Shown: one piece after another, positions 1 through 64,000 of the stretch
Numbering within the stretch: the first letter of the stretch is position 1
Layout of the letters: each line of letters starts with the position of its first letter
From: Ornithinimicrobium sediminis
Lineage (GTDB): Bacteria > Actinomycetota > Actinomycetes > Actinomycetales > Dermatophilaceae
Reading direction: 5' to 3'
Assembly: GCF_021272345.1 (NCBI RefSeq)
Contig: NZ_JAJSDQ010000001.1
Location: 558,001 to 622,000 of the forward strand
Length of the DNA stretch: 64,000 bases
Notes under the pieces: generated by a model
Told to the model about the DNA's origin: nothing
Seen by the model: the letters and a program-made list of their open reading frames with translations, nothing else
The model's database searches: none
Program-made: the position numbers and the translations under genes

Positions 1-1
1 G

Positions 2-478
2 CACGCCCAGTCCTCTTCTCCACTGGATGAGCCGCCGGTCGAGCTTGCGGGGAAGCCGTTCTTCGCCGAGACCGTGACGTTGCTGAGGGCCGTTCGTGAC
101 CACGACTTCGACACGTTGGCACGGCTGTGCGATGACGACTTCGGGATCGTCGACATCGCGCCTGATGGGTCCGGTGTGCCTATTCGGACACGTGCGGAGT
201 GGGAGGCATGGTTTCGGGACTCGCTGTTCCCCAGGCTGGAGCAGATGGGGGCCTCTACCGACAGCGAGATCACTGGCTATGAGGCGCTGCGCAACGGCGA
301 TCTCGGCTATGGCGTGCTTGATTTTCGCCAGACCCTGACCGTGGCCGGGCTGACGGCCACGTTCGACTGCATTGCCACGCTGATCTGGAAGCAGACCCCG
401 GCAGGGTGGAAGGAGTCTCGCTGGCACTGCTCGGTCATTTCGTCAGATGTGCCTGCGGCTCTTCAGGCAGCGACGTAG
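2..478 (+). CDS. NTF2/SnoaL-like small protein, 5' end possibly outside window
   Basis: The frame is open from the first bases of the window to a TAG at 476-478, so the gene may begin upstream. The only good internal start is a GTG at 74, giving 134 residues. The pattern of an amphipathic N-terminal helix (LLRAVRDHDFDTLARLCDDDF), a WEAWF motif and alternating strands ending in a Trp-rich WKESRWHCSV strand resembles the SnoaL/DUF4440 branch of the NTF2 fold. These are small hydrolase, isomerase or ligand-binding proteins. No catalytic residues can be assigned and the substrate is unknown. There is no neighbour for about 880 bp downstream. The fold call is moderate and the function is unassigned. 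Confidence 0.55.
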   Translation, partial: HAQSSSPLDEPPVELAGKPFFAETVTLLRAVRDHDFDTLARLCDDDFGIVDIAPDGSGVPIRTRAEWEAWFRDSLFPRLEQMGASTDSEITGYEALRNGDLGYGVLDFRQTLTVAGLTATFDCIATLIWKQTPAGWKESRWHCSVISSDVPAALQAAT

Positions 479-1359
479 ATCACGGTCACGGCAGACCGAG
501 ACAGAACGCATCGATCCAGATGTTGTTCAACAAGTGATTCCGGGTGTGCGCCCAGGCAGAACAAGTCTAGGCATATGACGGCGACTCGTGGTCGCGTCGT
601 GACTTGGTGATGGGCCTGGACCTTGAGCGCGACCAGACGTCACCGCTTTGCTGATCCAGGACTGCACGTCAAGCAGGCGCCAGGCGCACCGCATCGCCTC
701 GCATCACGTGAGGGTCCCGCCCCTGGCTGCTGTTGGGAGTGTGATCAGGTACAGGTACCGCACACCAAGGACTACGCGTGTGACCTCACCGGGAACGTCC
801 TCGTCCTCAACCTGGTCCGGGCGTCGATAGTGAACGCCAGGCGTCGACGCGCCCCCCGCGACGGACACTGGGCTGTCATCCCCACTGGCCTCCATATCGA
901 GCCCGCCCGCGTCGGCAACGAAACCGCGCAGACCGCCACCGGTCGGGCACGCGGAGCGAAGATCACTCGTACGACATCGCCGATGTGCTGCCATGGCAGT
1001 GAGCGCCGTCCCGCTTGAGCTACGACGCCGTGAGGTTGACCCCAGATGTGCGCTCCTAGGGCTCGGGGAACACAGAACCTTGCACGCGGCAGACATCCCA
1101 GGTTCTGGTTCTGTCAAGCGGCGGTGTTGAGGTGGTGCTGCCCGGCGGTGTATTCGTCGTAGAAGGTGCGGCGTCGTAGGCAAGCTCGCCGACGCAAACC
1201 TCGACACACAGACCATGGCGAACGACACCGACTCAGCCACCCTCCGTGAGCTCCTCCCGCACCGCTGGCCGACGGACTGACGCCTTCCTGCCTGCCGCCG
1301 AAGGGTCGTGCCGCTGAGCGCGCACATCGAATGGGCTGAGGACGTCTCACGGTGCGTGG
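479..1359. other. Gene-poor 880-bp stretch, probably decayed sequence
   Basis: No convincing gene is present. The open frames on both strands are arginine-rich and lack family features. Base composition is visibly less GC-rich than the rest of the window. A short hairpin pairs CAGAACCT (1074-1081) with AGGTTCTG (1100-1107). Just beyond it, a minus-strand frame ending at 1114 has a coding-like tail (TFYDEYTAGQHHLNTAA), and a plus-strand frame around 1180-1280 encodes a short, normal-looking acidic peptide ending at a TGA. These may be remnants of a mobile or accessory gene, but I cannot name one. Confidence 0.35.
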
Positions 1360-2418
1360 CTACCGGCAACCATCCTTCTCGGGCGGCGGATTGGTCGCGT
1401 CGCCGCCCTCGTCGAACAGACGTAACAGCAGGGGTCGGTTCTTCGCTGGCCAGATGAGCTCGCGGAACTGGTCGACAGGCCCGACCGGCCATCTATGCGC
1501 AATGCTCAGGACCGCTGGGTCCTGGATCAGCGGGAGGAGCAGGTCCGGGATGTCGGCCCAGGCGACCTTGAAGGGTCGGTCCCACAGCTGCACGACCTTC
1601 GTCGTCACCGGAGGGGTCAGGCACAGCGCGTCGTGCATGCGGGCCAGCTTCCCGTACGCCGCCATCAGGGCAGCTTCGCGGTCCTGCCAGGTCTGCGCGC
1701 GGACGACATCCCACAACACGGGCGTCAGCTCCGAGCCACACGCAAGGCGGGAGAAGGCCGTTCCGAACCACTTCGAGTACGGCGCGTACTGCCGTTCCAT
1801 CAGGAAGGCTAGCCGCATGAGGTCGCTGACAAGACGCGACCCGATTACCGATGAGCCCAGCTCGTCGCCCGCGGCTCCTGCTCTGCCTACCAGGTTCATC
1901 TCCGGGTGGACGCGCCACCAACCAGCGACCAGCAGGTACAGCCAGACGTCGTGGGGGTAGTAGGCCAGACGGTCCCGTGCTGCCTGCAGGCCCACCTCGT
2001 CGTGGAAGACGGCCCCCGAGGTGAGCATGCGCAGCACGTCCTCCGGCATTGTCAGCCAGTCGCGCACTTCGATGTCACGGTCGATGTCCAGCTCCAGCTG
2101 TTGCCGGACGTAACCGGGGACGGTGTGGACCTCGTAGCCGATCCGGTGGCCGGCGAAGGTCGGTGGTAGATCCCGCCGCAGCGCCGCACGGACCTCGACG
2201 CCATAGCGCGGCTCGTCCCCCTCGTCGAGAAAGACCAGGACCCGCGGCTTCCAGTCGTGGTCGGTCGACATCTCGTCGTCGAAACCGAGCACCTCCGACC
2301 CCCGGCCGAGCAGCGCCGCCGAGTGCCGCAGGTCAGCGAACTCGGCGCTCAGAACCGGCTGCACGACATCGTCGTACAACCGCCGGCTCAGCTCGGCCCC
2401 CGGAACGAACGTCGGCAT
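1360..2418 (-). CDS. DUF4037 family nucleotidyltransferase-fold protein
   Basis: This 352-residue protein begins at an ATG with GGGAGGAGG about 10 nt upstream, so the longer frame is not needed. Near the N-terminus a GSEVLGFDDEMSTDHDW stretch gives a G-S followed by a D-x-D arrangement, as in the nucleotidyltransferase fold of actinobacterial DUF4037 proteins. The rest is helical, with repeated Trp/Tyr (for example DVWLYLLVAGWWRVHPEMN), as is usual for the DUF4037 C-terminal helical region. The substrate is unknown; nucleotidyl transfer to a small molecule or tRNA-like substrate is only an inference. It is divergent from the VOC gene at 2544. Confidence 0.75.
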   Translation of the reverse strand: MPTFVPGAELSRRLYDDVVQPVLSAEFADLRHSAALLGRGSEVLGFDDEMSTDHDWKPRVLVFLDEGDEPRYGVEVRAALRRDLPPTFAGHRIGYEVHTVPGYVRQQLELDIDRDIEVRDWLTMPEDVLRMLTSGAVFHDEVGLQAARDRLAYYPHDVWLYLLVAGWWRVHPEMNLVGRAGAAGDELGSSVIGSRLVSDLMRLAFLMERQYAPYSKWFGTAFSRLACGSELTPVLWDVVRAQTWQDREAALMAAYGKLARMHDALCLTPPVTTKVVQLWDRPFKVAWADIPDLLLPLIQDPAVLSIAHRWPVGPVDQFRELIWPAKNRPLLLRLFDEGGDATNPPPEKDGCR

Positions 2419-2531
2419 GCCATCAGCCTCCTCCCAGGAACCCAGTGTGGACCCAGGCACCAGCTCGGTCGAACCATCAGACGGGCCGAGCCGCGACCGT
2501 AAGGACGGTCGCGAGCATCCGCAACGGTCGG

Positions 2532-2543
2532 TAGTTTCGCTCC
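2532..2543 (+). promoter_or_regulatory. Probable leaderless -10 element
   Basis: TAGTTT (2532-2537) is followed by exactly six bases and then the ATG of the VOC gene at 2544, with no Shine-Dalgarno sequence. This spacing places the transcription start at or next to the A of the start codon. Confidence 0.5.
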
Positions 2544-2957
2544 ATGACCGGGTTCCCCCAGCTGCTCCACACCGTCCTGGACACGCCGGACGTCCGAGCG
2601 CTGGCAGAGTTCTACCGCCAGCTCCTCGGCCTTCGGTACCGGCCCGGTGACGAACCGCCGAGAGACAGCACGCCTGACGCTGCCGACTGGCTGGTGCTGA
2701 CCGATGCGCAGGGCAACCGCCAGCTGGCCTTCCAGCACGTCGACCACCTGAAGCGAACGACATGGCCCATGCCCGACGTGCCGATGCAGATGCATCTGGA
2801 CCTCACTGTCCCCGACCGGGAAGCGCTCGAAGAACAACATCTGCGGGCGCTGGACCTGGGCGCTCAGCTCCTCTTCCATCGCACGGAAGACTTGGACGAG
2901 CCGCTGTACGTCTACGCCGATCCGGCAGGACATCCGTTCTGTATCTTCGTCGCCTGA
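2544..2957 (+). CDS. VOC (glyoxalase/bleomycin-resistance) family protein
   Basis: This is a 137-residue protein with the vicinal-oxygen-chelate architecture. The first beta-alpha-beta unit is TVLDTPDVRALAEFYRQLLGLRY, the middle QMHLDLTVPD strand carries a candidate metal-binding His, and the C-terminal strand is DPAGHPFCIFVA. Length matches single-domain VOC proteins acting as a homodimer. The family includes dioxygenases, glyoxalases and drug-sequestering proteins, and nothing here distinguishes them. It stands alone on the plus strand between DUF4037 and a decayed gene. Confidence 0.8.
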   Translation: MTGFPQLLHTVLDTPDVRALAEFYRQLLGLRYRPGDEPPRDSTPDAADWLVLTDAQGNRQLAFQHVDHLKRTTWPMPDVPMQMHLDLTVPDREALEEQHLRALDLGAQLLFHRTEDLDEPLYVYADPAGHPFCIFVA

Positions 2958-3103
2958 GGGGCACCGCTTGCCCGTGTGACAGTGGTGCGCCCCTGCCGGC
3001 GGACCTTGCCCCAGCCGGTCGTTGCGCATGCGTCGCGCGTTCCCTGTTCGCCTCCTGCCGGTGGGGACCAGTGGCCGAGTGCGCTTCTGGGCAGACTGCT
3101 CCG

Positions 3104-3384
3104 TCACCCCCCGGCCATCCCGGGCCCGAGCACCGCCGCCGCCTCCCCGTGGTCGAGCGTGGCCGGCGTCTGCTCCAGGCCGCGCTGGTTGCCGCCGTGC
3201 TCGCGGGTGTCGACGAGGCCGTCGAAGCCCGGTCGTCGATCGTCGTCGGGTCCGGGGGCACGAGGTAGGAGTGGGCCGGCATGATCGGGGTGCGGATCGC
3301 ACCGGTGGTCGCGTCAGGCAGGTTGCCTCCGTGCACGGCCCAGGTCTCGCCGGCCAGGCTGTCGTAGTCGTGCTTGTCGGGACG
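3104..3384 (-). pseudogene. Remnant of a Cys/Met-metabolism PLP-dependent enzyme (trans-sulfuration family)
   Basis: Reading the minus strand from about 3384, the frame encodes HDYDSLAGETWAVHGGN followed by LPDATTGAIRTPIMPAHSYL and PPDPTT. This is the characteristic N-terminus of cystathionine gamma-synthase/lyase-type enzymes. Near 3230 the similarity shifts to another frame (TREHGGNQRGLEQTPATLDH, then GEAAAVLGPGMAGG) and meets a TGA at 3104-3106. The PLP-lysine domain is missing. No start codon with a ribosome-binding site precedes it, and an in-frame TGA lies just upstream. The gene is therefore a 5' fragment with at least one frameshift, a stop and loss of about three quarters of the protein. 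Confidence 0.75.
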
Positions 3385-3453
3385 GGTGCGCTGCTGCGCG
3401 GCGGTTCATGGTCCTGAGCACGCCGCTGTCCTGCTCGACTGATGCCCTATGCC

Positions 3454-4173
3454 CTACGGAGCGGGCTCCTCGGGGGCGGGCTCCTGTGGTGCGTCCTCCT
3501 GAGGCGCCTGCTCCTGCGGCGCCTCCTGCTGCGGAGCCTGCTCGTCCGGCACATCCTCCGGCGCGTCCTCGGGCGCCTGCTCCTGCGGCACGTCACCCTC
3601 CTGGACGTCGCCCGGCAGAGGCACATCGAGCTCCACGTCGGGCGACTCCTCCCCCGTGCCGCTCCAGCCAGGGATCGAGGTCCCGACACTCGTGTTGCTC
3701 GTGCCGCCCGTGTAGGTGGACACCGCGCGCCCGGTCGAGAGCTCGAAGGCCACGATGACGACCATCGTCATCGCGAAGAGCGCAGCACTGAGAGCGACGA
3801 TCCGCTTCCAGGGCAGGCCCTGCAGCAGCTGCCCGACGGGCCTCTTCGCGTCCGGTCGGTCGGTGTGGTCCACGTCCTCGGCGTGCGGGTGGTCCTCGGC
3901 CTGTGCGCCTGCCCCTACCCGGGCCGGCACCAGCTCGCGCTCGCGGCCGGTGCGCCGAGCCGCGAAGGCCTGCGCTGCGACGCGGTCCTTGGTCATCGCC
4001 AGGTAGTGCGAGTAGACGGCGCCCCCCACCGTGATGCACAGGCTGCCCAGCGCGGCACCCAGCAGGGTGCCGGCCGCGCCGAGACTGGACAGGAGCACGG
4101 CCGAAGACACGGCGCCCAAGGCGCCACCTGCGGAATTGACCCAGTTGATCTGAAGACGCGTCGGCTCACTCAC
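3454..4173 (-). CDS. Two-TM membrane protein with Pro/Gln/Glu-rich tail
   Basis: I take the GTG at 4173 (239 residues); a TTG at 4209 would add 12. Residues 14-60 hold Gly/Ala-rich hydrophobic segments resembling a glycine-zipper hairpin. A charged segment follows, then a single strong membrane helix (RIVALSAALFAMTMVVIVAF). An extracytoplasmic Thr/Ser region leads into about 45 residues of imperfect QEQAPEDAP-like repeats at the C-terminus. The repeats are acidic and proline-rich, which suggests an extended cell-wall-spanning linker. I recognise no family. The gene starts immediately downstream of the internally deleted GNAT gene on the same strand. Confidence 0.6.
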   Translation of the reverse strand: MSEPTRLQINWVNSAGGALGAVSSAVLLSSLGAAGTLLGAALGSLCITVGGAVYSHYLAMTKDRVAAQAFAARRTGRERELVPARVGAGAQAEDHPHAEDVDHTDRPDAKRPVGQLLQGLPWKRIVALSAALFAMTMVVIVAFELSTGRAVSTYTGGTSNTSVGTSIPGWSGTGEESPDVELDVPLPGDVQEGDVPQEQAPEDAPEDVPDEQAPQQEAPQEQAPQEDAPQEPAPEEPAP

Positions 4174-4181
4174 TGTGTCCA

Positions 4182-4631
4182 CTATCCGCCCCTTCGCGTC
4201 GCCACCCAAACTGACGCGCCCACACCCGGCCTAGAGGTGACCGACCTCACCGTGATCGGCTCCGGACGCTGCGCTCCCCCGTCATCCAGGTCCCGCTCGT
4301 CGCACAGGAGCTCCGCGTGGGGCGGGACGGTGCTGTGGCTGCGCTCGCCGGTCTGACGCCATCCCAGCCTCTCGTAGAACCCGCGGCCACGACGGTTGTC
4401 GGTGAACACCCGCAGCCACGCCCGCCGGCTCCCGCGCGCTCGCATGCGGTCGAGCACGGCGGCATGTGCGTCCTGAGCGACTCCCGTGCCCCACTCCTCG
4501 ACAGCGATCCCGAAGTGAGGGAGCTCGTCCTCGCGCACCGCGCCCGGCTCCTGGACCTCGAGCACGTCGGGAACACCCGCAGTCTCCATGTCACGCAGGC
4601 GAACGCGACCACCCGGTTCCGACCGCCTCAC
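4182..4631 (-). CDS. GNAT acetyltransferase with an internal in-frame deletion
   Basis: The 149-residue frame from a GTG joins two recognisable parts of one GNAT family. The first strand and helix (VRLRDMETAGVPDVLEVQEP) run directly into the late part (ELPHFGIAVEEWGTGVAQDA, helix, LRVFTDNRRGRGFYERLGW). Relatives have roughly 50-60 more residues between the EPGAV and DELPHFG segments. The junction is near 4535 and stays in frame. The missing section would hold the central beta-strands, so activity is doubtful. The acetyl-CoA motif region (EEWGTGVAQDAH) and the terminal FYERLGW signature remain. Its stop lies inside the region preceding the next gene at 4173. Confidence 0.65.
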   Translation of the reverse strand: MRRSEPGGRVRLRDMETAGVPDVLEVQEPGAVREDELPHFGIAVEEWGTGVAQDAHAAVLDRMRARGSRRAWLRVFTDNRRGRGFYERLGWRQTGERSHSTVPPHAELLCDERDLDDGGAQRPEPITVRSVTSRPGVGASVWVATRRGG

Positions 4632-4773
4632 AGCCTACGGGCGCACAGGCACCGTCACGCGCTGCCTGGCACGACCGGAGAAGGCCGAGCTCCCCTGCGC
4701 CCGCACGTGGGCGAACGCGTCGATGACCCGTCCCCTCACGGATGGACCGGTGTGGTGGAAGGACCCTGCGTCG

Positions 4774-4785
4774 TAGCCTTGTCGG
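4774..4785 (+). promoter_or_regulatory. Probable leaderless -10 element
   Basis: TAGCCT (4774-4779) is six bases before the ATG at 4786, with no Shine-Dalgarno sequence, matching the spacing seen at several other genes in this window. Confidence 0.5.
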
Positions 4786-5271
4786 ATGACCGAGAGGGTG
4801 ACCATCCGGCCACTGGCAGCCACGGACGACCCTCTGCTGGCCGCCGCCACCCTGGACAACCTGAACTGGTCAGAGCAGCGCTTCACGATGCACGACGTGA
4901 GGGAGCGGTCCCACTTCCGTCACTACACGCAGGTCGTGGACACAAGAGGTGACTTCGGCGTCGTCGCCGAGCACGAAGGTCAGCCCCTCGGAGTGGCATG
5001 GGCACTCTTCCTCCCCGCCGATGACCCCGGCTACGGCTTCGTCGACGAGTCCACCCCCGAGATCAGCCTGTGGGTGAGGGAGGGCTTCCGCGGGCAAGGG
5101 GTGGGCAGGGCCCTCCTCCAGGCGTTGCAGCAGGAGGCGAAGGACCGGGGCGTCGCCCGTCTCAGCCTCTCGGTCGAGACCGGGAACGACGCCGAGCGCC
5201 TGTACGCGACCGAGGGGTTCAGGCCAGTCAGCGGGCATGAGGAGGACGGGGTCATGGTGTGGGCACCCTGA
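4786..5271 (+). CDS. GNAT family N-acetyltransferase
   Basis: The 161-residue protein is a full-length GNAT domain. The N-terminal strand is VTIRPLAATDD, and the central strand ISLWVREGFRGQGVGRALL contains the acetyl-CoA pyrophosphate-binding R/Q-x-x-G-x-G/A signature. The terminal unit is AERLYATEGFRPV. It presumably transfers acetyl from acetyl-CoA to a small molecule or amine; the substrate is unknown. The following esterase-like gene begins inside its 3' end (overlap 5259-5271), so the two are probably co-translated. Confidence 0.88.
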   Translation: MTERVTIRPLAATDDPLLAAATLDNLNWSEQRFTMHDVRERSHFRHYTQVVDTRGDFGVVAEHEGQPLGVAWALFLPADDPGYGFVDESTPEISLWVREGFRGQGVGRALLQALQQEAKDRGVARLSLSVETGNDAERLYATEGFRPVSGHEEDGVMVWAP

Positions 5272-6269
5272 AGGAGCCGAACCACCCGCGGACGCCGGTC
5301 CCCTGGTATGCCGTCACCGCCCTGAGCCGGGTGGTGCAGACAGCGATGCGCGCACGGAACTCGGACGAGCCGGCCGCACGCACGCGCACCTCGGTCGTCC
5401 GGCGCGCGCGTGTGACCACCGACATCCGGTACGGGGACCTCCATCCCAACAGCTACCTCGACGTGTACCGGGCGGACGCGGCGGCGTCGCGGAGCCGGCC
5501 CACTGTCGTCGTCGTCCACGGGGGCGGGTTCATCGCCGGCCGCAAGTCCGAGAAGGACCCGCACGCCGGCGCGGACAGCGCGTCCTTCGCGCTCGGCCAC
5601 GGCCCTGTGCTGGATGCCGGCTACAACGTCGTCTGTATCGACTACGGCCTGGCGCCCCACGTGCCGTACCCGACACCGGTCATCCAGCTGGGGCAGGCGG
5701 TCACCTTCCTGTGCGAGCACGCGACCGAGATCGGTCTGGACATGGGGCGAGTGATCCTGTCGGGGCTCAGCGCCGGCGGCCAGGTCGTGGGCCAGTACGC
5801 GAACGTCCAGACGAACCCCGGCTACGCCACACGCCTGGGGCTCCGGCCGACGCTCGACCCGGGCCACCTCGCAGCGGTCATGTTCGACAGCACGCCGTTC
5901 GACCTCCGCCCGGGCGCCCGGACGCAGACACCCTCCTGGCGCAACGACCTGCTCTTCGGTCTGTCCCTGCGCACCTACTTCGGCCTCGACCCCGCACGCA
6001 TCGTCGAGGCGAGCGTCACCGACCACGTCACCGCGGCCTTCCCGGCCGCGTTCATCACCGACGGCAACTCCGGCACCTTCCCCCACCAGGCCAGCGCTCT
6101 CGCGACTCGTCTGGCCGAGCTGGGAGTCCGACACGAGCTGGTCCTCTACCCGCGGTCAGACGCCGAGCTCGGCCACGGTTTCATGGCCCAGCCATCCGCG
6201 TGGACGGACGACTACAACCGCCGCAAGCTGACGTTCCTCGCCGAGGTGGCACGGCTGGACACCTTCTGA
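5259..6269 (+). CDS. Alpha/beta hydrolase (hormone-sensitive-lipase/esterase type)
   Basis: The 336-residue protein starts at a GTG overlapping the GNAT gene by 13 bases. It has the HGGGF oxyanion-hole motif (VVVVHGGGFIAG), a nucleophile elbow GLSAGG (Ser), a likely acid around ITDGN and a catalytic His in ELGHGF. The order HGGG, GxSxGG, D, H is that of carboxylesterases of the HSL/BD-FAE group. The N-terminal helix AVTALSRVVQTAM is amphipathic and is not a clear signal peptide, so a cytoplasmic location is likely. It probably hydrolyses small acyl esters. Confidence 0.82.
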   Translation: MGTLKEPNHPRTPVPWYAVTALSRVVQTAMRARNSDEPAARTRTSVVRRARVTTDIRYGDLHPNSYLDVYRADAAASRSRPTVVVVHGGGFIAGRKSEKDPHAGADSASFALGHGPVLDAGYNVVCIDYGLAPHVPYPTPVIQLGQAVTFLCEHATEIGLDMGRVILSGLSAGGQVVGQYANVQTNPGYATRLGLRPTLDPGHLAAVMFDSTPFDLRPGARTQTPSWRNDLLFGLSLRTYFGLDPARIVEASVTDHVTAAFPAAFITDGNSGTFPHQASALATRLAELGVRHELVLYPRSDAELGHGFMAQPSAWTDDYNRRKLTFLAEVARLDTF

Positions 6270-6343
6270 GGGCACCACCGCCGCCCGGGCCCGGTCCGTT
6301 GGGTGTGGGGAAGGGACGCCACGGTGCGAGGCCGGGGTCCGGC

Positions 6344-6847
6344 CTACCGCACCATGCGCACCTCGACGAGCCCGTCGAGCTCGTGGTCGGCCTGCTCGGT
6401 GCCGTCGGACGTGAAGCCGTTCTTCTCGTAGAAACGTCGGGCTCGTGCGTTGTCCTTCGCCACCCACAGCTGCGCAGGTCGCCCGCTCAGGCACTGCTCG
6501 AGGAGCGCGTGGGCGACCCCGCGGCCATACCAGGGTGCCAGCACGTAGAGCGCATACAGCTGCTCCTCGCGCGCCGGCGGGTGGTCGCCGTGCCTGACAG
6601 CCCGTCCTCGCAGAGCAAACCCGACGAGACGACCTTCATGGCGGGCGACGCGGACCCGGTCTCCCGCGTCCTCCTGGGCAAGCAGACGTGACCACATCAG
6701 CAGTCGCCCGCTGCGGGCGGAGTCGTCGTAGAAGCGCTCCGGCAGAAGCTCCCCGTAGGCCTCCCGCCACGCCTGGACATGGACCGAGGCCAGTTGCTCT
6801 GCGTCATCGACGTCCGGCCCCGTCACCTGCCAGTCCACAGCCCCCAT
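6344..6847 (-). CDS. GNAT family N-acetyltransferase
   Basis: The 167-residue protein begins at an ATG preceded by GGGAG at about 8 nt. It contains an N-terminal helix typical of the family (QLASVHVQAWREAYGELLPE), the central acetyl-CoA-binding unit LYVLAPWYGRGVAHALL (a variant Q/R-x-x-G-x-A) and the terminal ARRFYEKNGFTSDG signature. The HVQAWREAYG opening is common in GNATs annotated as RimI- or spermidine-type relatives, but the substrate cannot be deduced. It is divergent from the broken gene at 6944. Confidence 0.85.
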   Translation of the reverse strand: MGAVDWQVTGPDVDDAEQLASVHVQAWREAYGELLPERFYDDSARSGRLLMWSRLLAQEDAGDRVRVARHEGRLVGFALRGRAVRHGDHPPAREEQLYALYVLAPWYGRGVAHALLEQCLSGRPAQLWVAKDNARARRFYEKNGFTSDGTEQADHELDGLVEVRMVR

Positions 6848-6943
6848 GGTGCATGCTCCCACCTCGATCGTGCTGGCGCGCCCGCTGTGCCGGAGCCCGC
6901 ACTGGCGTAGCGTGCGCGCATCGGCTGGACGCGTAGTCCGTTG

Positions 6944-7609
6944 ATGCGGGGGCTGGCCTTGGCGGCGTCGCTCGCCCTCGTCGTCGTCTCCTGGGACGAA
7001 CGGGGCGCCTGGTTCTGGGTGGGCGTGGCTCTGGTCGTCCTCAACGTGGGCGGGTTCCTGGCAGGCAGGGTCCGAGCCGACGAAGCCGACCGGCCCACTG
7101 CGTCGCGGGTGTCCGGCGACCTCCCCCCCGACGCCGAAGGCGACGGGCAGTCGCATCGCCTGGATGAGCTGCTGTCCTTGCCGGGCGTGACCGCTGCCTT
7201 CGCGGCCGGGCCCCCGCTGTGGCGGCAGGTGAGCCACCTCGATGACACCCGCTTCGAGCCGACGACCGCACAGGAGCTGGCGGCCTACATCTGGCTCGAG
7301 TATGACGATGGGTGGGCGATCGGCCGCGACCGCACAGGAGCTGGCGGCCTACATCTGGCTCGAGTATGACGATGGGTGGGCGATCGGCCTCGGCGACGAG
7401 GTCCAGCCCTACCTCGATCTCGACATCGACGAGGAGGACGACCCGGTGGTCGCCGTCCTGAGGAACCATCCGGCGGTCGAGGACGCCTTCCATGCCGATC
7501 GCGAGGTCTACATGGTCGAGCAGCGCCGCCCCTCAGCACCGAAGAGTTCGCCGAGCTCGCCGCCCGAGCGCTGGTCGCACACCACGTGCACGCAGCAGCG
7601 CGCATCTAG
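6944..7609 (+). pseudogene. Frameshifted membrane-anchored protein of unknown family
   Basis: The N-terminal part encodes two hydrophobic segments (ALAASLALVVVSW and WVGVALVVLNVGGFLAG) followed by an acidic soluble region ending AYIWLEYDDGWAIG. A 64-bp tandem duplication (7263-7389) repeats that last segment and shifts the frame. Reading resumes as LGDEVQPYLDLDIDEEDD with HPAVEDAF. A second shift near 7529, apparently one lost C in a C-run, is needed to reach LSTEEFAELAARALVAHHVH and the TAG at 7607-7609. Without these two lesions the gene would encode about 200 residues. I do not recognise the family. Confidence 0.65.
7263..7389 (+). repeat. 64-bp direct tandem duplication
   Basis: Bases 7263-7325 and 7327-7389 are identical (63 bp each), a repeat period of 64 bp including one intervening base. 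The period is not a multiple of three, so the duplication inserts 21 codons plus one base and breaks the host gene. Confidence 0.95.
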
Positions 7610-7628
7610 GTGTGCGACGACCGACGAG

Positions 7629-8201
7629 TCAGGCCGGCGGGAAGGTGGTCGCGACCCGCTGATGGATCTCGGCAGCGGGTGCCGCGTGCAGAGGACCCTC
7701 CGCGCTGAGGAGCGACGCCAGCTTCCTGGGCCAGAGCACATGCACACCACCGGTGCGGAACGCACCACCGATGACAGGCCAGTCCGCTGCCACGAAGCAC
7801 AGGACCCCATGCACCGGCACCTCGTCCTCAGCCAGGACCGCCTGCACAAGGCCGACCTGCGTGAGCACCCCGTCGACGAGCGTGCTGCAGTCCCGGCTGC
7901 CGACCATCAGCTTCTCGGTGCGTGGCAGGGATCCGCCGGTCGTGCAGCACCCCTACCGATGCCGATGCCAGGCTGTCCAGCCGTCGGCCAAGACGCGCTT
8001 CGCCGACGCGCCGGCAGAGCCCTGGGCACCGGGCGCAACGACCCCGTCCGGGACACCCACATCCTCCCCTCTGTGCGGGGCCGCCTGGCCGGGGCACCGT
8101 ACGCAGCGCACCGTCTTGCTGGTCCGCTCGTACACGCCCCGCGTCCCGGCCCCCAGCGCGACACCACACACGGCGCATGTGCCGGCGTAGCGCAGCCTCA
8201 T
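7629..8201 (-). pseudogene. NERD-domain nuclease pseudogene with two internal deletions
   Basis: From the ATG at 8201 the protein begins MRLRYAGTCAVCGVALGAGT, the cysteine-pair N-terminus of actinobacterial nuclease-related-domain (NERD) proteins. It then jumps frame from GASAKR to GEARLGRRLDSLA with LHDRRIPAT. It jumps again to RTEKLMVGSRDCSTLVDG, followed by LTQVGLVQAVL, the normal C-terminal half, and ends at 7629. Compared with intact relatives, about 45 residues are missing at the first joint and about 40 at the second. The second loss removes the NIDH...DAK active-site section. Both joints change frame, so no nuclease can be made. Confidence 0.75.
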
Positions 8202-8257
8202 CTCCTGGCCGCCGGAGGCAGCTTCCCCGTCAGGCTCCGTCCTCATGCGGGATGAGA

Positions 8258-8842
8258 CTACGTGCCGCTCATCCCGGCTGCTGGGCCCTCCTGGGCGACC
8301 TCCTGCACCACTTCGTTGCGACGCAGGAGCCCGGGCACGAAGGGTGGGTCGTAGCGCGCCCACCTCGGCGAACCCACCGGCGTCAGGCCGGCGGCCCTGA
8401 CCGCGGCGTCGAGCTCCTTGCGGTGCTGCTCGAACGAGGCCCGGGTCCACCGACCGCGGTACCGACGCGCGGCGCACAGCACCGCCGGGCGCTCGTGGAG
8501 CTGCACCTCGGGGCTCGTCGGGACCGGCGCACTGTCCAGCGTGAACGAGGAGGGGAGGACGAACGCCACCGCATACTCGCCGTCGCCGGTCTCGCGCTGG
8601 TCGAGCGGCTCCGTCATCGGGATCCTCTGGTGCTCCTGCTGGAGGACGGGCGCCGTCATGGCGACCTTGGTGGCCGAGCGGTTCTGACCGCTGATGTAGC
8701 CGAGCAGCGTCCGGAAGGCAGCGTTCCCGGCATCCTCGAACGGCGCCCGGACCACGACCTCCGCCACGAGGTGCGGCGCATAGCGCCGCAGCTCGAACCC
8801 CGCATAGGCCTGCACGACGTCGTAGGCCTGCTTCTCCGTCAC
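8258..8842 (-). CDS. SOUL/HBP family haem-binding protein
   Basis: From the GTG at 8842 this gives 194 residues. It shows the SOUL-family features YAGFELRRYAPHLVAEVVV (the F/YE-x-R-x-Y opening strand), FRTLLGYISGQNRSATKVAM, then TAPVLQQ, the family's K-I-x-M-T-x-P-V block, and AFVLPSSFTLDSAP with PVPTSPEVQL. Bacterial SOUL proteins bind tetrapyrroles loosely; physiological roles are poorly defined. It has its own promoter and no operon partner, but large haem-synthesis genes lie elsewhere in the window. Confidence 0.88.
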   Translation of the reverse strand: MTEKQAYDVVQAYAGFELRRYAPHLVAEVVVRAPFEDAGNAAFRTLLGYISGQNRSATKVAMTAPVLQQEHQRIPMTEPLDQRETGDGEYAVAFVLPSSFTLDSAPVPTSPEVQLHERPAVLCAARRYRGRWTRASFEQHRKELDAAVRAAGLTPVGSPRWARYDPPFVPGLLRRNEVVQEVAQEGPAAGMSGT

Positions 8843-8855
8843 CTCACGAAGGCTA
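8843..8855 (-). promoter_or_regulatory. Probable leaderless -10 element
   Basis: On the minus strand TAGCCT (8855-8850) is seven bases before the GTG at 8842. No Shine-Dalgarno sequence precedes that start. Confidence 0.45.
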
Positions 8856-8994
8856 CGCGCTGCCGTCGCGCCCGTGGGCGCCGCGGGGTTGCCATCGGTC
8901 AGGGCGTCGATGTGCCGATGATGCTGTTCTTCCTGCTCGTGTCCGCCCCCGACCGACCGGGTCGTGGGACGATGGTCGGACAGGGCATCGACGT

Positions 8995-9684
8995 GTGGCG
9001 GTGAGCGCAGTGCGGGCATCGGCGGGTGGGTCGTCGGAGGGCGCGGCACGTCCGGGGGTGCGGTACGGCCGGGAGTCGCTGGAGCACGCACGGCTGGTCA
9101 ACCTCAGCGATGCCGTGTTCGCGATCGCCATGACGTTGCTCGCGTTCAAGGTCGACGCGCCCGAGGGTGTGACGACCTTCGCCGACCTCGCACCCGTCCT
9201 GCCGCAGGCGCTCGCCTTCCTCCTGAGCTTCGCCATCGTCGCCAACTTCTGGTGGCACCACCACCGGCTGCTCGCGCGCATCGAGGAGGTCGACCCGGGC
9301 TTCGTCCTCCTCAACCTCGCCCTCCTGGGGGCTGTCGCCCTCGTGCCCTTCCCGACCGAGCTCATCGGCCGCGACCCGGGCGAGGTGGCCCCGGCGGTGG
9401 TCTACCTCGCCCTGATGCTGGTCATCACCGGGCTGATCGTGCTCATCGTGCACCACGCCGAGCGCGCGCGCCTGTGGCGGCACGACATGGGCGAGCACGA
9501 GCGGCGGGGGCACGTCGTGGGGTGGGGCGCCATGCTGGGGCTGACGGCCCTGGCGCTGGTCGTCGCGCTGTGGTGGCCTCTGCTGGGGCTGGCGTTCCTG
9601 CTGCTCACCGGTCCCGTCGACGCACTGGCGCGCCGGCGCACAGGCGCACCTCGACCGGCCAGGCCCGCGGCTCCCCAGGACTGA
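8995..9684 (+). CDS. TMEM175/DUF1211-type potassium-channel family membrane protein
   Basis: The 229-residue protein carries the hallmark R-x-x-x-L/F-S-D-A-V-F-A-I-x-x-T motif of the first helix (RLVNLSDAVFAIAMTLLAFKV). Further hydrophobic helices follow, including a WWHHHRLL segment after helix 3 that is typical of the family. Bacterial TMEM175 homologues have six helices and form tetrameric K+ leak channels in which the FSD motif lines the pore. Here the Phe is Leu (NLSD). The C-terminus is a short Arg/Pro-rich tail. It stands alone and its physiological partner is unknown. Confidence 0.85.
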   Translation: MAVSAVRASAGGSSEGAARPGVRYGRESLEHARLVNLSDAVFAIAMTLLAFKVDAPEGVTTFADLAPVLPQALAFLLSFAIVANFWWHHHRLLARIEEVDPGFVLLNLALLGAVALVPFPTELIGRDPGEVAPAVVYLALMLVITGLIVLIVHHAERARLWRHDMGEHERRGHVVGWGAMLGLTALALVVALWWPLLGLAFLLLTGPVDALARRRTGAPRPARPAAPQD

Positions 9685-9691
9685 GCACAGG

Positions 9692-10537
9692 TCAGGCGTC
9701 CCGTCTGCGCAGCAGCAGCGCGGCGGCGGCCAGGGCGAGCACGACATACGCCATGAACACCGCATAGCCCGTCCAGGGTGACAGCGCGACCGGTGCGCCG
9801 GCCAGGGCCGTCGTCACCTCCGGGGTCGCGATGCGCTCACCGGCGGTGGAGGGCAGGTACGGGTACATGCGGGTGAACCAGTCGGAGGTCATCATCAGCA
9901 GCTGCACCAGCGTGGAGAGCATGAGCAGGATGCCCAGCGTCGCGGTGATCGCTCCCGCGGTGTGCCGCAGCAGCGCGCCGATGCCCAGCCCGAGCAGGCC
10001 CACCCCGGCGAGGTAGAGCCCGGTGCCCCAGAAGAGACGCTGCACCTGGGGGTCCGACAGGTCGGCCGCTGCGGCGCTTCCCAGGAGGGGGTAGCTCACC
10101 AGGAACGACAGGGCCACGCCGACGACCCCGAGCACGAACGACAGCGCGGCGATGAGCACAGCCTTGGCCGCGAGCACCGGGACCCGTCGCGGCACGGCGG
10201 CGAGGGTGGACCGGATCCGCCCGGTGGAGTGCTCCCCGGTGACGACCAGGGTGCCGAGCACGGCGACGACGACCTGCGCGAAGCTGTACCCCAGACCGAT
10301 GGCCATGGTGCCGTCCGGCGCAGTGCCGCTGTCGGGCGGCGCGACGGTCGCAGCGACGGCCATCAGACTCGCGATGAGCACCATCGCGACCAGGGTCGCC
10401 AGCACGGTCCAGTAGGTCGACCGCAGGCTCCAGAGCTCGATCCACTCCGCGTGCAGCACACGCGGGAAGGTCACCGGCGCCGTCACGAGGGTGCGCGCCG
10501 GCGCCGGCGCCCGGGTCACCTCCGCGTGCGACGTCAT
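9692..10537 (-). CDS. ABC-2 type transporter permease
   Basis: The 281-residue protein begins with an ATG overlapping the stop of the ATPase gene by four bases (ATGA, 10534-10537). It has about six membrane helices with the ABC-2 layout: first helix in STYWTVLATLVAMVLIASL, an amphipathic VTGEHSTGRIRSTLAAVPRR coupling segment (E-x-x-T/S-G-x-x-R), then four more helices ending ALAAAALLLRRRDA. With the adjacent ATPase it should form a membrane exporter or bacitracin/NatA-NatB-like efflux system. The substrate is unknown. Confidence 0.87.
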   Translation of the reverse strand: MTSHAEVTRAPAPARTLVTAPVTFPRVLHAEWIELWSLRSTYWTVLATLVAMVLIASLMAVAATVAPPDSGTAPDGTMAIGLGYSFAQVVVAVLGTLVVTGEHSTGRIRSTLAAVPRRVPVLAAKAVLIAALSFVLGVVGVALSFLVSYPLLGSAAAADLSDPQVQRLFWGTGLYLAGVGLLGLGIGALLRHTAGAITATLGILLMLSTLVQLLMMTSDWFTRMYPYLPSTAGERIATPEVTTALAGAPVALSPWTGYAVFMAYVVLALAAAALLLRRRDA

Positions 10538-11460
10538 GACCGTGACTCCTGGAGGGACTGCTCGGAGCGGTACTCCACCTCGCTGTGCGTCAGCGAGAGA
10601 TAGGCGTCCTCCAGCGACCCGCCCAGCGGAGTGAGCTCGTGCAGCGGCACGCCGGACGCCGCAGCGGCCTCCCCGATCTCCGCGCTGGTCATCCCGCACA
10701 CCTCCAGCGCACCCGGGCCCACCGGCACCACCTCTGCCCTGCCGGCGGTGAGCAGGTCGACCAGCTCGCCGGCCCTGGGCGAGAGCACCCGCACCCGGTC
10801 GTCCTGGGTGCTGCGCACGATCTCCTCCACCGGCCCTGCGGCGATGATCCGCCCCCGACCGATCACGAGCAGCTCGTCGGCCGTCTGGGCCATCTCGCTC
10901 ATCAGGTGCGAGGAGATGAAGACGGTCCGGCCCTCACGCGCCAGGTGACGCACCATGGTCCGCACCCACTTCACACCCTCCGGGTCCAGACCGTTGACCG
11001 GCTCGTCGAGGATCAGCGTGCGCGGGTCGCCCAGCACCGCGGCCGCGATGCCCAGGCGCTGCCCCATCCCCAGCGAGAAACCACCGACCCGCCGGCGGGA
11101 CACGCTCTGCAGCCCGGTCAGCTCGATGACCTCCTCGACGCGACGCCGAGGGATGCCGTGGGTCGCGGCCAGGGCGCGCAGGTGCTGGTAGGCGCTCCGC
11201 CCCGGGTGCACGGCCCGCCCGTCCAGGAGCGCACCGACCTCACCCAGCGGGGACCGGTGCTGCGCGTACGGTCTGCCGTCCACCGTGACCGAGCCCGACG
11301 TCGGGTGGTCCAGGCCGACGATCATCCGCATGGTGGTGGACTTGCCCGCACCGTTCGGGCCGAGGAACCCGGTGACCGACCCCGGTGAGACGGTGAAGGT
11401 GACCCCGTCGACCGCTGTCGTGTCGCCGTACCGCTTCGTCAGCTCGTGAGCCTCGATCAC
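10534..11460 (-). CDS. ABC transporter ATP-binding protein (NatA/BcrA type)
   Basis: The 308-residue protein begins MIEAHELTKRYGDTTAVDGV. The Walker A is GPNGAGKST at about 34-42, the signature is SLGMGQRL, Walker B is LILDEPVNGLDP and the switch His is in ISSHLMSE. The C-terminal 80 residues form the accessory domain common to BcrA-type ATPases. It is the first gene of a two-gene exporter operon with the permease at 9692-10537. The MarR-family gene at 11627 lies upstream on the same strand, 166 bp away, and is a plausible regulator, though its own operator faces the rhodopsin. Confidence 0.92.
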   Translation of the reverse strand: MIEAHELTKRYGDTTAVDGVTFTVSPGSVTGFLGPNGAGKSTTMRMIVGLDHPTSGSVTVDGRPYAQHRSPLGEVGALLDGRAVHPGRSAYQHLRALAATHGIPRRRVEEVIELTGLQSVSRRRVGGFSLGMGQRLGIAAAVLGDPRTLILDEPVNGLDPEGVKWVRTMVRHLAREGRTVFISSHLMSEMAQTADELLVIGRGRIIAAGPVEEIVRSTQDDRVRVLSPRAGELVDLLTAGRAEVVPVGPGALEVCGMTSAEIGEAAAASGVPLHELTPLGGSLEDAYLSLTHSEVEYRSEQSLQESRS

Positions 11461-11626
11461 GCGGCTCTCCTTCCGGTGACGCCGCCTCCCGGACGCGTCC
11501 CGCCCCGGGCTCCGGCGCTGCCGAACCCCATTCTCCGCCGCGCCCCGGGTGTCGCGGTGGAGTCGAACGGCCCGAGCCCCGAGGACCTACGTCCTGCGTC
11601 CCCCGTCACCGCCAGGTGTCGCAGGG

Positions 11627-12103
11627 TCAGCCGGGGTCGGCCGTCACGGATGCCGTCAGCCGGGTGCGCACCGCGCTCGTGACCTGGCGTAGCGCCACGG
11701 TCGCCACCTCGCGCTCCTCGTCGGTGAGGTCACCGGTGGCCGCACCCACCATGGCAGCGAAGTCCGCGTGGATCGCAGCGACGGCACGATGGCCCTCGTC
11801 GGTCAGCTCGAGGCACAGGCTGCGTCGGTCGTCCGGGTGAGGCACCCGGTGCAGCAGGCCCGCAGTGACCAGGCGGGTGGAGATGCCGGTGATGGCGCCG
11901 TTGGTCACCGAGAGGTCGGCGGCCAGCTGCCGAGGCGTCAGGCTGCCGGACTCGGCGATGCGGAACAGGCTCCGCAGCTCGCTGGTGGACAGTCCGTGGT
12001 CGGCGGCGATGCGGCGGCGGTCCTCCTCCAGTGCCCGGAGCAGGTGGATGACGGCATCGGGCAGACCGGTCAGCAGGTGCCTGCGCCTGCACATCGCGGT
12101 CAT
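11627..12103 (-). CDS. MarR family transcriptional regulator
   Basis: The ATG at 12103 has GGAGGG about 5 nt upstream and gives 158 residues; longer starts are not needed. The winged-helix domain is complete: LRSLFRIAESGSLTPRQLAADLSVTNGAITGISTRL forms the helices and recognition helix, and the wing is VPHPDDRRSLCLELTDEG with the family D-x-R-S/R motif. MarR proteins repress neighbouring or divergent genes and release DNA on binding small phenolics or on oxidation. It faces the rhodopsin gene across a 7-5-7 palindrome (12198-12216), so control of both genes is the obvious hypothesis. Confidence 0.9.
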   Translation of the reverse strand: MTAMCRRRHLLTGLPDAVIHLLRALEEDRRRIAADHGLSTSELRSLFRIAESGSLTPRQLAADLSVTNGAITGISTRLVTAGLLHRVPHPDDRRSLCLELTDEGHRAVAAIHADFAAMVGAATGDLTDEEREVATVALRQVTSAVRTRLTASVTADPG

Positions 12104-12197
12104 AGGGGCCCTCCATCGGTCCGGGGACGCCGCATCCCACCGCCGGCTCACTGACCCCGCGATCGTACGACAGGGGGAAGATACTTCACTTATCATA

Positions 12198-12216
12198 TGC
12201 TTTAATTAGTAAAGCA
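12198..12216. promoter_or_regulatory. Palindromic operator in AT-rich divergent promoter
   Basis: TGCTTTA (12198-12204) and TAAAGCA (12210-12216) form a perfect inverted repeat around a five-base spacer. The repeat lies in the only strongly AT-rich patch nearby (about 12178-12220). It sits between the MarR gene (start 12103, minus) and the rhodopsin gene (start 12275, plus). Size and symmetry suit a MarR dimer. Confidence 0.65.
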
Positions 12217-12274
12217 CTACCGAGCTCCTGCCCACGCAACCCGCTGGCGGCTCGATGAACCGATGGAGGATCCC

Positions 12275-13120
12275 GTGATTCCCGACGTCCTGTCGCAGGG
12301 TCAGTACGACACCGTCTACAACTTCCTGTCGCTCGTGATCGCCTCACAGCTGTTCACGGCTGTGTTCCTGCTCATCTCGCTCCCGCGCATCCTGCCTCGC
12401 TACCGCCAGGCAATCACCGTCGCGATCGTCGTCTGCGGCATCGCGGCCTACCACTACTTCCGCATCTTCGACTCGTTCAAGGAAGCCTTCGTCACCGACG
12501 CGGTCGGCGGGGCCGGCGTCTACGTGCAGGCCGAAGGCGCGTCGTTCAACGAGGGCTACCGCTACGTCGACTGGCTGCTGACGGTGCCGCTGCTGCTCGT
12601 CGAGCTGATCGCGGTCCTGGCTCTGGCGCGCACACTGCAGTCGCGGCTGCTCGCCCGCCTCGTCCCGGCCGCGGTCCTCATGATCGCCCTCGGCTACCCC
12701 GGCGAGGTCAGCGACGACAACACCGTGCGGATCGTCTTCTTCGTCCTGTCGATGATCCCCTTCCTCTACATCCTTTACGTCCTCTTCGTCCAGCTCACCG
12801 CGTCGCTCGACCGCCAGCCGGAGGGCGTCCGCAGGTCACTGAGCAACCTGAGGTGGCTGCTGGTGCTCAGCTGGACGGTCTACCCCGTCGCCTACCTGCT
12901 GCCCATGCTCGACATCTCCGGGGGGGACGCGTGGGTCGGCAAGCAGATCGGCTACTCGGTCGCCGACATCGCGGCCAAGTGCGTCTACGCGCTCATCATC
13001 TACCGCGTCGCCCGGATCAAGTCCTTCGCCGACGACCCGGAGTTCGCCGGCGTCGAGTCCTCGCACGAGGACCTGGTCCCCGCGCACGACGACGTGGTCG
13101 TGCCCGCCCGCTCCAGTTAG
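12275..13120 (+). CDS. Type-1 microbial rhodopsin, predicted outward proton pump (DTE motif)
   Basis: The GTG at 12275 has GGAGGA four bases upstream; an ATG at 12263 would add four residues. Numbered from the GTG (281 residues), seven helices are visible. Helix B contains AAYHYFRIFD, with His60 equivalent to proteorhodopsin His75. Helix C, YRYVDWLLTVPLLLVEL, has Arg96, Asp99 (acceptor), Thr103 and Glu110 (donor), the DTE set of proton pumps. Helix F has W200-x-x-Y203-P204. Helix G has Asp231-x-x-x-Lys235, the retinal Schiff-base lysine. Leu107 is at the colour-tuning site where Leu gives green absorption. A long B-C loop and a charged C-tail are present. No carotenoid cleavage or crt genes are in the window, so the retinal supply is elsewhere or exogenous. 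Confidence 0.93.
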   Translation: MIPDVLSQGQYDTVYNFLSLVIASQLFTAVFLLISLPRILPRYRQAITVAIVVCGIAAYHYFRIFDSFKEAFVTDAVGGAGVYVQAEGASFNEGYRYVDWLLTVPLLLVELIAVLALARTLQSRLLARLVPAAVLMIALGYPGEVSDDNTVRIVFFVLSMIPFLYILYVLFVQLTASLDRQPEGVRRSLSNLRWLLVLSWTVYPVAYLLPMLDISGGDAWVGKQIGYSVADIAAKCVYALIIYRVARIKSFADDPEFAGVESSHEDLVPAHDDVVVPARSS

Positions 13121-13141
13121 AGGACGGTGCAGCCGGGGCTC

Positions 13142-14332
13142 TCAGGACACGTGGCCCTTCAGGATCTGGTGCCAGTAGAGCCCCGGCTGCAGGTAGCGGT
13201 CGAAGAAGAAGGTGCTCGCCCGGGGCCGTGCCAGGTCGGGGAACGGGACGCTCGGCTCCGGCTGCCCGGCACGGTCGAACTCGGCGAGCACCAGACGACG
13301 GCGCGACGTGGTCACCGGCGCCACGGTGTAGCCGTCGTAGTGGCGCAGCGGACGGCCCAGACGCGCTGCCGCGATGTTGTCGGCCACGACGGGCGCCTGC
13401 TTGCGCAGCGCACCACCGGAGGGCATGGCGTCCGCGTCGGCCACGTCGCCCAGGCCCCACACCCGGGGGTAGGCCAGGTGCTGCAGGGTCCGCGGGTCGA
13501 CCGCCAGGAAGCCACCGTCGGCCGAGCCGGCCAGGCCACTGTCGGCGACCCACGACGGCGCGCGGTGCGGCGGCGTGAGATGCCAGGCGTCGTAATGCAG
13601 CCGTTCCTCGCCGGTGGGCGTCCGCAGGTGCAGCTCCCGCGTGTGGATGTCCACGGACTCGACCGTGGTGCCGGTGCGCACGTGCACCCCGTAGCGCTCC
13701 GCGGCCGCGCGCAGCTCCCGGTCGGCACGGGCGTGGTCGACCAGATGGTCCGCCTGGACGACGAGCTCGACCGTGACCGCCGGCAGCACCCCCTGCCGGC
13801 GCCAGTGGTCGGCCGCGGTGAAGAGCGGCTTGAGCCCCACCGGGGCGCAGGGCACCTGCCCGTCGGCGACGGAGAAGACCGCCGTGCCACGGGTCAGGGC
13901 CGACATCAGCGACCACGTCTTGGCAGCGAGCTCGGTGACGTAGTTGGTCGACGCATACGGCGTGGCGACCGCATCGCGTGAGCCGGGGACGGCCGCCCAG
14001 TCGACCTCCGAGCCCGGACAGACCACCAGGTCGGTGTAGCTCAGCTCCCCTCCCCCGGCGAGCCGCACACACGAGCCGTCGGCGTCCACCCCGGTGACGC
14101 GGTCGGCATACCAGCGGCAGCCGTCCGGGACGACGTCGGCCTGCGGCCTCTCGAGGTCCGCGAGCTCGGCCAGGCCCGAGCCCGCGTAGGACAGCAGAGG
14201 GCGGTAGCGGTGCACCGGCGAGGGCTCGACCAGGGCCAGGTCGCGGCACCCGTCCCGCAGCAGCCGGGCGGCCAGCGAGATGCCGGCGTTGCCGCCGCCG
14301 ACGACGACCACGTCGTGGTGCTGGGTGCTCAT
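13142..14332 (-). CDS. FAD-dependent pyridine-nucleotide-disulfide-type oxidoreductase (SQR/NDH-2-like)
   Basis: The 396-residue protein has an N-terminal Rossmann FAD motif, VVVVGGGNAGISLAARLL (G-x-G-x-x-G at about 12-17), and the E-x-x-x-x-H/YRPLLSYAGSG segment of the sulfide:quinone reductase/NDH-2 superfamily. It also has a second dinucleotide-type region and WGLGDVADADAMPSGGAL with LRKQAPVVADNI near the C-terminus. Cys162 (QVPCAPVGLK, followed by FTAADHWRRQGV) sits where SQRs carry a redox cysteine. I see no equivalent second cysteine in the APVVADN region, so true sulfide oxidation is uncertain. It converges on the rhodopsin gene with 21 bp between stops. Confidence 0.82.
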   Translation of the reverse strand: MSTQHHDVVVVGGGNAGISLAARLLRDGCRDLALVEPSPVHRYRPLLSYAGSGLAELADLERPQADVVPDGCRWYADRVTGVDADGSCVRLAGGGELSYTDLVVCPGSEVDWAAVPGSRDAVATPYASTNYVTELAAKTWSLMSALTRGTAVFSVADGQVPCAPVGLKPLFTAADHWRRQGVLPAVTVELVVQADHLVDHARADRELRAAAERYGVHVRTGTTVESVDIHTRELHLRTPTGEERLHYDAWHLTPPHRAPSWVADSGLAGSADGGFLAVDPRTLQHLAYPRVWGLGDVADADAMPSGGALRKQAPVVADNIAAARLGRPLRHYDGYTVAPVTTSRRRLVLAEFDRAGQPEPSVPFPDLARPRASTFFFDRYLQPGLYWHQILKGHVS

Positions 14333-14455
14333 GGCTCCCCCTCCGGGATCGGGACCTGGCTGCACCCCACGGTATGCCGCAGCGTCCGGCCGGCGCAGCG
14401 CGGGGACACCGGCGTGCTGTGACGCCGGTCCTACGACGACCCGCCACGTGAGCTC

Positions 14456-14467
14456 TAGAGTGACGTC
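14456..14467 (+). promoter_or_regulatory. Probable leaderless -10 element
   Basis: TAGAGT (14456-14461) is exactly six bases before the ATG at 14468. There is no Shine-Dalgarno sequence. Confidence 0.5.
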
Positions 14468-15772
14468 ATGGGACGCCTGCTGAGGGTCCTGCTCCTGACC
14501 TGCCTGGTCCTGCTGACCGGCGGACCCCTCGCGGCTGCGGTGACCCCGGCCCCCGACGGCGAGGTCGAGCTGGTGCTCTTCTGGGGTGACGGCTGCCCGC
14601 ACTGCGCGGTGGAGAAGGCGTGGCTGGAGCAGGCCGTCCAGGACCACCCCGGGCTGGTGGTCACCGACTACGAGGTCTGGTACGACGAGGCCAACCGCGA
14701 CCTCCTGGTGCGCACCGCTGCCGAGCGAGGCTTCGAGGCCACCGGGGTCCCGGTGACGCTCGTCGGCGACCGGCACTGGGTCGGCTGGTCCGACGCGATG
14801 CAGGCTCAGGTCGAGGCGGAGGTCGAGGCCAGGCTGGCCGGTGCCGCCCAGCGTGCGGCCACACCGAGCAGCGGGCAGGTCTCCACGGTCAGCGTGCCCC
14901 TCGTCGGCGAGGTCACCGTCGGCGCCGACTCGCTCGTGCTGTCCACCCTCGTCATCGGCTTCGTCGACGGCGTCAACCCCTGCTCGCTGTGGGTCATCAC
15001 CGTGCTGCTCGCGATCGTCGTGCGCACCGGCAGCCGTCGCCGCGTCATGCTGGTCGGGCTGACCTTCCTCACCGTGACCGCAGCGATGTACGCGCTCTTC
15101 ATGGCCGGCATCTACACCGCGATGGGGGTGCTCTCCCACCTCGGTGCCGTGCAGGTCGTCGTGGCCCTCGTCGCCGGCGTGTTCGGGCTGGTCAGCATCA
15201 AGGACTACTTCGCCTTGAAGCAGGGCATCTCCTTCAGCATCCCCGACTCCGCCAAGCCTGGCATCTACCACCGGATGCGCTCTGCGGCCGGGCAGTCGGC
15301 GCTGGTGCCCGCACTGGCCGCCACGGTCGCCCTGGCGGTCGGCGTCTCCCTGCTGGAGACCCCGTGCACCGCCGGCTTCCCCGTGCTGTGGACCGGCCTG
15401 CTGGAGGCCAACGGTGTGAGCACCGCACAGGCCGCCGGCCTGTTCGCGCTCTACATGGCGCCCTTCCTGCTCGACGAGCTCGTCATCTTCGCGGTGGCCG
15501 TCGTCACGCTGCGGGCCACGAAGATGCAGGAGCGGCACGGACGTCTGCTCAAGCTCGTCGCCGGCACCATGATGCTCGCCCTCGCCATCACCGTGCTCGT
15601 CAGCCCCGAGGCGATGAGCAGCCCCCTGGTCGCCCTCACCGTCTTCGCTGCAGCCTTCGCGGTGGCGGCGCTCGTGCACGCCGTGACGCTGGCCGTCTCC
15701 GGCGGCGGCACCTCCGCACCGACACCACGCGCTCCCGGCACCGCGACCCGGCCGAAGGCCGGCGCACGCTGA
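14468..15772 (+). CDS. Thioredoxin-like domain fused to CcdA/DsbD-type membrane domain
   Basis: The 434-residue protein opens with a signal peptide (RLLRVLLLTCLVLLTGGPLAAA). An exported thioredoxin-fold domain of about 110 residues follows, with Cys43-Pro-His-Cys46 in FWGDGCPHCAVEK. A membrane part of six to eight helices carries paired cysteines in GVNPCSLWV and ETPCTAGFPVLW, as in CcdA/ScsB electron carriers. The design suggests that electrons pass from cytoplasmic thioredoxin through the membrane cysteines to the exported CPHC domain. Substrates might be cytochrome c, copper proteins or disulfide isomerases. It is divergent from the flavoprotein gene. Confidence 0.85.
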   Translation: MGRLLRVLLLTCLVLLTGGPLAAAVTPAPDGEVELVLFWGDGCPHCAVEKAWLEQAVQDHPGLVVTDYEVWYDEANRDLLVRTAAERGFEATGVPVTLVGDRHWVGWSDAMQAQVEAEVEARLAGAAQRAATPSSGQVSTVSVPLVGEVTVGADSLVLSTLVIGFVDGVNPCSLWVITVLLAIVVRTGSRRRVMLVGLTFLTVTAAMYALFMAGIYTAMGVLSHLGAVQVVVALVAGVFGLVSIKDYFALKQGISFSIPDSAKPGIYHRMRSAAGQSALVPALAATVALAVGVSLLETPCTAGFPVLWTGLLEANGVSTAQAAGLFALYMAPFLLDELVIFAVAVVTLRATKMQERHGRLLKLVAGTMMLALAITVLVSPEAMSSPLVALTVFAAAFAVAALVHAVTLAVSGGGTSAPTPRAPGTATRPKAGAR

Positions 15773-15861
15773 GGGACGGGGCCTGCGTGGCCCCGGCCCT
15801 CAACACCCGCACCTACCTCTCCGACCTCGTCCTCACCACCCGGCCCGCCTGCACCGCCGGG

Positions 15862-17020
15862 TCACCCGGGTAGGTGACACCCTTGGACTGGGACCACCTG
15901 CAAGACCGCGGCCTGCAGGTTCGGCTGCAGGCTGGTGACCGCCGGTGACGGCGTGAAGGTGACGGTGAACGAGATGTCGTCCGACCCGGCCTCGACCTTG
16001 CTGCCGTAGGCGCCCTGGGTGAAGCTGCCCAGCTTGATGAAGCCGAGGAGCGTGAGGTTGCCGGTGACCGTCTCCGACCAGCTCTGCGTGCACGTCGAGA
16101 AGGCGGCGTGCTCGTAGGTGATCGTGACGGTCGGGTAGTTGGACACCAGCAGGTTGGTCAGCAGGCCGAAGCCGCCGCCGTCCTCGACGGAGCCCATCGC
16201 GTAGGGCGGGGTGTTGAGGAAGGTGAAGCCGGTGACGTCCTGCCCCTCGTCGGCGCAGGCCTGTGCGATGGGGTCGGCGGAGAAGAAGCCCTGGCTGGTC
16301 CCCTGCTGCCACGCCGCGGGTGCCATCGACACCAGCGAGTAGCCGGGGTAGGTGATCTCGACCGAGCAGTCGGTGCTCGTGCCCGAGGCCTTGGACATGT
16401 CATAGGTCGCACCGGCCTCCACGCCGAAGGTCAGCACCTCACCCACCTCGAAGCCGGCGTGCCCCGCGAGGTCGACGCTGAGGCTGTCGCCCGAGGACGA
16501 CGACGTCGACATCGCGATGCTGATGGCTCGTGAGGTGTTCTGCAGGTCGTTGCTGATCGAGGCGAGTGGCGTGGTGACCGCCCAGCCGACGTTGACGTCG
16601 GTGCTGACCGCCCCCGTCACCGGGTCGAAGGTCTGCATGCCACCGTTGCCCTGGCCCGGTGCCGTGGTGTTGCCGTGAGCTGCGCCAGGGTCCAGGCGCG
16701 CCGTTCTGCACCTGGTCGGACAGCCCGCTGACCGGCTGCATGAGGTCGAGGTAGGTCGCCACGTCGGTGATGACCTGGTCGGCACCCATCGGAGCCTTGG
16801 GCAGCAGGGCCTTGAGGGTGCGGGCCGAGGCCATCTGCGAGTAGCTCACCGGGGTGACGGCACCACTCCACACCGAGCCCAGGACGTGGCCGATCACGTA
16901 GTCCTGCTTGGTCGAGACCCCCGCGGCGCTCATCTGGGCATCGGTGATCGTCCCGTAGGTGGTCTGGTAGTCGCTCACGATGGTGCCGGGCTGCACGCTG
17001 GCGTTGGACCGCGCCTGGTT
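15862..17020 (-). pseudogene. Frameshifted secreted-type beta-rich protein of unknown family
   Basis: Two adjacent frames make one protein. The upstream half (from about 17020 or the GTG at 16996) reads VQPGTIVSDYQTTYGTITDA with VSTKQDYVIGHVLGSVWSGA, up to LSDQVQNGA. A one-base shift near 16695 then moves it to LDPGAAHGNTTAPGQGNGGM and DVNVGWAVTTPLASISNDLQ, continuing to a stop at 15862. The downstream half is Ser/Thr/Gly-rich with alternating strands and several cysteines, as in exported beta-sheet proteins. No clear signal peptide or start codon with a ribosome-binding site is visible, so the 5' end may also be lost. I do not recognise the family. Confidence 0.6.
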
Positions 17021-17314
17021 GAGCCGCCCCGCGTCGGAGCCTGCTCGGACTCGGCACCGCCACGGGGGTGCCCTATCGCGTGGAGGACGCGACCCGCACC
17101 ATCGCCCGGGAGGGCTCTGGCAGGGTGACCCTCACCCCTCACCCCTCAGCCCGGGCCCGCCGTCCCCCAGCTGCAGCAGACCGCCTACGTCATCGGCGCT
17201 GCGCTGGCCGGCCTCTAGGGCGCCGACCTGCACCGACGCCGTTGCGGTTGCCGTGCCGGCACGAGGACGGTTGCCTGAGGTGGTCACTGCAGACCCCACG
17301 AAGGAGTGAGAAGC

Positions 17315-17713
17315 ATGAGCACGATCACCCGGATGCTGCAGACCCACCCCGTCGGCGGCGACACCTCGGAGGCACTGCGTGCCTGCATCCAGGCCTGCGC
17401 CGAGTGCGCGGCGACCTGCACGTCGTGTGCGGACGCCTGTCTGGCCGAGGACATGGTGGCCGAGCTGCGCCGCTGCATCCGCACCAACCTGGACTGCGCA
17501 GACGTCTGCGCCGTCACCGGCGCGGTGCTGAGCAGGCTCACCGAGCCGTCGGCGGAGGTGCAGCGCGCGGTCCTACAGGCCTGTGCAGCCGCGTGCCGCG
17601 CCTGTGCCCAGGAGTGCGAGAAGCACGCCGACATGCACGAGCACTGCCGGGTCTGCGCGGACGCGTGCCGTCGCTGCGAGCAGGCCTGCGAGGAGCTGCT
17701 CGCCACCCTGTGA
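17315..17713 (+). CDS. Four-helix-bundle copper-binding protein (Csp/DUF326 type)
   Basis: The ATG at 17315 has GAAGGAG upstream; the 132-residue protein contains 18 cysteines. They recur in C-x(2-3)-C spacing along predicted helices (ACIQACAECAATCTSCADAC, RAC...QEC...EHCRVCADACRRCEQAC), leaving a compact Cys-lined bundle core. This is the signature of bacterial copper storage proteins, which bind many Cu(I) ions as a buffer. No signal peptide is present, indicating the cytosolic Csp3-like type. It stands alone before a strong terminator; no copper-responsive regulator is adjacent. Confidence 0.93.
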   Translation: MSTITRMLQTHPVGGDTSEALRACIQACAECAATCTSCADACLAEDMVAELRRCIRTNLDCADVCAVTGAVLSRLTEPSAEVQRAVLQACAAACRACAQECEKHADMHEHCRVCADACRRCEQACEELLATL

Positions 17714-17764
17714 CCGCTCAGGACGCCCACCCACGCGTGCGCTGACACGACTGGGCCCGACAGC

Positions 17765-17804
17765 ACACTGACCGCCGGCTACAGGTGCAGCCGGCGGTCA
17801 GTGT
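17765..17804. terminator. Bidirectional intrinsic terminator
   Basis: A perfect 16-bp stem (17765-17780 with 17789-17804) encloses an eight-base loop. It lies between the convergent copper-storage and SRPBCC genes. There is no U-tract, as is usual in high-GC actinobacteria. Confidence 0.8.
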
Positions 17805-17817
17805 CCGTCCGTGGTGC

Positions 17818-18282
17818 TCAGGAGGCGACGGCCGCCGCGAGCCGGTTCAGGGTCTCCTCCAGGTCCTCCTTCTTCACCAGGGGGAACGAGAGCTTCGAGA
17901 GCAGCTCCGGGTCGCTGACGTTGCCCCAGTCGTAGGTGAGCCGGACCTCGGTGGACTCGGGGCCGGTGGAGCTCAGCTCCCAGACCCACTGCCAGCCGGG
18001 CGGCTCGGTGCCTGCGGGTGCGGTCTTCCATGCCAGGAGAGCGCCCTCGCTGTACCCGACGACATGGTTGTCCGTCTTGTACTCGCCGCCCATGTGGTCG
18101 CCCTCCATGTTCATGGTGAACACCTGTCCGGTGGCGGTGATGCGGTCGGCGTGCTCGACGGAGCGGACGAAGCCCGAGCCGTCCAGCTCGACGTGACGCT
18201 CCGGGTTGGACAGGACCTCGAAGATCTCCGCGGTCGAGGCGTCGATGGTGCGCTCCACGGTCATGCTGCTCTGGTCGTTCAT
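17818..18282 (-). CDS. SRPBCC (START-like) family protein
   Basis: The 154-residue protein starts at an ATG with AGGAGG at good spacing. It opens with the SRPBCC signature strand VERTIDASTAEIFEVLSNPERHVELDGS and continues through the curved sheet (GQVFTMNMEG, WQWVWELSSTGPESTEVRLTYDW). It closes with the long C-terminal helix EDLEETLNRLAAAVA. The fold binds hydrophobic ligands; actinobacterial members are often named polyketide cyclase/dehydrase or AHSA1-like. The ligand is unknown. It is divergent from the membrane protein at 18402. Confidence 0.85.
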   Translation of the reverse strand: MNDQSSMTVERTIDASTAEIFEVLSNPERHVELDGSGFVRSVEHADRITATGQVFTMNMEGDHMGGEYKTDNHVVGYSEGALLAWKTAPAGTEPPGWQWVWELSSTGPESTEVRLTYDWGNVSDPELLSKLSFPLVKKEDLEETLNRLAAAVAS

Positions 18283-18401
18283 GCAAACCTCCTGTGGTCG
18301 GTCGTCGTCCTCTCCGAGGACGCGTCCCCCGCCACGCTAACGGCGAGCGCAGGCCCGCGCGAGAGGTGGCAGCCAGTCTGGGACGAGAGCACAATCGGGT
18401 G

Positions 18402-18908
18402 GTGGACCGCCAGGAGGACATGCTCGACGAGGGCCGGGACGAGACCCGCGACGAGCGCATGGACCGCAACTTCAACGAGCTGCTGCAGGAGCTGCGGGTG
18501 GTGCAGACCGGCACCCAGATCCTGGCCGGCTTCCTGCTGACGCTGCCGTTCCAGGCGCGCTTCACGGACCTCACGGACTACCACCGCGCCATCTTCCTGG
18601 TGGCGATCTCCCTGGCGTTCCTGACCACCGTGCTGCTGGTGGCGCCGGTGAGCCTGCACCGGCTGCTGTTCCGTCGCCACCGCAAGGACCAGGTGGTCGA
18701 GATGTCGCACCAGATGGCCCGGGTGGGCCTGGTCACGCTCGGCCTGACCCTCACGACCGTGCTCTGCCTGATCTTCAGCGTGGTCGTGAGCGACCTCGCC
18801 GGCTGGGTCGCGGGCGCTGTCGCGGTCGTCGTCTTCGCCAGTGTCTGGTGGGCGCTGCCGACCTGGCTGCGGGGCCACCGGTATGGCGTGACGGACGATG
18901 CGGAGTGA
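18402..18908 (+). CDS. DUF6328-type four-TM membrane protein
   Basis: I chose the GTG at 18402 (168 residues); a GTG at 18399 and an ATG at 18420 are alternatives. The acidic N-terminus RDERMDRNFNELLQELRVVQTGTQILAGFLLTLPFQARF is the diagnostic block of the DUF6328 family. It is followed by four hydrophobic helices, including AIFLVAISLAFLTTVLLVAP and an HRLLFRRHRKD cytoplasmic loop. The function is unknown. The gene ends seven bases before the convergent YhaN-like gene. Confidence 0.8.
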   Translation: MDRQEDMLDEGRDETRDERMDRNFNELLQELRVVQTGTQILAGFLLTLPFQARFTDLTDYHRAIFLVAISLAFLTTVLLVAPVSLHRLLFRRHRKDQVVEMSHQMARVGLVTLGLTLTTVLCLIFSVVVSDLAGWVAGAVAVVVFASVWWALPTWLRGHRYGVTDDAE

Positions 18909-18914
18909 GGGCCC

Positions 18915-21563
18915 TCAGGCCGTCAGGGAGATGGTCGTCGCGCCCGGGATGTCGTCGTACCGGGCAGGGGTGCACGTCAGCAGGATGACCTGGGAGGACG
19001 CCCCCGGGGCGCCGAGGACCTCGCCGACGCGCCGCAGCCGCTGGGGGTCGGTGTAGCCGAGCGCGTCGTCGATCACCACCGGCACACCGTGCTCGGAGTC
19101 GACCAGGGCTGCGACGGCCAGCCTGGCCAGGATGCCCAGCTGCTCCTTGGCTCCTCCGGACAGGCTCTCGAAGGGGACCGTGGTGCCGTGCAGCCCACGA
19201 TGGGTGATCACGAGGTCGCGGCTCACGGTGACCTCGAAGGTCTCTCCGTAGACCTGCCGGCCGAGCCGTTCGAGCGCTGCCGCGAACGGGCGCACGTAGG
19301 TCTCGTGCGCCTGCTCCCGGTGGCGCTGCAGGGTGCGGTGCAGCTGACGGGCGGCCCTGGCGCGTCGGTCGAGGGACAGCAGCCGGGCCCGGGCGTCCTC
19401 GAAGGCCTGCACGGCGAGCTCGTGGGCCTCGGCCCGCCCCTCGCCGGTGACCATCTCGACCCGCCCCTTGAGCTGGTTGAGCCGGTCGCGCGCCTCGTGG
19501 CTGCGACGGCGGTGTGCCTGCAGTGCCTCGTGGGCGACCTCGAGGTCGCGCCGTGCTGCCGTCGGGTCGGTCTCGGCCAGGGTCTGCCTAGCGTCCGCGA
19601 GGTCTCGCAGGGACTCCTCGTGGAGTGTGCGTGCCTGTGTTGCCTCGTCCGCCAGCACTCGGTCACAGACCTGGGCACGCGTCTGCTCGAGCTGCGTGAC
19701 ACGGTCGGCGAGCTCGCTCCGGCATCCCGACAGCCGGGACTCGGTGACCTCCAGGTGGCGCCTGGCCCGGTCCAGGGCCTCACCCGCCTGCTCCCTGGCA
19801 CGCGTGGCGCCGCGGACCGCATCCTGCGCGGCCCGGACCTCGCGCCGGGCTGCCCGTTGCACGGCCCGTGCCTGCTCGACATCCGCCGGCAGTCCCTCGT
19901 CGTCGCCCCGCTCCTCCAGGTAGGCGGCGACGGCATCCGCCCGTGCTCCGAGCCGCTCGGTCAACGACGCCACGGAGCTGCCCTCCAGGGTCGCGGCGAG
20001 GGCGGTGCGGAGCCGCTGGACCTGCGTGACGGCACTCTCGTGGCGCTGTGCCGCCTCGTGGGCTGTCGCGACGTCGGGCACACCGGCGCCTTCGAGGGCA
20101 GCACACAGCGCCTCCTGCGCCCGCTCCCAGCGGTCCGCCCGGGCGACGACGCCGGCCTGCGGGCGGATGCGCACGTGCACCGCGCCGGGGACGACCACGT
20201 CCGTGTCGCGGCTGACGACACGGTCCAGCGGCGCATCGCCCGTGCCGAGGGTCTGCGCCATGCCGTCGACCTCGATGACCTGACCGTCTGCCAACGCCTC
20301 CACCGTCATCGTGCTCGCGCTGGCCTGCACCGCCGCAGCGGCCACCTCCGACTCCTGCGCCGCGGCGACGACGGTGCGCAGGACTGCCGCGGTCACCGTC
20401 TGGCCGGCCAGCGCCCTCTCGGCCGCAGCCAGCTGGGTCTCGAGCGTCCGCGCGCTCTCCGACCGGTCGCGGAGGTCGGCCAGCTCGGCACGGTCGGCGA
20501 GATGGTCGTGGTCACCCAGGGCGCGCTCGGCCACCGCCTGTGCCGAGTCCAGAGCCTGCTCGGCACGGGCACGCTCGGCCTCGGTGTCGGCGAAGTGGCG
20601 CGAGTGGGCGCCGACCGGCTCGCGGGCTGCACCGAGCTCAGCCTCGAGCTCGTCGGCGGCCGTGCGCCTCCGCGCGACGTCGTCAGCCAGGCGAGCCCGA
20701 GCATCCAGGTCGGCCACCGCCCGCTCGGCCACCTGCCTGGCCGCGCGCTCCGCGGCGACAGCACGCTCATCCTGCTCCGCGGCTTCGGCAGCCGCCTCGA
20801 CCCGCCCCCGCGCCCGGCCCACCGCAGCCTCGACCTCCCCCGTGCGGGCGTCGAGCTCCTGCACCATGGCGCGAGCCGACTCACGGTCGGCGATCAGCCG
20901 GTGGGCCTCCTGGAGCAGCTGGTGGGCGTGGACCGCTGCATCCTGGGCGGCCGTGACCTCGACGACGGCAGCGCGCAGGTCACCCGTGGGTCGCCCGGTG
21001 GGGGTGAAGTAGGTGAGGAACTCCTTCTCCACCGTCGACAGCAGGTCGGCCCCCCGCTCGGTGTGGAGGTCCGCACCTGCCGCGCCGTCGAGGGCCTCGG
21101 CCAGCACGGAGCTGTCGGCCAGGGGGATCTGGGTGACCTCGGTGCCCTGGGCGAACCGCAGTGCGTCGAACAGCGGCCGGTCGAGGCACTCCTCCAGGAT
21201 CTGCGCCATGCGCGCCTGCGCCTGCTCACCTGCCAGCTGCTCGGACACCGGCGACAGCACGCGCAGGGTCGTCGCGGTCTGGCGCAGCCACTGCTTGGCG
21301 AAGACCACCCGGTACGGACCCACCGTGAGCTCTGCCTCGACGAAGGGGCCGGCGTCGACCCCCACCGGCTGGAGGTCGCGCACCGCCTGGGAGCGGGACG
21401 TGGCCTTGCAGCGGCTGTCGAGCAGCCGGTCCAGGGCTTCCAGCAGTGTGGACTTGCCGACCTCGTTGGGCCCCTCGATGACGACCACACCGTCGTCGGG
21501 CAGGACCACCGTGCGTTCGCTGATCCCCTTCACGTGCCGCAGGGTCAGGCGGTGGATCCTCAT
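18915..21563 (-). CDS. YhaN/SbcC-like AAA ATPase with coiled coils
   Basis: The 882-residue protein has an N-terminal ABC-type half with Walker A GPNEVGKST at 31-39. Two long Ala/Arg/Glu-rich coiled coils flank a central beta-rich insert, which contains VEALADGQVIEVDGM and VHVRIRPQAGVVARADRWER. The C-terminal half carries the signature SLSGGAKEQLGILARLAV and Walker B VPVVIDDALGYTDPQ. No C-x-x-C zinc hook is visible between the coils, unlike Rad50/SbcC, which places it nearer YhaN. It overlaps the nuclease gene by four bases (ATGA) and should act with it in DNA-end processing. Confidence 0.87.
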   Translation of the reverse strand: MRIHRLTLRHVKGISERTVVLPDDGVVVIEGPNEVGKSTLLEALDRLLDSRCKATSRSQAVRDLQPVGVDAGPFVEAELTVGPYRVVFAKQWLRQTATTLRVLSPVSEQLAGEQAQARMAQILEECLDRPLFDALRFAQGTEVTQIPLADSSVLAEALDGAAGADLHTERGADLLSTVEKEFLTYFTPTGRPTGDLRAAVVEVTAAQDAAVHAHQLLQEAHRLIADRESARAMVQELDARTGEVEAAVGRARGRVEAAAEAAEQDERAVAAERAARQVAERAVADLDARARLADDVARRRTAADELEAELGAAREPVGAHSRHFADTEAERARAEQALDSAQAVAERALGDHDHLADRAELADLRDRSESARTLETQLAAAERALAGQTVTAAVLRTVVAAAQESEVAAAAVQASASTMTVEALADGQVIEVDGMAQTLGTGDAPLDRVVSRDTDVVVPGAVHVRIRPQAGVVARADRWERAQEALCAALEGAGVPDVATAHEAAQRHESAVTQVQRLRTALAATLEGSSVASLTERLGARADAVAAYLEERGDDEGLPADVEQARAVQRAARREVRAAQDAVRGATRAREQAGEALDRARRHLEVTESRLSGCRSELADRVTQLEQTRAQVCDRVLADEATQARTLHEESLRDLADARQTLAETDPTAARRDLEVAHEALQAHRRRSHEARDRLNQLKGRVEMVTGEGRAEAHELAVQAFEDARARLLSLDRRARAARQLHRTLQRHREQAHETYVRPFAAALERLGRQVYGETFEVTVSRDLVITHRGLHGTTVPFESLSGGAKEQLGILARLAVAALVDSEHGVPVVIDDALGYTDPQRLRRVGEVLGAPGASSQVILLTCTPARYDDIPGATTISLTA

Positions 21564-22813
21564 CGCACGTCCTCCCTGGTCAGCCGGTAGAGCAGTGCCA
21601 ACGCGTCGCGGGCGCTCTCGGCGTCGTCGTCCCTCATCGGGTCGTAGCGCCAGTGCTCCCAGGCCTGGCTCGAGGAGCCCGGTGGGCGCTCGGCCTGCCA
21701 CTCCTGCTGCGCCTCCACCTGCGCGCTGCCCTCCCTCGGGGCGGCTCCGGCGGTCGCCAGGGTGCGGATGTCCCGGGCGGCCGCGGCGACGAACCCGCCC
21801 AGTCCGTGGTCGTCGAGGTCGTCCTCGCCGGCCAGCACGACCAGGTCCGTGTGGCGGTCCCAGTCGCGGAGCCCGGCGAGAAGCGCCGCATGATGCTCCG
21901 TCACGTCGGTCAGGTCGGCGAACTCCTCGACGGTCAGGGTGCCGCGCAAGGCCAGGGTGACGACCGTGCGGTCCTTGTCGGGCAGCGCACGCAGCTCGGC
22001 ATCGAGACTGCGGACGTCGCTCCTGCCCGAGAGGTCGCGGCGCAGCACACGGAACGCCCACGTGCCGACGTGATGCGCCGACACCTCCGGGGCACGGCCG
22101 TGCTCGACCTCGACGACGAGCACGTCGCCGGGGGTGTCCTCCCGCGGGTCGGTGACCTCGCACGCCCCCGAGTACCAGATGGCGCCGGACTCGCCCACCT
22201 GCGTGCGCGAGTGGCGGTCACCCAGGGCGACGTAGTGGATCCTCCCCTCGGCCAGCGCCCGCTCGAGAGGTCCGGTGGCGATGGCCGCGGAGCGGTCACG
22301 GCTGGGGTCGAGCACGTCGACGATGCCGTGCCCGACCACGACCCGGAGAGTCCCGTCGGCGGGGCCGACCGTCTCGAGGGCGTCGGCGACCAGGTCACGG
22401 TCGGGATGCTTGCCGTGCCAGGGTGCGGCGACGAGCTCCAGCCCCGGTCGCACGGCATAAGGACCAGCACGGTCGAGCACGTGCACGTGAGCGGGGCATG
22501 CGTCGAGGAAGGTGCGCTGACGGTAGACCGTCACGGCGTCGAGCGGGTCGTGGTTGCCGGGCAGCAGGTAGACGGGGACGGGGACCTCCCGCAGCACCTC
22601 CAGCGCTCGGAGCACGGTCTGCCGGTGCAGCTGGTTGCTCTCGAAGACGTCACCGGCCACCAGCAGGAACTCGCAGCCCTGCTCCGCGGCCAGGCGGCCC
22701 ATGCGACGCACGGCGTCGATGCGGGCCGCGGTGAACCGTGCCTGGGCGTCGCCCTGCAGCCACCGTCGGGTCATCCCGACCTGCCAGTCGGCGCTGTGCA
22801 TGAACCTGACCAT
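21560..22813 (-). CDS. SbcD/YhaO-like calcineurin-fold DNA exonuclease
   Basis: The ATG at 22813 is preceded by GAGGAGG; the protein has 417 residues. All metallophosphatase motifs are present in order: D and H in FMHSADWQVG, GDVFESN, GNHD (LLPGNHDPLD), GHGIVDV and the terminal D-x-H (LGDRHSRTQVG). These are the Mre11/SbcD metal ligands. The C-terminal third forms a capping/partner-binding region ending in an acidic DDDAESARDALALLYRLT helix. It is the promoter-proximal gene of the pair with the YhaN-like ATPase; the likely role is repair of blocked or broken DNA ends. Confidence 0.88.
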   Translation of the reverse strand: MVRFMHSADWQVGMTRRWLQGDAQARFTAARIDAVRRMGRLAAEQGCEFLLVAGDVFESNQLHRQTVLRALEVLREVPVPVYLLPGNHDPLDAVTVYRQRTFLDACPAHVHVLDRAGPYAVRPGLELVAAPWHGKHPDRDLVADALETVGPADGTLRVVVGHGIVDVLDPSRDRSAAIATGPLERALAEGRIHYVALGDRHSRTQVGESGAIWYSGACEVTDPREDTPGDVLVVEVEHGRAPEVSAHHVGTWAFRVLRRDLSGRSDVRSLDAELRALPDKDRTVVTLALRGTLTVEEFADLTDVTEHHAALLAGLRDWDRHTDLVVLAGEDDLDDHGLGGFVAAAARDIRTLATAGAAPREGSAQVEAQQEWQAERPPGSSSQAWEHWRYDPMRDDDAESARDALALLYRLTREDVR

Positions 22814-23012
22814 GTCGCTCCTCCTCACGGGCCCTCGGCACTAATGGCGAGTCTCGACGACCGTTGTCCCCACCGTAGGAGGCCCCACCGACAATCCCGT
22901 GCAGATCCGACGGGTGTCCGTCACCGGACTCGGCCCCCGCTGCCGGAGGCTCACCGTTCTGCACCGCGGACCGGCACGTCCGGCAGCGCGCCCTGCGCAA
23001 GCCCCGGACGCA

Positions 23013-23046
23013 GAAGGCCCCCACCCGATCCCGGGTGGGGGCCTTC
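23013..23046 (-). terminator. Intrinsic terminator downstream of the NlpC/P60 gene
   Basis: A perfect 15-bp stem (23013-23027 with 23032-23046) has a four-base loop. It lies about 64 bp beyond the stop of the minus-strand NlpC/P60 gene and about 200 bp before the SbcD-like start. Confidence 0.85.
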
Positions 23047-23109
23047 GACGCGATGTCACGTCAGGATGCGTGTCGCGTCACCCTTGACGCGCAGTGCCCT
23101 GGTGGTGGG

Positions 23110-24069
23110 TCAGCCGACGCGGCCGTAACCGGTCACACCGCTGAAGATCGGACGCAGCTGGGTGGGGATGCCCGGCCGGCCCGAGTCGTAGACCATCCCG
23201 TTGCCGGCGTAGATGCCGACGTGCCATGCCGGGGCGCCCCAGAAGACGAGGTCGCCGGGCTGGGGGTTGCTGACCGGGGTGGTCGCCTGGCGCTGCGCCT
23301 CGGCGGTGCGCGGCAGGCTGATGCCGACCTGGCGGAACACGAAGGACGTGAAGCCGGAGCAGTCGAAGCCGGTGGACGGGGACGTGCCGCCGTAGCTGTA
23401 CATGATGCCCATGTACTGAGCAGCGACACCGAGCACACCGCCGGTAGCCGCCGGTGCCGAGGGGGCAGCCTCGCGGGTCTCGGTCGAGCGGCTCGCGCTC
23501 GACGACTCACGCTGTGAGGTCGAGGAGCTGCTGCTCGAGGACGAGCTGCTGCTCGACGAGGAGCTGCTGCCACTCGAGGACGAGCCGCTGCTCGAGGACG
23601 AGCTGCCGCTCGTCGAGCCGGAGGAGCCACTCGAGGAGGCGGCGGGCTCCGCGGCCGGCTCGGGCTCGGGCTCGGGCTCCGGCTCGGGCTCCGGCTCCGG
23701 CTCGGGCTCCGGCTCCGGCTCGGGCTCCGGCGTGACGCCACGGAACCCGTTGGTGCCGAAGGACAGGTCCTCGACATCGTCGGGGGCCGGGGCTGCGACG
23801 ACCGGGCGGTCCTCGGGGACGGCCACGTCGGGCAGCTCGACCGAGAGCAGGTCGACGCCGGAGCCGGTGGCGTTGGACTTGTCGGCCACGACGGCGGCGA
23901 CGTCCTCGACGACACCGCGCGGGCCGGCGTTGGCCGGGACGACGGCGGTGGCCAGAAGACCACCGGAGGTGGCGGCCACGGCGGTGGCCTTGGCCGAGCG
24001 GGTCAGCAGGGTGCTGGTGCTGCCGATGCGGCTGGGCGCGCGGTGGCGACCGTTGATGCGTTGCGACAC
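23110..24069 (-). CDS. Secreted NlpC/P60 (C40) cell-wall hydrolase with PE and poly-Ser linker
   Basis: A GTG at 24069 has GGAGAGG six bases upstream and gives 319 residues; an ATG at 24084 would add five. The N-terminus is basic, then hydrophobic (AVAATSGGLLATAVVPANA), consistent with secretion. A low-complexity linker of about 13 Pro-Glu pairs and then a Ser-rich run connects to the C-terminal NlpC/P60 domain. Cys237 lies in GFDCSGFTSFVF and His283 in APAWHVGIYAG. Such enzymes cut gamma-D-Glu to diamino-acid bonds in peptidoglycan. Expression is likely controlled by the c-di-AMP riboswitch in its leader, as for other actinobacterial wall hydrolases. A strong terminator follows. Confidence 0.92.
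   Translation of the reverse strand: MSQRINGRHRAPSRIGSTSTLLTRSAKATAVAATSGGLLATAVVPANAGPRGVVEDVAAVVADKSNATGSGVDLLSVELPDVAVPEDRPVVAAPAPDDVEDLSFGTNGFRGVTPEPEPEPEPEPEPEPEPEPEPEPEPAAEPAASSSGSSGSTSGSSSSSSGSSSSGSSSSSSSSSSSSSSSSTSQRESSSASRSTETREAAPSAPAATGGVLGVAAQYMGIMYSYGGTSPSTGFDCSGFTSFVFRQVGISLPRTAEAQRQATTPVSNPQPGDLVFWGAPAWHVGIYAGNGMVYDSGRPGIPTQLRPIFSGVTGYGRVG
23512..23735 (-). repeat. Simple-sequence coding repeats (Pro-Glu and Ser tracts)
   Basis: Six-base units encode consecutive Pro-Glu pairs at about 23650-23735, and AGC/TCG-type codons encode a Ser-dominated run at about 23512-23645. Both lie inside the NlpC/P60 gene and form its linker. Such tracts often change length by slippage. Confidence 0.85.
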
Positions 24070-24091
24070 AGTGAACCTCTCCATATGGCCT

Positions 24092-24262
24092 ACGGGGTGA
24101 GCTGTCGGGCTCGGGCTGGAGTATGCCCGGACAGCCCCGGTGACGGTGGCTGCCTTAGCCCCGAGGGATCAGGACGATCCCAGACGTGGGTCCCCCGCTC
24201 CTGTCGCGCGGATGATGTGCTGGTCCCCGACCGCGTTGACAGGACTCGGCGTCGCGGCTGGG
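24092..24262 (-). ncRNA. c-di-AMP (ydaO/yuaA-type) riboswitch
   Basis: On the minus strand the leader of the NlpC/P60 gene contains the conserved ydaO elements in order. They are a CGCCGAGTCCTGTCAACGCG opening, GAGCGGGGGACCCA, a CGGGGCTAAGG-type internal loop and the closing GACAGCTCACCCCGTAGGC just before the start codon. The block ends about 25 bases from the chosen start codon. In actinobacteria this class represses or gates wall hydrolase genes when c-di-AMP is high. Boundaries are approximate. Confidence 0.88.
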
Positions 24263-24292
24263 GGCTCCACCAGGGGCAGTGGAACAAGAAGG

Positions 24293-24322
24293 AGACTACA
24301 CACGGTTCCGGGCCAATGTCAC
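24293..24322 (-). promoter_or_regulatory. Promoter of the riboswitch-NlpC/P60 transcript
   Basis: GTGACA (24322-24317) and TAGTCT (24298-24293) are separated by 18 bases on the minus strand, about 30 bases upstream of the riboswitch. The predicted leader is about 215 nt. Confidence 0.5.
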
Positions 24323-24479
24323 GTTTTGGTAAAGGCTGCATCCGGACCACCCTGACGTGGGAATAGACCCCCTGTCTTGACCTGCGCAAACACAACTTTG
24401 CCAGCCCTTGGCACAGCCCTGAGGTGACTGACCTCACATCACGAGCAGGTATCGGGCGTGTCGCAGGACCCTTCTGGCC

Positions 24480-25166
24480 TCAGTCCTGCGAGGTCGCGAA
24501 CAGGTGCAGCGCGACGTCGTGCGGCAGGGAGACCCCCTGCTGGTGCTCGGCGCGGGCGAGGACGCGCTCGTCCTCCTCGTGGACCACCAGGAAGGCGCCG
24601 GGGGTCAGCCCGCTCTGCAGCAGCAGGTCCAGCACCTCCGGCTCGACCTGGGCCGGTTCGCCGATGCGCACCAGACGCACCTGGCGCGGGGTGGGACCGA
24701 CGAGGCTGGTGAGCGCCTCCCCGCCGGCGGGCGCCGTCGGCCCGTGGTCACCGAGCTCGTCGAGCCCCGGAATGGGGTTGCCGTAAGGCGAGCGCTCGTG
24801 GTCACCGATCAGCTCGAGGATGCGCTGCTCGACCCGCTCGCTCATCACGTGCTCCCAGCGACACGCCTCGTCGTGCACGTAGGCCGGGTCCAGACCGATG
24901 ACGTCCACCAGCAGCCGCTCGGCCAGCCGGTGCTTGCGCATGACCCGCATGGCCGTCACCTCGCCGAGCTCGGTGAGGTGCAGGCGCCGGTCCTCCTCGA
25001 GCTCGACCAGCCCGTCCCGCTCCATCCTCGCCACGGTCTGGGAGACCGTGGGCCCCGAGTGACCCAGCCGCTCGGCGATCCGGGCCCGCATCGGCACCAC
25101 ACCGTCCTCGACGAGCTCGAAGATGGCCTTGAGGTACATCTCGGTGGTGTCGATCAGGTCGCTCAT
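24480..25166 (-). CDS. DtxR/IdeR family metal-dependent repressor
   Basis: The 228-residue protein has the three DtxR parts: a winged helix (DTTEMYLKAIFELVEDG, SGPTVSQTVARMERDGLVEL), a dimerisation/metal domain and a C-terminal SH3-like FeoA-type domain. The DtxR metal ligands occur at the same numbers as in the type protein: Met10, His79, Glu83, His98, Cys102, Glu105 and His106. It should therefore be an iron- (or Mn-) activated repressor of uptake and storage genes. I did not find a full IdeR box in the window. It is divergent from DUF3105 across 69 bp. Confidence 0.93.
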   Translation of the reverse strand: MSDLIDTTEMYLKAIFELVEDGVVPMRARIAERLGHSGPTVSQTVARMERDGLVELEEDRRLHLTELGEVTAMRVMRKHRLAERLLVDVIGLDPAYVHDEACRWEHVMSERVEQRILELIGDHERSPYGNPIPGLDELGDHGPTAPAGGEALTSLVGPTPRQVRLVRIGEPAQVEPEVLDLLLQSGLTPGAFLVVHEEDERVLARAEHQQGVSLPHDVALHLFATSQD

Positions 25167-25235
25167 CGGTAGGGGTGCCCTTCTGTCGCGGCCGGTGGGG
25201 CGATTCTACGGTCGACCCCAGCAGAGCACCTTACG

Positions 25236-25889
25236 ATGACCACACGTCCCGTCCCGCCCGACCCGGAGGCCCGCACCATGGCCCGACAGCCGTCCTCGTC
25301 CAGCCGCACCGAGAAGGTCGCAGCACTGCAGAAGCAGGCGCGCGCGGCGGACCGTCGACGTTCCCTCATGATCTGGGGTGCCCTGGTGCTCGTGCTGGCC
25401 CTGGTCGCCGGGGCTGTCGGTTTCGCGATCGCCAGCCGGCCCACGCTGGAGGCGGTCCAGACCTACGACGACCTGAGCCAGGACCATGTCACCGAGGCGG
25501 TGGACTACGACATGAACCCGCCTGCCGGGGGGGACCACCACCCGGCCTGGTGGAACTGCGGGATCTACGACGAGCCGATCCCCACCCACCACGCGGTCCA
25601 CTCGCTCGAGCACGGTGCCGTGTGGCTCACCTACAGCCCGGACCTGCCCGAGGACCAGGTCGACTCCTTGCGTGACCTCGCCGACCAGGACTTCCTGCTC
25701 CTCTCCCCCAACGAGGGCCAGGCCTCCCCCGTCGTGGCGACCGCGTGGGGGGTGCAGCTCGAGGTCGACACCGCCGACGACGAGCGGCTGCCCCGGTTCA
25801 TCCGGGAGTACCGCCAGGGCCCGCAGACGCCCGAGCCCGGTGCGGCGTGCACCGGCGGCACCACGACCGACCTCGTCACCGGCCGATGA
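25236..25889 (+). CDS. DUF3105 membrane-anchored protein
   Basis: The 217-residue protein has an alternative start at Met15. A basic N-terminus precedes one membrane helix (LMIWGALVLVLALVAGAVGFAI). The exported domain has the DUF3105 block PPAGGDHHPAWWNCGIYDEP and PTHHAVHSLEHGAVWLTYSP, rich in His and Cys and suggestive of metal binding. DUF3105 and DUF305 genes are often neighbours. Here the DUF305 start overlaps this stop by four bases, indicating translational coupling. The function is not established; copper handling is an inference from the paired family. Confidence 0.87.
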   Translation: MTTRPVPPDPEARTMARQPSSSSRTEKVAALQKQARAADRRRSLMIWGALVLVLALVAGAVGFAIASRPTLEAVQTYDDLSQDHVTEAVDYDMNPPAGGDHHPAWWNCGIYDEPIPTHHAVHSLEHGAVWLTYSPDLPEDQVDSLRDLADQDFLLLSPNEGQASPVVATAWGVQLEVDTADDERLPRFIREYRQGPQTPEPGAACTGGTTTDLVTGR

Positions 25890-26599
25890 GCGAGACGTCC
25901 ACCTCCATGTCACGCTCCGCCCTGGTGGCGGTGGCCGCCGCTCTCCTGGTGGCGCTGGCCGTCCTGCTCTACGTGCTGCTGCGCCCCCAGTCCCCCGGCG
26001 ACGACAGCGTCGAGGCCGGCTTCGCCCGCGACATGAGCGAGCACCACGCCCAGGCGGTGCAGATGTCCCTGCAGGTGATACAGGCGTCGGACTCCACCGA
26101 CGTCGACGTGCTCGCCTACGACATCGCCACGGCACAGAGCAACCAGCTGGGCCAGATGGAGGCCTGGCTGCGTGCCTGGGACCTCTCGCAGGCCCGGGAC
26201 GGCGAGCGCATGGCCTGGATGGACTCCGCGGACGGTGAGGGACACGGCGCCGACCACGACGGCGCGACCACCTCCGACGAGGCCGCGGCCGCGACGGCAC
26301 GGCCCGGTGACCCCGACTACCGCCCGATGCCGGGCATGGCCACGCAGGCCGAGCTGGACAGCCTCGTCCAGGCCGAGGGCGAGGAGGCGGAGATCCTCTA
26401 CCTGCAGCTGATGACGACGCACCACCTCGCCGGGGTGCAGATGGCCCAGGCTGCGCTCGACGCCGCCAACGACGGCGAGGTGCGGCGCCTGGCGCAGGCG
26501 ATGGTCAACGGGCAGCGGTCCGAGGTCATGCTGATGGCCTCGATGCTGGCCGAGCGTGGAGCCGAGCCTCGCGAGGACCTGGCTGCCCTGGGCTACTGA
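25886..26599 (+). CDS. DUF305 family exported protein
   Basis: The ATG at 25886 overlaps the DUF3105 stop (ATGA); 237 residues. A membrane anchor (ALVAVAAALLVALAVLLYVLL) is followed by a helical ferritin-like domain. It has two similar halves, each with an HH pair: DMSEHHAQAVQMSLQV and MTTHHLAGVQMAQAAL. Met-rich segments and a His/Asp-rich linker (GEGHGADHDG) are typical of DUF305, some members of which are linked to copper. It is co-expressed with DUF3105. Confidence 0.88.
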   Translation: MSETSTSMSRSALVAVAAALLVALAVLLYVLLRPQSPGDDSVEAGFARDMSEHHAQAVQMSLQVIQASDSTDVDVLAYDIATAQSNQLGQMEAWLRAWDLSQARDGERMAWMDSADGEGHGADHDGATTSDEAAAATARPGDPDYRPMPGMATQAELDSLVQAEGEEAEILYLQLMTTHHLAGVQMAQAALDAANDGEVRRLAQAMVNGQRSEVMLMASMLAERGAEPREDLAALGY

Positions 26600-26647
26600 C
26601 CGCGGGCCCACGCGGGGCGCCGGTCCACGGCCCGAGGGAGCTGCAGC

Positions 26648-27328
26648 TCAGGGCTGCAGGCGGGTGAGCGTCCAGGCCGAGGCGTCGCTCAGGTCACCCT
26701 CGCGGGTCCGGGTGAGCACGAGCCGGTCGTGCAGACGGCTGGGCCGGCCGGCCCAGAACTCCACCCGGTGCGGCTCGACCCAGTAGCCACCCCAGAAGTC
26801 CGGCACCGGGACGTCGTCGAGGCCACCGTGGTCGGGGAAGCGGGCGGCATACTCCTCGTGCTGCCGCTCCAGGTCCTCCCTGGAGGAGGCGGGACGCGAC
26901 TGCGCGGACGCCCAGGCGCTGATCCGTGAGGACCATGGCCGGGAGCGGAAGTAGGCGGCCACCGCCTCCCGTTCGACCGGGACGGCCACGCCCTGGAGGC
27001 GGACCGCGCGGAACATCGACGGCCACACCAGGGAGGCCGCCACCCTGGCGTCCGTGCGGATCTGGTCGCCCTTGGCCGACTGCAGGTTGGTGAGGAAGCC
27101 CAGCCCGCGCGGCTCGAGCATGCGCATGAGCACCGTCCTCACGTCGGGCTGCCCGGTCGCGTCCACCGTGGCGACCGAGAGTGCCATCGGCTCCGGGACG
27201 TCACCGTGCTGGGCGTGGCGGACGACCGCGGCCTCGACCCAGGCGGCGATCTGCTGCAGCGGCGTGGGCGCCAGGTCGGCCTCGGCCAGCCCTTCGCCCG
27301 TGTAGTCGATGCGCCCGTCGAGTGCCAT
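26648..27328 (-). CDS. pdxH: Pyridoxamine 5'-phosphate oxidase
   Basis: The 226-residue protein has the split-barrel FMN-binding domain with PdxH motifs: MALSVATVDATGQPDVRTVLMR, the FLTNLQSAKGDQI FMN-phosphate strand, FRAVRLQGVAVPV, PWSSRISAWASAQSRP and the C-terminal dimerisation segment FWAGRPSRLHDRLVL. It oxidises pyridoxine or pyridoxamine phosphate to pyridoxal 5'-phosphate. PLP is used by several products in this window, such as HemL. It is divergent from the small basic protein at 27393. Confidence 0.93.
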   Translation of the reverse strand: MALDGRIDYTGEGLAEADLAPTPLQQIAAWVEAAVVRHAQHGDVPEPMALSVATVDATGQPDVRTVLMRMLEPRGLGFLTNLQSAKGDQIRTDARVAASLVWPSMFRAVRLQGVAVPVEREAVAAYFRSRPWSSRISAWASAQSRPASSREDLERQHEEYAARFPDHGGLDDVPVPDFWGGYWVEPHRVEFWAGRPSRLHDRLVLTRTREGDLSDASAWTLTRLQP

Positions 27329-27392
27329 GCGGACAGTGTCGCACCGGCGACCTAAGGTGGGGTGGACAGGTGCACAGGAGGAGGACGGGGCA

Positions 27393-27977
27393 GTGGCAGG
27401 CAAGAACAAGGCGGTCGGCATGGCCATCAAGTACGGCCCGCTGGTCTACCCCGCGGTGCGGAAGTACGGCCCCCAGGTCTGGGAGCAGGTCCGTGCGCAG
27501 CGCGAGCCGGCTGAGCGTTTCGTGCAGGACAAGGTCGCCAAGGGCAACCAGCGCAAGAAGGCGCTGCAGCACGCCGGCACCGTGGTCGACGGAAGCGTGC
27601 TGCAGGTGTTCCACCGCAACACCGCGCACTGGGTCGTCTTCTCCGGCGACGAGCCGATCGCGGTCCACCCGCCGACCACCGCGCCGTACGAGGTGCTGCT
27701 CAAGCATGCCGACCTGTCCACCAGGGTGCGCCCCGGCGAGGGCACCCGGCTGCCGCGGCCGCACCGGCCGAGGCCCGCGACGGGCTCGACCAGCCGGCGC
27801 AGGGCGGGTCGCACGCCGGCGAGCTCCCAGGTGCGCCACCACGACGACGAGACCGGCACCGCCGACGCCGGCGACGCAGGCACGCAGGGTCGGCTGTCGC
27901 CGGCACCCGGGTCGGGCGGCACCTCCGAGGACCCGGGTGGACCCCAGGCTCCGGAGGGTCAGCGCCCGACGGCGTAG
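27393..27977 (+). CDS. Basic protein of unknown function
   Basis: The GTG at 27393 has AGGAGGAGG upstream; the protein has 194 residues. The first 115 residues look structured (AVGMAIKYGPLVYPAVRKYG, VLQVFHRNTAHWVVFSGDEPIAVHPP), a small alpha/beta domain preceded by basic helices. The last 75 residues are disordered, Arg/Pro- then Gly/Asp/Pro-rich. It has no membrane segment or known motif. I recognise similar short proteins in other Micrococcales but know no function. Its 3' end overlaps the convergent GGT gene by 19 bases. Confidence 0.7.
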   Translation: MAGKNKAVGMAIKYGPLVYPAVRKYGPQVWEQVRAQREPAERFVQDKVAKGNQRKKALQHAGTVVDGSVLQVFHRNTAHWVVFSGDEPIAVHPPTTAPYEVLLKHADLSTRVRPGEGTRLPRPHRPRPATGSTSRRRAGRTPASSQVRHHDDETGTADAGDAGTQGRLSPAPGSGGTSEDPGGPQAPEGQRPTA

Positions 27978-29719
27978 CCCTGCATGCCGCGCGGGTTGGC
28001 CCCGGCGGTCAGCACACCGGTGTGCGGGTCCCGGCCCACGGCACACATCCGGCCGAGGGTCCACGGCCCCTGTACCTGGAGCCGGTGCCCGCGCTCGGCG
28101 AGCGCCTGCAGCACCTGCGCTCCGACGCGCTCCTCCGCGACGAGCACGCCGGGCTCGGTGGCTCGGGGGTAGAACGAGCCGGGGAAGCTGGTGGTGTGGA
28201 ACATCGGTGCGTCGATGGCCTCCTGGAGGCCTGCGCCGCCGGCCAGGTGGCGGAGCAGGAAGAGCGACTGCCACTGGTCCTGCTGGTCCCCGCCCGGTGA
28301 GCCGCAGGCGAGCACCGGCTCGCCGTCACGCAGCACGAGGGTCGGGCTCAGGGTGGTGCGCGGTCGTCGTCCCGGCACGAGCGAGGACGGCAGGCCCTCC
28401 TCCAGCCACATCATCTGCAGCCTGCTGCCCAGGGGGAAGCCCAGCTCGGGCACGACGGGTGAGGACTGCAGCCACCCCCCGCTCGGCGTCGCCGAGATCA
28501 TGTTGCCCCACCGGTCGACGACGTCCACATGACATGTGTCCCCGCGGGTCACGCCGTCGCGTCGCACGGTGGGCTCACCGACGGTGGCGTCGACCGGGTG
28601 CTCGACCTCCGTGCGCGCCAGCACCGCCAGCCGGGGCTCCTGCCCTGCGGGCGCGCCGGGGCGCACCGACAGGTCGGCCTGGGCACCGATGAGGCCGGCC
28701 CGCTGCGCTGCGTAGGCCGGGTCCAGGAGGGCCTCGAGGGGCACGTCTGCGCTGTCGCCGAACCACGCCTCACGGTCGGCCATGGCCAGCTTCCACGCCT
28801 CCACGATGCGGTGCACACCCTCGGCGGAGCCGGGATCGGCGTCCCCCGCCATCTGCAGCACCTGCAGCAGGGTGGGCCCCTGCCCCCACGGCCCGGTCTT
28901 GGCGATGGTGTGCCCCCGCCAGTCGAGGGTCACCGGCTCCTCCCAGGAGGCACGGTATGCCGCCAGGTCCGCCCCGGTGACCACCCCGGGCAGCACCTGT
29001 CCTCCGCTGTGCCGGTGCGGACGACGGGCGAACCGGTCGACCGCCTCGGCGACGAAGCCCTGCGACCAGGCGGCGCGCACCGCCTCGATCCGTGCCTCGC
29101 GGCTGCCTCCGGCGTCGTCGCCGGCGCGCACCAGTGCGGCGAGCGTGTCGGCCCAGGCCGTGTTGCGGTGCAGCTCACCGGATGCCGGGGCCCGGCCGCC
29201 GTGCAGCCAGACCTCGGCGGAGGTCGGCCAGTGGTCGCTGAAGAGGTCGGCCACGCGCTCGACCGTCGCGCTGACCGCAGCCAGCAGCGGGTGACCGTGC
29301 CGGGCGTAGTGCTCGGCCGGGGCCAGCACCTGCGCCGGGGTCATCGTGCCGTGGTCACGCAGCAGCAGCATCCACGCGTCGAACGCCCCCGGCACAGCGG
29401 TCGCCAGCGGGCCGGAGCCGGGCACCATGGTGAGCCCCGCCGCTCGGAAGTGCTCGGCGGTGGCACCCGCAGGCGCCGGGCCCTGGCCGCACAGGACCTG
29501 GGGCGTGCCGCCCGAGCGTCCGACGATGGCGGGCAGGTCACCCCCGGGGCCGTTCAGGTGCGGCTCCACGACGTGGAGCACGAAGCCTGCGGCCACCGCC
29601 GCGTCGTAGGCGTTGCCGCCCAGCTCGAGGAGTCGCATGGCGCTCTGGGAGGCGATCCAGTGCGTGCTCGAGACCATGCCGTAGGTGCCGCTGAGGGTCG
29701 GTCGCGTCGTGAACGTCAT
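27959..29719 (-). CDS. Gamma-glutamyltransferase family protein
   Basis: The 586-residue protein is an Ntn-hydrolase of the GGT family. The N-terminal part has ASQSAMRLLELGGNAYDAAVAAGFVLHVVEPHLNGPGGD. The autoprocessing Thr is in RGDTCHVDVVDRWGNM, where most GGTs have T-T-H. The GSPGGDQQDQW segment and the glycine-rich C-terminus match the small subunit. No signal peptide is visible, unlike periplasmic GGTs, so it may be a cytoplasmic acylase-like member. It is the last gene of the marR-MFS-microprotein-GGT operon (ATGA overlap upstream). Confidence 0.88.
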   Translation of the reverse strand: MTFTTRPTLSGTYGMVSSTHWIASQSAMRLLELGGNAYDAAVAAGFVLHVVEPHLNGPGGDLPAIVGRSGGTPQVLCGQGPAPAGATAEHFRAAGLTMVPGSGPLATAVPGAFDAWMLLLRDHGTMTPAQVLAPAEHYARHGHPLLAAVSATVERVADLFSDHWPTSAEVWLHGGRAPASGELHRNTAWADTLAALVRAGDDAGGSREARIEAVRAAWSQGFVAEAVDRFARRPHRHSGGQVLPGVVTGADLAAYRASWEEPVTLDWRGHTIAKTGPWGQGPTLLQVLQMAGDADPGSAEGVHRIVEAWKLAMADREAWFGDSADVPLEALLDPAYAAQRAGLIGAQADLSVRPGAPAGQEPRLAVLARTEVEHPVDATVGEPTVRRDGVTRGDTCHVDVVDRWGNMISATPSGGWLQSSPVVPELGFPLGSRLQMMWLEEGLPSSLVPGRRPRTTLSPTLVLRDGEPVLACGSPGGDQQDQWQSLFLLRHLAGGAGLQEAIDAPMFHTTSFPGSFYPRATEPGVLVAEERVGAQVLQALAERGHRLQVQGPWTLGRMCAVGRDPHTGVLTAGANPRGMQGYAVGR

Positions 29720-29808
29720 ACGGCACCTGCCAGGGCGGCGACCGCGGCCACGAGGATCATGAGCGCGAGCGCGGCGAGGACGACCATGCGTCGGGTGCGG
29801 GCGTCCAT
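29716..29808 (-). CDS. 30-residue membrane microprotein
   Basis: A start at 29808 shares its A with the MFS stop (TGATG) and the stop overlaps the GGT start by four bases (ATGA). The peptide has a basic N-terminus (MDARTRRM) and one strong membrane helix, VVLAALALMILVAAVAALAG. The double coupling and the ideal membrane topology argue for a real gene rather than a spacer. It may assist the neighbouring transporter, but that is inference. Confidence 0.5.
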   Translation of the reverse strand: MDARTRRMVVLAALALMILVAAVAALAGAV

Positions 29809-31091
29809 CACCGCGCCTGCTCGGGCATGGCCTGGACCGGGCCCCGGACGAGGTGGACCGGCCGGGTGAGACGGTGCCCACGCCGCAGGCGGATGTCATC
29901 GGTGCGCATGAGGTAGATGGTCGCAGCCACGGCCGCCGACCCGCACATCACGGTGGCGATGAGGATGGTCCACCGAGCACCGAACGTGTCGCCGACCCAC
30001 CCGATCATCGGCGCACCCAGCGGGGTGCCGCCCATGAAGACCGCCATGTAGAGCGACATCACCCTGCTGCGCACCGCGGGGTCGACCGAGGTCTGGACCA
30101 TGGCGTTGGCGGTCACCATGACGGTGAGGGCGAACAGCCCGGTCGGCACCATGATCACGGCGTAGAGGGTCCACGACGGCGCCAGGCCGAGCGCGAGCGT
30201 GCACGCGGTGAAGCCCATCAGCGCCCCGATGAGGCGCCGCCACCGAGGGCGCTCCTGACGGGCCGCGACCAGGGCACCGCCCAGCGAGCCGATCGCCATG
30301 ACCGAGCTGATCAGGCCCAGGTCCTCCACTCCCCCCTCGAACACCTCGGTGACCATGAGGGCGTTGGTGAGCTGGAAGTTCATGCCGAAGGTGCCGTGCA
30401 CGAAGACCAGCGCCAGGATCAGCATGATGTCCGGGCGGCCCCGCACGTAGACGACGCCCTCCCGGATCCGCCCCCGGCCCCGGCTGCGGGGCGCGGGCGT
30501 GAGCTCGGTGGGGTTGAGCGTGACGAGGGCGATGATCACGGCCACGAAGGTCGCGGCGTTGATCAGCAGGGTCGGGCCGGTGCCGAAGGCCGCGATGAGG
30601 AAGCCGGCCGCCGCCGGGCCGATGAGGCGTCCGCCGTGGAAGGAGGCGCTGTTGAGGCCCACGGCGTTGGTGATCCGGTCCGGGGGCACCATCTCGGAGA
30701 CGAAGGACTGGCGCGAGGGGGCGTCGATGGCCGCGGCGGTGCCCTGGACGAAGGCCAGGACATACATGTGCCACAGCTGCATGACGCCGCTGATGACCAG
30801 GACACCCATGGCGATCGCGGTCAGCGCCATGACGGACTGGGTCACCAGCATCACGCGCCGCTTGGGGAAGCGGTCGCCGATGGCGCCCCCGATGGGCGCC
30901 AGCAGCAGCATCGGCAGGAACTGCAGGCCGGTCACGATCCCCAGGGCCGAGGCCGAGCGGTTGGTGAGCTCGGTGAGCACCACCCAGTCCTGGGCCACCC
31001 GGCCCATCCAGGTGCCGGTGTTGGAGACGATGGCCCCGGTGGCGTAGATGCGGTAGTTGCGCACGGAGAGCGCGGCGAACATCGCGCTCAC
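29808..31091 (-). CDS. MFS exporter (EntS/DUF894-like)
   Basis: The 427-residue protein has twelve predicted helices. The N-terminal SVRNYRIYATGAIVSNTGTWMGRVAQDWVVL block and the loop 2-3 motif GGAIGDRFPKRRV (MFS motif A) are typical of the EntS/MefA-type exporters. A repeated motif A-like GWVGDTFGARW lies in the second half. It starts at a GTG overlapping the stop of marR (GTGA). Control by that MarR and a drug or siderophore-like export role are likely; the substrate is unknown. Confidence 0.88.
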   Translation of the reverse strand: MSAMFAALSVRNYRIYATGAIVSNTGTWMGRVAQDWVVLTELTNRSASALGIVTGLQFLPMLLLAPIGGAIGDRFPKRRVMLVTQSVMALTAIAMGVLVISGVMQLWHMYVLAFVQGTAAAIDAPSRQSFVSEMVPPDRITNAVGLNSASFHGGRLIGPAAAGFLIAAFGTGPTLLINAATFVAVIIALVTLNPTELTPAPRSRGRGRIREGVVYVRGRPDIMLILALVFVHGTFGMNFQLTNALMVTEVFEGGVEDLGLISSVMAIGSLGGALVAARQERPRWRRLIGALMGFTACTLALGLAPSWTLYAVIMVPTGLFALTVMVTANAMVQTSVDPAVRSRVMSLYMAVFMGGTPLGAPMIGWVGDTFGARWTILIATVMCGSAAVAATIYLMRTDDIRLRRGHRLTRPVHLVRGPVQAMPEQAR

Positions 31092-31540
31092 CGGGCGACC
31101 ACCTCCTCCAGCAGTGCCGTCGCACGGCGCAGCACGGCCCGGTCGTCCTCGGACAGGCCCTCCAGGCGCACGGCCATCCAGGCGTCCCGCTGGGCGCGCT
31201 CCTGGGCGATGACCTGCTCCCCCAGCGTCGTGAGCGACAGCACGACGACCCGTCCGTCGCGGGCGTCGGCCGCCCGCTGCACGAAGCCGCGCTCGACGAG
31301 GGCACCGACCGTCCGGCTCATGCTCGGGGCGGTGACGCGCTCCTGACCGGCCAGGTCACCGGCGGTGCGGGGCTGCTCCGACAGCCGCACCAGCACGCTG
31401 AACTGGTGCGGCGCGAGCTGCGTCGTGGTCTCGAAGCGCACCCGGCGGCTGACCCTCATACAGGCCATCCGCAGGTCGTGCGCCAGCGCGGCCACGGAGG
31501 GCTCGGGCGGGGTCGTCGCGGGGGGTCGGGGACCTGTCAC
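31088..31540 (-). CDS. MarR family transcriptional regulator
   Basis: The 150-residue protein starts at a GTG. The winged helix is complete (LAPHQFSVLVRLSEQPRTAG, then DLAGQERVTAPSMSRTVGAL) with the wing ADARDGRVVVLSLTTLG containing D-x-R. It opens an operon with an MFS exporter, and a 15-bp perfect palindrome at 31555-31569 lies 14 bases upstream. Classic autorepression with induction by the exported compound is likely. Confidence 0.9.
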   Translation of the reverse strand: MTGPRPPATTPPEPSVAALAHDLRMACMRVSRRVRFETTTQLAPHQFSVLVRLSEQPRTAGDLAGQERVTAPSMSRTVGALVERGFVQRAADARDGRVVVLSLTTLGEQVIAQERAQRDAWMAVRLEGLSEDDRAVLRRATALLEEVVAR

Positions 31541-31554
31541 GCACCGGACAACTG

Positions 31555-31569
31555 GTTAGCCAGGCTAAC
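31555..31569. promoter_or_regulatory. Perfect palindromic MarR operator
   Basis: GTTAGCC-A-GGCTAAC is a perfect 15-bp palindrome centred at 31562, just upstream of the marR start at 31540. It contains a TAGCCT-type -10 sequence, so binding would block the promoter. The AzgA gene ends at 31581 on the other side. Confidence 0.7.
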
Positions 31570-31580
31570 TATTCCCCTCC

Positions 31581-33050
31581 TCAGGCGCCGAGCAGGTCCC
31601 GCAGCGGGTCGATCGCGAAGTAGACGACGAAGAGGCCCGCCACGACCCAGAGCAGGGGATGCACCACCCCGGCCTTGCCCCGCACGACCTTGAGCAGCAC
31701 GTAGCTGACGAAGCCTGCGCCGATGCCGGCGGTGATCGAGTAGGTGAACGGCATGAGCACGATGGTGAGGAAGGCCGGGAAGGCGATCTCCAGGTCGGCC
31801 CAGTCGATGCCGATCACCTGCTGCATCATCAGGAAGCCGACGACCACCAGCGCCGGGGTGGCGGCCTCGTAGGGCACCACGGCGACCAGCGGGGACAGGA
31901 AGGTCGCCACCAGGAAGAGCGCACCGGTGACCACCGAGGCCAGCCCGGTGCGAGCACCCTCCCCCACCCCGGAGGCGGACTCGATGTATGCCGTGTTGCT
32001 GCTCACGCCTGCCGCTCCGCCCGCCGCGGCGGCCAGCGAGTCGACCACCAGGATGCGCCGGGTGTTGGGCGGGTTGCCGTCCTCGTCGAGCAGGCCTGCC
32101 TCGGCCCCGACCGCGACCATGGTGCCCATCGTGTCGAAGAAGTCGGCGAGCATGAGGGTGAAGACCAGCAGGAAGACCGACACGACGCCGATGGCCTGGA
32201 AGGAGCCGAGCAGGTTGAACTCCCCGACGAGGCTGAAGTCGGGGGTCCGCACCAGGGCGTCGGGCAGCGCAGGTGAGCTCAGCCCCCACCCCGTCGGGTT
32301 GACCACGGCACCGCTCTCGTCGGTCTGCGGCCCGATCTGCATCGTGGCCTCGAGCACGAACGCCAGCACGGTCGCGCCGATGATGCCGTAGAGGATGGCG
32401 CCCTGCTTGCGCAGCACCATCAGCGAGATGATCGTGAACAGGCCGACCACGAAGACCAGCGTCGGCCACCCGGCGAGGAAGCCACCCACGCCCAGCTCCA
32501 CCGGCACCGGACCGCCCTCGGGCTTGCGGACCACGCCCGCGTCGACCAGCCCGATGATGGTGATGAACAGGCCGATGCCGACGCTGATGGCCGTCTTGAG
32601 CTGGGTGGGGATCGCCCGGAAGACGGCCTCGCGGAAGCCGGTGAGCACCAGCGCCAGGATGATCAGGCCCTCGATGACGACCAGGCCCATCGCGTCGGCC
32701 CACGTCATGCCCTCGATGCTGGCGATGCCGTAGGCCACGAACGCGTTGAGACCCAGGCCCGTGGCCAGCGCGAGCGGGTAGTTGGCGACGACGCCCATCA
32801 TGATGCTCATCACCCCGGCCACCAAAGCCGTCACGGCGGCGATGACGGCGAGGTCTCCCCCGGCCAGGAGCTCCCCGGTGCCGTCGGGGACGGTGCCGAT
32901 GATCAGCGGGTTGAGCACCACGATGTAGGCCATCGTGAAGAACGTGGCCAGCCCGCCGCGCACCTCGCGGCCGAGGGTCGAGCCGCGCTCGGAGATGCGG
33001 AAGTAGCGGTCCACCCCGGTGGCGGTCGGGCGGGAGGTCGTGGTCGACAT
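31581..33050 (-). CDS. AzgA-type adenine/guanine/hypoxanthine permease (NCS2)
   Basis: The 489-residue protein starts at an ATG with AGAGG upstream. It opens with the AzgA hallmark FRISERGSTLGREVRGGLATFFTMAYIVVLNPLI and has about 13 helices. Family blocks include LALATGLGLNAFVAYG, ADFFDTMGTMVAVGAEAGLLDEDGN and VSSNTAYIESASGVGEGARTGLASVVTG. It imports purine bases with protons. It is divergent from DUF2530, a pairing I have often seen in actinobacteria. Confidence 0.92.
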   Translation of the reverse strand: MSTTTSRPTATGVDRYFRISERGSTLGREVRGGLATFFTMAYIVVLNPLIIGTVPDGTGELLAGGDLAVIAAVTALVAGVMSIMMGVVANYPLALATGLGLNAFVAYGIASIEGMTWADAMGLVVIEGLIILALVLTGFREAVFRAIPTQLKTAISVGIGLFITIIGLVDAGVVRKPEGGPVPVELGVGGFLAGWPTLVFVVGLFTIISLMVLRKQGAILYGIIGATVLAFVLEATMQIGPQTDESGAVVNPTGWGLSSPALPDALVRTPDFSLVGEFNLLGSFQAIGVVSVFLLVFTLMLADFFDTMGTMVAVGAEAGLLDEDGNPPNTRRILVVDSLAAAAGGAAGVSSNTAYIESASGVGEGARTGLASVVTGALFLVATFLSPLVAVVPYEAATPALVVVGFLMMQQVIGIDWADLEIAFPAFLTIVLMPFTYSITAGIGAGFVSYVLLKVVRGKAGVVHPLLWVVAGLFVVYFAIDPLRDLLGA

Positions 33051-33077
33051 GCGGCATACCTCTGGTGGGTCGTTGTC

Positions 33078-33089
33078 TACAGTGGCGGT
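33078..33089 (+). promoter_or_regulatory. Probable leaderless -10 element
   Basis: TACAGT (33078-33083) is exactly six bases before the GTG at 33090, with no Shine-Dalgarno sequence. Confidence 0.5.
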
Positions 33090-33347
33090 GTGACTGGGTC
33101 GAGCGGCTCCGAGGAGGAGCAGGTCCCCGCGGAGATCATCCCCCCGCAGGTCGGGCTGTCGAGCCTGGCCGTGGTCCGCTGGGGTCTGGTCCTGTGGGCC
33201 GTGGCCCTCGTGGTGGTCCTGGTCGTGCCGGAGCTGCGCACCGGCGAACGGTCGTGGTGGGTGTGGGTCCCGGTGGCCGGGCTGGCCGTCGGGTCGCTGG
33301 GCTACACCTACCTGCGGCGCGGCCGCGGCAACGCTGCCGAGGCCTGA
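33090..33347 (+). CDS. DUF2530 two-TM membrane protein
   Basis: The 85-residue protein has two hydrophobic helices (VVRWGLVLWAVALVVVLVV and WWVWVPVAGLAVGSLGYTYL) separated by a short polar turn ending SWWVWVPVAG, and a basic RRGRGN tail. This matches the small actinobacterial DUF2530 family, whose function is unknown. It is convergent with the DUF3027 gene. Confidence 0.85.
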   Translation: MTGSSGSEEEQVPAEIIPPQVGLSSLAVVRWGLVLWAVALVVVLVVPELRTGERSWWVWVPVAGLAVGSLGYTYLRRGRGNAAEA

Positions 33348-33354
33348 GCGGCTC

Positions 33355-34098
33355 TCAGTGTTCGACGACGTCCAGGGCCAGGTCGTCCAGGACCGGCGGG
33401 TCGACCGTGCCGGCGGCCCGCTCCTCGACGTCGACCTCGCTGTGCGCGCCGCAGCCGTGGTCCAGGCTGACGACCGCGCCGTCGCTGGGTGACCACTCGT
33501 TGGCGCACACCCCGAAGACCGAGCGCAGGGCGCCGGCCATCGGCACGAAGTAGCCGCACGTCGAGCACGGCGCCGTCGCCCTGCGTGCCACCTCGGCACC
33601 CGGGCCGTGGTCGCCGTCGTACCACCGCTGGGCGGCACGCTCGCGGCCCTCGGCCGAGAGCACCCGACGCCGGCCCAGGCCGAGCTCGAAGAAGCCGACC
33701 TCGTCGACGTCCTCGTCGCCGGTCGCCTCGAAGCCCTGCTCCAGGAGCGGGTCGTCGGTGACGTAGGGGGTGCGGTCCCCGGGCCCGATGTCGCCCGGCG
33801 CCAGACGCTCGACGTACGGCAGCCACTCCGGTGAGCGCAGCGCGCCCTCACCGGGCACCAGGTGGGTCTCGCTGACGGTCGCCTTGCGGCCCCGCGGCGG
33901 GCGGGCCAGCGTCACGGCCCAGCGCCAGCCGGGGTAGGCCGCCGCCGTGCAGGCGAAGAAGTGGGTGACGACCCGCTCGCCCTCGGCCTCGGCGCCGACG
34001 TGGTCCCCGACCGTGCCGGGCTCGGCGACCTCGAGGGCTGCGGCCCGGGCGACCTCGACCGCCCCCAGCAGGGTGGTGTCAGGCTTGGAGGAGGGCAC
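33355..34098 (-). CDS. DUF3027 protein
   Basis: The 247-residue protein contains the family core VTHFFACTAAAYPGWRWAVTLAR and a C-terminal cysteine set. CSTCGYFVPMAG is followed by VCANEWSPSDG and DHGCGAHSEVD, giving a C-x-x-C...C...C pattern likely to hold zinc. DUF3027 is an actinobacterial family of unknown role. The gene is two bases downstream of the cold-shock protein gene, so the two share a transcript. Confidence 0.87.
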   Translation of the reverse strand: MPSSKPDTTLLGAVEVARAAALEVAEPGTVGDHVGAEAEGERVVTHFFACTAAAYPGWRWAVTLARPPRGRKATVSETHLVPGEGALRSPEWLPYVERLAPGDIGPGDRTPYVTDDPLLEQGFEATGDEDVDEVGFFELGLGRRRVLSAEGRERAAQRWYDGDHGPGAEVARRATAPCSTCGYFVPMAGALRSVFGVCANEWSPSDGAVVSLDHGCGAHSEVDVEERAAGTVDPPVLDDLALDVVEH

Positions 34099-34100
34099 GC

Positions 34101-34502
34101 TCAGGCCCCGGCCTCGAACTGGTCGGCCACGGCGCGCAGCGACTTGGCCAGCGTGACGGCCACCTTGCGGTCGGGGTAGTGCCCCTTGCGCAGCGCGTTG
34201 CCCGCGGTGTCGAGCAGGGTGATGAGGTCCTCGACCACGACCGCCATCTCGTCGGCCGGCTTACGGTCGCGCATCGCCAGTGACTTGCTCACCGACGGCG
34301 CGGGCTCGAGCAGCCGCACGTGCAGCGCCTGGTCACCACGGCGGCCCTGGGCGATGTCGAACTCCACCCGGGCACCACGGGAGAGGGCGCCGACGCCCTC
34401 GGGCAGCGCGCTGGCGTGGACGTAGACGTCCTGACCCTCGTCGCTGGACAGGAAGCCGAACCCCTTGTCCTCGTTGTAGAACCTGACCTTGCCCGTGGGC
34501 AC
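34101..34502 (-). CDS. Cold-shock domain protein with C-terminal extension
   Basis: The 133-residue protein starts at a GTG with GAGG upstream. Residues 1-66 form a cold-shock domain with RNP1 KGFGFL and the RNP2-like DVYVHASAL, binding single-stranded RNA or DNA. The additional helical C-terminus of about 65 residues (MRDRKPADEMAVVVEDLITLLDTAGNALRKG) is absent from classical CspA. It is usual in actinobacterial members paired with DUF3027. Confidence 0.9.
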   Translation of the reverse strand: MPTGKVRFYNEDKGFGFLSSDEGQDVYVHASALPEGVGALSRGARVEFDIAQGRRGDQALHVRLLEPAPSVSKSLAMRDRKPADEMAVVVEDLITLLDTAGNALRKGHYPDRKVAVTLAKSLRAVADQFEAGA

Positions 34503-34669
34503 TGAAGCACCTCGTGTCGTCTCGTGTGGGTGTCGCTCACGGGCAGGGCCGCGAGACGTGTGGTGACAGGCTAACGCCTCGCCGCCCGCCGTCGTGTCCG
34601 CCCAGGTCAGGGGGTCCGTCTGCGCGCACCGTCGGCAGACCCGAGGGCGCCGAGGGTCGGCACACCGCA

Positions 34670-34706
34670 GCGGGTGCCCCGGCCGGGATGTGGCCGGGGC
34701 ACCCGC
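34670..34706 (-). terminator. Intrinsic terminator downstream of amt
   Basis: A 15-bp perfect stem (34670-34684 with 34692-34706) has a seven-base loop. It begins 19 bases beyond the amt stop at 34725 on the minus strand. The rest of 34503-34724 shows nothing else. Confidence 0.85.
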
Positions 34707-34724
34707 GTCGGTGGTGCGCAGGGG

Positions 34725-35999
34725 TCAGACGTTGGCCTTCTCCTGCTCGTCGGCAGCAGCGGTGCCGGAGTAGAGGGGGCCGAACTCGTAGGCGGTCTCA
34801 CCGTGCGTGATGCGGTCGACGCCGGCCTCCTCGTCCTCGGCCGAGATGCGGAAGCCGATGGTCCGGGCGATGGCCAGGCCGATCACGGCGGTCAGGACAC
34901 CGGTGAAGACCATGGTGAACACGGCCGCCACGACCTGGGCGGTCAGCTGGTCCAGGCCACCGCCGTAGAACAGGCCGCCACCCTCGCCGTCGGTCGGCAG
35001 CATCAGGAAGCCGATGCCGACGGTGCCGATGAGCCCGGCGACCAGGTGGACGCCGACCACGTCGAGCGCGTCGTCGTAGCCGAACTTGTACTTCAGGCCG
35101 ATCGCCAGGGCCGAGACCGCACCGGCGACGAGGCCGAGGGCGATCGAGCCGACCGGGCTCAGGTTGGCACAGGCCGGGGTGATGGCGACCAGGCCTGCGA
35201 CGACACCGGAGGCGGCGCCGACCGAGGTGGGACGACCGTCACGGATCTGCTCGACCAGCAGCCAGGCGAGCATCGCGGCCGCCGGGGCGACCATCGTGTT
35301 GACCCAGATCAGGCCGGCCTCCTCGGCGGAGCCCGCGGCGCCACCGTTGAAGCCGAACCAGCCGAACCACAGCAGCGCGGCACCGAGCATGACCAGCGGG
35401 ATGTTGTGCGGCTTGTGGAAGCCGATCTTCCCGAAGTCGGAGCGCTGGCCGATGATGTAGACGAGCACGAGGGCGGCGAGGCCGGCGTTGATGTGGACGA
35501 CGGTGCCGCCGGCGAAGTCGACGGCCTCACCGAAGGTGCTGCCGATCCAGCCGTCGGCGCTGAGCAGGCCACCGCCCCAGACCATGAAGGCCAGCGGGCA
35601 GTAGACCAGGGTGACCCAGACCGGGACGAAGATGGTCCAGGCGCTGAACTTGGTGCGGTCGGCCACCGCGCCGCTGATGAGGGCGACGGTGATGATCGCG
35701 AACGTCGCCCCGAAGCCGGCGGCGATCAGGTCGCTGGTGCCGACGATGTCGGACATGCCGAAGGACGTGAGGGGGTTGCCGAAGAGGCCCCCGATGACCG
35801 AGTCTCCGCCGCTCATCGAGAAGCCCCAGAGGACCCAGATGACGCCGACCATGCCGATCGACACGAAGCTCATCATCATCATGTTGAGCGAGGCCTTGGC
35901 CCGGGTGAGGCCGCCGTAGAAGAACGCAAGTCCGGGGGTCATCAGCAGCACGAGAGCCGCCGACACCATCACCCAGACGTCGCCTGCAGTCAGCTCCAT
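34725..35999 (-). CDS. amt: Ammonium transporter
   Basis: The 424-residue protein starts at an ATG preceded by GGAGA. It has eleven helices with Amt landmarks: MTPGLAFFYGGLTRAKASLNMMM, the pore His in DFAGGTVVHINAGLAALVL, PHNIPLVMLGAALLWFGWFGFNGG and VGVHLVAGLIGTVGIG with the second pore His. The cytoplasmic tail is acidic. It takes up ammonium. No glnK or glnD follows it; instead a terminator closes the unit, so PII control must come from elsewhere. Confidence 0.95.
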   Translation of the reverse strand: MELTAGDVWVMVSAALVLLMTPGLAFFYGGLTRAKASLNMMMMSFVSIGMVGVIWVLWGFSMSGGDSVIGGLFGNPLTSFGMSDIVGTSDLIAAGFGATFAIITVALISGAVADRTKFSAWTIFVPVWVTLVYCPLAFMVWGGGLLSADGWIGSTFGEAVDFAGGTVVHINAGLAALVLVYIIGQRSDFGKIGFHKPHNIPLVMLGAALLWFGWFGFNGGAAGSAEEAGLIWVNTMVAPAAAMLAWLLVEQIRDGRPTSVGAASGVVAGLVAITPACANLSPVGSIALGLVAGAVSALAIGLKYKFGYDDALDVVGVHLVAGLIGTVGIGFLMLPTDGEGGGLFYGGGLDQLTAQVVAAVFTMVFTGVLTAVIGLAIARTIGFRISAEDEEAGVDRITHGETAYEFGPLYSGTAAADEQEKANV

Positions 36000-36152
36000 G
36001 AATGTCTCCAGTGGTGTGTGGGGGCGCGACCAGGGTTGTCGCACCGCTGCACAGCAGTCTCCGGAGGTGGTGTTACCGCTCCGCCGCCGACATGTTTCGT
36101 CCGGCACACGAGGTGTTTCCGCGACGTAAACTCTCGCCGCCCACGGTCCCGG

Positions 36153-37157
36153 TCAGGCCAGCAGTGCGGCCACGCGCTCCAGGCGTCGGTGCCACCACGC
36201 CGTCGTGGCCGCGTCGGCCCGGTGCTCCTCCACGAGCTCCTCGAGCACACCCTGACGCGCCTGCCCGGCCCGGTCGACGGTGAGCGCGCCCTCGACCGGC
36301 AGCAACGGGTCGGCCACGAGGTCACCGGCCAGCAGGGCGGCCGTGCCGAGACCGCACGCGTGCCGCAGCTCCGGCAGCGCGGCCGCCAGGGCGACCCCGG
36401 CCGCGATGCCCACCGACGTGTCGAGGGCGCTGGACACCACGGCCGGCAGCCCGCACTCGGACACGACGTCCAGCGCCCGGGACACCCCACCCAGCGGTGC
36501 GACCTTGACCACGACCAGGTCGGCGGCGTGCTCCCGTGCCACCCTGACCGGGTCCTCCGCGCGCCGGATCGACTCGTCGGCCGCGACCGGCACGTCGGTG
36601 CCCGCCCGCGCGAGGGCGACCCGCAGCCTCGCCAGGTCACCCACCTCGGCGACCGGCTGCTCGGCATACTCCAGTCCGTATGCCGCGAGCGCAGCGAGCG
36701 CGTCCGTCGCCTGCGCCAGGTCCCAGGCCCCGTTGGCGTCCACCCGGATCAGGCCGTCGGGCCCGAGGTGGTCGCGCACCGCCGCGACCCGCGCCAGGTC
36801 GTCGGCCAGCGTCTGGCCCCGCTCGGCGACCTTGACCTTGGCGGTGCGGCACCCCGGGAACCGGTCGAGGATGCGCGGCACGCGCTCCGGCGGGACCGCC
36901 GGCACCGTGGCGTTGACCGGCACGACCTCGCGCACCGGCGCGGGCCACGCCGACCACCCGGCTTCCACCGCCGCCGCGAGCCAGCGTGCGGCCTCGTCGT
37001 CGGCATACTCCCGGAACGGCGCGAACTCGCCCCACCCGCACGGTCCGCGCAGCAGGACCGCCTCGCGGTGCTCCACCCCGCGGAAGCGCACCCGCAGCGG
37101 CACGCTGACCACGACCGCGGCGTCCAGGACCTCGGCGGCGCCGCCCGGCAGGCTCAC
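36153..37157 (-). CDS. menC: o-Succinylbenzoate synthase
   Basis: The GTG at 37157 overlaps the stop of the VOC gene (GTGA); 334 residues. It is an enolase-superfamily member with the barrel motifs in order: TAKVKV (catalytic Lys), IRVDANGAWD, EYAEQPV, VAADES and VVKVAPLGGVSRAL. These match MenC, which dehydrates SHCHC to o-succinylbenzoate in menaquinone synthesis. menB, menE and menA lie on the other strand immediately to the right, so the pathway is clustered but divided between two divergent units. Confidence 0.92.
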   Translation of the reverse strand: MSLPGGAAEVLDAAVVVSVPLRVRFRGVEHREAVLLRGPCGWGEFAPFREYADDEAARWLAAAVEAGWSAWPAPVREVVPVNATVPAVPPERVPRILDRFPGCRTAKVKVAERGQTLADDLARVAAVRDHLGPDGLIRVDANGAWDLAQATDALAALAAYGLEYAEQPVAEVGDLARLRVALARAGTDVPVAADESIRRAEDPVRVAREHAADLVVVKVAPLGGVSRALDVVSECGLPAVVSSALDTSVGIAAGVALAAALPELRHACGLGTAALLAGDLVADPLLPVEGALTVDRAGQARQGVLEELVEEHRADAATTAWWHRRLERVAALLA

Positions 37158-37555
37158 GTGTCGCGGCTGGAGAGCACGCAGAACTCGTTGCCCTCGGGGT
37201 CGGCCAGCACCGTCCAGGAGACGTCCTCGCCCTGGCCGACGTCGACCCGGCGGGCACCCAGCGCGAGCAGCCTGCGGATCTCGGCCTCGCGGTCCTGGCT
37301 CGTGTGGGGGGCGAGGTCGACGTGCAGCCGGTTCTTGTCCTGCTTGCCCTCCGGCACCGGGACGAAGACCATGCCGGGGCCGCGCTGCTCCCAGGGGATG
37401 CCCTCCAGCACCTCGGGCGTCACCCAGGACGGCACGATGACGACCTCGTCGTCGGACTCGTGGACGACGTGCCAGCCCATCGCCTCGGCCCACCACCGGG
37501 CCTGGGCGTGCACGTCGCGGGAGTCCACGACGACGGTGTACCACCTGAGAGCCAT
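37154..37555 (-). CDS. VOC-like (glyoxalase-fold) protein
   Basis: The 133-residue protein has an opening unit ALRWYTVVVDSRDVHAQARWWAEAMGW and a final strand DPEGNEFCVLSSRDT typical of the glyoxalase_6-like VOC subgroup. The middle NRLHVDLAPHTSQDREAEIRRLLALGARRVD block is also diagnostic. The ligand is unknown. It is translationally coupled to menC and shares a very short divergent promoter region with menB. Confidence 0.85.
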   Translation of the reverse strand: MALRWYTVVVDSRDVHAQARWWAEAMGWHVVHESDDEVVIVPSWVTPEVLEGIPWEQRGPGMVFVPVPEGKQDKNRLHVDLAPHTSQDREAEIRRLLALGARRVDVGQGEDVSWTVLADPEGNEFCVLSSRDT

Positions 37556-37560
37556 GGGCC

Positions 37561-37574
37561 TATCCTCGGACCTC
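37561..37574 (+). promoter_or_regulatory. Probable leaderless -10 element for menB
   Basis: TATCCT (37561-37566) is eight bases before the GTG at 37575. The whole gap to the divergent VOC start is only 19 bases, leaving no room for an untranslated leader. Confidence 0.45.
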
Positions 37575-38510
37575 GTGAGTGACTCCGCCAGCCCTGCCCC
37601 CGTCTCGCAGACCTTCGACCCCGCGCAGTGGGAGGCGGTGCCGGGCTTCGACCTCACCGACGTCACCTACCACCGGGCCCGCTCGGTGGGTGCGGTGCGC
37701 ATCGCCTTCGACCGCCCCGAGGTGCGCAACGCCTTCCGTCCCCACACGGTCGACGAGCTCTACCGCGTGCTCGACCACGCCCGGATGACGCCGGACGTCG
37801 GGGTCGTGCTGCTCACCGGCAACGGGCCGAGCCCCAAGGACGGCGGATGGGCGTTCTGCTCCGGCGGCGACCAGCGCATCCGCGGCCGGTCGGGCTACCA
37901 GTACGCCGAGGGTGAGACCGCCGACACCGTGGACGCGGCGCGGGTGACGGCGGCCGGCGGGCGGCTGCACATCCTCGAGGTGCAGCGGCTCATCCGCACG
38001 ATGCCCAAGGTCGTCGTCGCGGTCGTGAACGGCTGGGCGGCCGGCGGCGGCCACTCGCTGCACGTCGTGTGCGACCTCACGCTGGCCAGCCGTGAGCACG
38101 CCCGCTTCAAGCAGACCGACGCCGACGTGGGCAGCTTCGACGCCGGCTACGGCTCGGCCTACCTGGCGCGCATGGTGGGGCAGAAGAACGCCCGGGAGAT
38201 CTTCTTCCTGGGTCGCACCTACGGCGCCGAGGAGATGCAGCGCATGGGCGCGGTCAACCTCGTCGTCGACCATGCCGAGCTCGAGGCCGAGGCGCTCACC
38301 GTCGCCCGTGAGGTCATGGGCAAGTCACCGACCGCGCAGCGGATGCTGAAGTTCGCCTTCAACCTCGTCGACGACGGGCTCATGGGTCAGCAGGTGTTCG
38401 CCGGGGAGACCACGCGCCTGGCCTACATGACCGACGAGGCCGTCGAGGGGCGCGACTCCTTCCTGGAGAAGCGCGAGCCGGACTGGTCGCCCTTCCCCTG
38501 GTACTTCTGA
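37575..38510 (+). CDS. menB: 1,4-dihydroxy-2-naphthoyl-CoA synthase
   Basis: The GTG at 37575 gives 311 residues. It is a crotonase-fold enzyme with MenB features: VRIAFDRPEVRNAFRPHTVDEL, the oxyanion segment WAFCSGGDQRIRG, VVNGWAAGGGHSLHVVCDLTLAS, the active-site Asp in TDADVGSFDAGYGSAYLARMVG and the C-terminal EKREPDWSPFPWYF typical of MenB. It closes the second ring of menaquinone. It heads the run menB, lipoprotein, menE, PLDc_N, menA. Confidence 0.95.
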   Translation: MSDSASPAPVSQTFDPAQWEAVPGFDLTDVTYHRARSVGAVRIAFDRPEVRNAFRPHTVDELYRVLDHARMTPDVGVVLLTGNGPSPKDGGWAFCSGGDQRIRGRSGYQYAEGETADTVDAARVTAAGGRLHILEVQRLIRTMPKVVVAVVNGWAAGGGHSLHVVCDLTLASREHARFKQTDADVGSFDAGYGSAYLARMVGQKNAREIFFLGRTYGAEEMQRMGAVNLVVDHAELEAEALTVAREVMGKSPTAQRMLKFAFNLVDDGLMGQQVFAGETTRLAYMTDEAVEGRDSFLEKREPDWSPFPWYF

Positions 38511-38580
38511 CCAACGGGTGCCGCAAGGGTGGTCGTGGGATAGTAGGGGCTCGACGACCGCTCTCGGGGAGGACCTGACC

Positions 38581-39180
38581 ATGATGCGACGTGCCCTGGT
38601 GGGGGCCGTGCTGGCACCCGCACTGCTGCTGGCTGCCTGCGGCGGCGACGAGCCCGAGGTGCAGGAGCCCACCCCTGACGACGCCGACCGGACCACGGTG
38701 GCCGTCCAGGACGAGGCGGAGGAGACCACCGCCGAGCCCGACACCGCAGAGGAGACCGAGGAGAGCGACGCCGCGGCCGAGACCGAGGAACCCCCGGCGG
38801 ACGCCGCCGGCGGCGAGGACGGCGCGGCCGCCGCAGCGGTCGCCAAGGAGTTCATGGTCGCCCTGGTCAACGCCGACGAGGAGCTGTGCCAGCTGATCGT
38901 CGACCTCGACGGGGAGGGTCCGATGGCCGACTCCCCCGACCAGCTGCAGATCTGCGAGGAGGACCTGGTGCCCACGCTCCAGGGGCTGATGAGCGAGGAC
39001 GAGGCCGCGATCATCGAGATGATCGAGATCGACGGCGCCCAGGTCGAGGGCGACACCGCCACCGTGAACCGCGACAACTTCAGCGACATGTTCGCGGCCG
39101 GCTTCGGCGACGACGAGATCGTGCTCCAGCGCTTCGACGACCAGTGGTACGTCGACCTGGACAACAGCTTCCAGGGCTGA
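38581..39180 (+). CDS. Acidic lipoprotein
   Basis: The ATG at 38581 follows GGGAGG; 199 residues. The lipobox is LLLAACGGDEP, so Cys20 or nearby would be acylated after cleavage. A long acidic Glu/Asp/Ala/Thr linker of about 55 residues leads to a small C-terminal domain (VAKEFMVALVNADEELCQLIVDL, ending QRFDDQWYVDLDNSFQG). The family is unknown. It lies inside the menaquinone cluster, between menB and menE, with no evident link to it. Confidence 0.75.
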   Translation: MMRRALVGAVLAPALLLAACGGDEPEVQEPTPDDADRTTVAVQDEAEETTAEPDTAEETEESDAAAETEEPPADAAGGEDGAAAAAVAKEFMVALVNADEELCQLIVDLDGEGPMADSPDQLQICEEDLVPTLQGLMSEDEAAIIEMIEIDGAQVEGDTATVNRDNFSDMFAAGFGDDEIVLQRFDDQWYVDLDNSFQG

Positions 39181-39200
39181 GCCCCACGCCTCCGGCGACG

Positions 39201-40370
39201 GTGCCCCCGCTGCTGCTCCTCGGCGGCGCGCTCACCCCCGACCGGTGGTGGCGCGCCGTCGCCGACGTGCTCGACGGCGGGCCTGCCGTGCACCCGGTGC
39301 CGGCCGACCGCACGACGCACCCACCGGAGCCGGACGAGCTCGTCGCGGGGGCAGCGGTCGTGCTGACCACCTCCGGGTCGACCGGCACCCCGCGGCACGT
39401 GGTGCTCGACCGGGAGGCGCTGCTGGCGTCGGCACGCGCGACGCTGGACCGCCTCGGTGGCCCGGGGCAGTGGCTGCAGACCCTCTCCCCCGCCCAGGTG
39501 GCCGGCTGGCAGGTCTGGGTGCGCTCGGTCGTCGCCGGTCTGCCCCCGGTGGTGATGCCGCGGCGTGCCGGCTTCACGGTGGGCGCCTTCGTCGAGGGCA
39601 CCGCCCGCCTTCGGCCCGGCCGGCCGCACTACACCTCGCTCGTCCCGACCCAGCTGCACCGCCTCCTCGCCGACCCCGCCGGTGCGCAGGCGCTGCGCTC
39701 CTACGACACCGTCCTGGTCGGCGGTGCCGCGCTGTCGCCCGTCCTGCACGCCCAGGTCAGGACGCACGGCATCCGGGTCCGCACCACCTACGGCATGACC
39801 GAGACCAGCGGCGGCTGCGTCTACGACGGGGCGCCGCTGGGCGAGGTGTCCGTCGACCTCGACGAGCAGGGCCGCATCCTGCTGGCGGGGCCGGTGCTCG
39901 CCCGTGGCTACCTCGGTGACCGGCCCGGCACCCGCAGTGCCTTCCACGTGCGCGACGGGCGGCGCTGGTTCAGGACCTCCGACCTCGGCCGGCGCTCCGC
40001 CGACGGCACCTGGTCCGTCCTCGGCAGAGTCGACGACGTCATCAACACCGGCGCCCACAAGGTGCTGCCGGCCACGGTCGAGGCCGCCCTCGACCGGCTG
40101 CCGGAGGTGAGGAGCTCCCTGGTGGTGGGCACGCCGGACCCGGAGTGGGGCCAGCGGGTGGCCGCCCTCGTCGTGCCCACCCCGGCGGCCCCGGAGGGGT
40201 TGCGCCGGGAGCCCACGCGCTGGGTGCGCGAGCACCTGCGTGACGGCATACCGGCGCACGCACTGCCGCGGGAGGTGAGGCTGGTCACCGCGCTGCCGTT
40301 GCTGCCCGGAGGCAAGGTCGACCGGCGTGCTGCACGGAGGCTCCTCCCAGGTGTCGATGGCACACTATGA
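39201..40370 (+). CDS. menE: o-Succinylbenzoate-CoA ligase
   Basis: The GTG at 39201 gives 389 residues. It is an adenylate-forming enzyme with the P-loop TTSGSTGTPRHVV, the A5 segment RTTYGMTETSGG, the hinge-region RFRTSDLGRR and RVDDVINTGAHKVLPATVEAAL, and the catalytic Lys near LLPGGKVDRRA. It is shorter than average acyl-CoA synthetases because the N-terminal subdomain is reduced, as in actinobacterial MenE. It activates o-succinylbenzoate for MenB. Confidence 0.92.
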   Translation: MPPLLLLGGALTPDRWWRAVADVLDGGPAVHPVPADRTTHPPEPDELVAGAAVVLTTSGSTGTPRHVVLDREALLASARATLDRLGGPGQWLQTLSPAQVAGWQVWVRSVVAGLPPVVMPRRAGFTVGAFVEGTARLRPGRPHYTSLVPTQLHRLLADPAGAQALRSYDTVLVGGAALSPVLHAQVRTHGIRVRTTYGMTETSGGCVYDGAPLGEVSVDLDEQGRILLAGPVLARGYLGDRPGTRSAFHVRDGRRWFRTSDLGRRSADGTWSVLGRVDDVINTGAHKVLPATVEAALDRLPEVRSSLVVGTPDPEWGQRVAALVVPTPAAPEGLRREPTRWVREHLRDGIPAHALPREVRLVTALPLLPGGKVDRRAARRLLPGVDGTL

Positions 40371-40405
40371 GGTCGGACCTCACCCTCTGCTGAACTAGGA
40401 ACATC

Positions 40406-40669
40406 GTGCTGCGCATCCTCATCCCCGTCCTCCTCATCGCCTTCACCGTCTTCTGTCTGGTGGACGTGGCCAAGACCGAGGACGACCGTGTGCGCAACCT
40501 GCCCAAGCTGCTGTGGCTGGCGCTGGTGCTGCTCTTCACCCCGCTCGGGGGCATCGCCTGGCTCGTCGCCGGACGTGAGCGGGGCTCCGGCGCCCTGGGT
40601 CGTGGCGGACCACGTCCTCGCGGCCCGCTGGGCCCGGACGACGACCCCGACTTCCTGCGGGGGATCTGA
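40406..40669 (+). CDS. PLDc_N-type two-TM membrane protein
   Basis: The 87-residue protein has two hydrophobic segments (LRILIPVLLIAFTVFCLVDVAK and LPKLLWLALVLLFTPLGGIAWLVAGR) with the W-x-x-x-x-x-x-P-x-x-G pattern of the phospholipase D N-terminal domain family found alone in many actinobacteria. The tail is Gly/Pro/Asp-rich. The function is unknown. It sits six bases upstream of menA. Confidence 0.82.
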   Translation: MLRILIPVLLIAFTVFCLVDVAKTEDDRVRNLPKLLWLALVLLFTPLGGIAWLVAGRERGSGALGRGGPRPRGPLGPDDDPDFLRGI

Positions 40670-40675
40670 GCGCCG

Positions 40676-41557
40676 ATGGCCACCGTCGCCGAGTGGGTGG
40701 CCGGTGCGCGCCCACGGACGCTGCCTGCCGCCCTGGCCCCCGTCGCGGTCGGCACCGGCGCTGCGCACGCGCTGGGGGAGTCCGACCTCGGGCTGGCCCT
40801 GCTCGCGCTGATCGTGGCTGTCGCCCTGCAGGTCGGCGTCAACTACGCCAACGACTACTCCGACGGCGTCCGCGGCACGGACGCCACCCGGGTCGGGCCG
40901 ATGCGCCTGGTCGGCAGTGGTGCGGCCGACCCGGCGCTGGTCAAGGCAGCCGCCTTCCTGAGCTTCGGCACCGCCGCGGTCACCGGGCTGGCACTGGTGG
41001 CGCTGAGCAACGCCTGGCTGCTGCTGCTGGTCGGTGCCCTGGCCATCCTGGCCGCCTGGCGCTACACCGGGGGCGCGCGGCCCTACGGCTACCGCGGGCT
41101 GGGCGAGCTGGCCGTCTTCGTCTTCTTCGGTCTCGTCGCGGTGCTGGGCACCCAGTGGACCCAGGCCGGTGCGCTGTCCCTGGCCGGCGTCGCGGGAGCC
41201 GTCGGGGTCGGCGCGTTCGCGTGCGCCATCCTCATGGCCAACAACCTGCGGGACATCCCGGGTGACCGCGAGGTCGGCAAGCGCACCCTGGCAGTACAGC
41301 TGGGTGACACCCGCACCCGCACCTCCTACCTCGCCCTGGTGGTCCTGGCCTACGCGATGGTGCCCGTGGCCGCCCTCGGCAGCGGGAGCGGGTGGGCCCT
41401 GCTGGCGCTGCTGGCGGCGCCCACCGCCTGGCCCGCCGTGCGCACGGTCCGCTCTCGGGCCACGGGCGCCGACCTCGTGCCCGTCCTGGGCGGCACCGGG
41501 CTGGCCCAGCTGGCGTATGCCGCGCTGCTCACCCTCGGCCTGGTCCTGTCCACCTGA
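40676..41557 (+). CDS. menA: 1,4-dihydroxy-2-naphthoate polyprenyltransferase
   Basis: The 293-residue protein is a UbiA-superfamily protein with about nine helices. The first Asp-rich motif is NYANDYSDGVRGTD (N-D-x-x-D-x-x-x-D), and the second site is ILMANNLRDIPGDREVGKRTLAVQLG. It opens with the usual WVAGARPRTLPAALAPV. It prenylates DHNA to demethylmenaquinone in the membrane. It is the last gene of the plus-strand men unit and converges on the DUF4229 gene. Confidence 0.94.
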   Translation: MATVAEWVAGARPRTLPAALAPVAVGTGAAHALGESDLGLALLALIVAVALQVGVNYANDYSDGVRGTDATRVGPMRLVGSGAADPALVKAAAFLSFGTAAVTGLALVALSNAWLLLLVGALAILAAWRYTGGARPYGYRGLGELAVFVFFGLVAVLGTQWTQAGALSLAGVAGAVGVGAFACAILMANNLRDIPGDREVGKRTLAVQLGDTRTRTSYLALVVLAYAMVPVAALGSGSGWALLALLAAPTAWPAVRTVRSRATGADLVPVLGGTGLAQLAYAALLTLGLVLST

Positions 41558-41575
41558 GCACGCCTGGGCGTCGGG

Positions 41576-41845
41576 TCAGCGCTCGCCCTCGATCTCGTCG
41601 TCCTCGTCCTCCTCGTCGGTGCGCTGGGCCCGCATGCGGGCCTGGCGCTTCTCGATCCGGCGGGACACGGTGCGGTCGAGCTGCTGGGCCATCTCCAGCC
41701 GCTGGCGCTGCAGCAGGAAGTAGGAGGTGACCATCGAGAACAGCGCGGCGAAGACCAGCGCCCACAGCTCCGGCACCCCGACCCAGAGGAACCCGAGCAG
41801 GAAGACGACGAAGACGAGCAGGCGCAGGACGGTGTAGCGCAGCAC
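41576..41845 (-). CDS. DUF4229 small membrane protein
   Basis: The 89-residue protein starts at a GTG. Two short hydrophobic helices (YTVLRLLVFVVFLLGFLWVG, LWALVFAALFSMVTSYFLL) precede a basic coiled helix (RQRLEMAQQLDRTVSRRIEKRQARMRA) and an acidic tail. This is the layout of the actinobacterial DUF4229 family, function unknown. It is six bases downstream of ccsB and is the last gene of the haem/cytochrome operon. Confidence 0.85.
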   Translation of the reverse strand: MLRYTVLRLLVFVVFLLGFLWVGVPELWALVFAALFSMVTSYFLLQRQRLEMAQQLDRTVSRRIEKRQARMRAQRTDEEDEDDEIEGER

Positions 41846-41851
41846 GACCGG

Positions 41852-42835
41852 TCAGACCCCCGAGTAGCTGTGGAAGCCCACGAAGAACAGGTTGACGACC
41901 GTGTAGTTGATGACCACGCAGGCGAAGCCGGCGATGGCCAGCCAGGTGGACCGGCGGGTCGTCCAGCCGGTGGTGGCACGGGCGTGCAGGTATGCGGCGT
42001 ACACGGCCCAGATGACGAACGTCCAGACCTCCTTGGGGTCCCACCCCCAGTAGCGTCCCCAGGCCTGCTCGGCCCAGATGGCACCGGCCACCAGGGTGAA
42101 CGTCCACAGCGGGAAGGCCACGATGTGCAGGCCGTAGGTCAGCCGCTCCAGGACGGCCGCCCTGGGCAGGGCGGCCAGCCAGCCGGTCACCGCCCCGTCG
42201 GCGGCCCGCTCCTCCGCACGGTCGCGCAGGAGGTAGAGCACCGCGGTGGCGAAGCCGATGATGAACAGCCCGACGGTGGCCGTGGCGACGGTGACGTGGA
42301 TGACCAGCCAGATGCTGTTGAGCGCCGGCAGCAGCTGGGACGCCTCGGTGTACCACGCGACCATCGCCACCCCGAGGGTCAGCAGCACCGGGGTGACCAC
42401 GAAGAGCCCGAGCCAGAGCAGGTCGCGCCGCAGCGCCCAGACGCCGTAGATGACCAGGACGAACGCGCAGGTGACGACGGCGAACTCGTACATGTTGCCC
42501 AGCGGTGCCCGGTTGACCGAGACACCGCGCAGCACGGCGGCCACACTGACCAGGAACGCCGCGAGCAGTGTCAGCTGCAGCCCGGTGACCCCCCAGCGGC
42601 GGCTCGAGGGCGCCCCGCCGGTGTCCGGGGGGCTGACCGTGGCGACCGCCGCCCCGCCGCCCTCGGCCTGGGCACCGACGGTCGTGCCCTCCCGGTCGGC
42701 CCGGTGGGTCGAGGCACCCGAGCGGGAGGCGTTCACGGCCAGGTGCAGCGCGAAGGCGACCATCGCCACGGCGAGCACCGCGATGGTGGCCCACACGCCG
42801 ATGTCGGAGGCTGCGGCAAGGGTCTCGTCGGTCAT
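41852..42835 (-). CDS. ccsB: Cytochrome c biogenesis protein CcsB (CcsA/ResC family haem handler)
   Basis: The 327-residue protein has about eight helices. It carries the tryptophan-rich WWD-type haem-binding motif WGRYWGWDPKEVWTFVIWAVYAAYLHAR near the end, flanked by conserved His residues (HVTVATATVGLF and the final helices). With ResB it forms the system II cytochrome c synthase that delivers haem across the membrane. It overlaps resB by four bases (ATGA). Confidence 0.93.
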   Translation of the reverse strand: MTDETLAAASDIGVWATIAVLAVAMVAFALHLAVNASRSGASTHRADREGTTVGAQAEGGGAAVATVSPPDTGGAPSSRRWGVTGLQLTLLAAFLVSVAAVLRGVSVNRAPLGNMYEFAVVTCAFVLVIYGVWALRRDLLWLGLFVVTPVLLTLGVAMVAWYTEASQLLPALNSIWLVIHVTVATATVGLFIIGFATAVLYLLRDRAEERAADGAVTGWLAALPRAAVLERLTYGLHIVAFPLWTFTLVAGAIWAEQAWGRYWGWDPKEVWTFVIWAVYAAYLHARATTGWTTRRSTWLAIAGFACVVINYTVVNLFFVGFHSYSGV

Positions 42836-44451
42836 CTCTCGTCCTTCGTCGATGTCGCACCCTGGAGCCGGTCGCGAATCTCCTCGCTGACCCGGTCGAC
42901 CAGGTCCTGCAGTCCGGGATCGGTGCCCTTGACGAGCCCCGCGACGGTGATCTCAGTATGCCGTCCGCTCTCGTCGGCGCTGTCGCCGACCCGGACGTAG
43001 AGGCGCCGGCGACGGACGGCGAGCATGGCGACCAGCCCGGCCATCGCCGTGACCGAGAAGACCAGCACCGGCAGGCGGCCCGGGTCGTAGCGCATGACCA
43101 GGCCTCCCCAGCGCAGCACACCCTCCAGCGTCACCGTGCCGCGCCCCCCGGGGAGGGCCTCGGTCTGCCCGGGTGAGAGCAGGATCTGCACCTGCTCACC
43201 GGCGTCGTCGTAGACCGGGTCCATGCCGCTCACGTCCAGGGCGTAGACCGACTGCGGCACGCCCTCGGGGAAGAGGTCCCCTTCGTAGACCCCGAGTGCC
43301 AGGGCAGGGTTGGCCAGGTCGGGGAAGTCGGAGGTGGGCCCCAGCTCGGGGTCGAAGCGCACGGTCGGCAGGAAGGCACCGTAGAAGCCGATCTCCGGGT
43401 CCGCCCCCGCGACCTTGACGGCCCCGGTGGAGGTGTAGTTGTCGTCCTGCGGCAGGAAGGGCACCGCGTCGGAGAAGAGCACCTCCCCCGCGGCGTCCCG
43501 CACGGTGACGATCGGGGCGTAGCCGTTGCCGAGCAGGAAGACGGAGGTGCGGCGCAGCGACAGCGGGTCGTTGACCGCGAGCCGGTCGCCGACCTCCGGC
43601 TCCCCCGGTGCCGGCGCAGTGCTGACCCTCGCCTCGAACAGGCGGGGTGACCCGAACTGCGCGTTGTCGGTGTCGGACTCGAAGCGCACGTCCAGCTCGT
43701 CGAGACGCAGCGTGAACGGCTCGATGGCGTTCATGTCGACCAGGGGCCCGGGCTGCACGGTGTCGTAGGCGGCCACGCTGGAGGTGAACTGCTGCCCCTC
43801 GGGCAGGATCACCTCGGCCCGCCACCCCCACAGGTGGCCGACGGCGACCGAGACGATGACCCCGAGCAGGCTGATGTGGAAGACGAGGTTGCCGGTCTCC
43901 CGCAGGTAGCCGCCCTCGGCCGCGACGTCCCGGGCTCCCGGCTCGGCCGGGCGAAGACGGAACCGGTGCCGGCGCAGCACGGCCCGCGCCACGGCGACGG
44001 CCTCCTCGGGGGTCGCCTCGGTCGTCGTCCGGTGGTGGGTGGGCAGACGGTGCAGGCGTCTCGGGGTCTCCGGGGGCGGTGTGCGCATCCCCTGCCAGTG
44101 CTGTCGGGTGCGCGGGATGATGCAGCCCACGAGCGAGACCATGAGCAGCAGGTAGATCGCCGCGAACCAGGGTGAGGCGTAGACGTCGAACATCCCGAGG
44201 CGGTCCAGCCACGGTCCGAGCTCGGGGTTGTCGCGCAGGTACTGGTTGACCCGCACAGGGTCGACCCCGCGCTGCGGCCAGATCGAGCCGGGCACGGCCG
44301 CCACGGCCAGCAGCAGCAGAAGCGCCAGCGCGGTGCGCATGCTGGTGAGCTGACGCCAGCCCCAGCGCAGCCAGCCGACGGGCCCCAGCCGCGGCTGCAC
44401 GACGCCCGGGCGCTCGCCGGCCTGCGGGGGGGTCTGCTCCTCGACCGCCAT
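42832..44451 (-). CDS. resB: Cytochrome c biogenesis protein ResB
   Basis: The 539-residue protein starts at an ATG sharing one base with the ccdA stop (TGATG). It has ResB topology: helix 1 at LTSMRTALALLLLLAVAAVPGSIWPQ, helix 2 at WFAAIYLLLMVSLVGCIIPR, then helix 3 near NLVFHISLLGVIVSVAVGHLWGWR. A large extracytoplasmic domain of about 250 residues follows, and a last helix LPVLVFSVTAMAGLVAML. It is the partner of CcsB in system II haem attachment. Confidence 0.94.
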   Translation of the reverse strand: MAVEEQTPPQAGERPGVVQPRLGPVGWLRWGWRQLTSMRTALALLLLLAVAAVPGSIWPQRGVDPVRVNQYLRDNPELGPWLDRLGMFDVYASPWFAAIYLLLMVSLVGCIIPRTRQHWQGMRTPPPETPRRLHRLPTHHRTTTEATPEEAVAVARAVLRRHRFRLRPAEPGARDVAAEGGYLRETGNLVFHISLLGVIVSVAVGHLWGWRAEVILPEGQQFTSSVAAYDTVQPGPLVDMNAIEPFTLRLDELDVRFESDTDNAQFGSPRLFEARVSTAPAPGEPEVGDRLAVNDPLSLRRTSVFLLGNGYAPIVTVRDAAGEVLFSDAVPFLPQDDNYTSTGAVKVAGADPEIGFYGAFLPTVRFDPELGPTSDFPDLANPALALGVYEGDLFPEGVPQSVYALDVSGMDPVYDDAGEQVQILLSPGQTEALPGGRGTVTLEGVLRWGGLVMRYDPGRLPVLVFSVTAMAGLVAMLAVRRRRLYVRVGDSADESGRHTEITVAGLVKGTDPGLQDLVDRVSEEIRDRLQGATSTKDER

Positions 44452-45197
44452 CAGATCACCGTCTCGAAGGAGGAGGTGAGCCGGCTCTGGATCCACACGG
44501 TGACGTCCTCCCAGATGCCCAGGACCATGAGCAGGCCCAGGACGAGGAGCAGCACGGCCGAGCCCCGCTGGATGGCGGCGTGGTGGCGTCGCAGCGCCTT
44601 GGAGCCGCTGGTCACCCAGCCGGCTCCCGCCGCGACCAGCAGAAAGGGCAGCCCCAGGCCGACGCAGTAGGCCACCGCCAGCAGCACGGCCCGCAGCACG
44701 ACCCCGTCGGTCGGCGCGAGAGAGGCACCCAGGGTCTGGATCGCGGCCAGCGCCGGCCCGGTGCAGGCGCTGAAGCCCAGGCCGAACGCGACGCCGAGCA
44801 GGGGGGCGCCGACGATCCCCGCCGAGGGGCGCCAGCGCACCTGCCAGGCGGTGGCCTCGGGTCGCAGCATGAGCACGCCCAGGACCAGCACGATGACCCC
44901 GCCCACCCGCAGCAGCAGGCCCTGGTGCTCCTGCAGCAGCAGCCCGAAGGAGGAGAGCACCACGCTCATGGCGATGAAGACCGCGCTGAAGCCCGCGACG
45001 AAGAGGGCCGCACCGAGCACCAGGCGTGCCCGCACGGGGTCGCGGTCCGTGCCGGTGGTGGCGCTCATCCCGCTGACGTAGCCGAGGAAGCCCGGCACGA
45101 GGGGCAGCACACAGGGCGAGGCGAAGGAGACCAGCCCGGCGAGCGCGGCGACCGCGAGCGCCCCGAGCAGTGGTCCGCTGAGGACGAGTTCGCTCAC
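44451..45197 (-). CDS. ccdA: Thiol-disulfide transporter CcdA
   Basis: The 248-residue protein has six helices with the paired redox cysteines Cys29 (FASPCVLPLVPGFLGYVSG) and Cys145 (FSACTGPALAAI). It passes reducing equivalents from cytoplasmic thioredoxin to ResA. The GTG start overlaps the resA stop (GTGA) and the stop abuts resB, so stoichiometric translation is likely. It is a single-domain relative of the larger fused protein at 14468. Confidence 0.95.
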   Translation of the reverse strand: MSELVLSGPLLGALAVAALAGLVSFASPCVLPLVPGFLGYVSGMSATTGTDRDPVRARLVLGAALFVAGFSAVFIAMSVVLSSFGLLLQEHQGLLLRVGGVIVLVLGVLMLRPEATAWQVRWRPSAGIVGAPLLGVAFGLGFSACTGPALAAIQTLGASLAPTDGVVLRAVLLAVAYCVGLGLPFLLVAAGAGWVTSGSKALRRHHAAIQRGSAVLLLVLGLLMVLGIWEDVTVWIQSRLTSSFETVI

Positions 45198-45775
45198 GAT
45201 TCGGCCAGCACGTCCTCGACCAGCCCGCGCAGGGTGGTGGCGTCGACCTGGCCCAGCACCCGGGCGGCCACATGACCCTCGGGGTCCAGCACCAGGGTGC
45301 TGGGGCGGGCGTTGGCGAGCCCCTGCAGCTGCAGCAGGGTCTGGCCGCCGTCGTCCTCCAGCGAGGGGTAGCTGACGCCCTTGGCCTCCTGGAACGCCAG
45401 CGCGGTGGGGACGCTGTCGCGGTGGTTGACCCCGATGAAGTCGACCGGCTCACCTGCCTCGGTGAGCTCGCTGTACACCTGCTCCAGGTCCGGGGCCTCC
45501 GCCTTGCACGGCCCGCACCACGAGCCCCATACGTTCACCACGACCACCTGGCCGCGGACGTCGTCGGTGCTCCATGGGTCGCCCTCCAAGGTGGTGCCCG
45601 AGATGTCCATGACGATGTCGCGCTCGGCTGTGTCGATGAGCTCGACACTGCCGTCGCCGGCGATGTAGCCCTTGTTGTCTCCCTGCCTGGCCTGCTCGGC
45701 GATCGTGTCCCCGGTCCCGCTGCAGCCGGAGAGGACGAGTGCACCGGCCGCCGCCAGGAGCGCTGCGCGCCTCAT
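45194..45775 (-). CDS. resA: ResA-like thiol-disulfide oxidoreductase lipoprotein
   Basis: The 193-residue protein has a lipobox at VLSGC (Cys18), so it is membrane-anchored outside the cell. The TlpA/ResA domain has Cys87-Gly-Pro-Cys90 in VNVWGSWCGPCKAEAP and the cis-Pro segment NARPSTLVLDPEG. It keeps apocytochrome CXXCH cysteines reduced for haem attachment by ResB/CcsB. It is coupled by four-base overlaps to both neighbours. Confidence 0.94.
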   Translation of the reverse strand: MRRAALLAAAGALVLSGCSGTGDTIAEQARQGDNKGYIAGDGSVELIDTAERDIVMDISGTTLEGDPWSTDDVRGQVVVVNVWGSWCGPCKAEAPDLEQVYSELTEAGEPVDFIGVNHRDSVPTALAFQEAKGVSYPSLEDDGGQTLLQLQGLANARPSTLVLDPEGHVAARVLGQVDATTLRGLVEDVLAES

Positions 45776-46419
45776 GCCCCTGCGCCCGGGCGGGCCATCG
45801 GCAGCAGCGGGGAGGCGGGTTCGCTGTAGGTCAGCTCCACCGGCTCGTCCCCGACGTAGCGGATCGAGGTGACCGAGGCCAGCGTGCACTCGCGCTTGCG
45901 GGGGTCGTGGAAGAGGACGCGGCCCTCGAGCCGGCGACGCAGCGTCACCACAGGCAGCTGGTGCGAGACCAGCACCGCCTCGTGGCCCCGGGCCACGGCC
46001 CGCGCCGCACCGACCGCGGCGAGCATCCGAGCGGCGATCGTCCTGTAGCCCTCTCCCCAGCTCGGCAGCAGCGGGTTGATGAGCAGCAGCCAGTTGGCCG
46101 GCCGGGTGATGGCTCCGCCGGGACCACCGACGACCATGCCCTCGAACTTGTTCTCGGACTCGATGAGCCGCACGTCGGTGGCGACCGGCAGGCCGAGCCG
46201 CTCCCCGATGGGTCGGGCGGTCTGCTGTGCCCGCTCCAGGGGCGAGGACACGACGTGCACGACGTCGCGCCCGGCGAGATGGTCGGCCGTCATCTCTGCC
46301 ATCCGGACCCCGAGGTCGGAGAGGTGGTAGCCCGGCAGGCGGCCGTAGAGGACCCCCTCGGGGTTGTGGACCTCACCATGGCGGACGACGTGGATCACGG
46401 TGGTCGGTGCGCCGCTCAT
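45772..46419 (-). CDS. Histidine phosphatase (phosphoglycerate-mutase-like) family protein
   Basis: The 215-residue protein has the RHG motif [13 protein letters not shown] and the second active-site region [14 protein letters not shown] later [11 protein letters not shown] segment precedes the second catalytic His in [12 protein letters not shown]. The substrate is not evident. Its place between hemL and resA is shared by many actinobacteria, and the four-base overlaps on both sides show that it is part of the haem/cytochrome operon. Confidence 0.9.
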
Positions 46420-47774
46420 GCAGGCGATCTTCCCATGTCAACCTGAGCGATCTCTGCGGCGGAGGCGTGGATCGCACCCACCACGTGGTCGACGGCCGTG
46501 TCGTCGTGTGCGGCGCTGACGAACCACGACTCGTAGCAGCTGGGCGGCAGATGCACGCCCCGGCGCAGCATCGCGTGGAAGAAGCGGCCGTATGCGGCGG
46601 CGTCCTGCTCCTTCGCCTCGCCGAAGTCGCGCACCCGGCCCTCCCGGAAGAAGACGCTGAACATCGAGCCCGCCCACTGGATGCGGTGCGGCATTGAGTG
46701 CCGGGTGAACGCCTCCGCAACCGCGTCGGCCAGCGCGTGCGCGACGACGTCGAGCCGCTCGTAGACCTCGGGTGTGCACCCGCGCAGCGTCGCCAGGCCC
46801 GCCGCGGAGGCCACCGGGTTCCCGGAGAGCGTGCCGGCCTGGTAGACGGGGCCGTCGGGGGCCAGCATCGCCATCACGTCGGCCCGTCCGCCGAACGCGG
46901 CGGTCGGGAAGCCCCCGCCCATGACCTTGCCGAAGGTGAACAGGTCGGGAGCCCCTGTCGCGTACGGGCCCTCCACCCCGAACCAGCCCGACGGGCTGCA
47001 CCGGAAGCCGGTCATGACCTCGTCGGAGATCAGCAGTGCGCCGTGCGCCCGGGTGACGCGCAGCAGCGCCTCGGTGAACCCCGGCTCCGGCGGGACGACA
47101 CCCATGTTGCCGGCGGCTGCCTCGGTGATGACGGCCGCGATCTCGTCACCGCGCTCGGCGAACGCCGCCTCCAGAGCGGCGACGTCGTTGTAGGGCAGCA
47201 CGATGGTCTCGCCCGCGCTCGAGGCGGGCACTCCCGGGGAGTCCGGCAGGGCGAAGGTCGCCACCCCCGAGCCCGCGGAGGCGAGCAGCGCGTCGACGTG
47301 CCCGTGGTAGCAGCCGGCGAACTTCACCACCGCCGACCTGCCGGTGAACCCCCGGGCCACCCGCAGCGCGCTCATCGTGGCCTCGGTGCCGGAGTTGACC
47401 AGGCGCACGGAGGCCACGGGCTCGACGCGGTGCACGATCTCCTCGGCCAGCAGCACCTCGCGCTCGGTGGGCGTGCCGAAGCTGAACCCGTCGGCCGCGG
47501 CCTCCCGCACGGCTGCGAGGACGTCGGGGTGGGCGTGCCCGAGGATCATCGGGCCCCAGGAGCAGATGAGGTCGACGTAGCGACGACCGTCGGCGTCCTC
47601 CAGCCAGGGTCCCCGGCCCCGACGCATGAAGCGTGGGGCTCCGCCGACCGACCTGAACGCCCGCACCGGGGAGTTGACGCCCCCGGGGATCACCCGGCGG
47701 GCCTGCTCGAGCAGGGCCTCGGAGCGGGGCGCCTCGTCGGGGTAGGGCGGGGTGCGGGTGGGGTCGGTGCTCAT
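46416..47774 (-). CDS. hemL: Glutamate-1-semialdehyde 2,1-aminomutase
   Basis: The 452-residue protein is a class III aminotransferase. The substrate-gating [13 protein letters not shown] opening, [35 protein letters not shown] and the PLP Lys283 in [18 protein letters not shown] are all present. It converts glutamate-1-semialdehyde to 5-aminolevulinate, following HemA in the C5 pathway. GGAGAG precedes the chosen ATG; a GTG five codons upstream is an alternative. Confidence 0.96.
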
Positions 47775-47793
47775 GCTCTCCAGTCTCACAGCC

Positions 47794-48321
47794 TCAGAAC
47801 GCGTCGGCGCCCTGGGAGGGGCTCGTGCGGTTGGCCACGATGACGCGTCGCATCACCTCGCCGACCACCTCGAGCTCCCCGGGGGACATCAGGTCCACCA
47901 GGCCGGCGCGCACGCTGGCCACGTGGATGGGGGCCATGGTGTCCAGCAGCGCCTGGCCTGCGGCGGTCAGATGCAGGTCGACCCCGCGGCCGTCCTCGCG
48001 GATCCTGCGACGCTCGACCAGCCCCAGCCGCTCCAGCCGGGTGGCGGTGTGCGTCAGCCGGCTGCGGGACTGCACGACGCGGTCGGCCAGCGCCGACATG
48101 CGCAGCCGTCTGCCCGGGGCCTCGGAGACCATCGAGAGGATCTCGTACTCCCCCATCCGCATCCCGTGCTGCGCCAGTGCCGCCTCCAGGGCCTCCGTCA
48201 GCAGGTAGCTCCCGCGCAGGAAGGCCCGCCAGGTGGCCTGCTCCAGCTCGTCGAGCCAGGGCACGTCGTCGCCGCGCGGGGAGGCCGGGACGACGGCCGG
48301 ACCGGCGCCGTCGTCACTCAT
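47794..48321 (-). CDS. MarR family regulator inside the haem operon
   Basis: The 175-residue protein has a winged-helix domain ([43 protein letters not shown]) and the wing [19 protein letters not shown] with D-x-R. The start overlaps the hemB stop by four bases (ATGA) and hemL follows 19 bases later. A regulator in the middle of a haem operon could feed back on the operon or act in trans; no palindrome is evident beside it. Confidence 0.9.
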
Positions 48322-49313
48322 GAGGGGTCCCGGCCGGCGAGCAGCCGTGCGGCTACCTGCGCGTAGTAGGTGAGCACGACCTGGGCGCCCGCCCGGTGGA
48401 CGGCGGTGAGGGCCTCCAGCACGGTGCGGTCCCGGTCCAGCCAGCCCAGGCGGGCCGCGGCCTCGATCTGCGCGTACTCCCCCGAGACCTGGTAGGCGGC
48501 GACCGGGACGTCGCTCACGGCCGCCACATCGCTGAGCACGTCCAGGTAGGGCAGCGCGGGCTTGACCATGACCATGTCGGCGCCCTCCTCCAGGTCCAGC
48601 CGCAGCTCGCGCAGCGACTCGGTGCGGTTGCCCGGGTCCTGCTGGTAGGTCGCACGGTCGCCGCGCAGGGTCGACCCGACGGCCTCGCGGAAGGGGCCGT
48701 AGTAGGCCGAGGCGTACTTCGCGGTGTAGGCGAGGACCGCGACGTCCTGGTGGCCCGCGGCGTCGAGGGCCTCACGCACCACCCGCACCTGGCCGTCCAT
48801 CATCCCGCTGGGTCCCACCACGTGGGCACCGGCACGGGCCTGGGCCACCGCCATGTCGGCATACCGCCCGAGGGTGGCGTCGTTGTCGACCGCACCGTGC
48901 TCGTCCAGCACGCCGCAGTGACCGTGGTCGGTGAACTCGTCCAGGCACAGGTCGGCCATGAGGACGGTGCTGTCACCGAGCTCGGCACGCAGGTCGGTCA
49001 GGGCCACGTTGAGGATGCCGGCAGGGTCCGTGCCGCCCGAGCCGGTGGCGTCCCGGTGTCGGGGCACCCCGAAGACCATGATCCCGCCCACGCCGGCGGA
49101 CACCGCGTCGGTGGCGGCCCGGAGCAGCGAGTCACGCGTGTGCTGCACGACGCCGGGCATCGAGGTGACCGGCACCGGCTCCTCGATGCCTTCGCGGACG
49201 AAGACGGGCAGCACGAGGTCGGCGGCCGAGAGCCTGGTCTCCCGGACCAGCCGCCGCATCGCGGGGGTGGTCCGCAGCCGACGCGGGCGGTGGTGTGGCA
49301 GCGGGATGCTCAC
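48318..49313 (-). CDS. hemB: Porphobilinogen synthase (5-aminolevulinate dehydratase)
   Basis: The 331-residue protein starts at a GTG. It is a TIM barrel with the Schiff-base lysines in [19 protein letters not shown] and [14 protein letters not shown], and the metal-site segment [19 protein letters not shown], where only some of the zinc cysteines are present (C and H mixture), suggesting a Mg-influenced type. It condenses two ALA molecules. It is coupled to cobA/hemD (GTGA) and marR (ATGA). Confidence 0.96.
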
Positions 49314-50965
49314 GCCCGGGCCTTGGCGGCGCCACGACGCCCCGCAGGCCGTCGCTGGCTCGGGCGCAGGACCTCCTCACCGGCCTCGGTGGCCGCGTCG
49401 GCCAGCTCCTGGGCGTGCGCGGCCAGCGCGTCGACCAGCGCGTCCGAGGACGCCTCCGGCGCGACGACGTCGACCCTCAGCCCGTGCTCCTCGGCGGTCC
49501 GGGCCGTGGCCGGTCCGATGCAGGCCACGACCGTGCAAGGGTGCGGCTTGCCCGCGATGCCCACGAGGTTGCGCACCGTGGAGGAGGAGGTGAAGCAGAC
49601 GGCGTCGAACTCCCCTCCCTTGATCGCCTCACGGACCGGCGCCGGCGGCGGGGTGGCCCGCACCGTGCGGTAGGCGGTGACGTCGTCGACCTCCCAGCCC
49701 ATCTCCTGCAAGCCCGCGACGAGCGTCTCGGTGGCGATGTCGGCGCGCGGCAGGAAGACCCGGTTGATGGGGTCGAGCACCTCGTCGAAGGGCGGCCAGA
49801 CCTCGAGCAGGCCGCGCGCCGACTGCTCCTGGTCGGGCAGCAGGTCCGGCTCCAGGCCCCACTCGCGCAGCGCCTGCGCAGTGACCCCGCCGACGGCGGC
49901 GATCTTCAGCCCGGCGAACGCCCGGGCGTCGAGCCCGACCTCGACGAACTTCTCCCGCACCGCACGGACGGCGTTGACCGAGGTGAAGCCGATCCACTCG
50001 TAGCGACCGGTCACCAGCCCCTTGATGGCCTTGTCCATCTGCTGTGGGGTGCGGGGAGGCTCGACGCTGATGGTCGGGACGACGGAGGAGGACGCGCCGT
50101 AGGAGGCGATCCGCTCGCACATCGGGCCGGCCTGGTCCTTGGTGCGCGGCACCAGGATGTTCCAGCCGAAGAGCGGCTTGGTCTCGTACCAGGACAGCTC
50201 CTCGCGCAGCGCGACCTGCTCACCGACCACCGCGACGGTGACGTGGGCCAGCGGCTCCTCGCGCAGGGCGTCCAGGGCCTGGGCCAGGGTCAGCACCGTC
50301 GTGTGCTGGGTGACCGTCGTGCCGTGCTCGGTCAGCGCCACCGGCGTCTGCGGGTCGCGCCCGGCGGAGGCGAGCCCGCTCAAGGCCCGATGCAGGTCCG
50401 TGGCCGCTCCGAGCACCACGACGGTGATGTCGTCGGCCACCGAGAGCGACCAGTCCGTGCGGCCGTCGCCGGCGTTGATCGTGTGCAGCTCGCGCACGCC
50501 CCGGCCGGTGAGCGGGACCCCGGCGTAGGCCGGCACCGACCAGGCCGTGCTGACACCCGGGACGATCTCGAAGGGGACACCTGCCTTGCTGCACGCGAGC
50601 GCCTCTGTCGCCAGGCCGCTGAAGGCGCTGGGGTCGCCGTTCATCAGCCGCACCACGAGGACCGAGCGGTCCTCGAAGCGACGTGCCGTGCGCACGACGA
50701 GCTTGGCGCGGGAGGAGGGGGTGAGGTGCTTGCCGCTGGACGTGTGGTGACCGTCGACCAGCTCGGCACCCTCCTTGGTGAACCGGGCGACCTGCTCGGC
50801 GCAGTGCAGCGAGTCGAGCAGCACCACGTCGGCCGTCGCCAGGTAGTCACGGGCCCGGACGGTCAGCAGACCCGGGTCACCGGGTCCTGCCCCGACGAAG
50901 GCCACCCTCGCCGAGGGGACAGCGCCGGCGGCGCCAGGGGTGGGGGCGGCGATGTGGGTGCTCAC
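49310..50965 (-). CDS. hemD: Fused uroporphyrinogen-III C-methyltransferase / uroporphyrinogen-III synthase
   Basis: The 551-residue protein starts at a GTG. Residues about 18-255 are a CobA/SumT-type SAM methyltransferase ([59 protein letters not shown]). Residues about 262-510 are a HemD domain ([64 protein letters not shown]). The tail is basic. One product therefore closes the tetrapyrrole ring and can divert it to sirohaem/cobalamin precursors. It is coupled to hemC and hemB by GTGA overlaps. Confidence 0.94.
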
Positions 50966-51969
50966 GAATCACGCTCCGTAGTGGGGGCCGACGGCGAGGT
51001 CCCGGAGGGCTCGTCGGCGGCGATGCGGTCCAGCAGGTCCTCGGCCAGGGCCCGGCCGAGCGCGACCGGGTCGGACCCGGTCCTCGCGTGGCGCAGCGAC
51101 CTGCCGCGCTGTGCCACGAAAGCAGTGAGCACCAGGCCGGTCGGGCCCGGGTGGGCGTGCGCGCCGATGGGAGCCGTGCAGCCGGCCTCCAGCCACTGCA
51201 GCAGGCTGCGCTCGGCGGTCACGCAGGCGCGGGTGTCGGGGTCGTCGAGACCGGCGCAGGCAGCCAGCACCTCGGCGTCGTCCGTGCGGCACTCCACCGC
51301 CAGGGCGCCCTGCCCCGGCGCCGGCAGCATCTGCTCCAGGTCGAGCAGCTCGGCCGCCTCGTCGATGCGACCCAGCCGCCGCAGCCCCGCCGCAGCCAGG
51401 ACCACGGCGTCGACCTCGCCGGAGTGCACCTTCGCGATGCGGGTGCCGACGTTGCCCCTGATGTCGACGACGCGCACCTGGGGGGCGAGCAGCTGCACCT
51501 GCGCGGCGCGACGGGGTGACCCGGTGCCGACCAGGGCACCGGCGGGCAGCTCGGCCAGCCCGCGGCCGCCCCGGGTGACCACCGCGTCGCGAGGGTCCTC
51601 CCGCTGCGGCAGACCCACCACGGACAGCCCCGGCTCGGGGGCGACGGGCAGGTCCTTGAGGGAGTGGACGGCCAGGTCGACCTCGCCGGAGCGCAGCGCG
51701 GTGCGCAGCGCCGAGGCGAAGACGCCTGTGCCGCCGATCTGGGTCAGGGGGGCGAGGTTGACGTCACCCTCGGTGCGCACCTCGACCAGCTCCACGTCGT
51801 GGCCGGCCTGACGCAGCCGCTCGGCCACCCAGGTGGACTGGGTGGAGGCCAGCGCGCTGCTGCGGGTGCCGAGGCGCAGCACCCGGTGCGCCGGACGGTG
51901 CTCGGCCCCGGGCACGCACTGCTGCTCGGCGGGGGTGAGCGGCGGGGTGTGCCGCAGCGAGGAGGTCAT
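50962..51969 (-). CDS. hemC: Hydroxymethylbilane synthase (porphobilinogen deaminase)
   Basis: The 335-residue protein has the family blocks VLRLGTRSSALASTQSTWVAE, VHSLKDLP and LVGTGSPRRAAQ, with IRGNVGTRIAKV, LPAPGQGALAVECR and the dipyrromethane-cofactor Cys264 in WLEAGCTAPIGAHA. It polymerises four porphobilinogens. The extra N-terminal 30 residues and the Ser/Thr/Pro-rich tail are outside the catalytic core. It is coupled to hemA by an ATGA overlap. Confidence 0.96.
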   Translation of the reverse strand: MTSSLRHTPPLTPAEQQCVPGAEHRPAHRVLRLGTRSSALASTQSTWVAERLRQAGHDVELVEVRTEGDVNLAPLTQIGGTGVFASALRTALRSGEVDLAVHSLKDLPVAPEPGLSVVGLPQREDPRDAVVTRGGRGLAELPAGALVGTGSPRRAAQVQLLAPQVRVVDIRGNVGTRIAKVHSGEVDAVVLAAAGLRRLGRIDEAAELLDLEQMLPAPGQGALAVECRTDDAEVLAACAGLDDPDTRACVTAERSLLQWLEAGCTAPIGAHAHPGPTGLVLTAFVAQRGRSLRHARTGSDPVALGRALAEDLLDRIAADEPSGTSPSAPTTERDS

Positions 51970-53288
51970 GGCCGCACCCGCCTGCGGATGCGGGGAGGCG
52001 AGGTCACCGCGGCGACCTCGTGCGGGTCGAGGTCGAACAGCTCGCGCAGGGCATGGGCGTAGTCGCCGCTGGTCTCGCCCGACTGGAGCTCCTTGACCCG
52101 CACGGTGGGCGTGTGCAGCAGCTTGTCCACGACGCGCTGGACGGTGCGGCGCACCTCCGAGCGGGACGCCTCGTCGAGCTCGGGGAGACGCTGCAGCAGC
52201 CGGGCGTACTCCAGGTCGACGACCTCGTGCGCCCGGGCTCGCAGGGCCGCCACCGTCGGCGCCACGCGCTGCGCACGCCGGTCGGTGAGGTAGGCGGCGA
52301 CCTCCGCGGTGACGAGGTCACGCACCTGCGCGACCGCCGACCCCTCGACGGCGTCGGCGACCGTGTCGCGCCGGCCTGCCTGGATCTCGCTGAGGCCCCA
52401 GACGTGGACCCCCGGGAGCCCGCCGACCTGAGGTGCCACGTCGCGCGGGAGGGCCAGGTCGATGACGACCAGAGGGGTGTCCACCGCGGCACGGGCACAG
52501 GCGACCGCGGGCACGTCCAGCACGTGGCCGACCGCGCCGGTGCACGAGACCACGAGGTCGGCCTGTGACAGCACGTGGGCGAGGTCGCCCCAGGCAGCCG
52601 CACGGCCCCCGTGCGCGTCCGCGAGCCGGGCCGCACGCTCGGCGGTGCGGTTGACCACCACCAGCTCTCCCACACCGGCGCGGGAGAGCGTCGCCGCCGC
52701 CAGGCCGGACATGGACCCGGCACCGAGGACGACGGCCCGGGCCGCGGACAGGTCGGGCAGGACGGTGCGAGCCCGTTCCAGGCCCAGACCGACGAGGGAG
52801 GCCGCGACCGCGTCGATCGCGGTCTCGGAGTGGGCCCGCTTGCCCACCCGCAGTGCATGCTGGAAGAGCGGGTTGAGCTGGGGGCCGACGTGCCCGGCGT
52901 GCTGCGCCACGGAGAGCGCGTCGCGGAGCTGACCGAGCACCTGGCTCTCCCCGACCGCCATCGAGTCCAGGCCGCAGGCGAGCGAGAACACGTGGCTGAC
53001 GGCGCGGTCCTCGTAGTGCACGTAGAGGTGCTCGGTGAGCTCCTCCAGCCCGAGGGCGGTCGAGCGGCTGAGCTCCTCGCCGATGGCGGTCAGAGGGCCG
53101 TGGAAGCTCTCGGCCTCGACGACCACCTCCACCCGGTTGCAGGTGGCCAGCACCAGGCACTCGCTGATGCCCTCCGCGCGGCCCACGCGAGCGGCGAGGT
53201 CGATCGCTCCCAGCGGGCCGAGCGCCATCCGCTCGAGGACCTCGATCGGGGCGGTGTGGTGGGACAGGCCCACGACCAGCACGCTCAT
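51966..53288 (-). CDS. hemA: Glutamyl-tRNA reductase
   Basis: The 440-residue protein starts at an ATG overlapping the rex stop (ATGA). It opens with the catalytic domain containing Cys50 (LVLATCNRVEVVVEA) and the GESQVLGQLRDAL segment. The NADPH-binding domain (VVLGAGSMSGLAAATLSRAGV, VVNRTAERAARLADA) and the C-terminal dimerisation helices follow. It performs the first, rate-limiting step of C5 haem synthesis. Rex control via the shared transcript would tie haem supply to the NADH/NAD+ ratio. Confidence 0.96.
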   Translation of the reverse strand: MSVLVVGLSHHTAPIEVLERMALGPLGAIDLAARVGRAEGISECLVLATCNRVEVVVEAESFHGPLTAIGEELSRSTALGLEELTEHLYVHYEDRAVSHVFSLACGLDSMAVGESQVLGQLRDALSVAQHAGHVGPQLNPLFQHALRVGKRAHSETAIDAVAASLVGLGLERARTVLPDLSAARAVVLGAGSMSGLAAATLSRAGVGELVVVNRTAERAARLADAHGGRAAAWGDLAHVLSQADLVVSCTGAVGHVLDVPAVACARAAVDTPLVVIDLALPRDVAPQVGGLPGVHVWGLSEIQAGRRDTVADAVEGSAVAQVRDLVTAEVAAYLTDRRAQRVAPTVAALRARAHEVVDLEYARLLQRLPELDEASRSEVRRTVQRVVDKLLHTPTVRVKELQSGETSGDYAHALRELFDLDPHEVAAVTSPPRIRRRVRP

Positions 53289-53950
53289 CCGGTCACCTCC
53301 TGGGGTCCAGGCGCGGCAGCCCGTCGCTGCTCGTGGAAGGCCAGGATCTGCAGCTCGGTGGCCAGGTCGACCTTGCGCACGGCCACGTCGGGCGGCACCG
53401 ACAGGACGGCAGGGGCGAAGTTGAGCACGGAGCGCACGCCGAGGGCCACCAGCCGGTCGGCGACGTCCTGCGCCTGGTCGGCCGGGGTGGTGATCACCCC
53501 GATGGCGACCGGGGTGCCCGCCTCGTCGAGCTGCGTGAGGGTCTGCACGGTCAGCCCCTGGACGGTCCGGCCGACCACGGCCGGGTCCTCGTCGACCAGG
53601 GCCACGACCCGGAAGCCTCGCTCGCTGAACCCGCCGTAGGCCGCCAGCGCCCGGCCCAGGTTGCCCAGGCCCACGATGACGACCGGCCACTCCTGGGTGA
53701 GCCCGAGCTCCCCGGCGATCTGCGAGGAGAGCCGCTCGACGTCGTAGCCGACTCCCCGGACGCCGTAGGACCCGAGGTAGGACAGGTCCTTGCGCAGCTG
53801 CGCTGAGCGCACCCCCGCCGCGGCCGCCAGCTCCTCCGAGGAGATGGAGGTCGTGCCCTGAGCCGCACACGCTGTCAGTGCCCTGAGGTAGGCCGGCAGC
53901 CTCCCCACCGTGGCCTCCGGGACCCCGCGCCGGGCGGGTTCGGCCATCAC
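53285..53950 (-). CDS. rex: Redox-sensing transcriptional repressor Rex
   Basis: The 221-residue protein has a GTG at 53950 and an ATG at 53947, with GGAAGGAG upstream. The winged helix (SISSEELAAAAGVRSAQLRKDLSYLGSYGVRGVGYDV) is the Rex DNA-binding signature. The Rossmann domain has VVIVGLGNLGRALAAYGGF and the terminal domain-swapped helix ATELQILAFHEQ. It releases DNA when NADH rises. A matching operator lies 84 bases upstream, so autoregulation of the whole haem operon is expected. Confidence 0.95.
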   Translation of the reverse strand: MMAEPARRGVPEATVGRLPAYLRALTACAAQGTTSISSEELAAAAGVRSAQLRKDLSYLGSYGVRGVGYDVERLSSQIAGELGLTQEWPVVIVGLGNLGRALAAYGGFSERGFRVVALVDEDPAVVGRTVQGLTVQTLTQLDEAGTPVAIGVITTPADQAQDVADRLVALGVRSVLNFAPAVLSVPPDVAVRKVDLATELQILAFHEQRRAAAPGPQEVTG

Positions 53951-54023
53951 GACAGCACCGACTCCTTCCGGTCGTCAGGGTGCATATACCAGAACGCCGG
54001 CAGAGCCGGCCGTTGACCCCCTC

Positions 54024-54054
54024 AGGGTAAAACTTTGTGAACGAAAGCACAAAG
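54024..54054 (-). promoter_or_regulatory. Rex operator and -10 of the rex-hem operon
   Basis: CTTTGTG (54033-54039) and CACAAAG (54048-54054) form a perfect inverted repeat with an eight-base spacer, fitting the Rex consensus TTGTG-N8-CACAA. On the minus strand TACCCT (54029-54024) lies immediately downstream as a likely -10, so Rex would cover the upstream promoter element. Confidence 0.8.
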
Positions 54055-54067
54055 CCGTTGCAGGACC

Positions 54068-54367
54068 TCAGCCCCGGGTCAGTGCCTCGGTGAGGCGCTG
54101 CTCGTCGACGGCCCAGTAGTCGTGTCGCCGCCCGTCCACGAAGATGACCGGGACCCACTCCCCGAAGACGGGCACCAGCTCGGGGTGGTCGTCGACGTCG
54201 GCCTCCACCCATCCCGTGCCGGTGCGTTCGCACACCCTGCTGACGGCCACCCGTGCACGTTCGCACAGGTGGCAGCCCTGCCGGCCCAGCACGGTGACCC
54301 GCACCGGCCGGCCGGAGCCGTCGCGCTGGGGCAGGTCCGCGAAGGCGGGGGCCGCGTCGTGGGTCAT
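54068..54367 (-). CDS. Glutaredoxin-like protein (DUF836 type)
   Basis: The ATG at 54367 gives 99 residues. It has a thioredoxin fold with VRVTVLGRQGCHLCERARVAV (Cys32, Cys35), the EADVDDHPELVPVFGEWVPVIFVDGRRHDYWAVDE block with cis-Pro, and a final helix. The C-H-L-C active site is characteristic of this actinobacterial family, which is commonly found next to rex-hemA. It is probably transcribed upstream of the Rex promoter. Confidence 0.9.
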   Translation of the reverse strand: MTHDAAPAFADLPQRDGSGRPVRVTVLGRQGCHLCERARVAVSRVCERTGTGWVEADVDDHPELVPVFGEWVPVIFVDGRRHDYWAVDEQRLTEALTRG

Positions 54368-54398
54368 GACCGCTCTCCCGGAGCTCTCGGGCACACGA

Positions 54399-54434
54399 AC
54401 GGCGCCGGACCCAGTGCTGCGGGTCGGGCGCCGT
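54399..54434 (-). terminator. Intrinsic terminator after bS22
   Basis: Arms 54399-54412 and 54421-54434 pair over 14 bases with one mismatch and an eight-base loop, starting 30 bases past the bS22 stop on the minus strand and just upstream of the glutaredoxin start. Confidence 0.7.
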
Positions 54435-54464
54435 GCGGGCAGGGTCGCGACGGGTGTCGCGACG

Positions 54465-54563
54465 TCACTTCTTGTTGCGACGCTGGTGACGCGTCTTGCG
54501 CAGCAGCTTGCGGTGCTTCTTCTTGGCCATCCGCTTGCGGCGCTTCTTGATCACAGAACCCAT
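54465..54563 (-). CDS. Small basic ribosomal protein bS22 (AURKAIP1/COX24 domain)
   Basis: The 32-residue peptide MGSVIKKRRKRMAKKKHRKL...RNKK is nearly all Lys/Arg and matches the AURKAIP1/COX24-type actinobacterial ribosomal peptide bS22, which binds the small subunit. GAAGGA precedes the ATG at 54563. It is too short for most gene finders but is highly conserved. It has its own terminator. Confidence 0.93.
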   Translation of the reverse strand: MGSVIKKRRKRMAKKKHRKLLRKTRHQRRNKK

Positions 54564-54736
54564 GTGTGAACCGTGTCCTTCGTCTCGGGGTGCATCGTCG
54601 AGGGCGATGCTCGGGGTCTCGCGTGGTGCTCGGTCCCGGTCGGGCCGTGGCCACGACGCGGACAAGTCGGCCCAGCCTACCTGCCAGTGAGGACGACCCT
54701 CAAACCAGGCCCACGGCGGAGCAGGCGGCCCGAAGG

Positions 54737-54937
54737 TCAGGCGGTGCCGTGGTAGGAGTCACGCAGGTAGTCGTTGACGGCCTGCTCGGGCACCCGGAAC
54801 GACCGGCCGACGCGGACCGCGGGCAGCTCGCCGCTGTGGACCAGCCGGTAGACGGTCATCTTCGAGACACGCATGAGGGTGGCGACCTCCGCCACGGTCA
54901 TGAAGCTCATCTCGGCCACCTGAGGGTCCTCGCCCAT
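54737..54937 (-). CDS. BldC-like MerR-type helix-turn-helix protein
   Basis: The 66-residue protein contains a single excisionase/MerR-type winged helix: FMTVAEVATLMRVSKMTVYRLVHSGELPAVRVGRSFRVPEQAVNDYL. It matches BldC-size actinobacterial regulators that bind direct repeats cooperatively. A later Met (MSFMT, 54910) is an alternative start. There is no effector domain. The 190 bp between it and acuC shows no other feature. Confidence 0.9.
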   Translation of the reverse strand: MGEDPQVAEMSFMTVAEVATLMRVSKMTVYRLVHSGELPAVRVGRSFRVPEQAVNDYLRDSYHGTA

Positions 54938-55127
54938 GAACTGTCCTGTCTCGTCGAATCGTGCAGACCTCACGACGCAGGGCGACGGAGTCCGGGTGTC
55001 TCCGGCAAACACTACGGCCAGATGGTGGTGTTGCGAAAGTGACAGAGTGCGACTGTCCAGCCGACACGCCGTACGAGCCAGGATGTGACGGGGTCGACTG
55101 GCAGGTGCAGCGGGGCACCGACGCCGG

Positions 55128-56315
55128 TCAGTCGAAGTAGGGGTCCAGGCCCCAGCCGGGGAAGATCGCCCGCCGGGTGGCCATGATCGCCATGTCGACC
55201 GGGTCCTCCGGGTGGTAGCCCTCCCGGAAGTTGCCGTACTCGATCGGCCGGCCACCCAGGTCCCCCATCCGTGGAGGAGCGACGGTGCCGAGCCGGTGCA
55301 GCACCATGGCCTGCCAGTCGGCGGGGGTCGGCTCGGTCAGCGACACCGGCGCGTGGGCGGCGATGGCGATGAGGTGGGACCACGCCCGGGGCACGACCTG
55401 CACGAGCTCGTAGCCGCCGCCCCCCAGGGCGACCCAGCGACCGCCGGTCACCCGGTGTGCCAGGTCGTGCACCCAGCCGTAGGCCGTCTTCATGCCGTCG
55501 ATCGAGACGGCGAGGTGGGCCAGCGGGTCGGAGAAGTGGCAGTCGCACCCGTGCTGGGTGACGAGGATGTCCGGGGCGAACGCCTCGACGACGGCCGGCA
55601 CGACCGCCTGGACGGCCCGCAGCCACCCCTCGTCGCCGGTGCCGGCGGGCAGCGCCACGTTGACGGCGGTGTCCGGAGCCTTCCGGCCTCCCGTGTCGCC
55701 GGGGAAGCCCGTGCCGGGGAAGAGGTCCTTCCCGCTCTCGTGGACCGAGACGGTCATCACCCTCGGGTCGTCCCAGAAGATCCGCTCCACCCCGTCCCCG
55801 TGGTGGACGTCGAGGTCGACGTAGGCCACCCGCTGGGCGCCGTGGTCGAGCAGCCACCGGATGCCCACGGCGATGTCGTTGTAGACGCAGAAGCCCGAGG
55901 CACGGTCGGCCATCGCGTGGTGCAGGCCGCCGGAGATGTTGACGGCGTGGCGGCACTCCCCCTGCCAGACCCCGCGACACGCCGCCACCGTGCTGCCGAC
56001 CGCCAGGGAGGTGGCCAGGTGCATCCCCGGGAAGGCCGGGGTGTCCTCGGTGCCGATCCCGCGGTCGCCCCGGGCCAGGTCGGGACGCTCCGAGAGCCGC
56101 TTCACGGTCTTGATGAGCCGGCGGTCGTGCACCGTCGCCAGCAGGGCGTCGTCGGCGTGCTCACCGGGCACCACGCGGACCTCGCTGCCACCGAGGAGGC
56201 CCAGCTCCTGGCTCAGGGCGTGGGTCAGGTCCAGCCGGATGGGATGCATCGGGTGGCCCACCCCGAAGTCGTAGGCCGTGAAACGCTGGTCCCAGACGAC
56301 ATTGAGGCCGATCAT
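55128..56315 (-). CDS. acuC: Acetoin-utilisation-type deacetylase (class II histone deacetylase fold)
   Basis: The 395-residue protein is an arginase-fold deacetylase. It has the substrate-channel GGLHHAMADRASGFCVYNDIAV segment (tandem His), the zinc ligands in YVDLDVHHGDGVERIFW, ILVTQHGCDCHFSDPLAHL and the catalytic-Tyr loop LGGGGYELVQVVPRAW. AcuC removes acetyl groups from lysines such as that of acetyl-CoA synthetase. It has a leaderless-type promoter and is divergent from trkA by 58 bp. Confidence 0.92.
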   Translation of the reverse strand: MIGLNVVWDQRFTAYDFGVGHPMHPIRLDLTHALSQELGLLGGSEVRVVPGEHADDALLATVHDRRLIKTVKRLSERPDLARGDRGIGTEDTPAFPGMHLATSLAVGSTVAACRGVWQGECRHAVNISGGLHHAMADRASGFCVYNDIAVGIRWLLDHGAQRVAYVDLDVHHGDGVERIFWDDPRVMTVSVHESGKDLFPGTGFPGDTGGRKAPDTAVNVALPAGTGDEGWLRAVQAVVPAVVEAFAPDILVTQHGCDCHFSDPLAHLAVSIDGMKTAYGWVHDLAHRVTGGRWVALGGGGYELVQVVPRAWSHLIAIAAHAPVSLTEPTPADWQAMVLHRLGTVAPPRMGDLGGRPIEYGNFREGYHPEDPVDMAIMATRRAIFPGWGLDPYFD

Positions 56316-56327
56316 GGACTCACGCTA
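56316..56327 (-). promoter_or_regulatory. Probable leaderless -10 element for acuC
   Basis: On the minus strand TAGCGT (56327-56322) is exactly six bases before the ATG at 56315, with no Shine-Dalgarno sequence. Confidence 0.5.
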
Positions 56328-56373
56328 GCCGACCCCCTGGTCGGCGGCGGGACCGACGACAGGGAGTGAGCGC

Positions 56374-57042
56374 ATGACCAAGCACCGGTTGTTCGACGAG
56401 GACGTGCTGGTGATCGGCCTGGGGCGGTTCGGGGCGGCAGCGGCGCTGGAGATGGACCGGCTGGGCTACCGGGTGCATGCGGTCGAGACCAACAACGAGG
56501 TCGCCGAGCGCTTCTCGCGGCGCCTGCTGCGTGTGCTGTCGTTCGACTCCACGAACCCGGACGAGCTGCGCAAGGTGAAGCCGCAGGACTTCCGGGTCGC
56601 CGTCGTCGGCATCGGCAGCTCCGTCGAGGGGTCGCTGCTCACCGCCGGCAACCTGGTCGACGCCGGGGTCGCCTCAATCTGGGCCAAGGCGGTGAGCGCC
56701 GAGCACGCCCGGCTGCTGGAGCGGATCGGGGTGCACCACGTCGTCTTCCCCGAAGCCGAGGCCGGCGGCCGGGTCGCACACCTGGTCAACGACAAGATGG
56801 AGGGCTACATCGAGTTCGAGGACGGCTACGCGATCGTCAAGATGCGCCCGCCCCAGGAGATGATCGGCTTCAGCCTGCTGGAGACCGACATCCGCAAGCG
56901 CTACGGCGTGACCGTGGTGGGTCTGAAGGCCCCCGGGGAGGACTTCACGCACGCGCTCCCCGAGACCAAGGTCGGCCCGCACCACATCATGATCGTCTCG
57001 GGCCCGAGCAAGCTGATCGAGCAGCTGGCCAGCAGGCCCTGA
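56374..57042 (+). CDS. TrkA/KtrA-type potassium uptake regulatory subunit
   Basis: The 222-residue protein has an RCK_N Rossmann domain (VLVIGLGRFGAAAALEMDRLGYRVHAVETN, IWAKAVSAEHARLLERIGVHHVVFPEAEAG) and a C-terminal RCK_C domain (ISSLETDIRKRYGVTVVGLK-type block, ending HIMIVSGPSKLIEQL). It binds nucleotides and gates a Trk/Ktr channel. No channel subunit is adjacent, so the partner is outside this window. Confidence 0.92.
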   Translation: MTKHRLFDEDVLVIGLGRFGAAAALEMDRLGYRVHAVETNNEVAERFSRRLLRVLSFDSTNPDELRKVKPQDFRVAVVGIGSSVEGSLLTAGNLVDAGVASIWAKAVSAEHARLLERIGVHHVVFPEAEAGGRVAHLVNDKMEGYIEFEDGYAIVKMRPPQEMIGFSLLETDIRKRYGVTVVGLKAPGEDFTHALPETKVGPHHIMIVSGPSKLIEQLASRP

Positions 57043-57045
57043 GGC

Positions 57046-57585
57046 TCACAGGCTGGTCGGGATGTCCCCCGAGGAGGAGCCGAGCGGGAGCACCATCGCC
57101 ATCTCCTCCGCGTCGTCGTCGTCGATGTCGACGCCCTTGATCTCCATCGGGCGGCGGTTGTCCGTGGGCCGGAAGCCGAAGCTGCTGGCGAAGGCCACGG
57201 CACGGCCGTTGTCGGTGCCCACCCAGTAGACCAGGTGCTTGAGCCCGTCCTCACGGGCCGCGCGGGCGCCGGCCTCGAGCAGGCGGCGGGCGACGCCGGT
57301 GCCACGCGCCTCCGGGGTCACCCACAGCCCGAACAGCTCGCCGACGGTGTCGCCCGAGGTGCCCTCGGTGCCGACGCTGGCCACCCCCAGCGCCTCGCCG
57401 TCACGCCCGGCGAGCAGGCGTTGGGAGCGCCGCATCCGAGCGCGCCAGCGGTCCTCGGAGTAGTCGGCCTCCTCCTCGGCCGAGGCCACGAATGCCTCGG
57501 GGGACTCACGCAGCGCCCGCAGCCGCACTTCGCGGTACTCGGCCCAGTCCTCTTCCGTCAGTCGGCGCACGGTGATCTCACTCAT
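57046..57585 (-). CDS. GNAT family N-acetyltransferase
   Basis: The 179-residue protein has the N-terminal ITVRRLTEEDWAEYREVRLRALRESPEAF block common to RimJ/aminoglycoside-like GNATs. The acetyl-CoA motif is LFGLWVTPEARGTGVARRLLEAG, and the terminal VYWVGTDNGRAVAFASSFGFRPT follows. The C-terminal tail is acidic. The substrate is unknown. It ends four bases from the convergent trkA stop. Confidence 0.9.
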   Translation of the reverse strand: MSEITVRRLTEEDWAEYREVRLRALRESPEAFVASAEEEADYSEDRWRARMRRSQRLLAGRDGEALGVASVGTEGTSGDTVGELFGLWVTPEARGTGVARRLLEAGARAAREDGLKHLVYWVGTDNGRAVAFASSFGFRPTDNRRPMEIKGVDIDDDDAEEMAMVLPLGSSSGDIPTSL

Positions 57586-57654
57586 GCGCCCTACTCTTCC
57601 ACAGACCTAGCGCGCTCCGGCGCTCCGCTCGGTGAACGTCCGGTGCCTCACCGC

Positions 57655-58455
57655 TCAGTCGGAGGCGGAGAGCTCTGCGGAGCGGCGGGCGGCGGCCTCC
57701 ATGGCCGTGAGGAAAGCGGCCCTGACCTTATGGTCCTCGAGCGCACGCAGGGCGGCGACGCTGGTGCCACCGGGGCTCGAGACCTGCTCGCGCAGGACGG
57801 TCGGGTGCTGTCCGGTCTCACGGATCATGGTGGCTGCGCCGTAGAGGGTCTGGACGACGAGCTCGGTGGCGGTGGCACGGGGAAGGCCCAGCAGCACGCC
57901 TGCCTCGATCATCGCCTCCACGACGTAGAAGATGTAGGCAGGGCCGCTGCCGCTGATGGCGGTCACGGCGTCCATGTGCACCTCGTCGAGGGTGATGACC
58001 CGACCGACGGTCGCGAGCAGGCCCTCCGCCGCGGCGAGGTGCTCGTCGCTGCAGTGCCGCCCCCGCGCCAGCGCCGACATGGCCTCGTCCACCAGGGCCG
58101 GGGTGTTGGGCATGACCCGCACGACGGAGATGCCCTCGGGCAGGTGCCGCTCCAGGAAGTCGGTGCTGATGCCCGCGGCGATCGACAGCACGAGCGCGTG
58201 CTCCTCGACGTGGTCGCGGAACTCGGTGACCAGGGCGCCCATGTCCTGCGGCTTGACCGCGAGCACGACGATGTCGGCACCCACGACCGCCTCCACCGCC
58301 GTCGCGGCACGGACCCCGTGCAGCTCGGCGACCTCCTGGGTGCGGGCCGGCATCTTGTCGCTGATGACGATGTCGGCCCGGTCGTGGCCGGCGCGCACGA
58401 AGGCCGCGAGCAGCGTGCTGCCCATGACCCCGGCGCCCAGGATCGCGATCGTCAC
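57655..58455 (-). CDS. proC: Pyrroline-5-carboxylate reductase
   Basis: The GTG at 58455 gives 266 residues. The Rossmann NADPH motif is VTIAILGAGVMGSTLLAAFV, followed by VVLAVKPQDMGAL and VVRVMPNTPALVDEAM. The C-terminal catalytic/dimer block is VTAISGSGPAYIFYVVEAMIEAGVLLGLPR with VSSPGGTSVAALRALEDH. It reduces P5C to proline. It lies four bases after the proline dehydrogenase stop, so the last biosynthetic and the first catabolic step share one transcript. Confidence 0.95.
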   Translation of the reverse strand: MTIAILGAGVMGSTLLAAFVRAGHDRADIVISDKMPARTQEVAELHGVRAATAVEAVVGADIVVLAVKPQDMGALVTEFRDHVEEHALVLSIAAGISTDFLERHLPEGISVVRVMPNTPALVDEAMSALARGRHCSDEHLAAAEGLLATVGRVITLDEVHMDAVTAISGSGPAYIFYVVEAMIEAGVLLGLPRATATELVVQTLYGAATMIRETGQHPTVLREQVSSPGGTSVAALRALEDHKVRAAFLTAMEAAARRSAELSASD

Positions 58456-58459
58456 CGCG

Positions 58460-59425
58460 TCACCCGGTGGTCGCGACGGCGCGCAGGAAGAAGGCGAGGT
58501 TGGCCGGACGCTCGGCCATCCGGCGGACCAGGTAGCCGTACCACTCGTCGCCGTAGGGCAGGTAGACCCGCATCCGGGCGCCGGCAGCAGCGAGGCGACG
58601 CTGCTCGTCGGGTCGGATGCCGAGCAGCATCTGGAACTCGTAGGAGTCGGGGGTGCGGCCGTGGCGGTCCGCCAGGACACCGGCGATCTCGACGATCCTG
58701 GGGTCGTGGCTGGCCACCATGGGGTAGCCGTCGCCGGCCATCAGGATCTTGAGGCACCGCACGTAGGCCTTGTCGACCTCGGTCTTGTCCTGGTAGGCCA
58801 CCGACTCCGGCTCCCGGTAGGCGCCCTTGCACAGGCGCACCCGGCTGCCCTCGTAGGCGAGGTCCCGGCAGTCCTGCTCGGTGCGGTAGAGGTAGCTCTG
58901 CAGCACCGCGCCCACCCACGGCCAGTCCTGGCGCAGCTCGCGCAGCACCGACAGCGTCGAGTCGGTCGTCGCGTGGTCCTCCATGTCGAGGGTCACCGTC
59001 GTGCCGGCGTTGGCGGCCGCCTGGCAGATCTGCCGGGCGTTGTCGAGGGCGACCTGCTCACCGTCCGCGCCGAGGGCCTGGCCGAGGGCGCTGAGCTTGA
59101 GGCTGACCTCGACCTCACCGCGGCCGGTCAGCCCCCGATCGGCGAGGGCGCTCAGCAGCTCGAGGTAGGCGTCACGGGTCTGCGTCGCCATCTGCAGGTC
59201 GAGGGTGTCCTCGCCGAGGTAGTCGATGGTCACCAGCCGGCCGGTGTCGCGCAGCTCTGCGGAGACCTCCACCGCCTCCTGCGTCGAGGCGCCGGCGACG
59301 AACCGGGCCACGACGTCGCGGCTCACCGGAGCCTTCTCCACCAGGGAGCGGAGCGCAGTGCTCCGGCTCGCACCGAGCAGCCCCTGCCGCATCCACGTTG
59401 CCGGGTCGACCACACCGAGATCCAT
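58460..59425 (-). CDS. Proline dehydrogenase
   Basis: The 321-residue protein has the PRODH flavin barrel: VTIDYLGED, EVSLKLSALGQALG, VTLDMEDHATTDSTL, VLQSYLYRTEQDC, VRLCKGAYREPESVAYQDK, MVASHDPRIVEIA, FQMLLGIRPDEQRRL and the C-terminal RVYLPYGDEWYGYLVRRMAERPANLAFFLR. It oxidises proline to P5C with FAD. It is monofunctional; no P5C dehydrogenase is adjacent. A leaderless -10 lies upstream. Confidence 0.94.
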   Translation of the reverse strand: MDLGVVDPATWMRQGLLGASRSTALRSLVEKAPVSRDVVARFVAGASTQEAVEVSAELRDTGRLVTIDYLGEDTLDLQMATQTRDAYLELLSALADRGLTGRGEVEVSLKLSALGQALGADGEQVALDNARQICQAAANAGTTVTLDMEDHATTDSTLSVLRELRQDWPWVGAVLQSYLYRTEQDCRDLAYEGSRVRLCKGAYREPESVAYQDKTEVDKAYVRCLKILMAGDGYPMVASHDPRIVEIAGVLADRHGRTPDSYEFQMLLGIRPDEQRRLAAAGARMRVYLPYGDEWYGYLVRRMAERPANLAFFLRAVATTG

Positions 59426-59438
59426 GGGGCTCAGGCTA
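59426..59438 (-). promoter_or_regulatory. Probable leaderless -10 element for proline dehydrogenase
   Basis: On the minus strand TAGCCT (59438-59433) lies seven bases before the ATG at 59425, with no Shine-Dalgarno sequence. Confidence 0.45.
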
Positions 59439-59474
59439 CGACCTGCTCCCCTGACTGCCCACCCCGCCTCCCCC

Positions 59475-60209
59475 TCAGGGGGTCCGTCGCCGCAGCGTGA
59501 GGGCCCCGAGCGTGAGGGCGCCGAGGGCGAACGCCGCGAGCAGGGCGACGTCGGCCAGCGCCTCCGCACCACCGTCGGCCGACCGGCTGACGGCGTTCAT
59601 CGCGTCCACGGCATACGACAGGGGAAGGACGTGGGAGACCGCCTCCAGCACGGCCGGCATCTGGTCGCGCGGCACGATGAGCCCGCAGAGCAGGAACTGC
59701 GGCAGCACGAAGGCCGGCATGAACTGCACGGCCTGGAACTCCGTGCGCGCGAAGGCGGAGGCGAACAGCCCCAGGGCGTTCCCCACCAGCGCGCTGGCGG
59801 CGGCGACCCCGACGAGGGCCCACGGCGAGCCCGCGACCTGCAGGCCGCAGACGCCGATCGCGAACGCCGTCGCGATGCCGGCCTGAGCCACGGCGACCAT
59901 GCCGAACGCCACGGCGTAGCCCCCGAGGAAGTCGCCCTTGCCCAGAGGCGTAGCGAGCAGGCGCTCCAGGGTGCCCGAGGTGCGCTCTCGCAAGGTCGTG
60001 ATGCTGGTGACCACGAACATGACCGTGAACGGGAAGACACCCAGCAGCGCCGGCCCGATGCGGTCGAACACCGGCCCGCCGTCGAAGACCCAGGCCAGGA
60101 GCCCGATGAGCACGCACGGCAGGAGGAGCAGCAGGGCCACCGTGCGGTGGTCTGCCCGCAGCTGCTGCACCACGCGCAGCGCCGTGGCGAGCGTCAGCCG
60201 CGGGGTCAC
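59475..60209 (-). CDS. ABC-2 type permease (drug/DrrB-like)
   Basis: The 244-residue protein starts at a GTG overlapping the ATPase stop (GTGA). It has six helices with the DrrB-type block TLRERTSGTLERLLATPLGKGDFLGGY and FMPAFVLPQFLLCGLIVPRDQMPAVLEAVSHVLPLSYAVDAMN. This is the standard ABC-2 exporter permease for hydrophobic drugs. It pairs with the ATPase at 60206-60949 and is presumably under the TetR gene further upstream. Confidence 0.92.
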   Translation of the reverse strand: MTPRLTLATALRVVQQLRADHRTVALLLLLPCVLIGLLAWVFDGGPVFDRIGPALLGVFPFTVMFVVTSITTLRERTSGTLERLLATPLGKGDFLGGYAVAFGMVAVAQAGIATAFAIGVCGLQVAGSPWALVGVAAASALVGNALGLFASAFARTEFQAVQFMPAFVLPQFLLCGLIVPRDQMPAVLEAVSHVLPLSYAVDAMNAVSRSADGGAEALADVALLAAFALGALTLGALTLRRRTP

Positions 60210-60949
60210 GGGCCCGACCACCCGACAGGAGGCGGTGCGTGCTCGACCAGCTCGAGGAAGGCGTGCTCCACGTCCGGCGCCCCGGTGCGCTCCAGCAGGC
60301 CTGCCAGCGTGTCGTCGGCCAGCACCTCGCCGTGGCGCAGCAGCACCAGCCGGTCGCACCGGGTGGCCTCGTCCATGACGTGGCTGCTGACGAGCAGGGT
60401 GACCCCGGCCCCGGACAGCCGGCCGAACAGGTCCCAGAGGTCGCGGCGCAGCACCGGGTCGAGACCCACCGTCGGCTCGTCCAGCACCAGCAGCTCGGGC
60501 TCGCCGAGCAGTGCTGCCGCCAGGGAGAGGCGGGAGAGCTGGCCCCCGGAGAGCGTGCTCGCACGCTGTCCGACCTGGCCCCGCAGGCCGGTCTGCTCGA
60601 CCACCTCGTCGACGGCCGGCCGGCCGGCCCCCATGACGGTGGCGAAGTAGCGCAGGTTGGCCCGCACGGTGAGGTCGCCGTAGACGCTGGGCGCCTGGGT
60701 CACGTAGCCCACCCGGCTCCGCAGCCCGGGTGCGCCGGCCGGCTGCCCGAGCACGGTCACCTCCCCCGCCTGCACGACCTGCACACCGACCACCGCACGC
60801 ATCAGCGTGCTCTTGCCGCCCCCGCTCGGGCCCAGCAGACCGACCACCTGCCCTGCCGGGACGTCGAGGTCGACGCCGTGCAGGACCTCGCGGGGACCGC
60901 GCCGCACCCGCAGCCCGCGGGTCCGCACGGCCGGCTCCGAAGTATTCAT
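60206..60949 (-). CDS. ABC transporter ATP-binding protein (DrrA-like)
   Basis: The ATG at 60949 gives 247 residues. Walker A is GLLGPSGGGKST, the Q-loop YVTQAPSVYGDLTV, signature STLSGGQLSRLSLAAALL, Walker B LLVLDEPTVGLDP and the switch His is in VSSHVMDEATRC. It energises the downstream ABC-2 permease. A consensus TATAAT -10 and a palindrome lie at its start, so it has its own regulated promoter within the tetR unit. Confidence 0.94.
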   Translation of the reverse strand: MNTSEPAVRTRGLRVRRGPREVLHGVDLDVPAGQVVGLLGPSGGGKSTLMRAVVGVQVVQAGEVTVLGQPAGAPGLRSRVGYVTQAPSVYGDLTVRANLRYFATVMGAGRPAVDEVVEQTGLRGQVGQRASTLSGGQLSRLSLAAALLGEPELLVLDEPTVGLDPVLRRDLWDLFGRLSGAGVTLLVSSHVMDEATRCDRLVLLRHGEVLADDTLAGLLERTGAPDVEHAFLELVEHAPPPVGWSGP

Positions 60950-60965
60950 CACGTAGTGAATTATA
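60944..60965 (-). promoter_or_regulatory. TetR operator overlapping a consensus -10
   Basis: ATTCATCACGTAGTGAAT (60944-60961) is an 18-bp palindrome matching itself at 14 positions. On the minus strand TATAAT (60965-60960) overlaps it and the tetR stop codon. The ATPase ATG is ten bases beyond the -10. A bound TetR dimer would occlude this promoter. Confidence 0.7.
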
Positions 60966-61614
60966 CGCCGGTCGGACCCTCCGGCACCAGGTAGCACTGC
61001 AGGGTCGCCCCCAGCAGGGTCACCAGGTCCTCCGGCGAGGCGTCCACGAGGGCCGGCAGCTCCACGACATACCGCATGACCCCGACGCCCAGCATCTGCG
61101 CCGCCGCCAGCCCGGCCCGCGTGGCCTCGTCGGGCGAAGGGCGGTCGGGGCCCCCGTGCTGCGCGCGCCGGACCGCCACCACGATGCGCCCGAACACCTC
61201 CCCGGCGAGGAACTCGCGGATCATCCGTGCGGCGGCGTCATGGGCCACGGCCGATCGCACCAGGGCCACGAACTGAGGTCGGCGCGAGGGGTCGTCCCAG
61301 ACGGCGAGGAAGGCGCGCACGGCGCGCTCCCCGACCAGCTCGGGGTCACCGACGACGATCCGGTCCACCACGGCCCTGGGGTCGACGCCGATCTGGACGA
61401 CCTCGGCGAAGAGGGCGGCCTTCCCCTCGAAGTAGTGGTGCACGAGAGCGGGGTCCACCCGGGCCTCACGGGCGATGCCGCGCAGCGACGCACGGTCGTA
61501 GCCCTGCTCCGCGAAGGCGTCGCGGGCCGCGGCCACGATGTCCGCCCGGGTGTCCGCCCCGGCAGGGCGTCGCCCGCGGCCAGGGGTGCGGGGGGACGGG
61601 GCCCGCGGGCTCAT
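60961..61614 (-). CDS. TetR family transcriptional regulator
   Basis: The 217-residue protein has the HTH segment TRADIVAAARDAFAEQGYDRASLRGIAREARVDPALVHHYFEGKAALFAEVV, which fits TetR exactly. The ligand domain ends ATLQCYLVPEGPTGV and shows the TetR_C_33-like LGVGVMRYVVELPAL region. The start overlaps the sugar isomerase stop (ATGA). It probably represses the exporter that follows, via the palindrome at its own 3' end. Confidence 0.93.
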   Translation of the reverse strand: MSPRAPSPRTPGRGRRPAGADTRADIVAAARDAFAEQGYDRASLRGIAREARVDPALVHHYFEGKAALFAEVVQIGVDPRAVVDRIVVGDPELVGERAVRAFLAVWDDPSRRPQFVALVRSAVAHDAAARMIREFLAGEVFGRIVVAVRRAQHGGPDRPSPDEATRAGLAAAQMLGVGVMRYVVELPALVDASPEDLVTLLGATLQCYLVPEGPTGV

Positions 61615-62411
61615 CCGACCGGCATCGCCAGGTGCTGCCGGGCGAACGCGAGCGACTCGGCCAGGTCGGTCTCCCGCTGGGCCGGTGACACCTTGCGGGT
61701 GCTGACCTCCACGCTCACGATGCCGGTGAAGCCGGAGGAGGCCAGGTGGCGCAGCACCTCGGCGCACGGCTGGTCGCCCCGGCCCGGCACCAGGTGCTCG
61801 TCCTTGAAGCTGCCGAAGCTGTCGCCCAGGTGCAGGTGGGTGAGGCGGGGGCCCAGGAAGCGTGCCATGGCCACCGGGTCCGACCCGGAGGTCGCGGCGT
61901 GCGAGATGTCCAGCGTGACGTGCGCGTAGGCCTCGTCCGTCGGGTCGTGGTCGGGCAGGTATGCCTGCAGCTCCGACCCACCGGCCCGCCAGGGGAACAT
62001 GTTCTCGACGGCGATGGGCATGCCGGTGCGGACCTCCCGCTCGGCCACCCCGTCGACGAAGCCCTCGGCGTACCCCCGCTGCCAGCGGAAGGGCGGGTGC
62101 ACCACCACGCAGTCGGCGTCCACCGCCTGGGCCAGCTCGATGGACCGGTCGATCTTGCCCCACGGGTCCCAGCCCCAGAGCCGTTGCGACAGCAGCAGGG
62201 TCGGGGCGTGGATGGCGCCGATCGACAGGCCGTGCAGCTGGGCGAGCGCGCGCAGCGCCCCGGCCTCCTGGGTGACCGGGTCGGTCCAGACCATGATCTC
62301 GACGCCGTCGTAGCCGAGCCGCTCGGCCAGGTCGAAGGCGTAGGCGGCGTTCTCGGGGTAGACCGAGGAGGTCGACAGGTGGACCGGGATCGCGCCCGGG
62401 GACTCAGACAC
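61611..62411 (-). CDS. Sugar phosphate isomerase/epimerase (TIM barrel, AP-endonuclease-2 fold)
   Basis: I choose the GTG at 62411 (266 residues); a GTG at 62447 would add 12. The barrel starts [35 protein letters not shown]. Metal ligands are plausible in [33 protein letters not shown] and VSVEVSTR, the Glu/Asp/His/Glu set of xylose-isomerase-like barrels. The substrate is unknown. The stop overlaps tetR. A short reading frame (62457-62404) crosses the chosen start. Confidence 0.85.
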
Positions 62412-62457
62412 GGGTCGTGCCCTCCGGACGCTGTCGGTCGTTGACACCCAGCCGCAT
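62404..62457 (-). other. Possible 17-residue leader peptide
   Basis: An ATG at 62457 seven bases after a TAGCCT -10 opens a frame encoding [17 protein letters not shown]. Its TGA overlaps the isomerase GTG region at 62411 (GTGTCTGA). If transcription is leaderless here, this peptide would be translated first and the isomerase by reinitiation. Confidence 0.3.
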
Positions 62458-62478
62458 AGGTCTCAGGCTAACCCCGCC

Positions 62479-62490
62479 TACCCTGGTCCG
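62479..62490 (+). promoter_or_regulatory. Probable leaderless -10 element
   Basis: TACCCT (62479-62484) is exactly six bases before the ATG at 62491. Confidence 0.5.
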
Positions 62491-63279
62491 ATGACGACAG
62501 TGCCCGGTCACCGGGAGGTGGCCTTCGACACACCGCGCTGGTGGGTGGAGTTCACCGACCCCGCCGAGCCCGCACAGCGGCTTCGCTGCGACCTCACCTG
62601 GCTGACCTCGTCCTGGCACTGCATCTTCGGCCAGGGCTGCCCCGGCATCTACGCCGACCGCCCGGACGACGGCTGCTGCACGCTCGGCGCCCACCTCACC
62701 GACGACGACGACCTGGCGCGGGTGAGCGAGGCCGCCGGGCGGCTGGGGCCGGACGAGTGGCAGCTGCACGACCTGGGCCAGGAGGGCGCCTGGCGCGACC
62801 GGGACGGCGACGACGTCACGACCCGGGTCGTCGACGGGGCGTGCATCTTCCTCAACCGGCCGGGCTTCCCCGCCGGGGCCGGCTGTGCCCTGCACCAGCA
62901 CGCGGTCGCCGAGGGCCTGCCACCCCACACGCTCAAGCCCGACGTCTGCTGGCAGCTGCCGGTGCGGCGCACCTACCGCACCGTCGAGGCCCCCGACGAG
63001 ACGTCCTACCTGGAGGTCACCATCGCCGAGTACGACCGCCGCGGCTGGGGGCCCGGCGGCCACGACCTCGACTGGTACTGCACGGCAGCACCGGTGGCCC
63101 ACAGCGCGGCGCAGCCGGTCTACCTGTCGCTACGCGACGAGCTCGTCGAGCTCATCGGTGAGCCGGCCTACCAGGTGCTCGTGGAGCACTGCGAGGAGGC
63201 CCTCGCGGCGCGGCGCGGCCGCCGCCACCTCCCGCTGTGGGTGCACCCGGCGACCCGCGCCGGCGGGGCGCAGGCATGA
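62491..63279 (+). CDS. Cysteine-cluster protein (YkgJ-like zinc/iron-chelating type)
   Basis: The 262-residue protein has cysteines in [22 protein letters not shown], then [26 protein letters not shown] and [11 protein letters not shown]. The spacing, with Phe/Pro-rich context and a late CALH, resembles the UPF0153/YkgJ family, proposed to bind iron-sulfur or zinc. No enzyme function is known. Its stop overlaps the methyltransferase start (ATGA), so the two are coupled, which hints at modification of a shared substrate. Confidence 0.65.
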
Positions 63280-63965
63280 GCGGTGAGGTCGTCCCCAGCC
63301 CCAACATCTGGGAGCACGCCGACGTCTACGAGCTGGAGAACTCCGGTGTCGACCCCGGCGGCGCGGTCTGGGCGGCGATGCGGCAGGTCGCCGGGTGGAG
63401 CGGCAGGCGGGTGCTCGACCTCGGCTGCGGGTCCGGCTACCACCTGCCCTTCTTCGCGCAGGAGGCGACCGAGGTGGTGGGCGTCGAGCCGCACCCGCCC
63501 CTGGTCGCCCGCGCGCGGGACCGGGTCGCCGACCTCCCCCGCGCCCGGGTCCTGCAGGGGACGGCCCAGGCCGTCCCGCTGGAGGACGCGAGCGTCGACA
63601 TCGTCCACGCCCGGTGGGCCTACTTCTTCGGCGCCGGCTGCGAGCCCGGGCTCGCCGAGGTCGAGCGCGTGCTCGCACCCGGTGGCACCGCCTTCGTCGT
63701 CGACAACGACGCCACCAGGTCGACCTTCGGCGCGTGGTTCCGCAGGGCCTGGCCGCACTACGACCCCGCGGCGGTGGAACGGTTCTGGCGACGGCAGGGG
63801 TATGCCGTGTCGCGGGTCGACATGCGCTGGCGCTTCGCCTCGCGGACCGACTTCGAGGCCGTGGTCCGCATCGAGTTCACCGAGACGATGGCCGACTGCA
63901 TCCTGGGCGAGCACCCCGGCACGGGGGTCGACTACGCCGTCAACCTCTGGCACCGCACGTTCTGA
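63276..63965 (+). CDS. Class I SAM-dependent methyltransferase
   Basis: The 229-residue protein has the methyltransferase_11 core: motif [21 protein letters not shown], motif [19 protein letters not shown], motif post-[31 protein letters not shown] and motif [23 protein letters not shown]. The later [21 protein letters not shown] is substrate-binding. The acceptor is unknown. It is coupled to the cysteine-cluster protein and ends 35 bases before the window end. Confidence 0.9.
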
Positions 63966-64000
63966 CGCTGCGCCGGGGACCGTTGTCGGCGGCCCCGCCT

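Follow-up and report, generated by a model that had tools for sequence, protein, structure and literature searches.

The rhodopsin gene found in a 64,000-nucleotide stretch of the Ornithinimicrobium sediminis genome (hereafter the window) is, in our judgment, part of a horizontally acquired cassette in which a MarR-family repressor acts at a palindrome located between the divergent marR and opsin genes. In its ancestral form, this regulatory device would have controlled the opsin together with the crtY-blh genes, which appear to have been lost from the genome analyzed here. We assign this reading a probability of roughly three in four.

A predicted proton pump of the xanthorhodopsin type with a replaced antenna glycine

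The rhodopsin gene (12275..13120, plus strand) starts with a GTG at 12275 that is preceded by GGAGGA and encodes a predicted xanthorhodopsin-type proton pump of 281 amino acids (Pfam PF01036, 7e-42). The initial annotation had ascribed a complete set of pump residues to this protein, and all of these, numbered from the GTG, are in place: H60, D99, T103 and E110, which provide the DTE motif and the histidine of the proton-pumping type, and K235, the Schiff-base lysine of the Bac_rhodopsin family. The nearest solved chains are 9hfk, 6nwd (Gloeobacter rhodopsin) and 9wfa, and homology to the Gloeobacter rhodopsin and xanthorhodopsin-type pumps (6nwd, 3ddl, 7ytb) extends over nearly the whole length of the protein (E 1e-73 for 6nwd), with equivalents of the Gloeobacter residues H87, D121, T125, E132 and K257 all retained. 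From the 320 relatives yielded by a scan, the best 80 loci were taken for analysis; each of the 81 sequences compared (the window rhodopsin and the best 80 of 320) has the pump's H, D, T, E and K.

The carotenoid-antenna glycine, Gly178 of the Gloeobacter rhodopsin, is replaced by Phe156 in the window rhodopsin. Among the same 81 sequences (the window and the best 80 of 320), this position is occupied by Gly in 77, and Phe is found there only in the window rhodopsin and in three Nesterenkonia. PMC9151804 reports that the G178W substitution in the Gloeobacter rhodopsin abolished carotenoid binding and improved pumping, and that Phe occupies this position in 2% of 150 homologs of the Gloeobacter protein, as it does in green proteorhodopsin. 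Judging from these residues, the window rhodopsin is a member of the xanthorhodopsin-type pump lineage, and presumably not one of its antenna-bearing members.

In comparisons with the three Nesterenkonia, dN/dS, estimated with one method, is 0.11 to 0.13 for the rhodopsin, a value averaged over both lineages, and 0.32 to 0.35 for marR. By this measure, the rhodopsin is subject to purifying selection. The pump may be active in cells.

A divergent MarR-family regulator

The predicted repressor gene marR (11627..12103, minus strand; Pfam PF01047, 6e-13) begins with an ATG at 12103 that has GGAGGG upstream; related sequences and the ribosome site guided the choice of this start. The marR and rhodopsin starts lie on opposite strands, 171 bp apart. 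The predicted structure of the protein shows a MarR fold with a winged-helix domain (pLDDT 91.8), and a VIA-align search with this model retrieved solely MarR-type folds among the 50 matches listed, none of which gave a hint of a ligand. A sequence search of the PDB found no close relative of this MarR (best 1.5e-8).

The initial annotation had also suggested that the regulator might respond to a small molecule or a redox signal. No conserved cysteine column was found among 34 rhodopsin-linked MarRs, one of them truncated. Accordingly, a thiol-redox regulator of the OhrR/MosR-like class, with a reactive cysteine, was rejected, and the redox part of the proposal is not supported for the thiol type; a small-molecule inducer of MarR is possible. 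As a separate observation, His112 is invariant in 27 aligned MarRs and lies within helix 102-122 of the predicted model, and the same position is Tyr in two orphan paralogs (judged by eye); we regard this as a lead only.

An operator-like palindrome that accompanies MarR

The divergent intergenic region contains a palindromic site within the 16-20 bp size range, namely the 19-bp operator-like palindrome TGCTTTA-ATTAG-TAAAGCA (12198..12216, unstranded), which is perfect over 7+7 bases and has its center 68 bp upstream of the rhodopsin start codon and 104 bp from that of marR. The view that a MarR regulator faces the rhodopsin across a palindrome is thus borne out. The palindrome pattern is matched once in the window (chance 0.01 to 0.05), even when one mismatch is allowed (chance about 0.01), and the site is the sole exact match to TNNYTTANNNNNTAARNNA in the 3,529,222-base genome. 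A weak sigma-70-like promoter, ACGACA-18-TATCAT (12167..12196, plus strand), is tentatively assigned just 5' of the operator, where it ends; it matches the consensus at 9 of 12 positions, and one such element was found in a scan of 12090-13200 vs 0.1 expected.

The same layout recurs among the relatives. A palindromic 19-bp matrix, trained on 30 non-redundant upstream regions after four near-identical ones had been dropped, reached 16.7 bits per region, compared to a mean of 8.1 (largest 8.4) in 15 mononucleotide-shuffled sets. Under leave-one-out evaluation, a site was recovered at p<0.01 in 26 of the 30 regions, the four failures at this threshold being L032, L034, L042 and L046. The consensus of the relatives is approximately TAACTTA-n5-TAAGTTA, with the 7+5+7 layout of the window site. 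By comparison, the regions upstream of MarR-less rhodopsins score -1.2 bits on average and 8.0 at best (46 of 47 scored, one being too short); within the MarR-linked rhodopsin clade, the five rhodopsins that lack MarR score between -8.5 and -0.8 bits. Because the MarR-less rhodopsins have no site of comparable strength, MarR and the site go together, and we infer that MarR binds the palindrome at 12198-12216 and represses transcription through it.

Across 16 genomes, the exact pattern has 13 matches vs 29 for a reversed control, so that no genome-wide enrichment of the bare pattern was seen; eight of these genomes have no exact match, and 8 of the 13 matches are marR-rhodopsin sites, one in each of eight genomes. 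For the window genome, no regulon beyond the unit emerged from the same pattern (one exact site, and 2 sites with one mismatch vs 4 for the reversed pattern). Similar palindromes also adjoin other MarR genes (L022, L132).

A conserved marR-rhodopsin pair that most likely moved together

In 33 of the 80 loci analyzed (the best 80 of 320 relatives), the gene immediately upstream of the rhodopsin is a divergent marR. Some loci end near the upstream gene (e.g. L006, L028, L050), and a few of the MarR absences could therefore reflect contig ends. When the neighbors were clustered and the rhodopsins set aside along with their antisense frames, MarR formed the largest cluster, with 34 loci including the window, and the next one comprised at most 14 loci.

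In the rhodopsin tree, the window and the 33 MarR-linked loci fall into one supported set (98/87), where they make up 34 of 37 rows; an alternative, wider set has 39 rows, five of them without MarR compared to three in the 37-row set. Mapped on this tree, the MarR label changes 4 times, vs 26.2 in shuffles. The window rhodopsin groups with those of the three Nesterenkonia (100/99), which are its closest relatives in named genomes (86%). A quick MarR tree of 39 rows recovers the rhodopsin-linked MarRs as one clade (SH-aLRT 95; 33 rows, with the truncated L021 excluded) and likewise places the window beside Nesterenkonia (96). Both trees join the window to Nesterenkonia, and joint movement of the two genes is therefore the most likely explanation. 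Within the genus, the rhodopsin was detected in 1 of 31 genomes; at the family level, it occurs in 7 of 186, the other six showing at most 57% identity. Carriage on a plasmid was considered and discarded; the two plasmid records show only 45% identity.

The convergent flavoprotein appears to lie outside the conserved unit

On the other side of the rhodopsin, an SQR-like flavoprotein gene (13142..14332, minus strand) ends 21 bp from the rhodopsin stop, in the convergent arrangement initially annotated. By sequence, the solved proteins most similar to its product are human-type sulfide:quinone oxidoreductases (E 4e-58), with homology over the whole length. Of the two redox cysteines of the human-type enzyme, the first is kept in the flavoprotein, and the equivalent of the second, Cys379, is Ala. 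The second cysteine is also missing in the 18 full-length homologs of this type from the genus, and one further homolog, L108, has both.

A check for a conserved marR-rhodopsin-flavoprotein order had been proposed in the initial annotation; the marR-rhodopsin part of it holds in the 33 loci described above, and the flavoprotein part fails, with a homolog in 0 of the 80 rhodopsin loci (the best 80 of 320 relatives; in L011, L038 and L058, no more than 600 bp separate the rhodopsin from a contig end). Flavoprotein matches, irrespective of strength, were obtained in 25 of the 31 genomes of the genus. Of the 30 genomes other than that of the window, all devoid of the rhodopsin, 19 encode a strong homolog (E below 1e-60). 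On the strength of the zero count, the rhodopsin-free homologs and the missing cysteine, a rhodopsin-flavoprotein unit was rejected, and the suggestion that the pump works with respiratory electron entry through the flavoprotein is not supported. By gene content, the flavoprotein is to be considered a neighbor and not part of the unit.

Retinal and carotenoid genes in the window genome

The initial annotation had seen no blh or crt genes in the vicinity of the rhodopsin, and this absence extends to the genome, which is rated 99.99% complete: whole-genome family searches found no match for Blh, for an RPE65-type oxygenase or for the phytoene/squalene synthase family. The same searches were positive for Blh in 8 of 24 genomes (7 other actinobacterial-type) and in 30 of 50, with 0 of 14 controls; for the synthase family in 21 of 23 other genomes and 7 of 14 controls; and for RPE65 in 1 of 24 genomes and 2 of 14 controls. 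With none of the three families present, there is no known carotenoid or retinal route in this genome, by the families tested, and the retinal arm is, as far as gene content tells, gone. In the three Nesterenkonia, Blh was not found either, and the synthase family is present.

As described in PMC7734400, Aurantimicrobium minutum has no blh, carries C50 carotenoid genes and still makes retinal; missing genes are therefore no proof of missing retinal. The same paper relates that Rhodoluna lacicola reportedly pumped only with added retinal. The retinal of the window organism may be scavenged, made by another route or not used.

crtY-blh behind operator-like sites in MarR-linked genomes

Blh is present in 11 of 32 genomes with the rhodopsin-linked MarR and in 27 of 42 without it (p=0.018). 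This survey covered 74 genomes; L025 was left out, and L048, L055, L074, L075, L077 and L078 were not searched apart, their strains being represented by other loci. MarR linkage as a marker of Blh-less genomes was rejected because too few independent tree pairs are available to separate it from kinship.

To compare the Blh regions, we used all 11 MarR-linked ones and 20 of the 27 MarR-less controls. Rhodopsin, crtY and blh are consecutive on one strand in L012, L013, L014 and L019, of which the first three belong to one species, Subtercola boreus; the distance from the rhodopsin to the aligned part of crtY is 0.2 to 0.6 kb in these four genomes, and the three genes probably form one transcript. 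The same order is found in the Marisediminicola antarctica cluster of xanthorhodopsin, lycopene cyclase and beta-carotene monooxygenase genes (PMC6669644). The rhodopsin-cyclase-oxygenase order is thus already in print, and the pump is another member of an already known kind. In L197, L200, L205 and L206, crtY-blh lies apart from the rhodopsin and has an operator-like site of its own upstream; degenerate sites precede crtY in L201 and L202, and there is none in L207. Pfam confirmed the lycopene cyclase in five loci; in L200, Blh scored above the cut-off with both Pfam and NCBIfam.

Altogether, an operator-like site of at least 12 bits precedes crtY-blh in 8 of 11 MarR-linked loci vs 0 of 20 MarR-less ones (p=2e-5), and among the separate crtY-blh loci alone, the counts are 4 of 7 vs 0 of 20 (p=0.002). 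At a cut-off of 8 or 10 bits, three controls pass too, and the difference drops to p=0.004 overall and to 4 of 7 vs 3 of 20 (p=0.05) for separate crtY-blh. With the L042 crtY site and the 400 bp preceding each rhodopsin masked, 2 sites of at least 12 bits were counted in 1.15 Mb of background. Because crtY-blh lies behind the operator in 8 of 11 MarR-linked loci and in none of the 20 controls, the window MarR is most likely, by prediction, a repressor of the opsin together with retinal synthesis.

The leader of crtY in L206 resembles the first codons of the rhodopsin, a likeness that 0 of 1000 shuffles matched in 6 of 6 comparisons; it is weaker in L197 and was not seen in L200 and L205. This apparent remnant fits descent of at least one separate crtY-blh operon from an operator-rhodopsin-crtY-blh arrangement.

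Discussion

These results translate into a model in which marR and the rhodopsin gene would have been acquired horizontally as a two-gene cassette, and a MarR dimer on the 19-bp palindrome would repress both its own promoter and that of the rhodopsin until released by some ligand. In the older form of the system, marR would have been divergent from rhodopsin-crtY-blh, and the repressor would have controlled the opsin and the last two steps of retinal synthesis. The crtY-blh genes would subsequently have moved or been lost in several lineages, in an order that we infer, with the line of the window and Nesterenkonia keeping marR and the opsin. The antenna-less xanthorhodopsin-type pump of the window organism would then need retinal from outside or by another route.

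It is conceivable, albeit rather unlikely, that MarR regulates only itself and the opsin in response to a general stress or energy signal, and that the sites before crtY-blh are due to chance or to other MarR paralogs. The single exact site and the lack of a one-mismatch excess in the window genome (2 vs 4 for the reversed pattern) are consistent with such a narrow role, and so are the similar palindromes near other MarR genes. However, this explanation has difficulty accounting for the confinement of sites of at least 12 bits before crtY-blh to MarR-linked genomes (0 of 20 controls), for the same-strand rhodopsin-crtY-blh genes in L012, L013, L014 and L019, and for the rhodopsin-start remnant before crtY in L206. 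The chances are lower that the opsin has a retinal-independent function, such as phospholipid scrambling, so that MarR would regulate a membrane protein and light would be irrelevant in this genome. Known retinal and carotenoid routes were indeed not found in a 99.99%-complete genome, and PMC12805836 reports that actinorhodopsin scrambles lipids with no need for chromophore or light. Such a role is nevertheless difficult to reconcile with the retention of the five pump residues by all 81 rhodopsins (the best 80 of 320 and the window) and with the purifying selection on the rhodopsin; the retinal made by the blh-less Aurantimicrobium minutum also argues against it, but that organism has C50 genes that the window genome cannot match (PMC7734400).

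We consider it improbable that the pair is a relic, that is, a recently acquired cassette that lacks a chromophore and is heading for loss, as the detection of the rhodopsin in one genome out of 31 in the genus and the failure to find known retinal genes in the window genome might suggest. The frame is open, with all pump residues, the palindrome is perfect, and the dN/dS, averaged over both lineages, is 0.11 to 0.13, all of which speaks against such a fate. A phototrophic-respiratory unit of marR, rhodopsin and flavoprotein, with quinone reduction by the latter, is very improbable: the two genes converge at 21 bp, and the flavoprotein is of the SQR type by sequence, but it is encoded on the opposite strand, lacks the second SQR cysteine, has no homolog in the 80 loci (the best 80 of 320 relatives) and has strong homologs in 19 of the genus's 30 other genomes, all of them rhodopsin-free.

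The predicted cassette can be compared with known MarR systems. According to PMC7432914, CrtR of Corynebacterium glutamicum and its orthologs is a MarR-type, autoregulated crt repressor that is released by GGPP, and the likeness lies in an actinobacterial MarR protein divergent from the pigment genes that it represses. The predicted targets of the window MarR differ, being the opsin and crtY-blh; CrtR was compared by its description and its site. The site given there for CrtR, CCCATGAGAATTTATTTTT, is unlike the predicted consensus TAACTTA-n5-TAAGTTA. The 15-bp CrtR operator has a central TTAA, in contrast to the 5-bp center of the 34-region motif, which is not conserved, but the window site itself happens to include a TTAA that is off center. 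In Marisediminicola antarctica, a MarR regulator adjoins the C50 carotenoid cluster and not the rhodopsin, and the available text of PMC6669644 gives no operator. We found no description of a regulator-operator pair that covers both opsin and retinal genes in our searches of the open-license PubMed Central literature; such a pair is a variant of the known MarR-divergon kind.

The findings touch on two open questions, namely how bacterial opsins are regulated and what accounts for the lack of retinal genes in a number of genomes that carry an opsin. Both become testable in culturable actinobacteria through a dedicated repressor whose operator, readable and conserved, would cover opsin as well as retinal synthesis, and the ligand of MarR would reveal what cells sense prior to investing in light. 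As a speculation that we hold to be doubtful, MarR might respond to retinoids or apocarotenoids, such that it once matched the opsin to the cell's own retinal pathway and would now allow the opsin to be made only when retinal arrives from neighbors. If true, this would represent a regulated form of scavenged phototrophy in retinal auxotrophs.

Gene neighbourhood of the MarR-rhodopsin unit

On the far side of MarR, the window and locus L042 share the same arrangement, in which an ABC-transporter ATPase follows the regulator (window 10537-11460 and L042:4984-5892, 65% identity). Despite this common neighbour, the rhodopsins of the window and L042 are not nearest relatives. Rhodopsins from L042 and four further loci (L019, L028, L034 and L037), whose records are named Acidobacteria, Bifidobacterium breve or Planococcus, group among actinobacterial rhodopsins; accordingly, we regard the names or binning of these records as doubtful. 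In Lacisediminihabitans changchengi, two loci on different scaffolds (L054 and L055) carry identical rhodopsins, each with a MarR gene.

Elsewhere in the window, the protein encoded at 14468-15769 combines a CPHC motif near its start with several apparent membrane helices and, by eye, looks DsbD-like; no Pfam or NCBIfam family matched it at E 0.001. At 7263-7390, two head-to-tail copies of a 64-bp sequence, 98% identical, cause a frameshift in the gene located there.

Possible other regulators and MarR paralogs

Within the MarR clade of rhodopsins, the Subtercola vilae locus has, in the place of MarR and divergent from rhodopsin, a gene that by eye resembles a Fur/PerR-type regulator (L036:7344-7898). 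In Cryobacterium levicorallinum, two operator-like sites scoring 14.6 and 11.2 bits precede an orphan MarR gene that is closely related to the rhodopsin-linked ones (L132:2027-2077). In a MarR-less Cryobacterium group (L067, L069, L072, L073 and L211), the lycopene cyclase gene crtY (and the oxygenase gene blh) is divergent from rhodopsin, and the region between rhodopsin and crtY contains different palindrome-like stretches, such as TAGCTAGGTTACCTAATTA, which are perhaps the site of another regulator.
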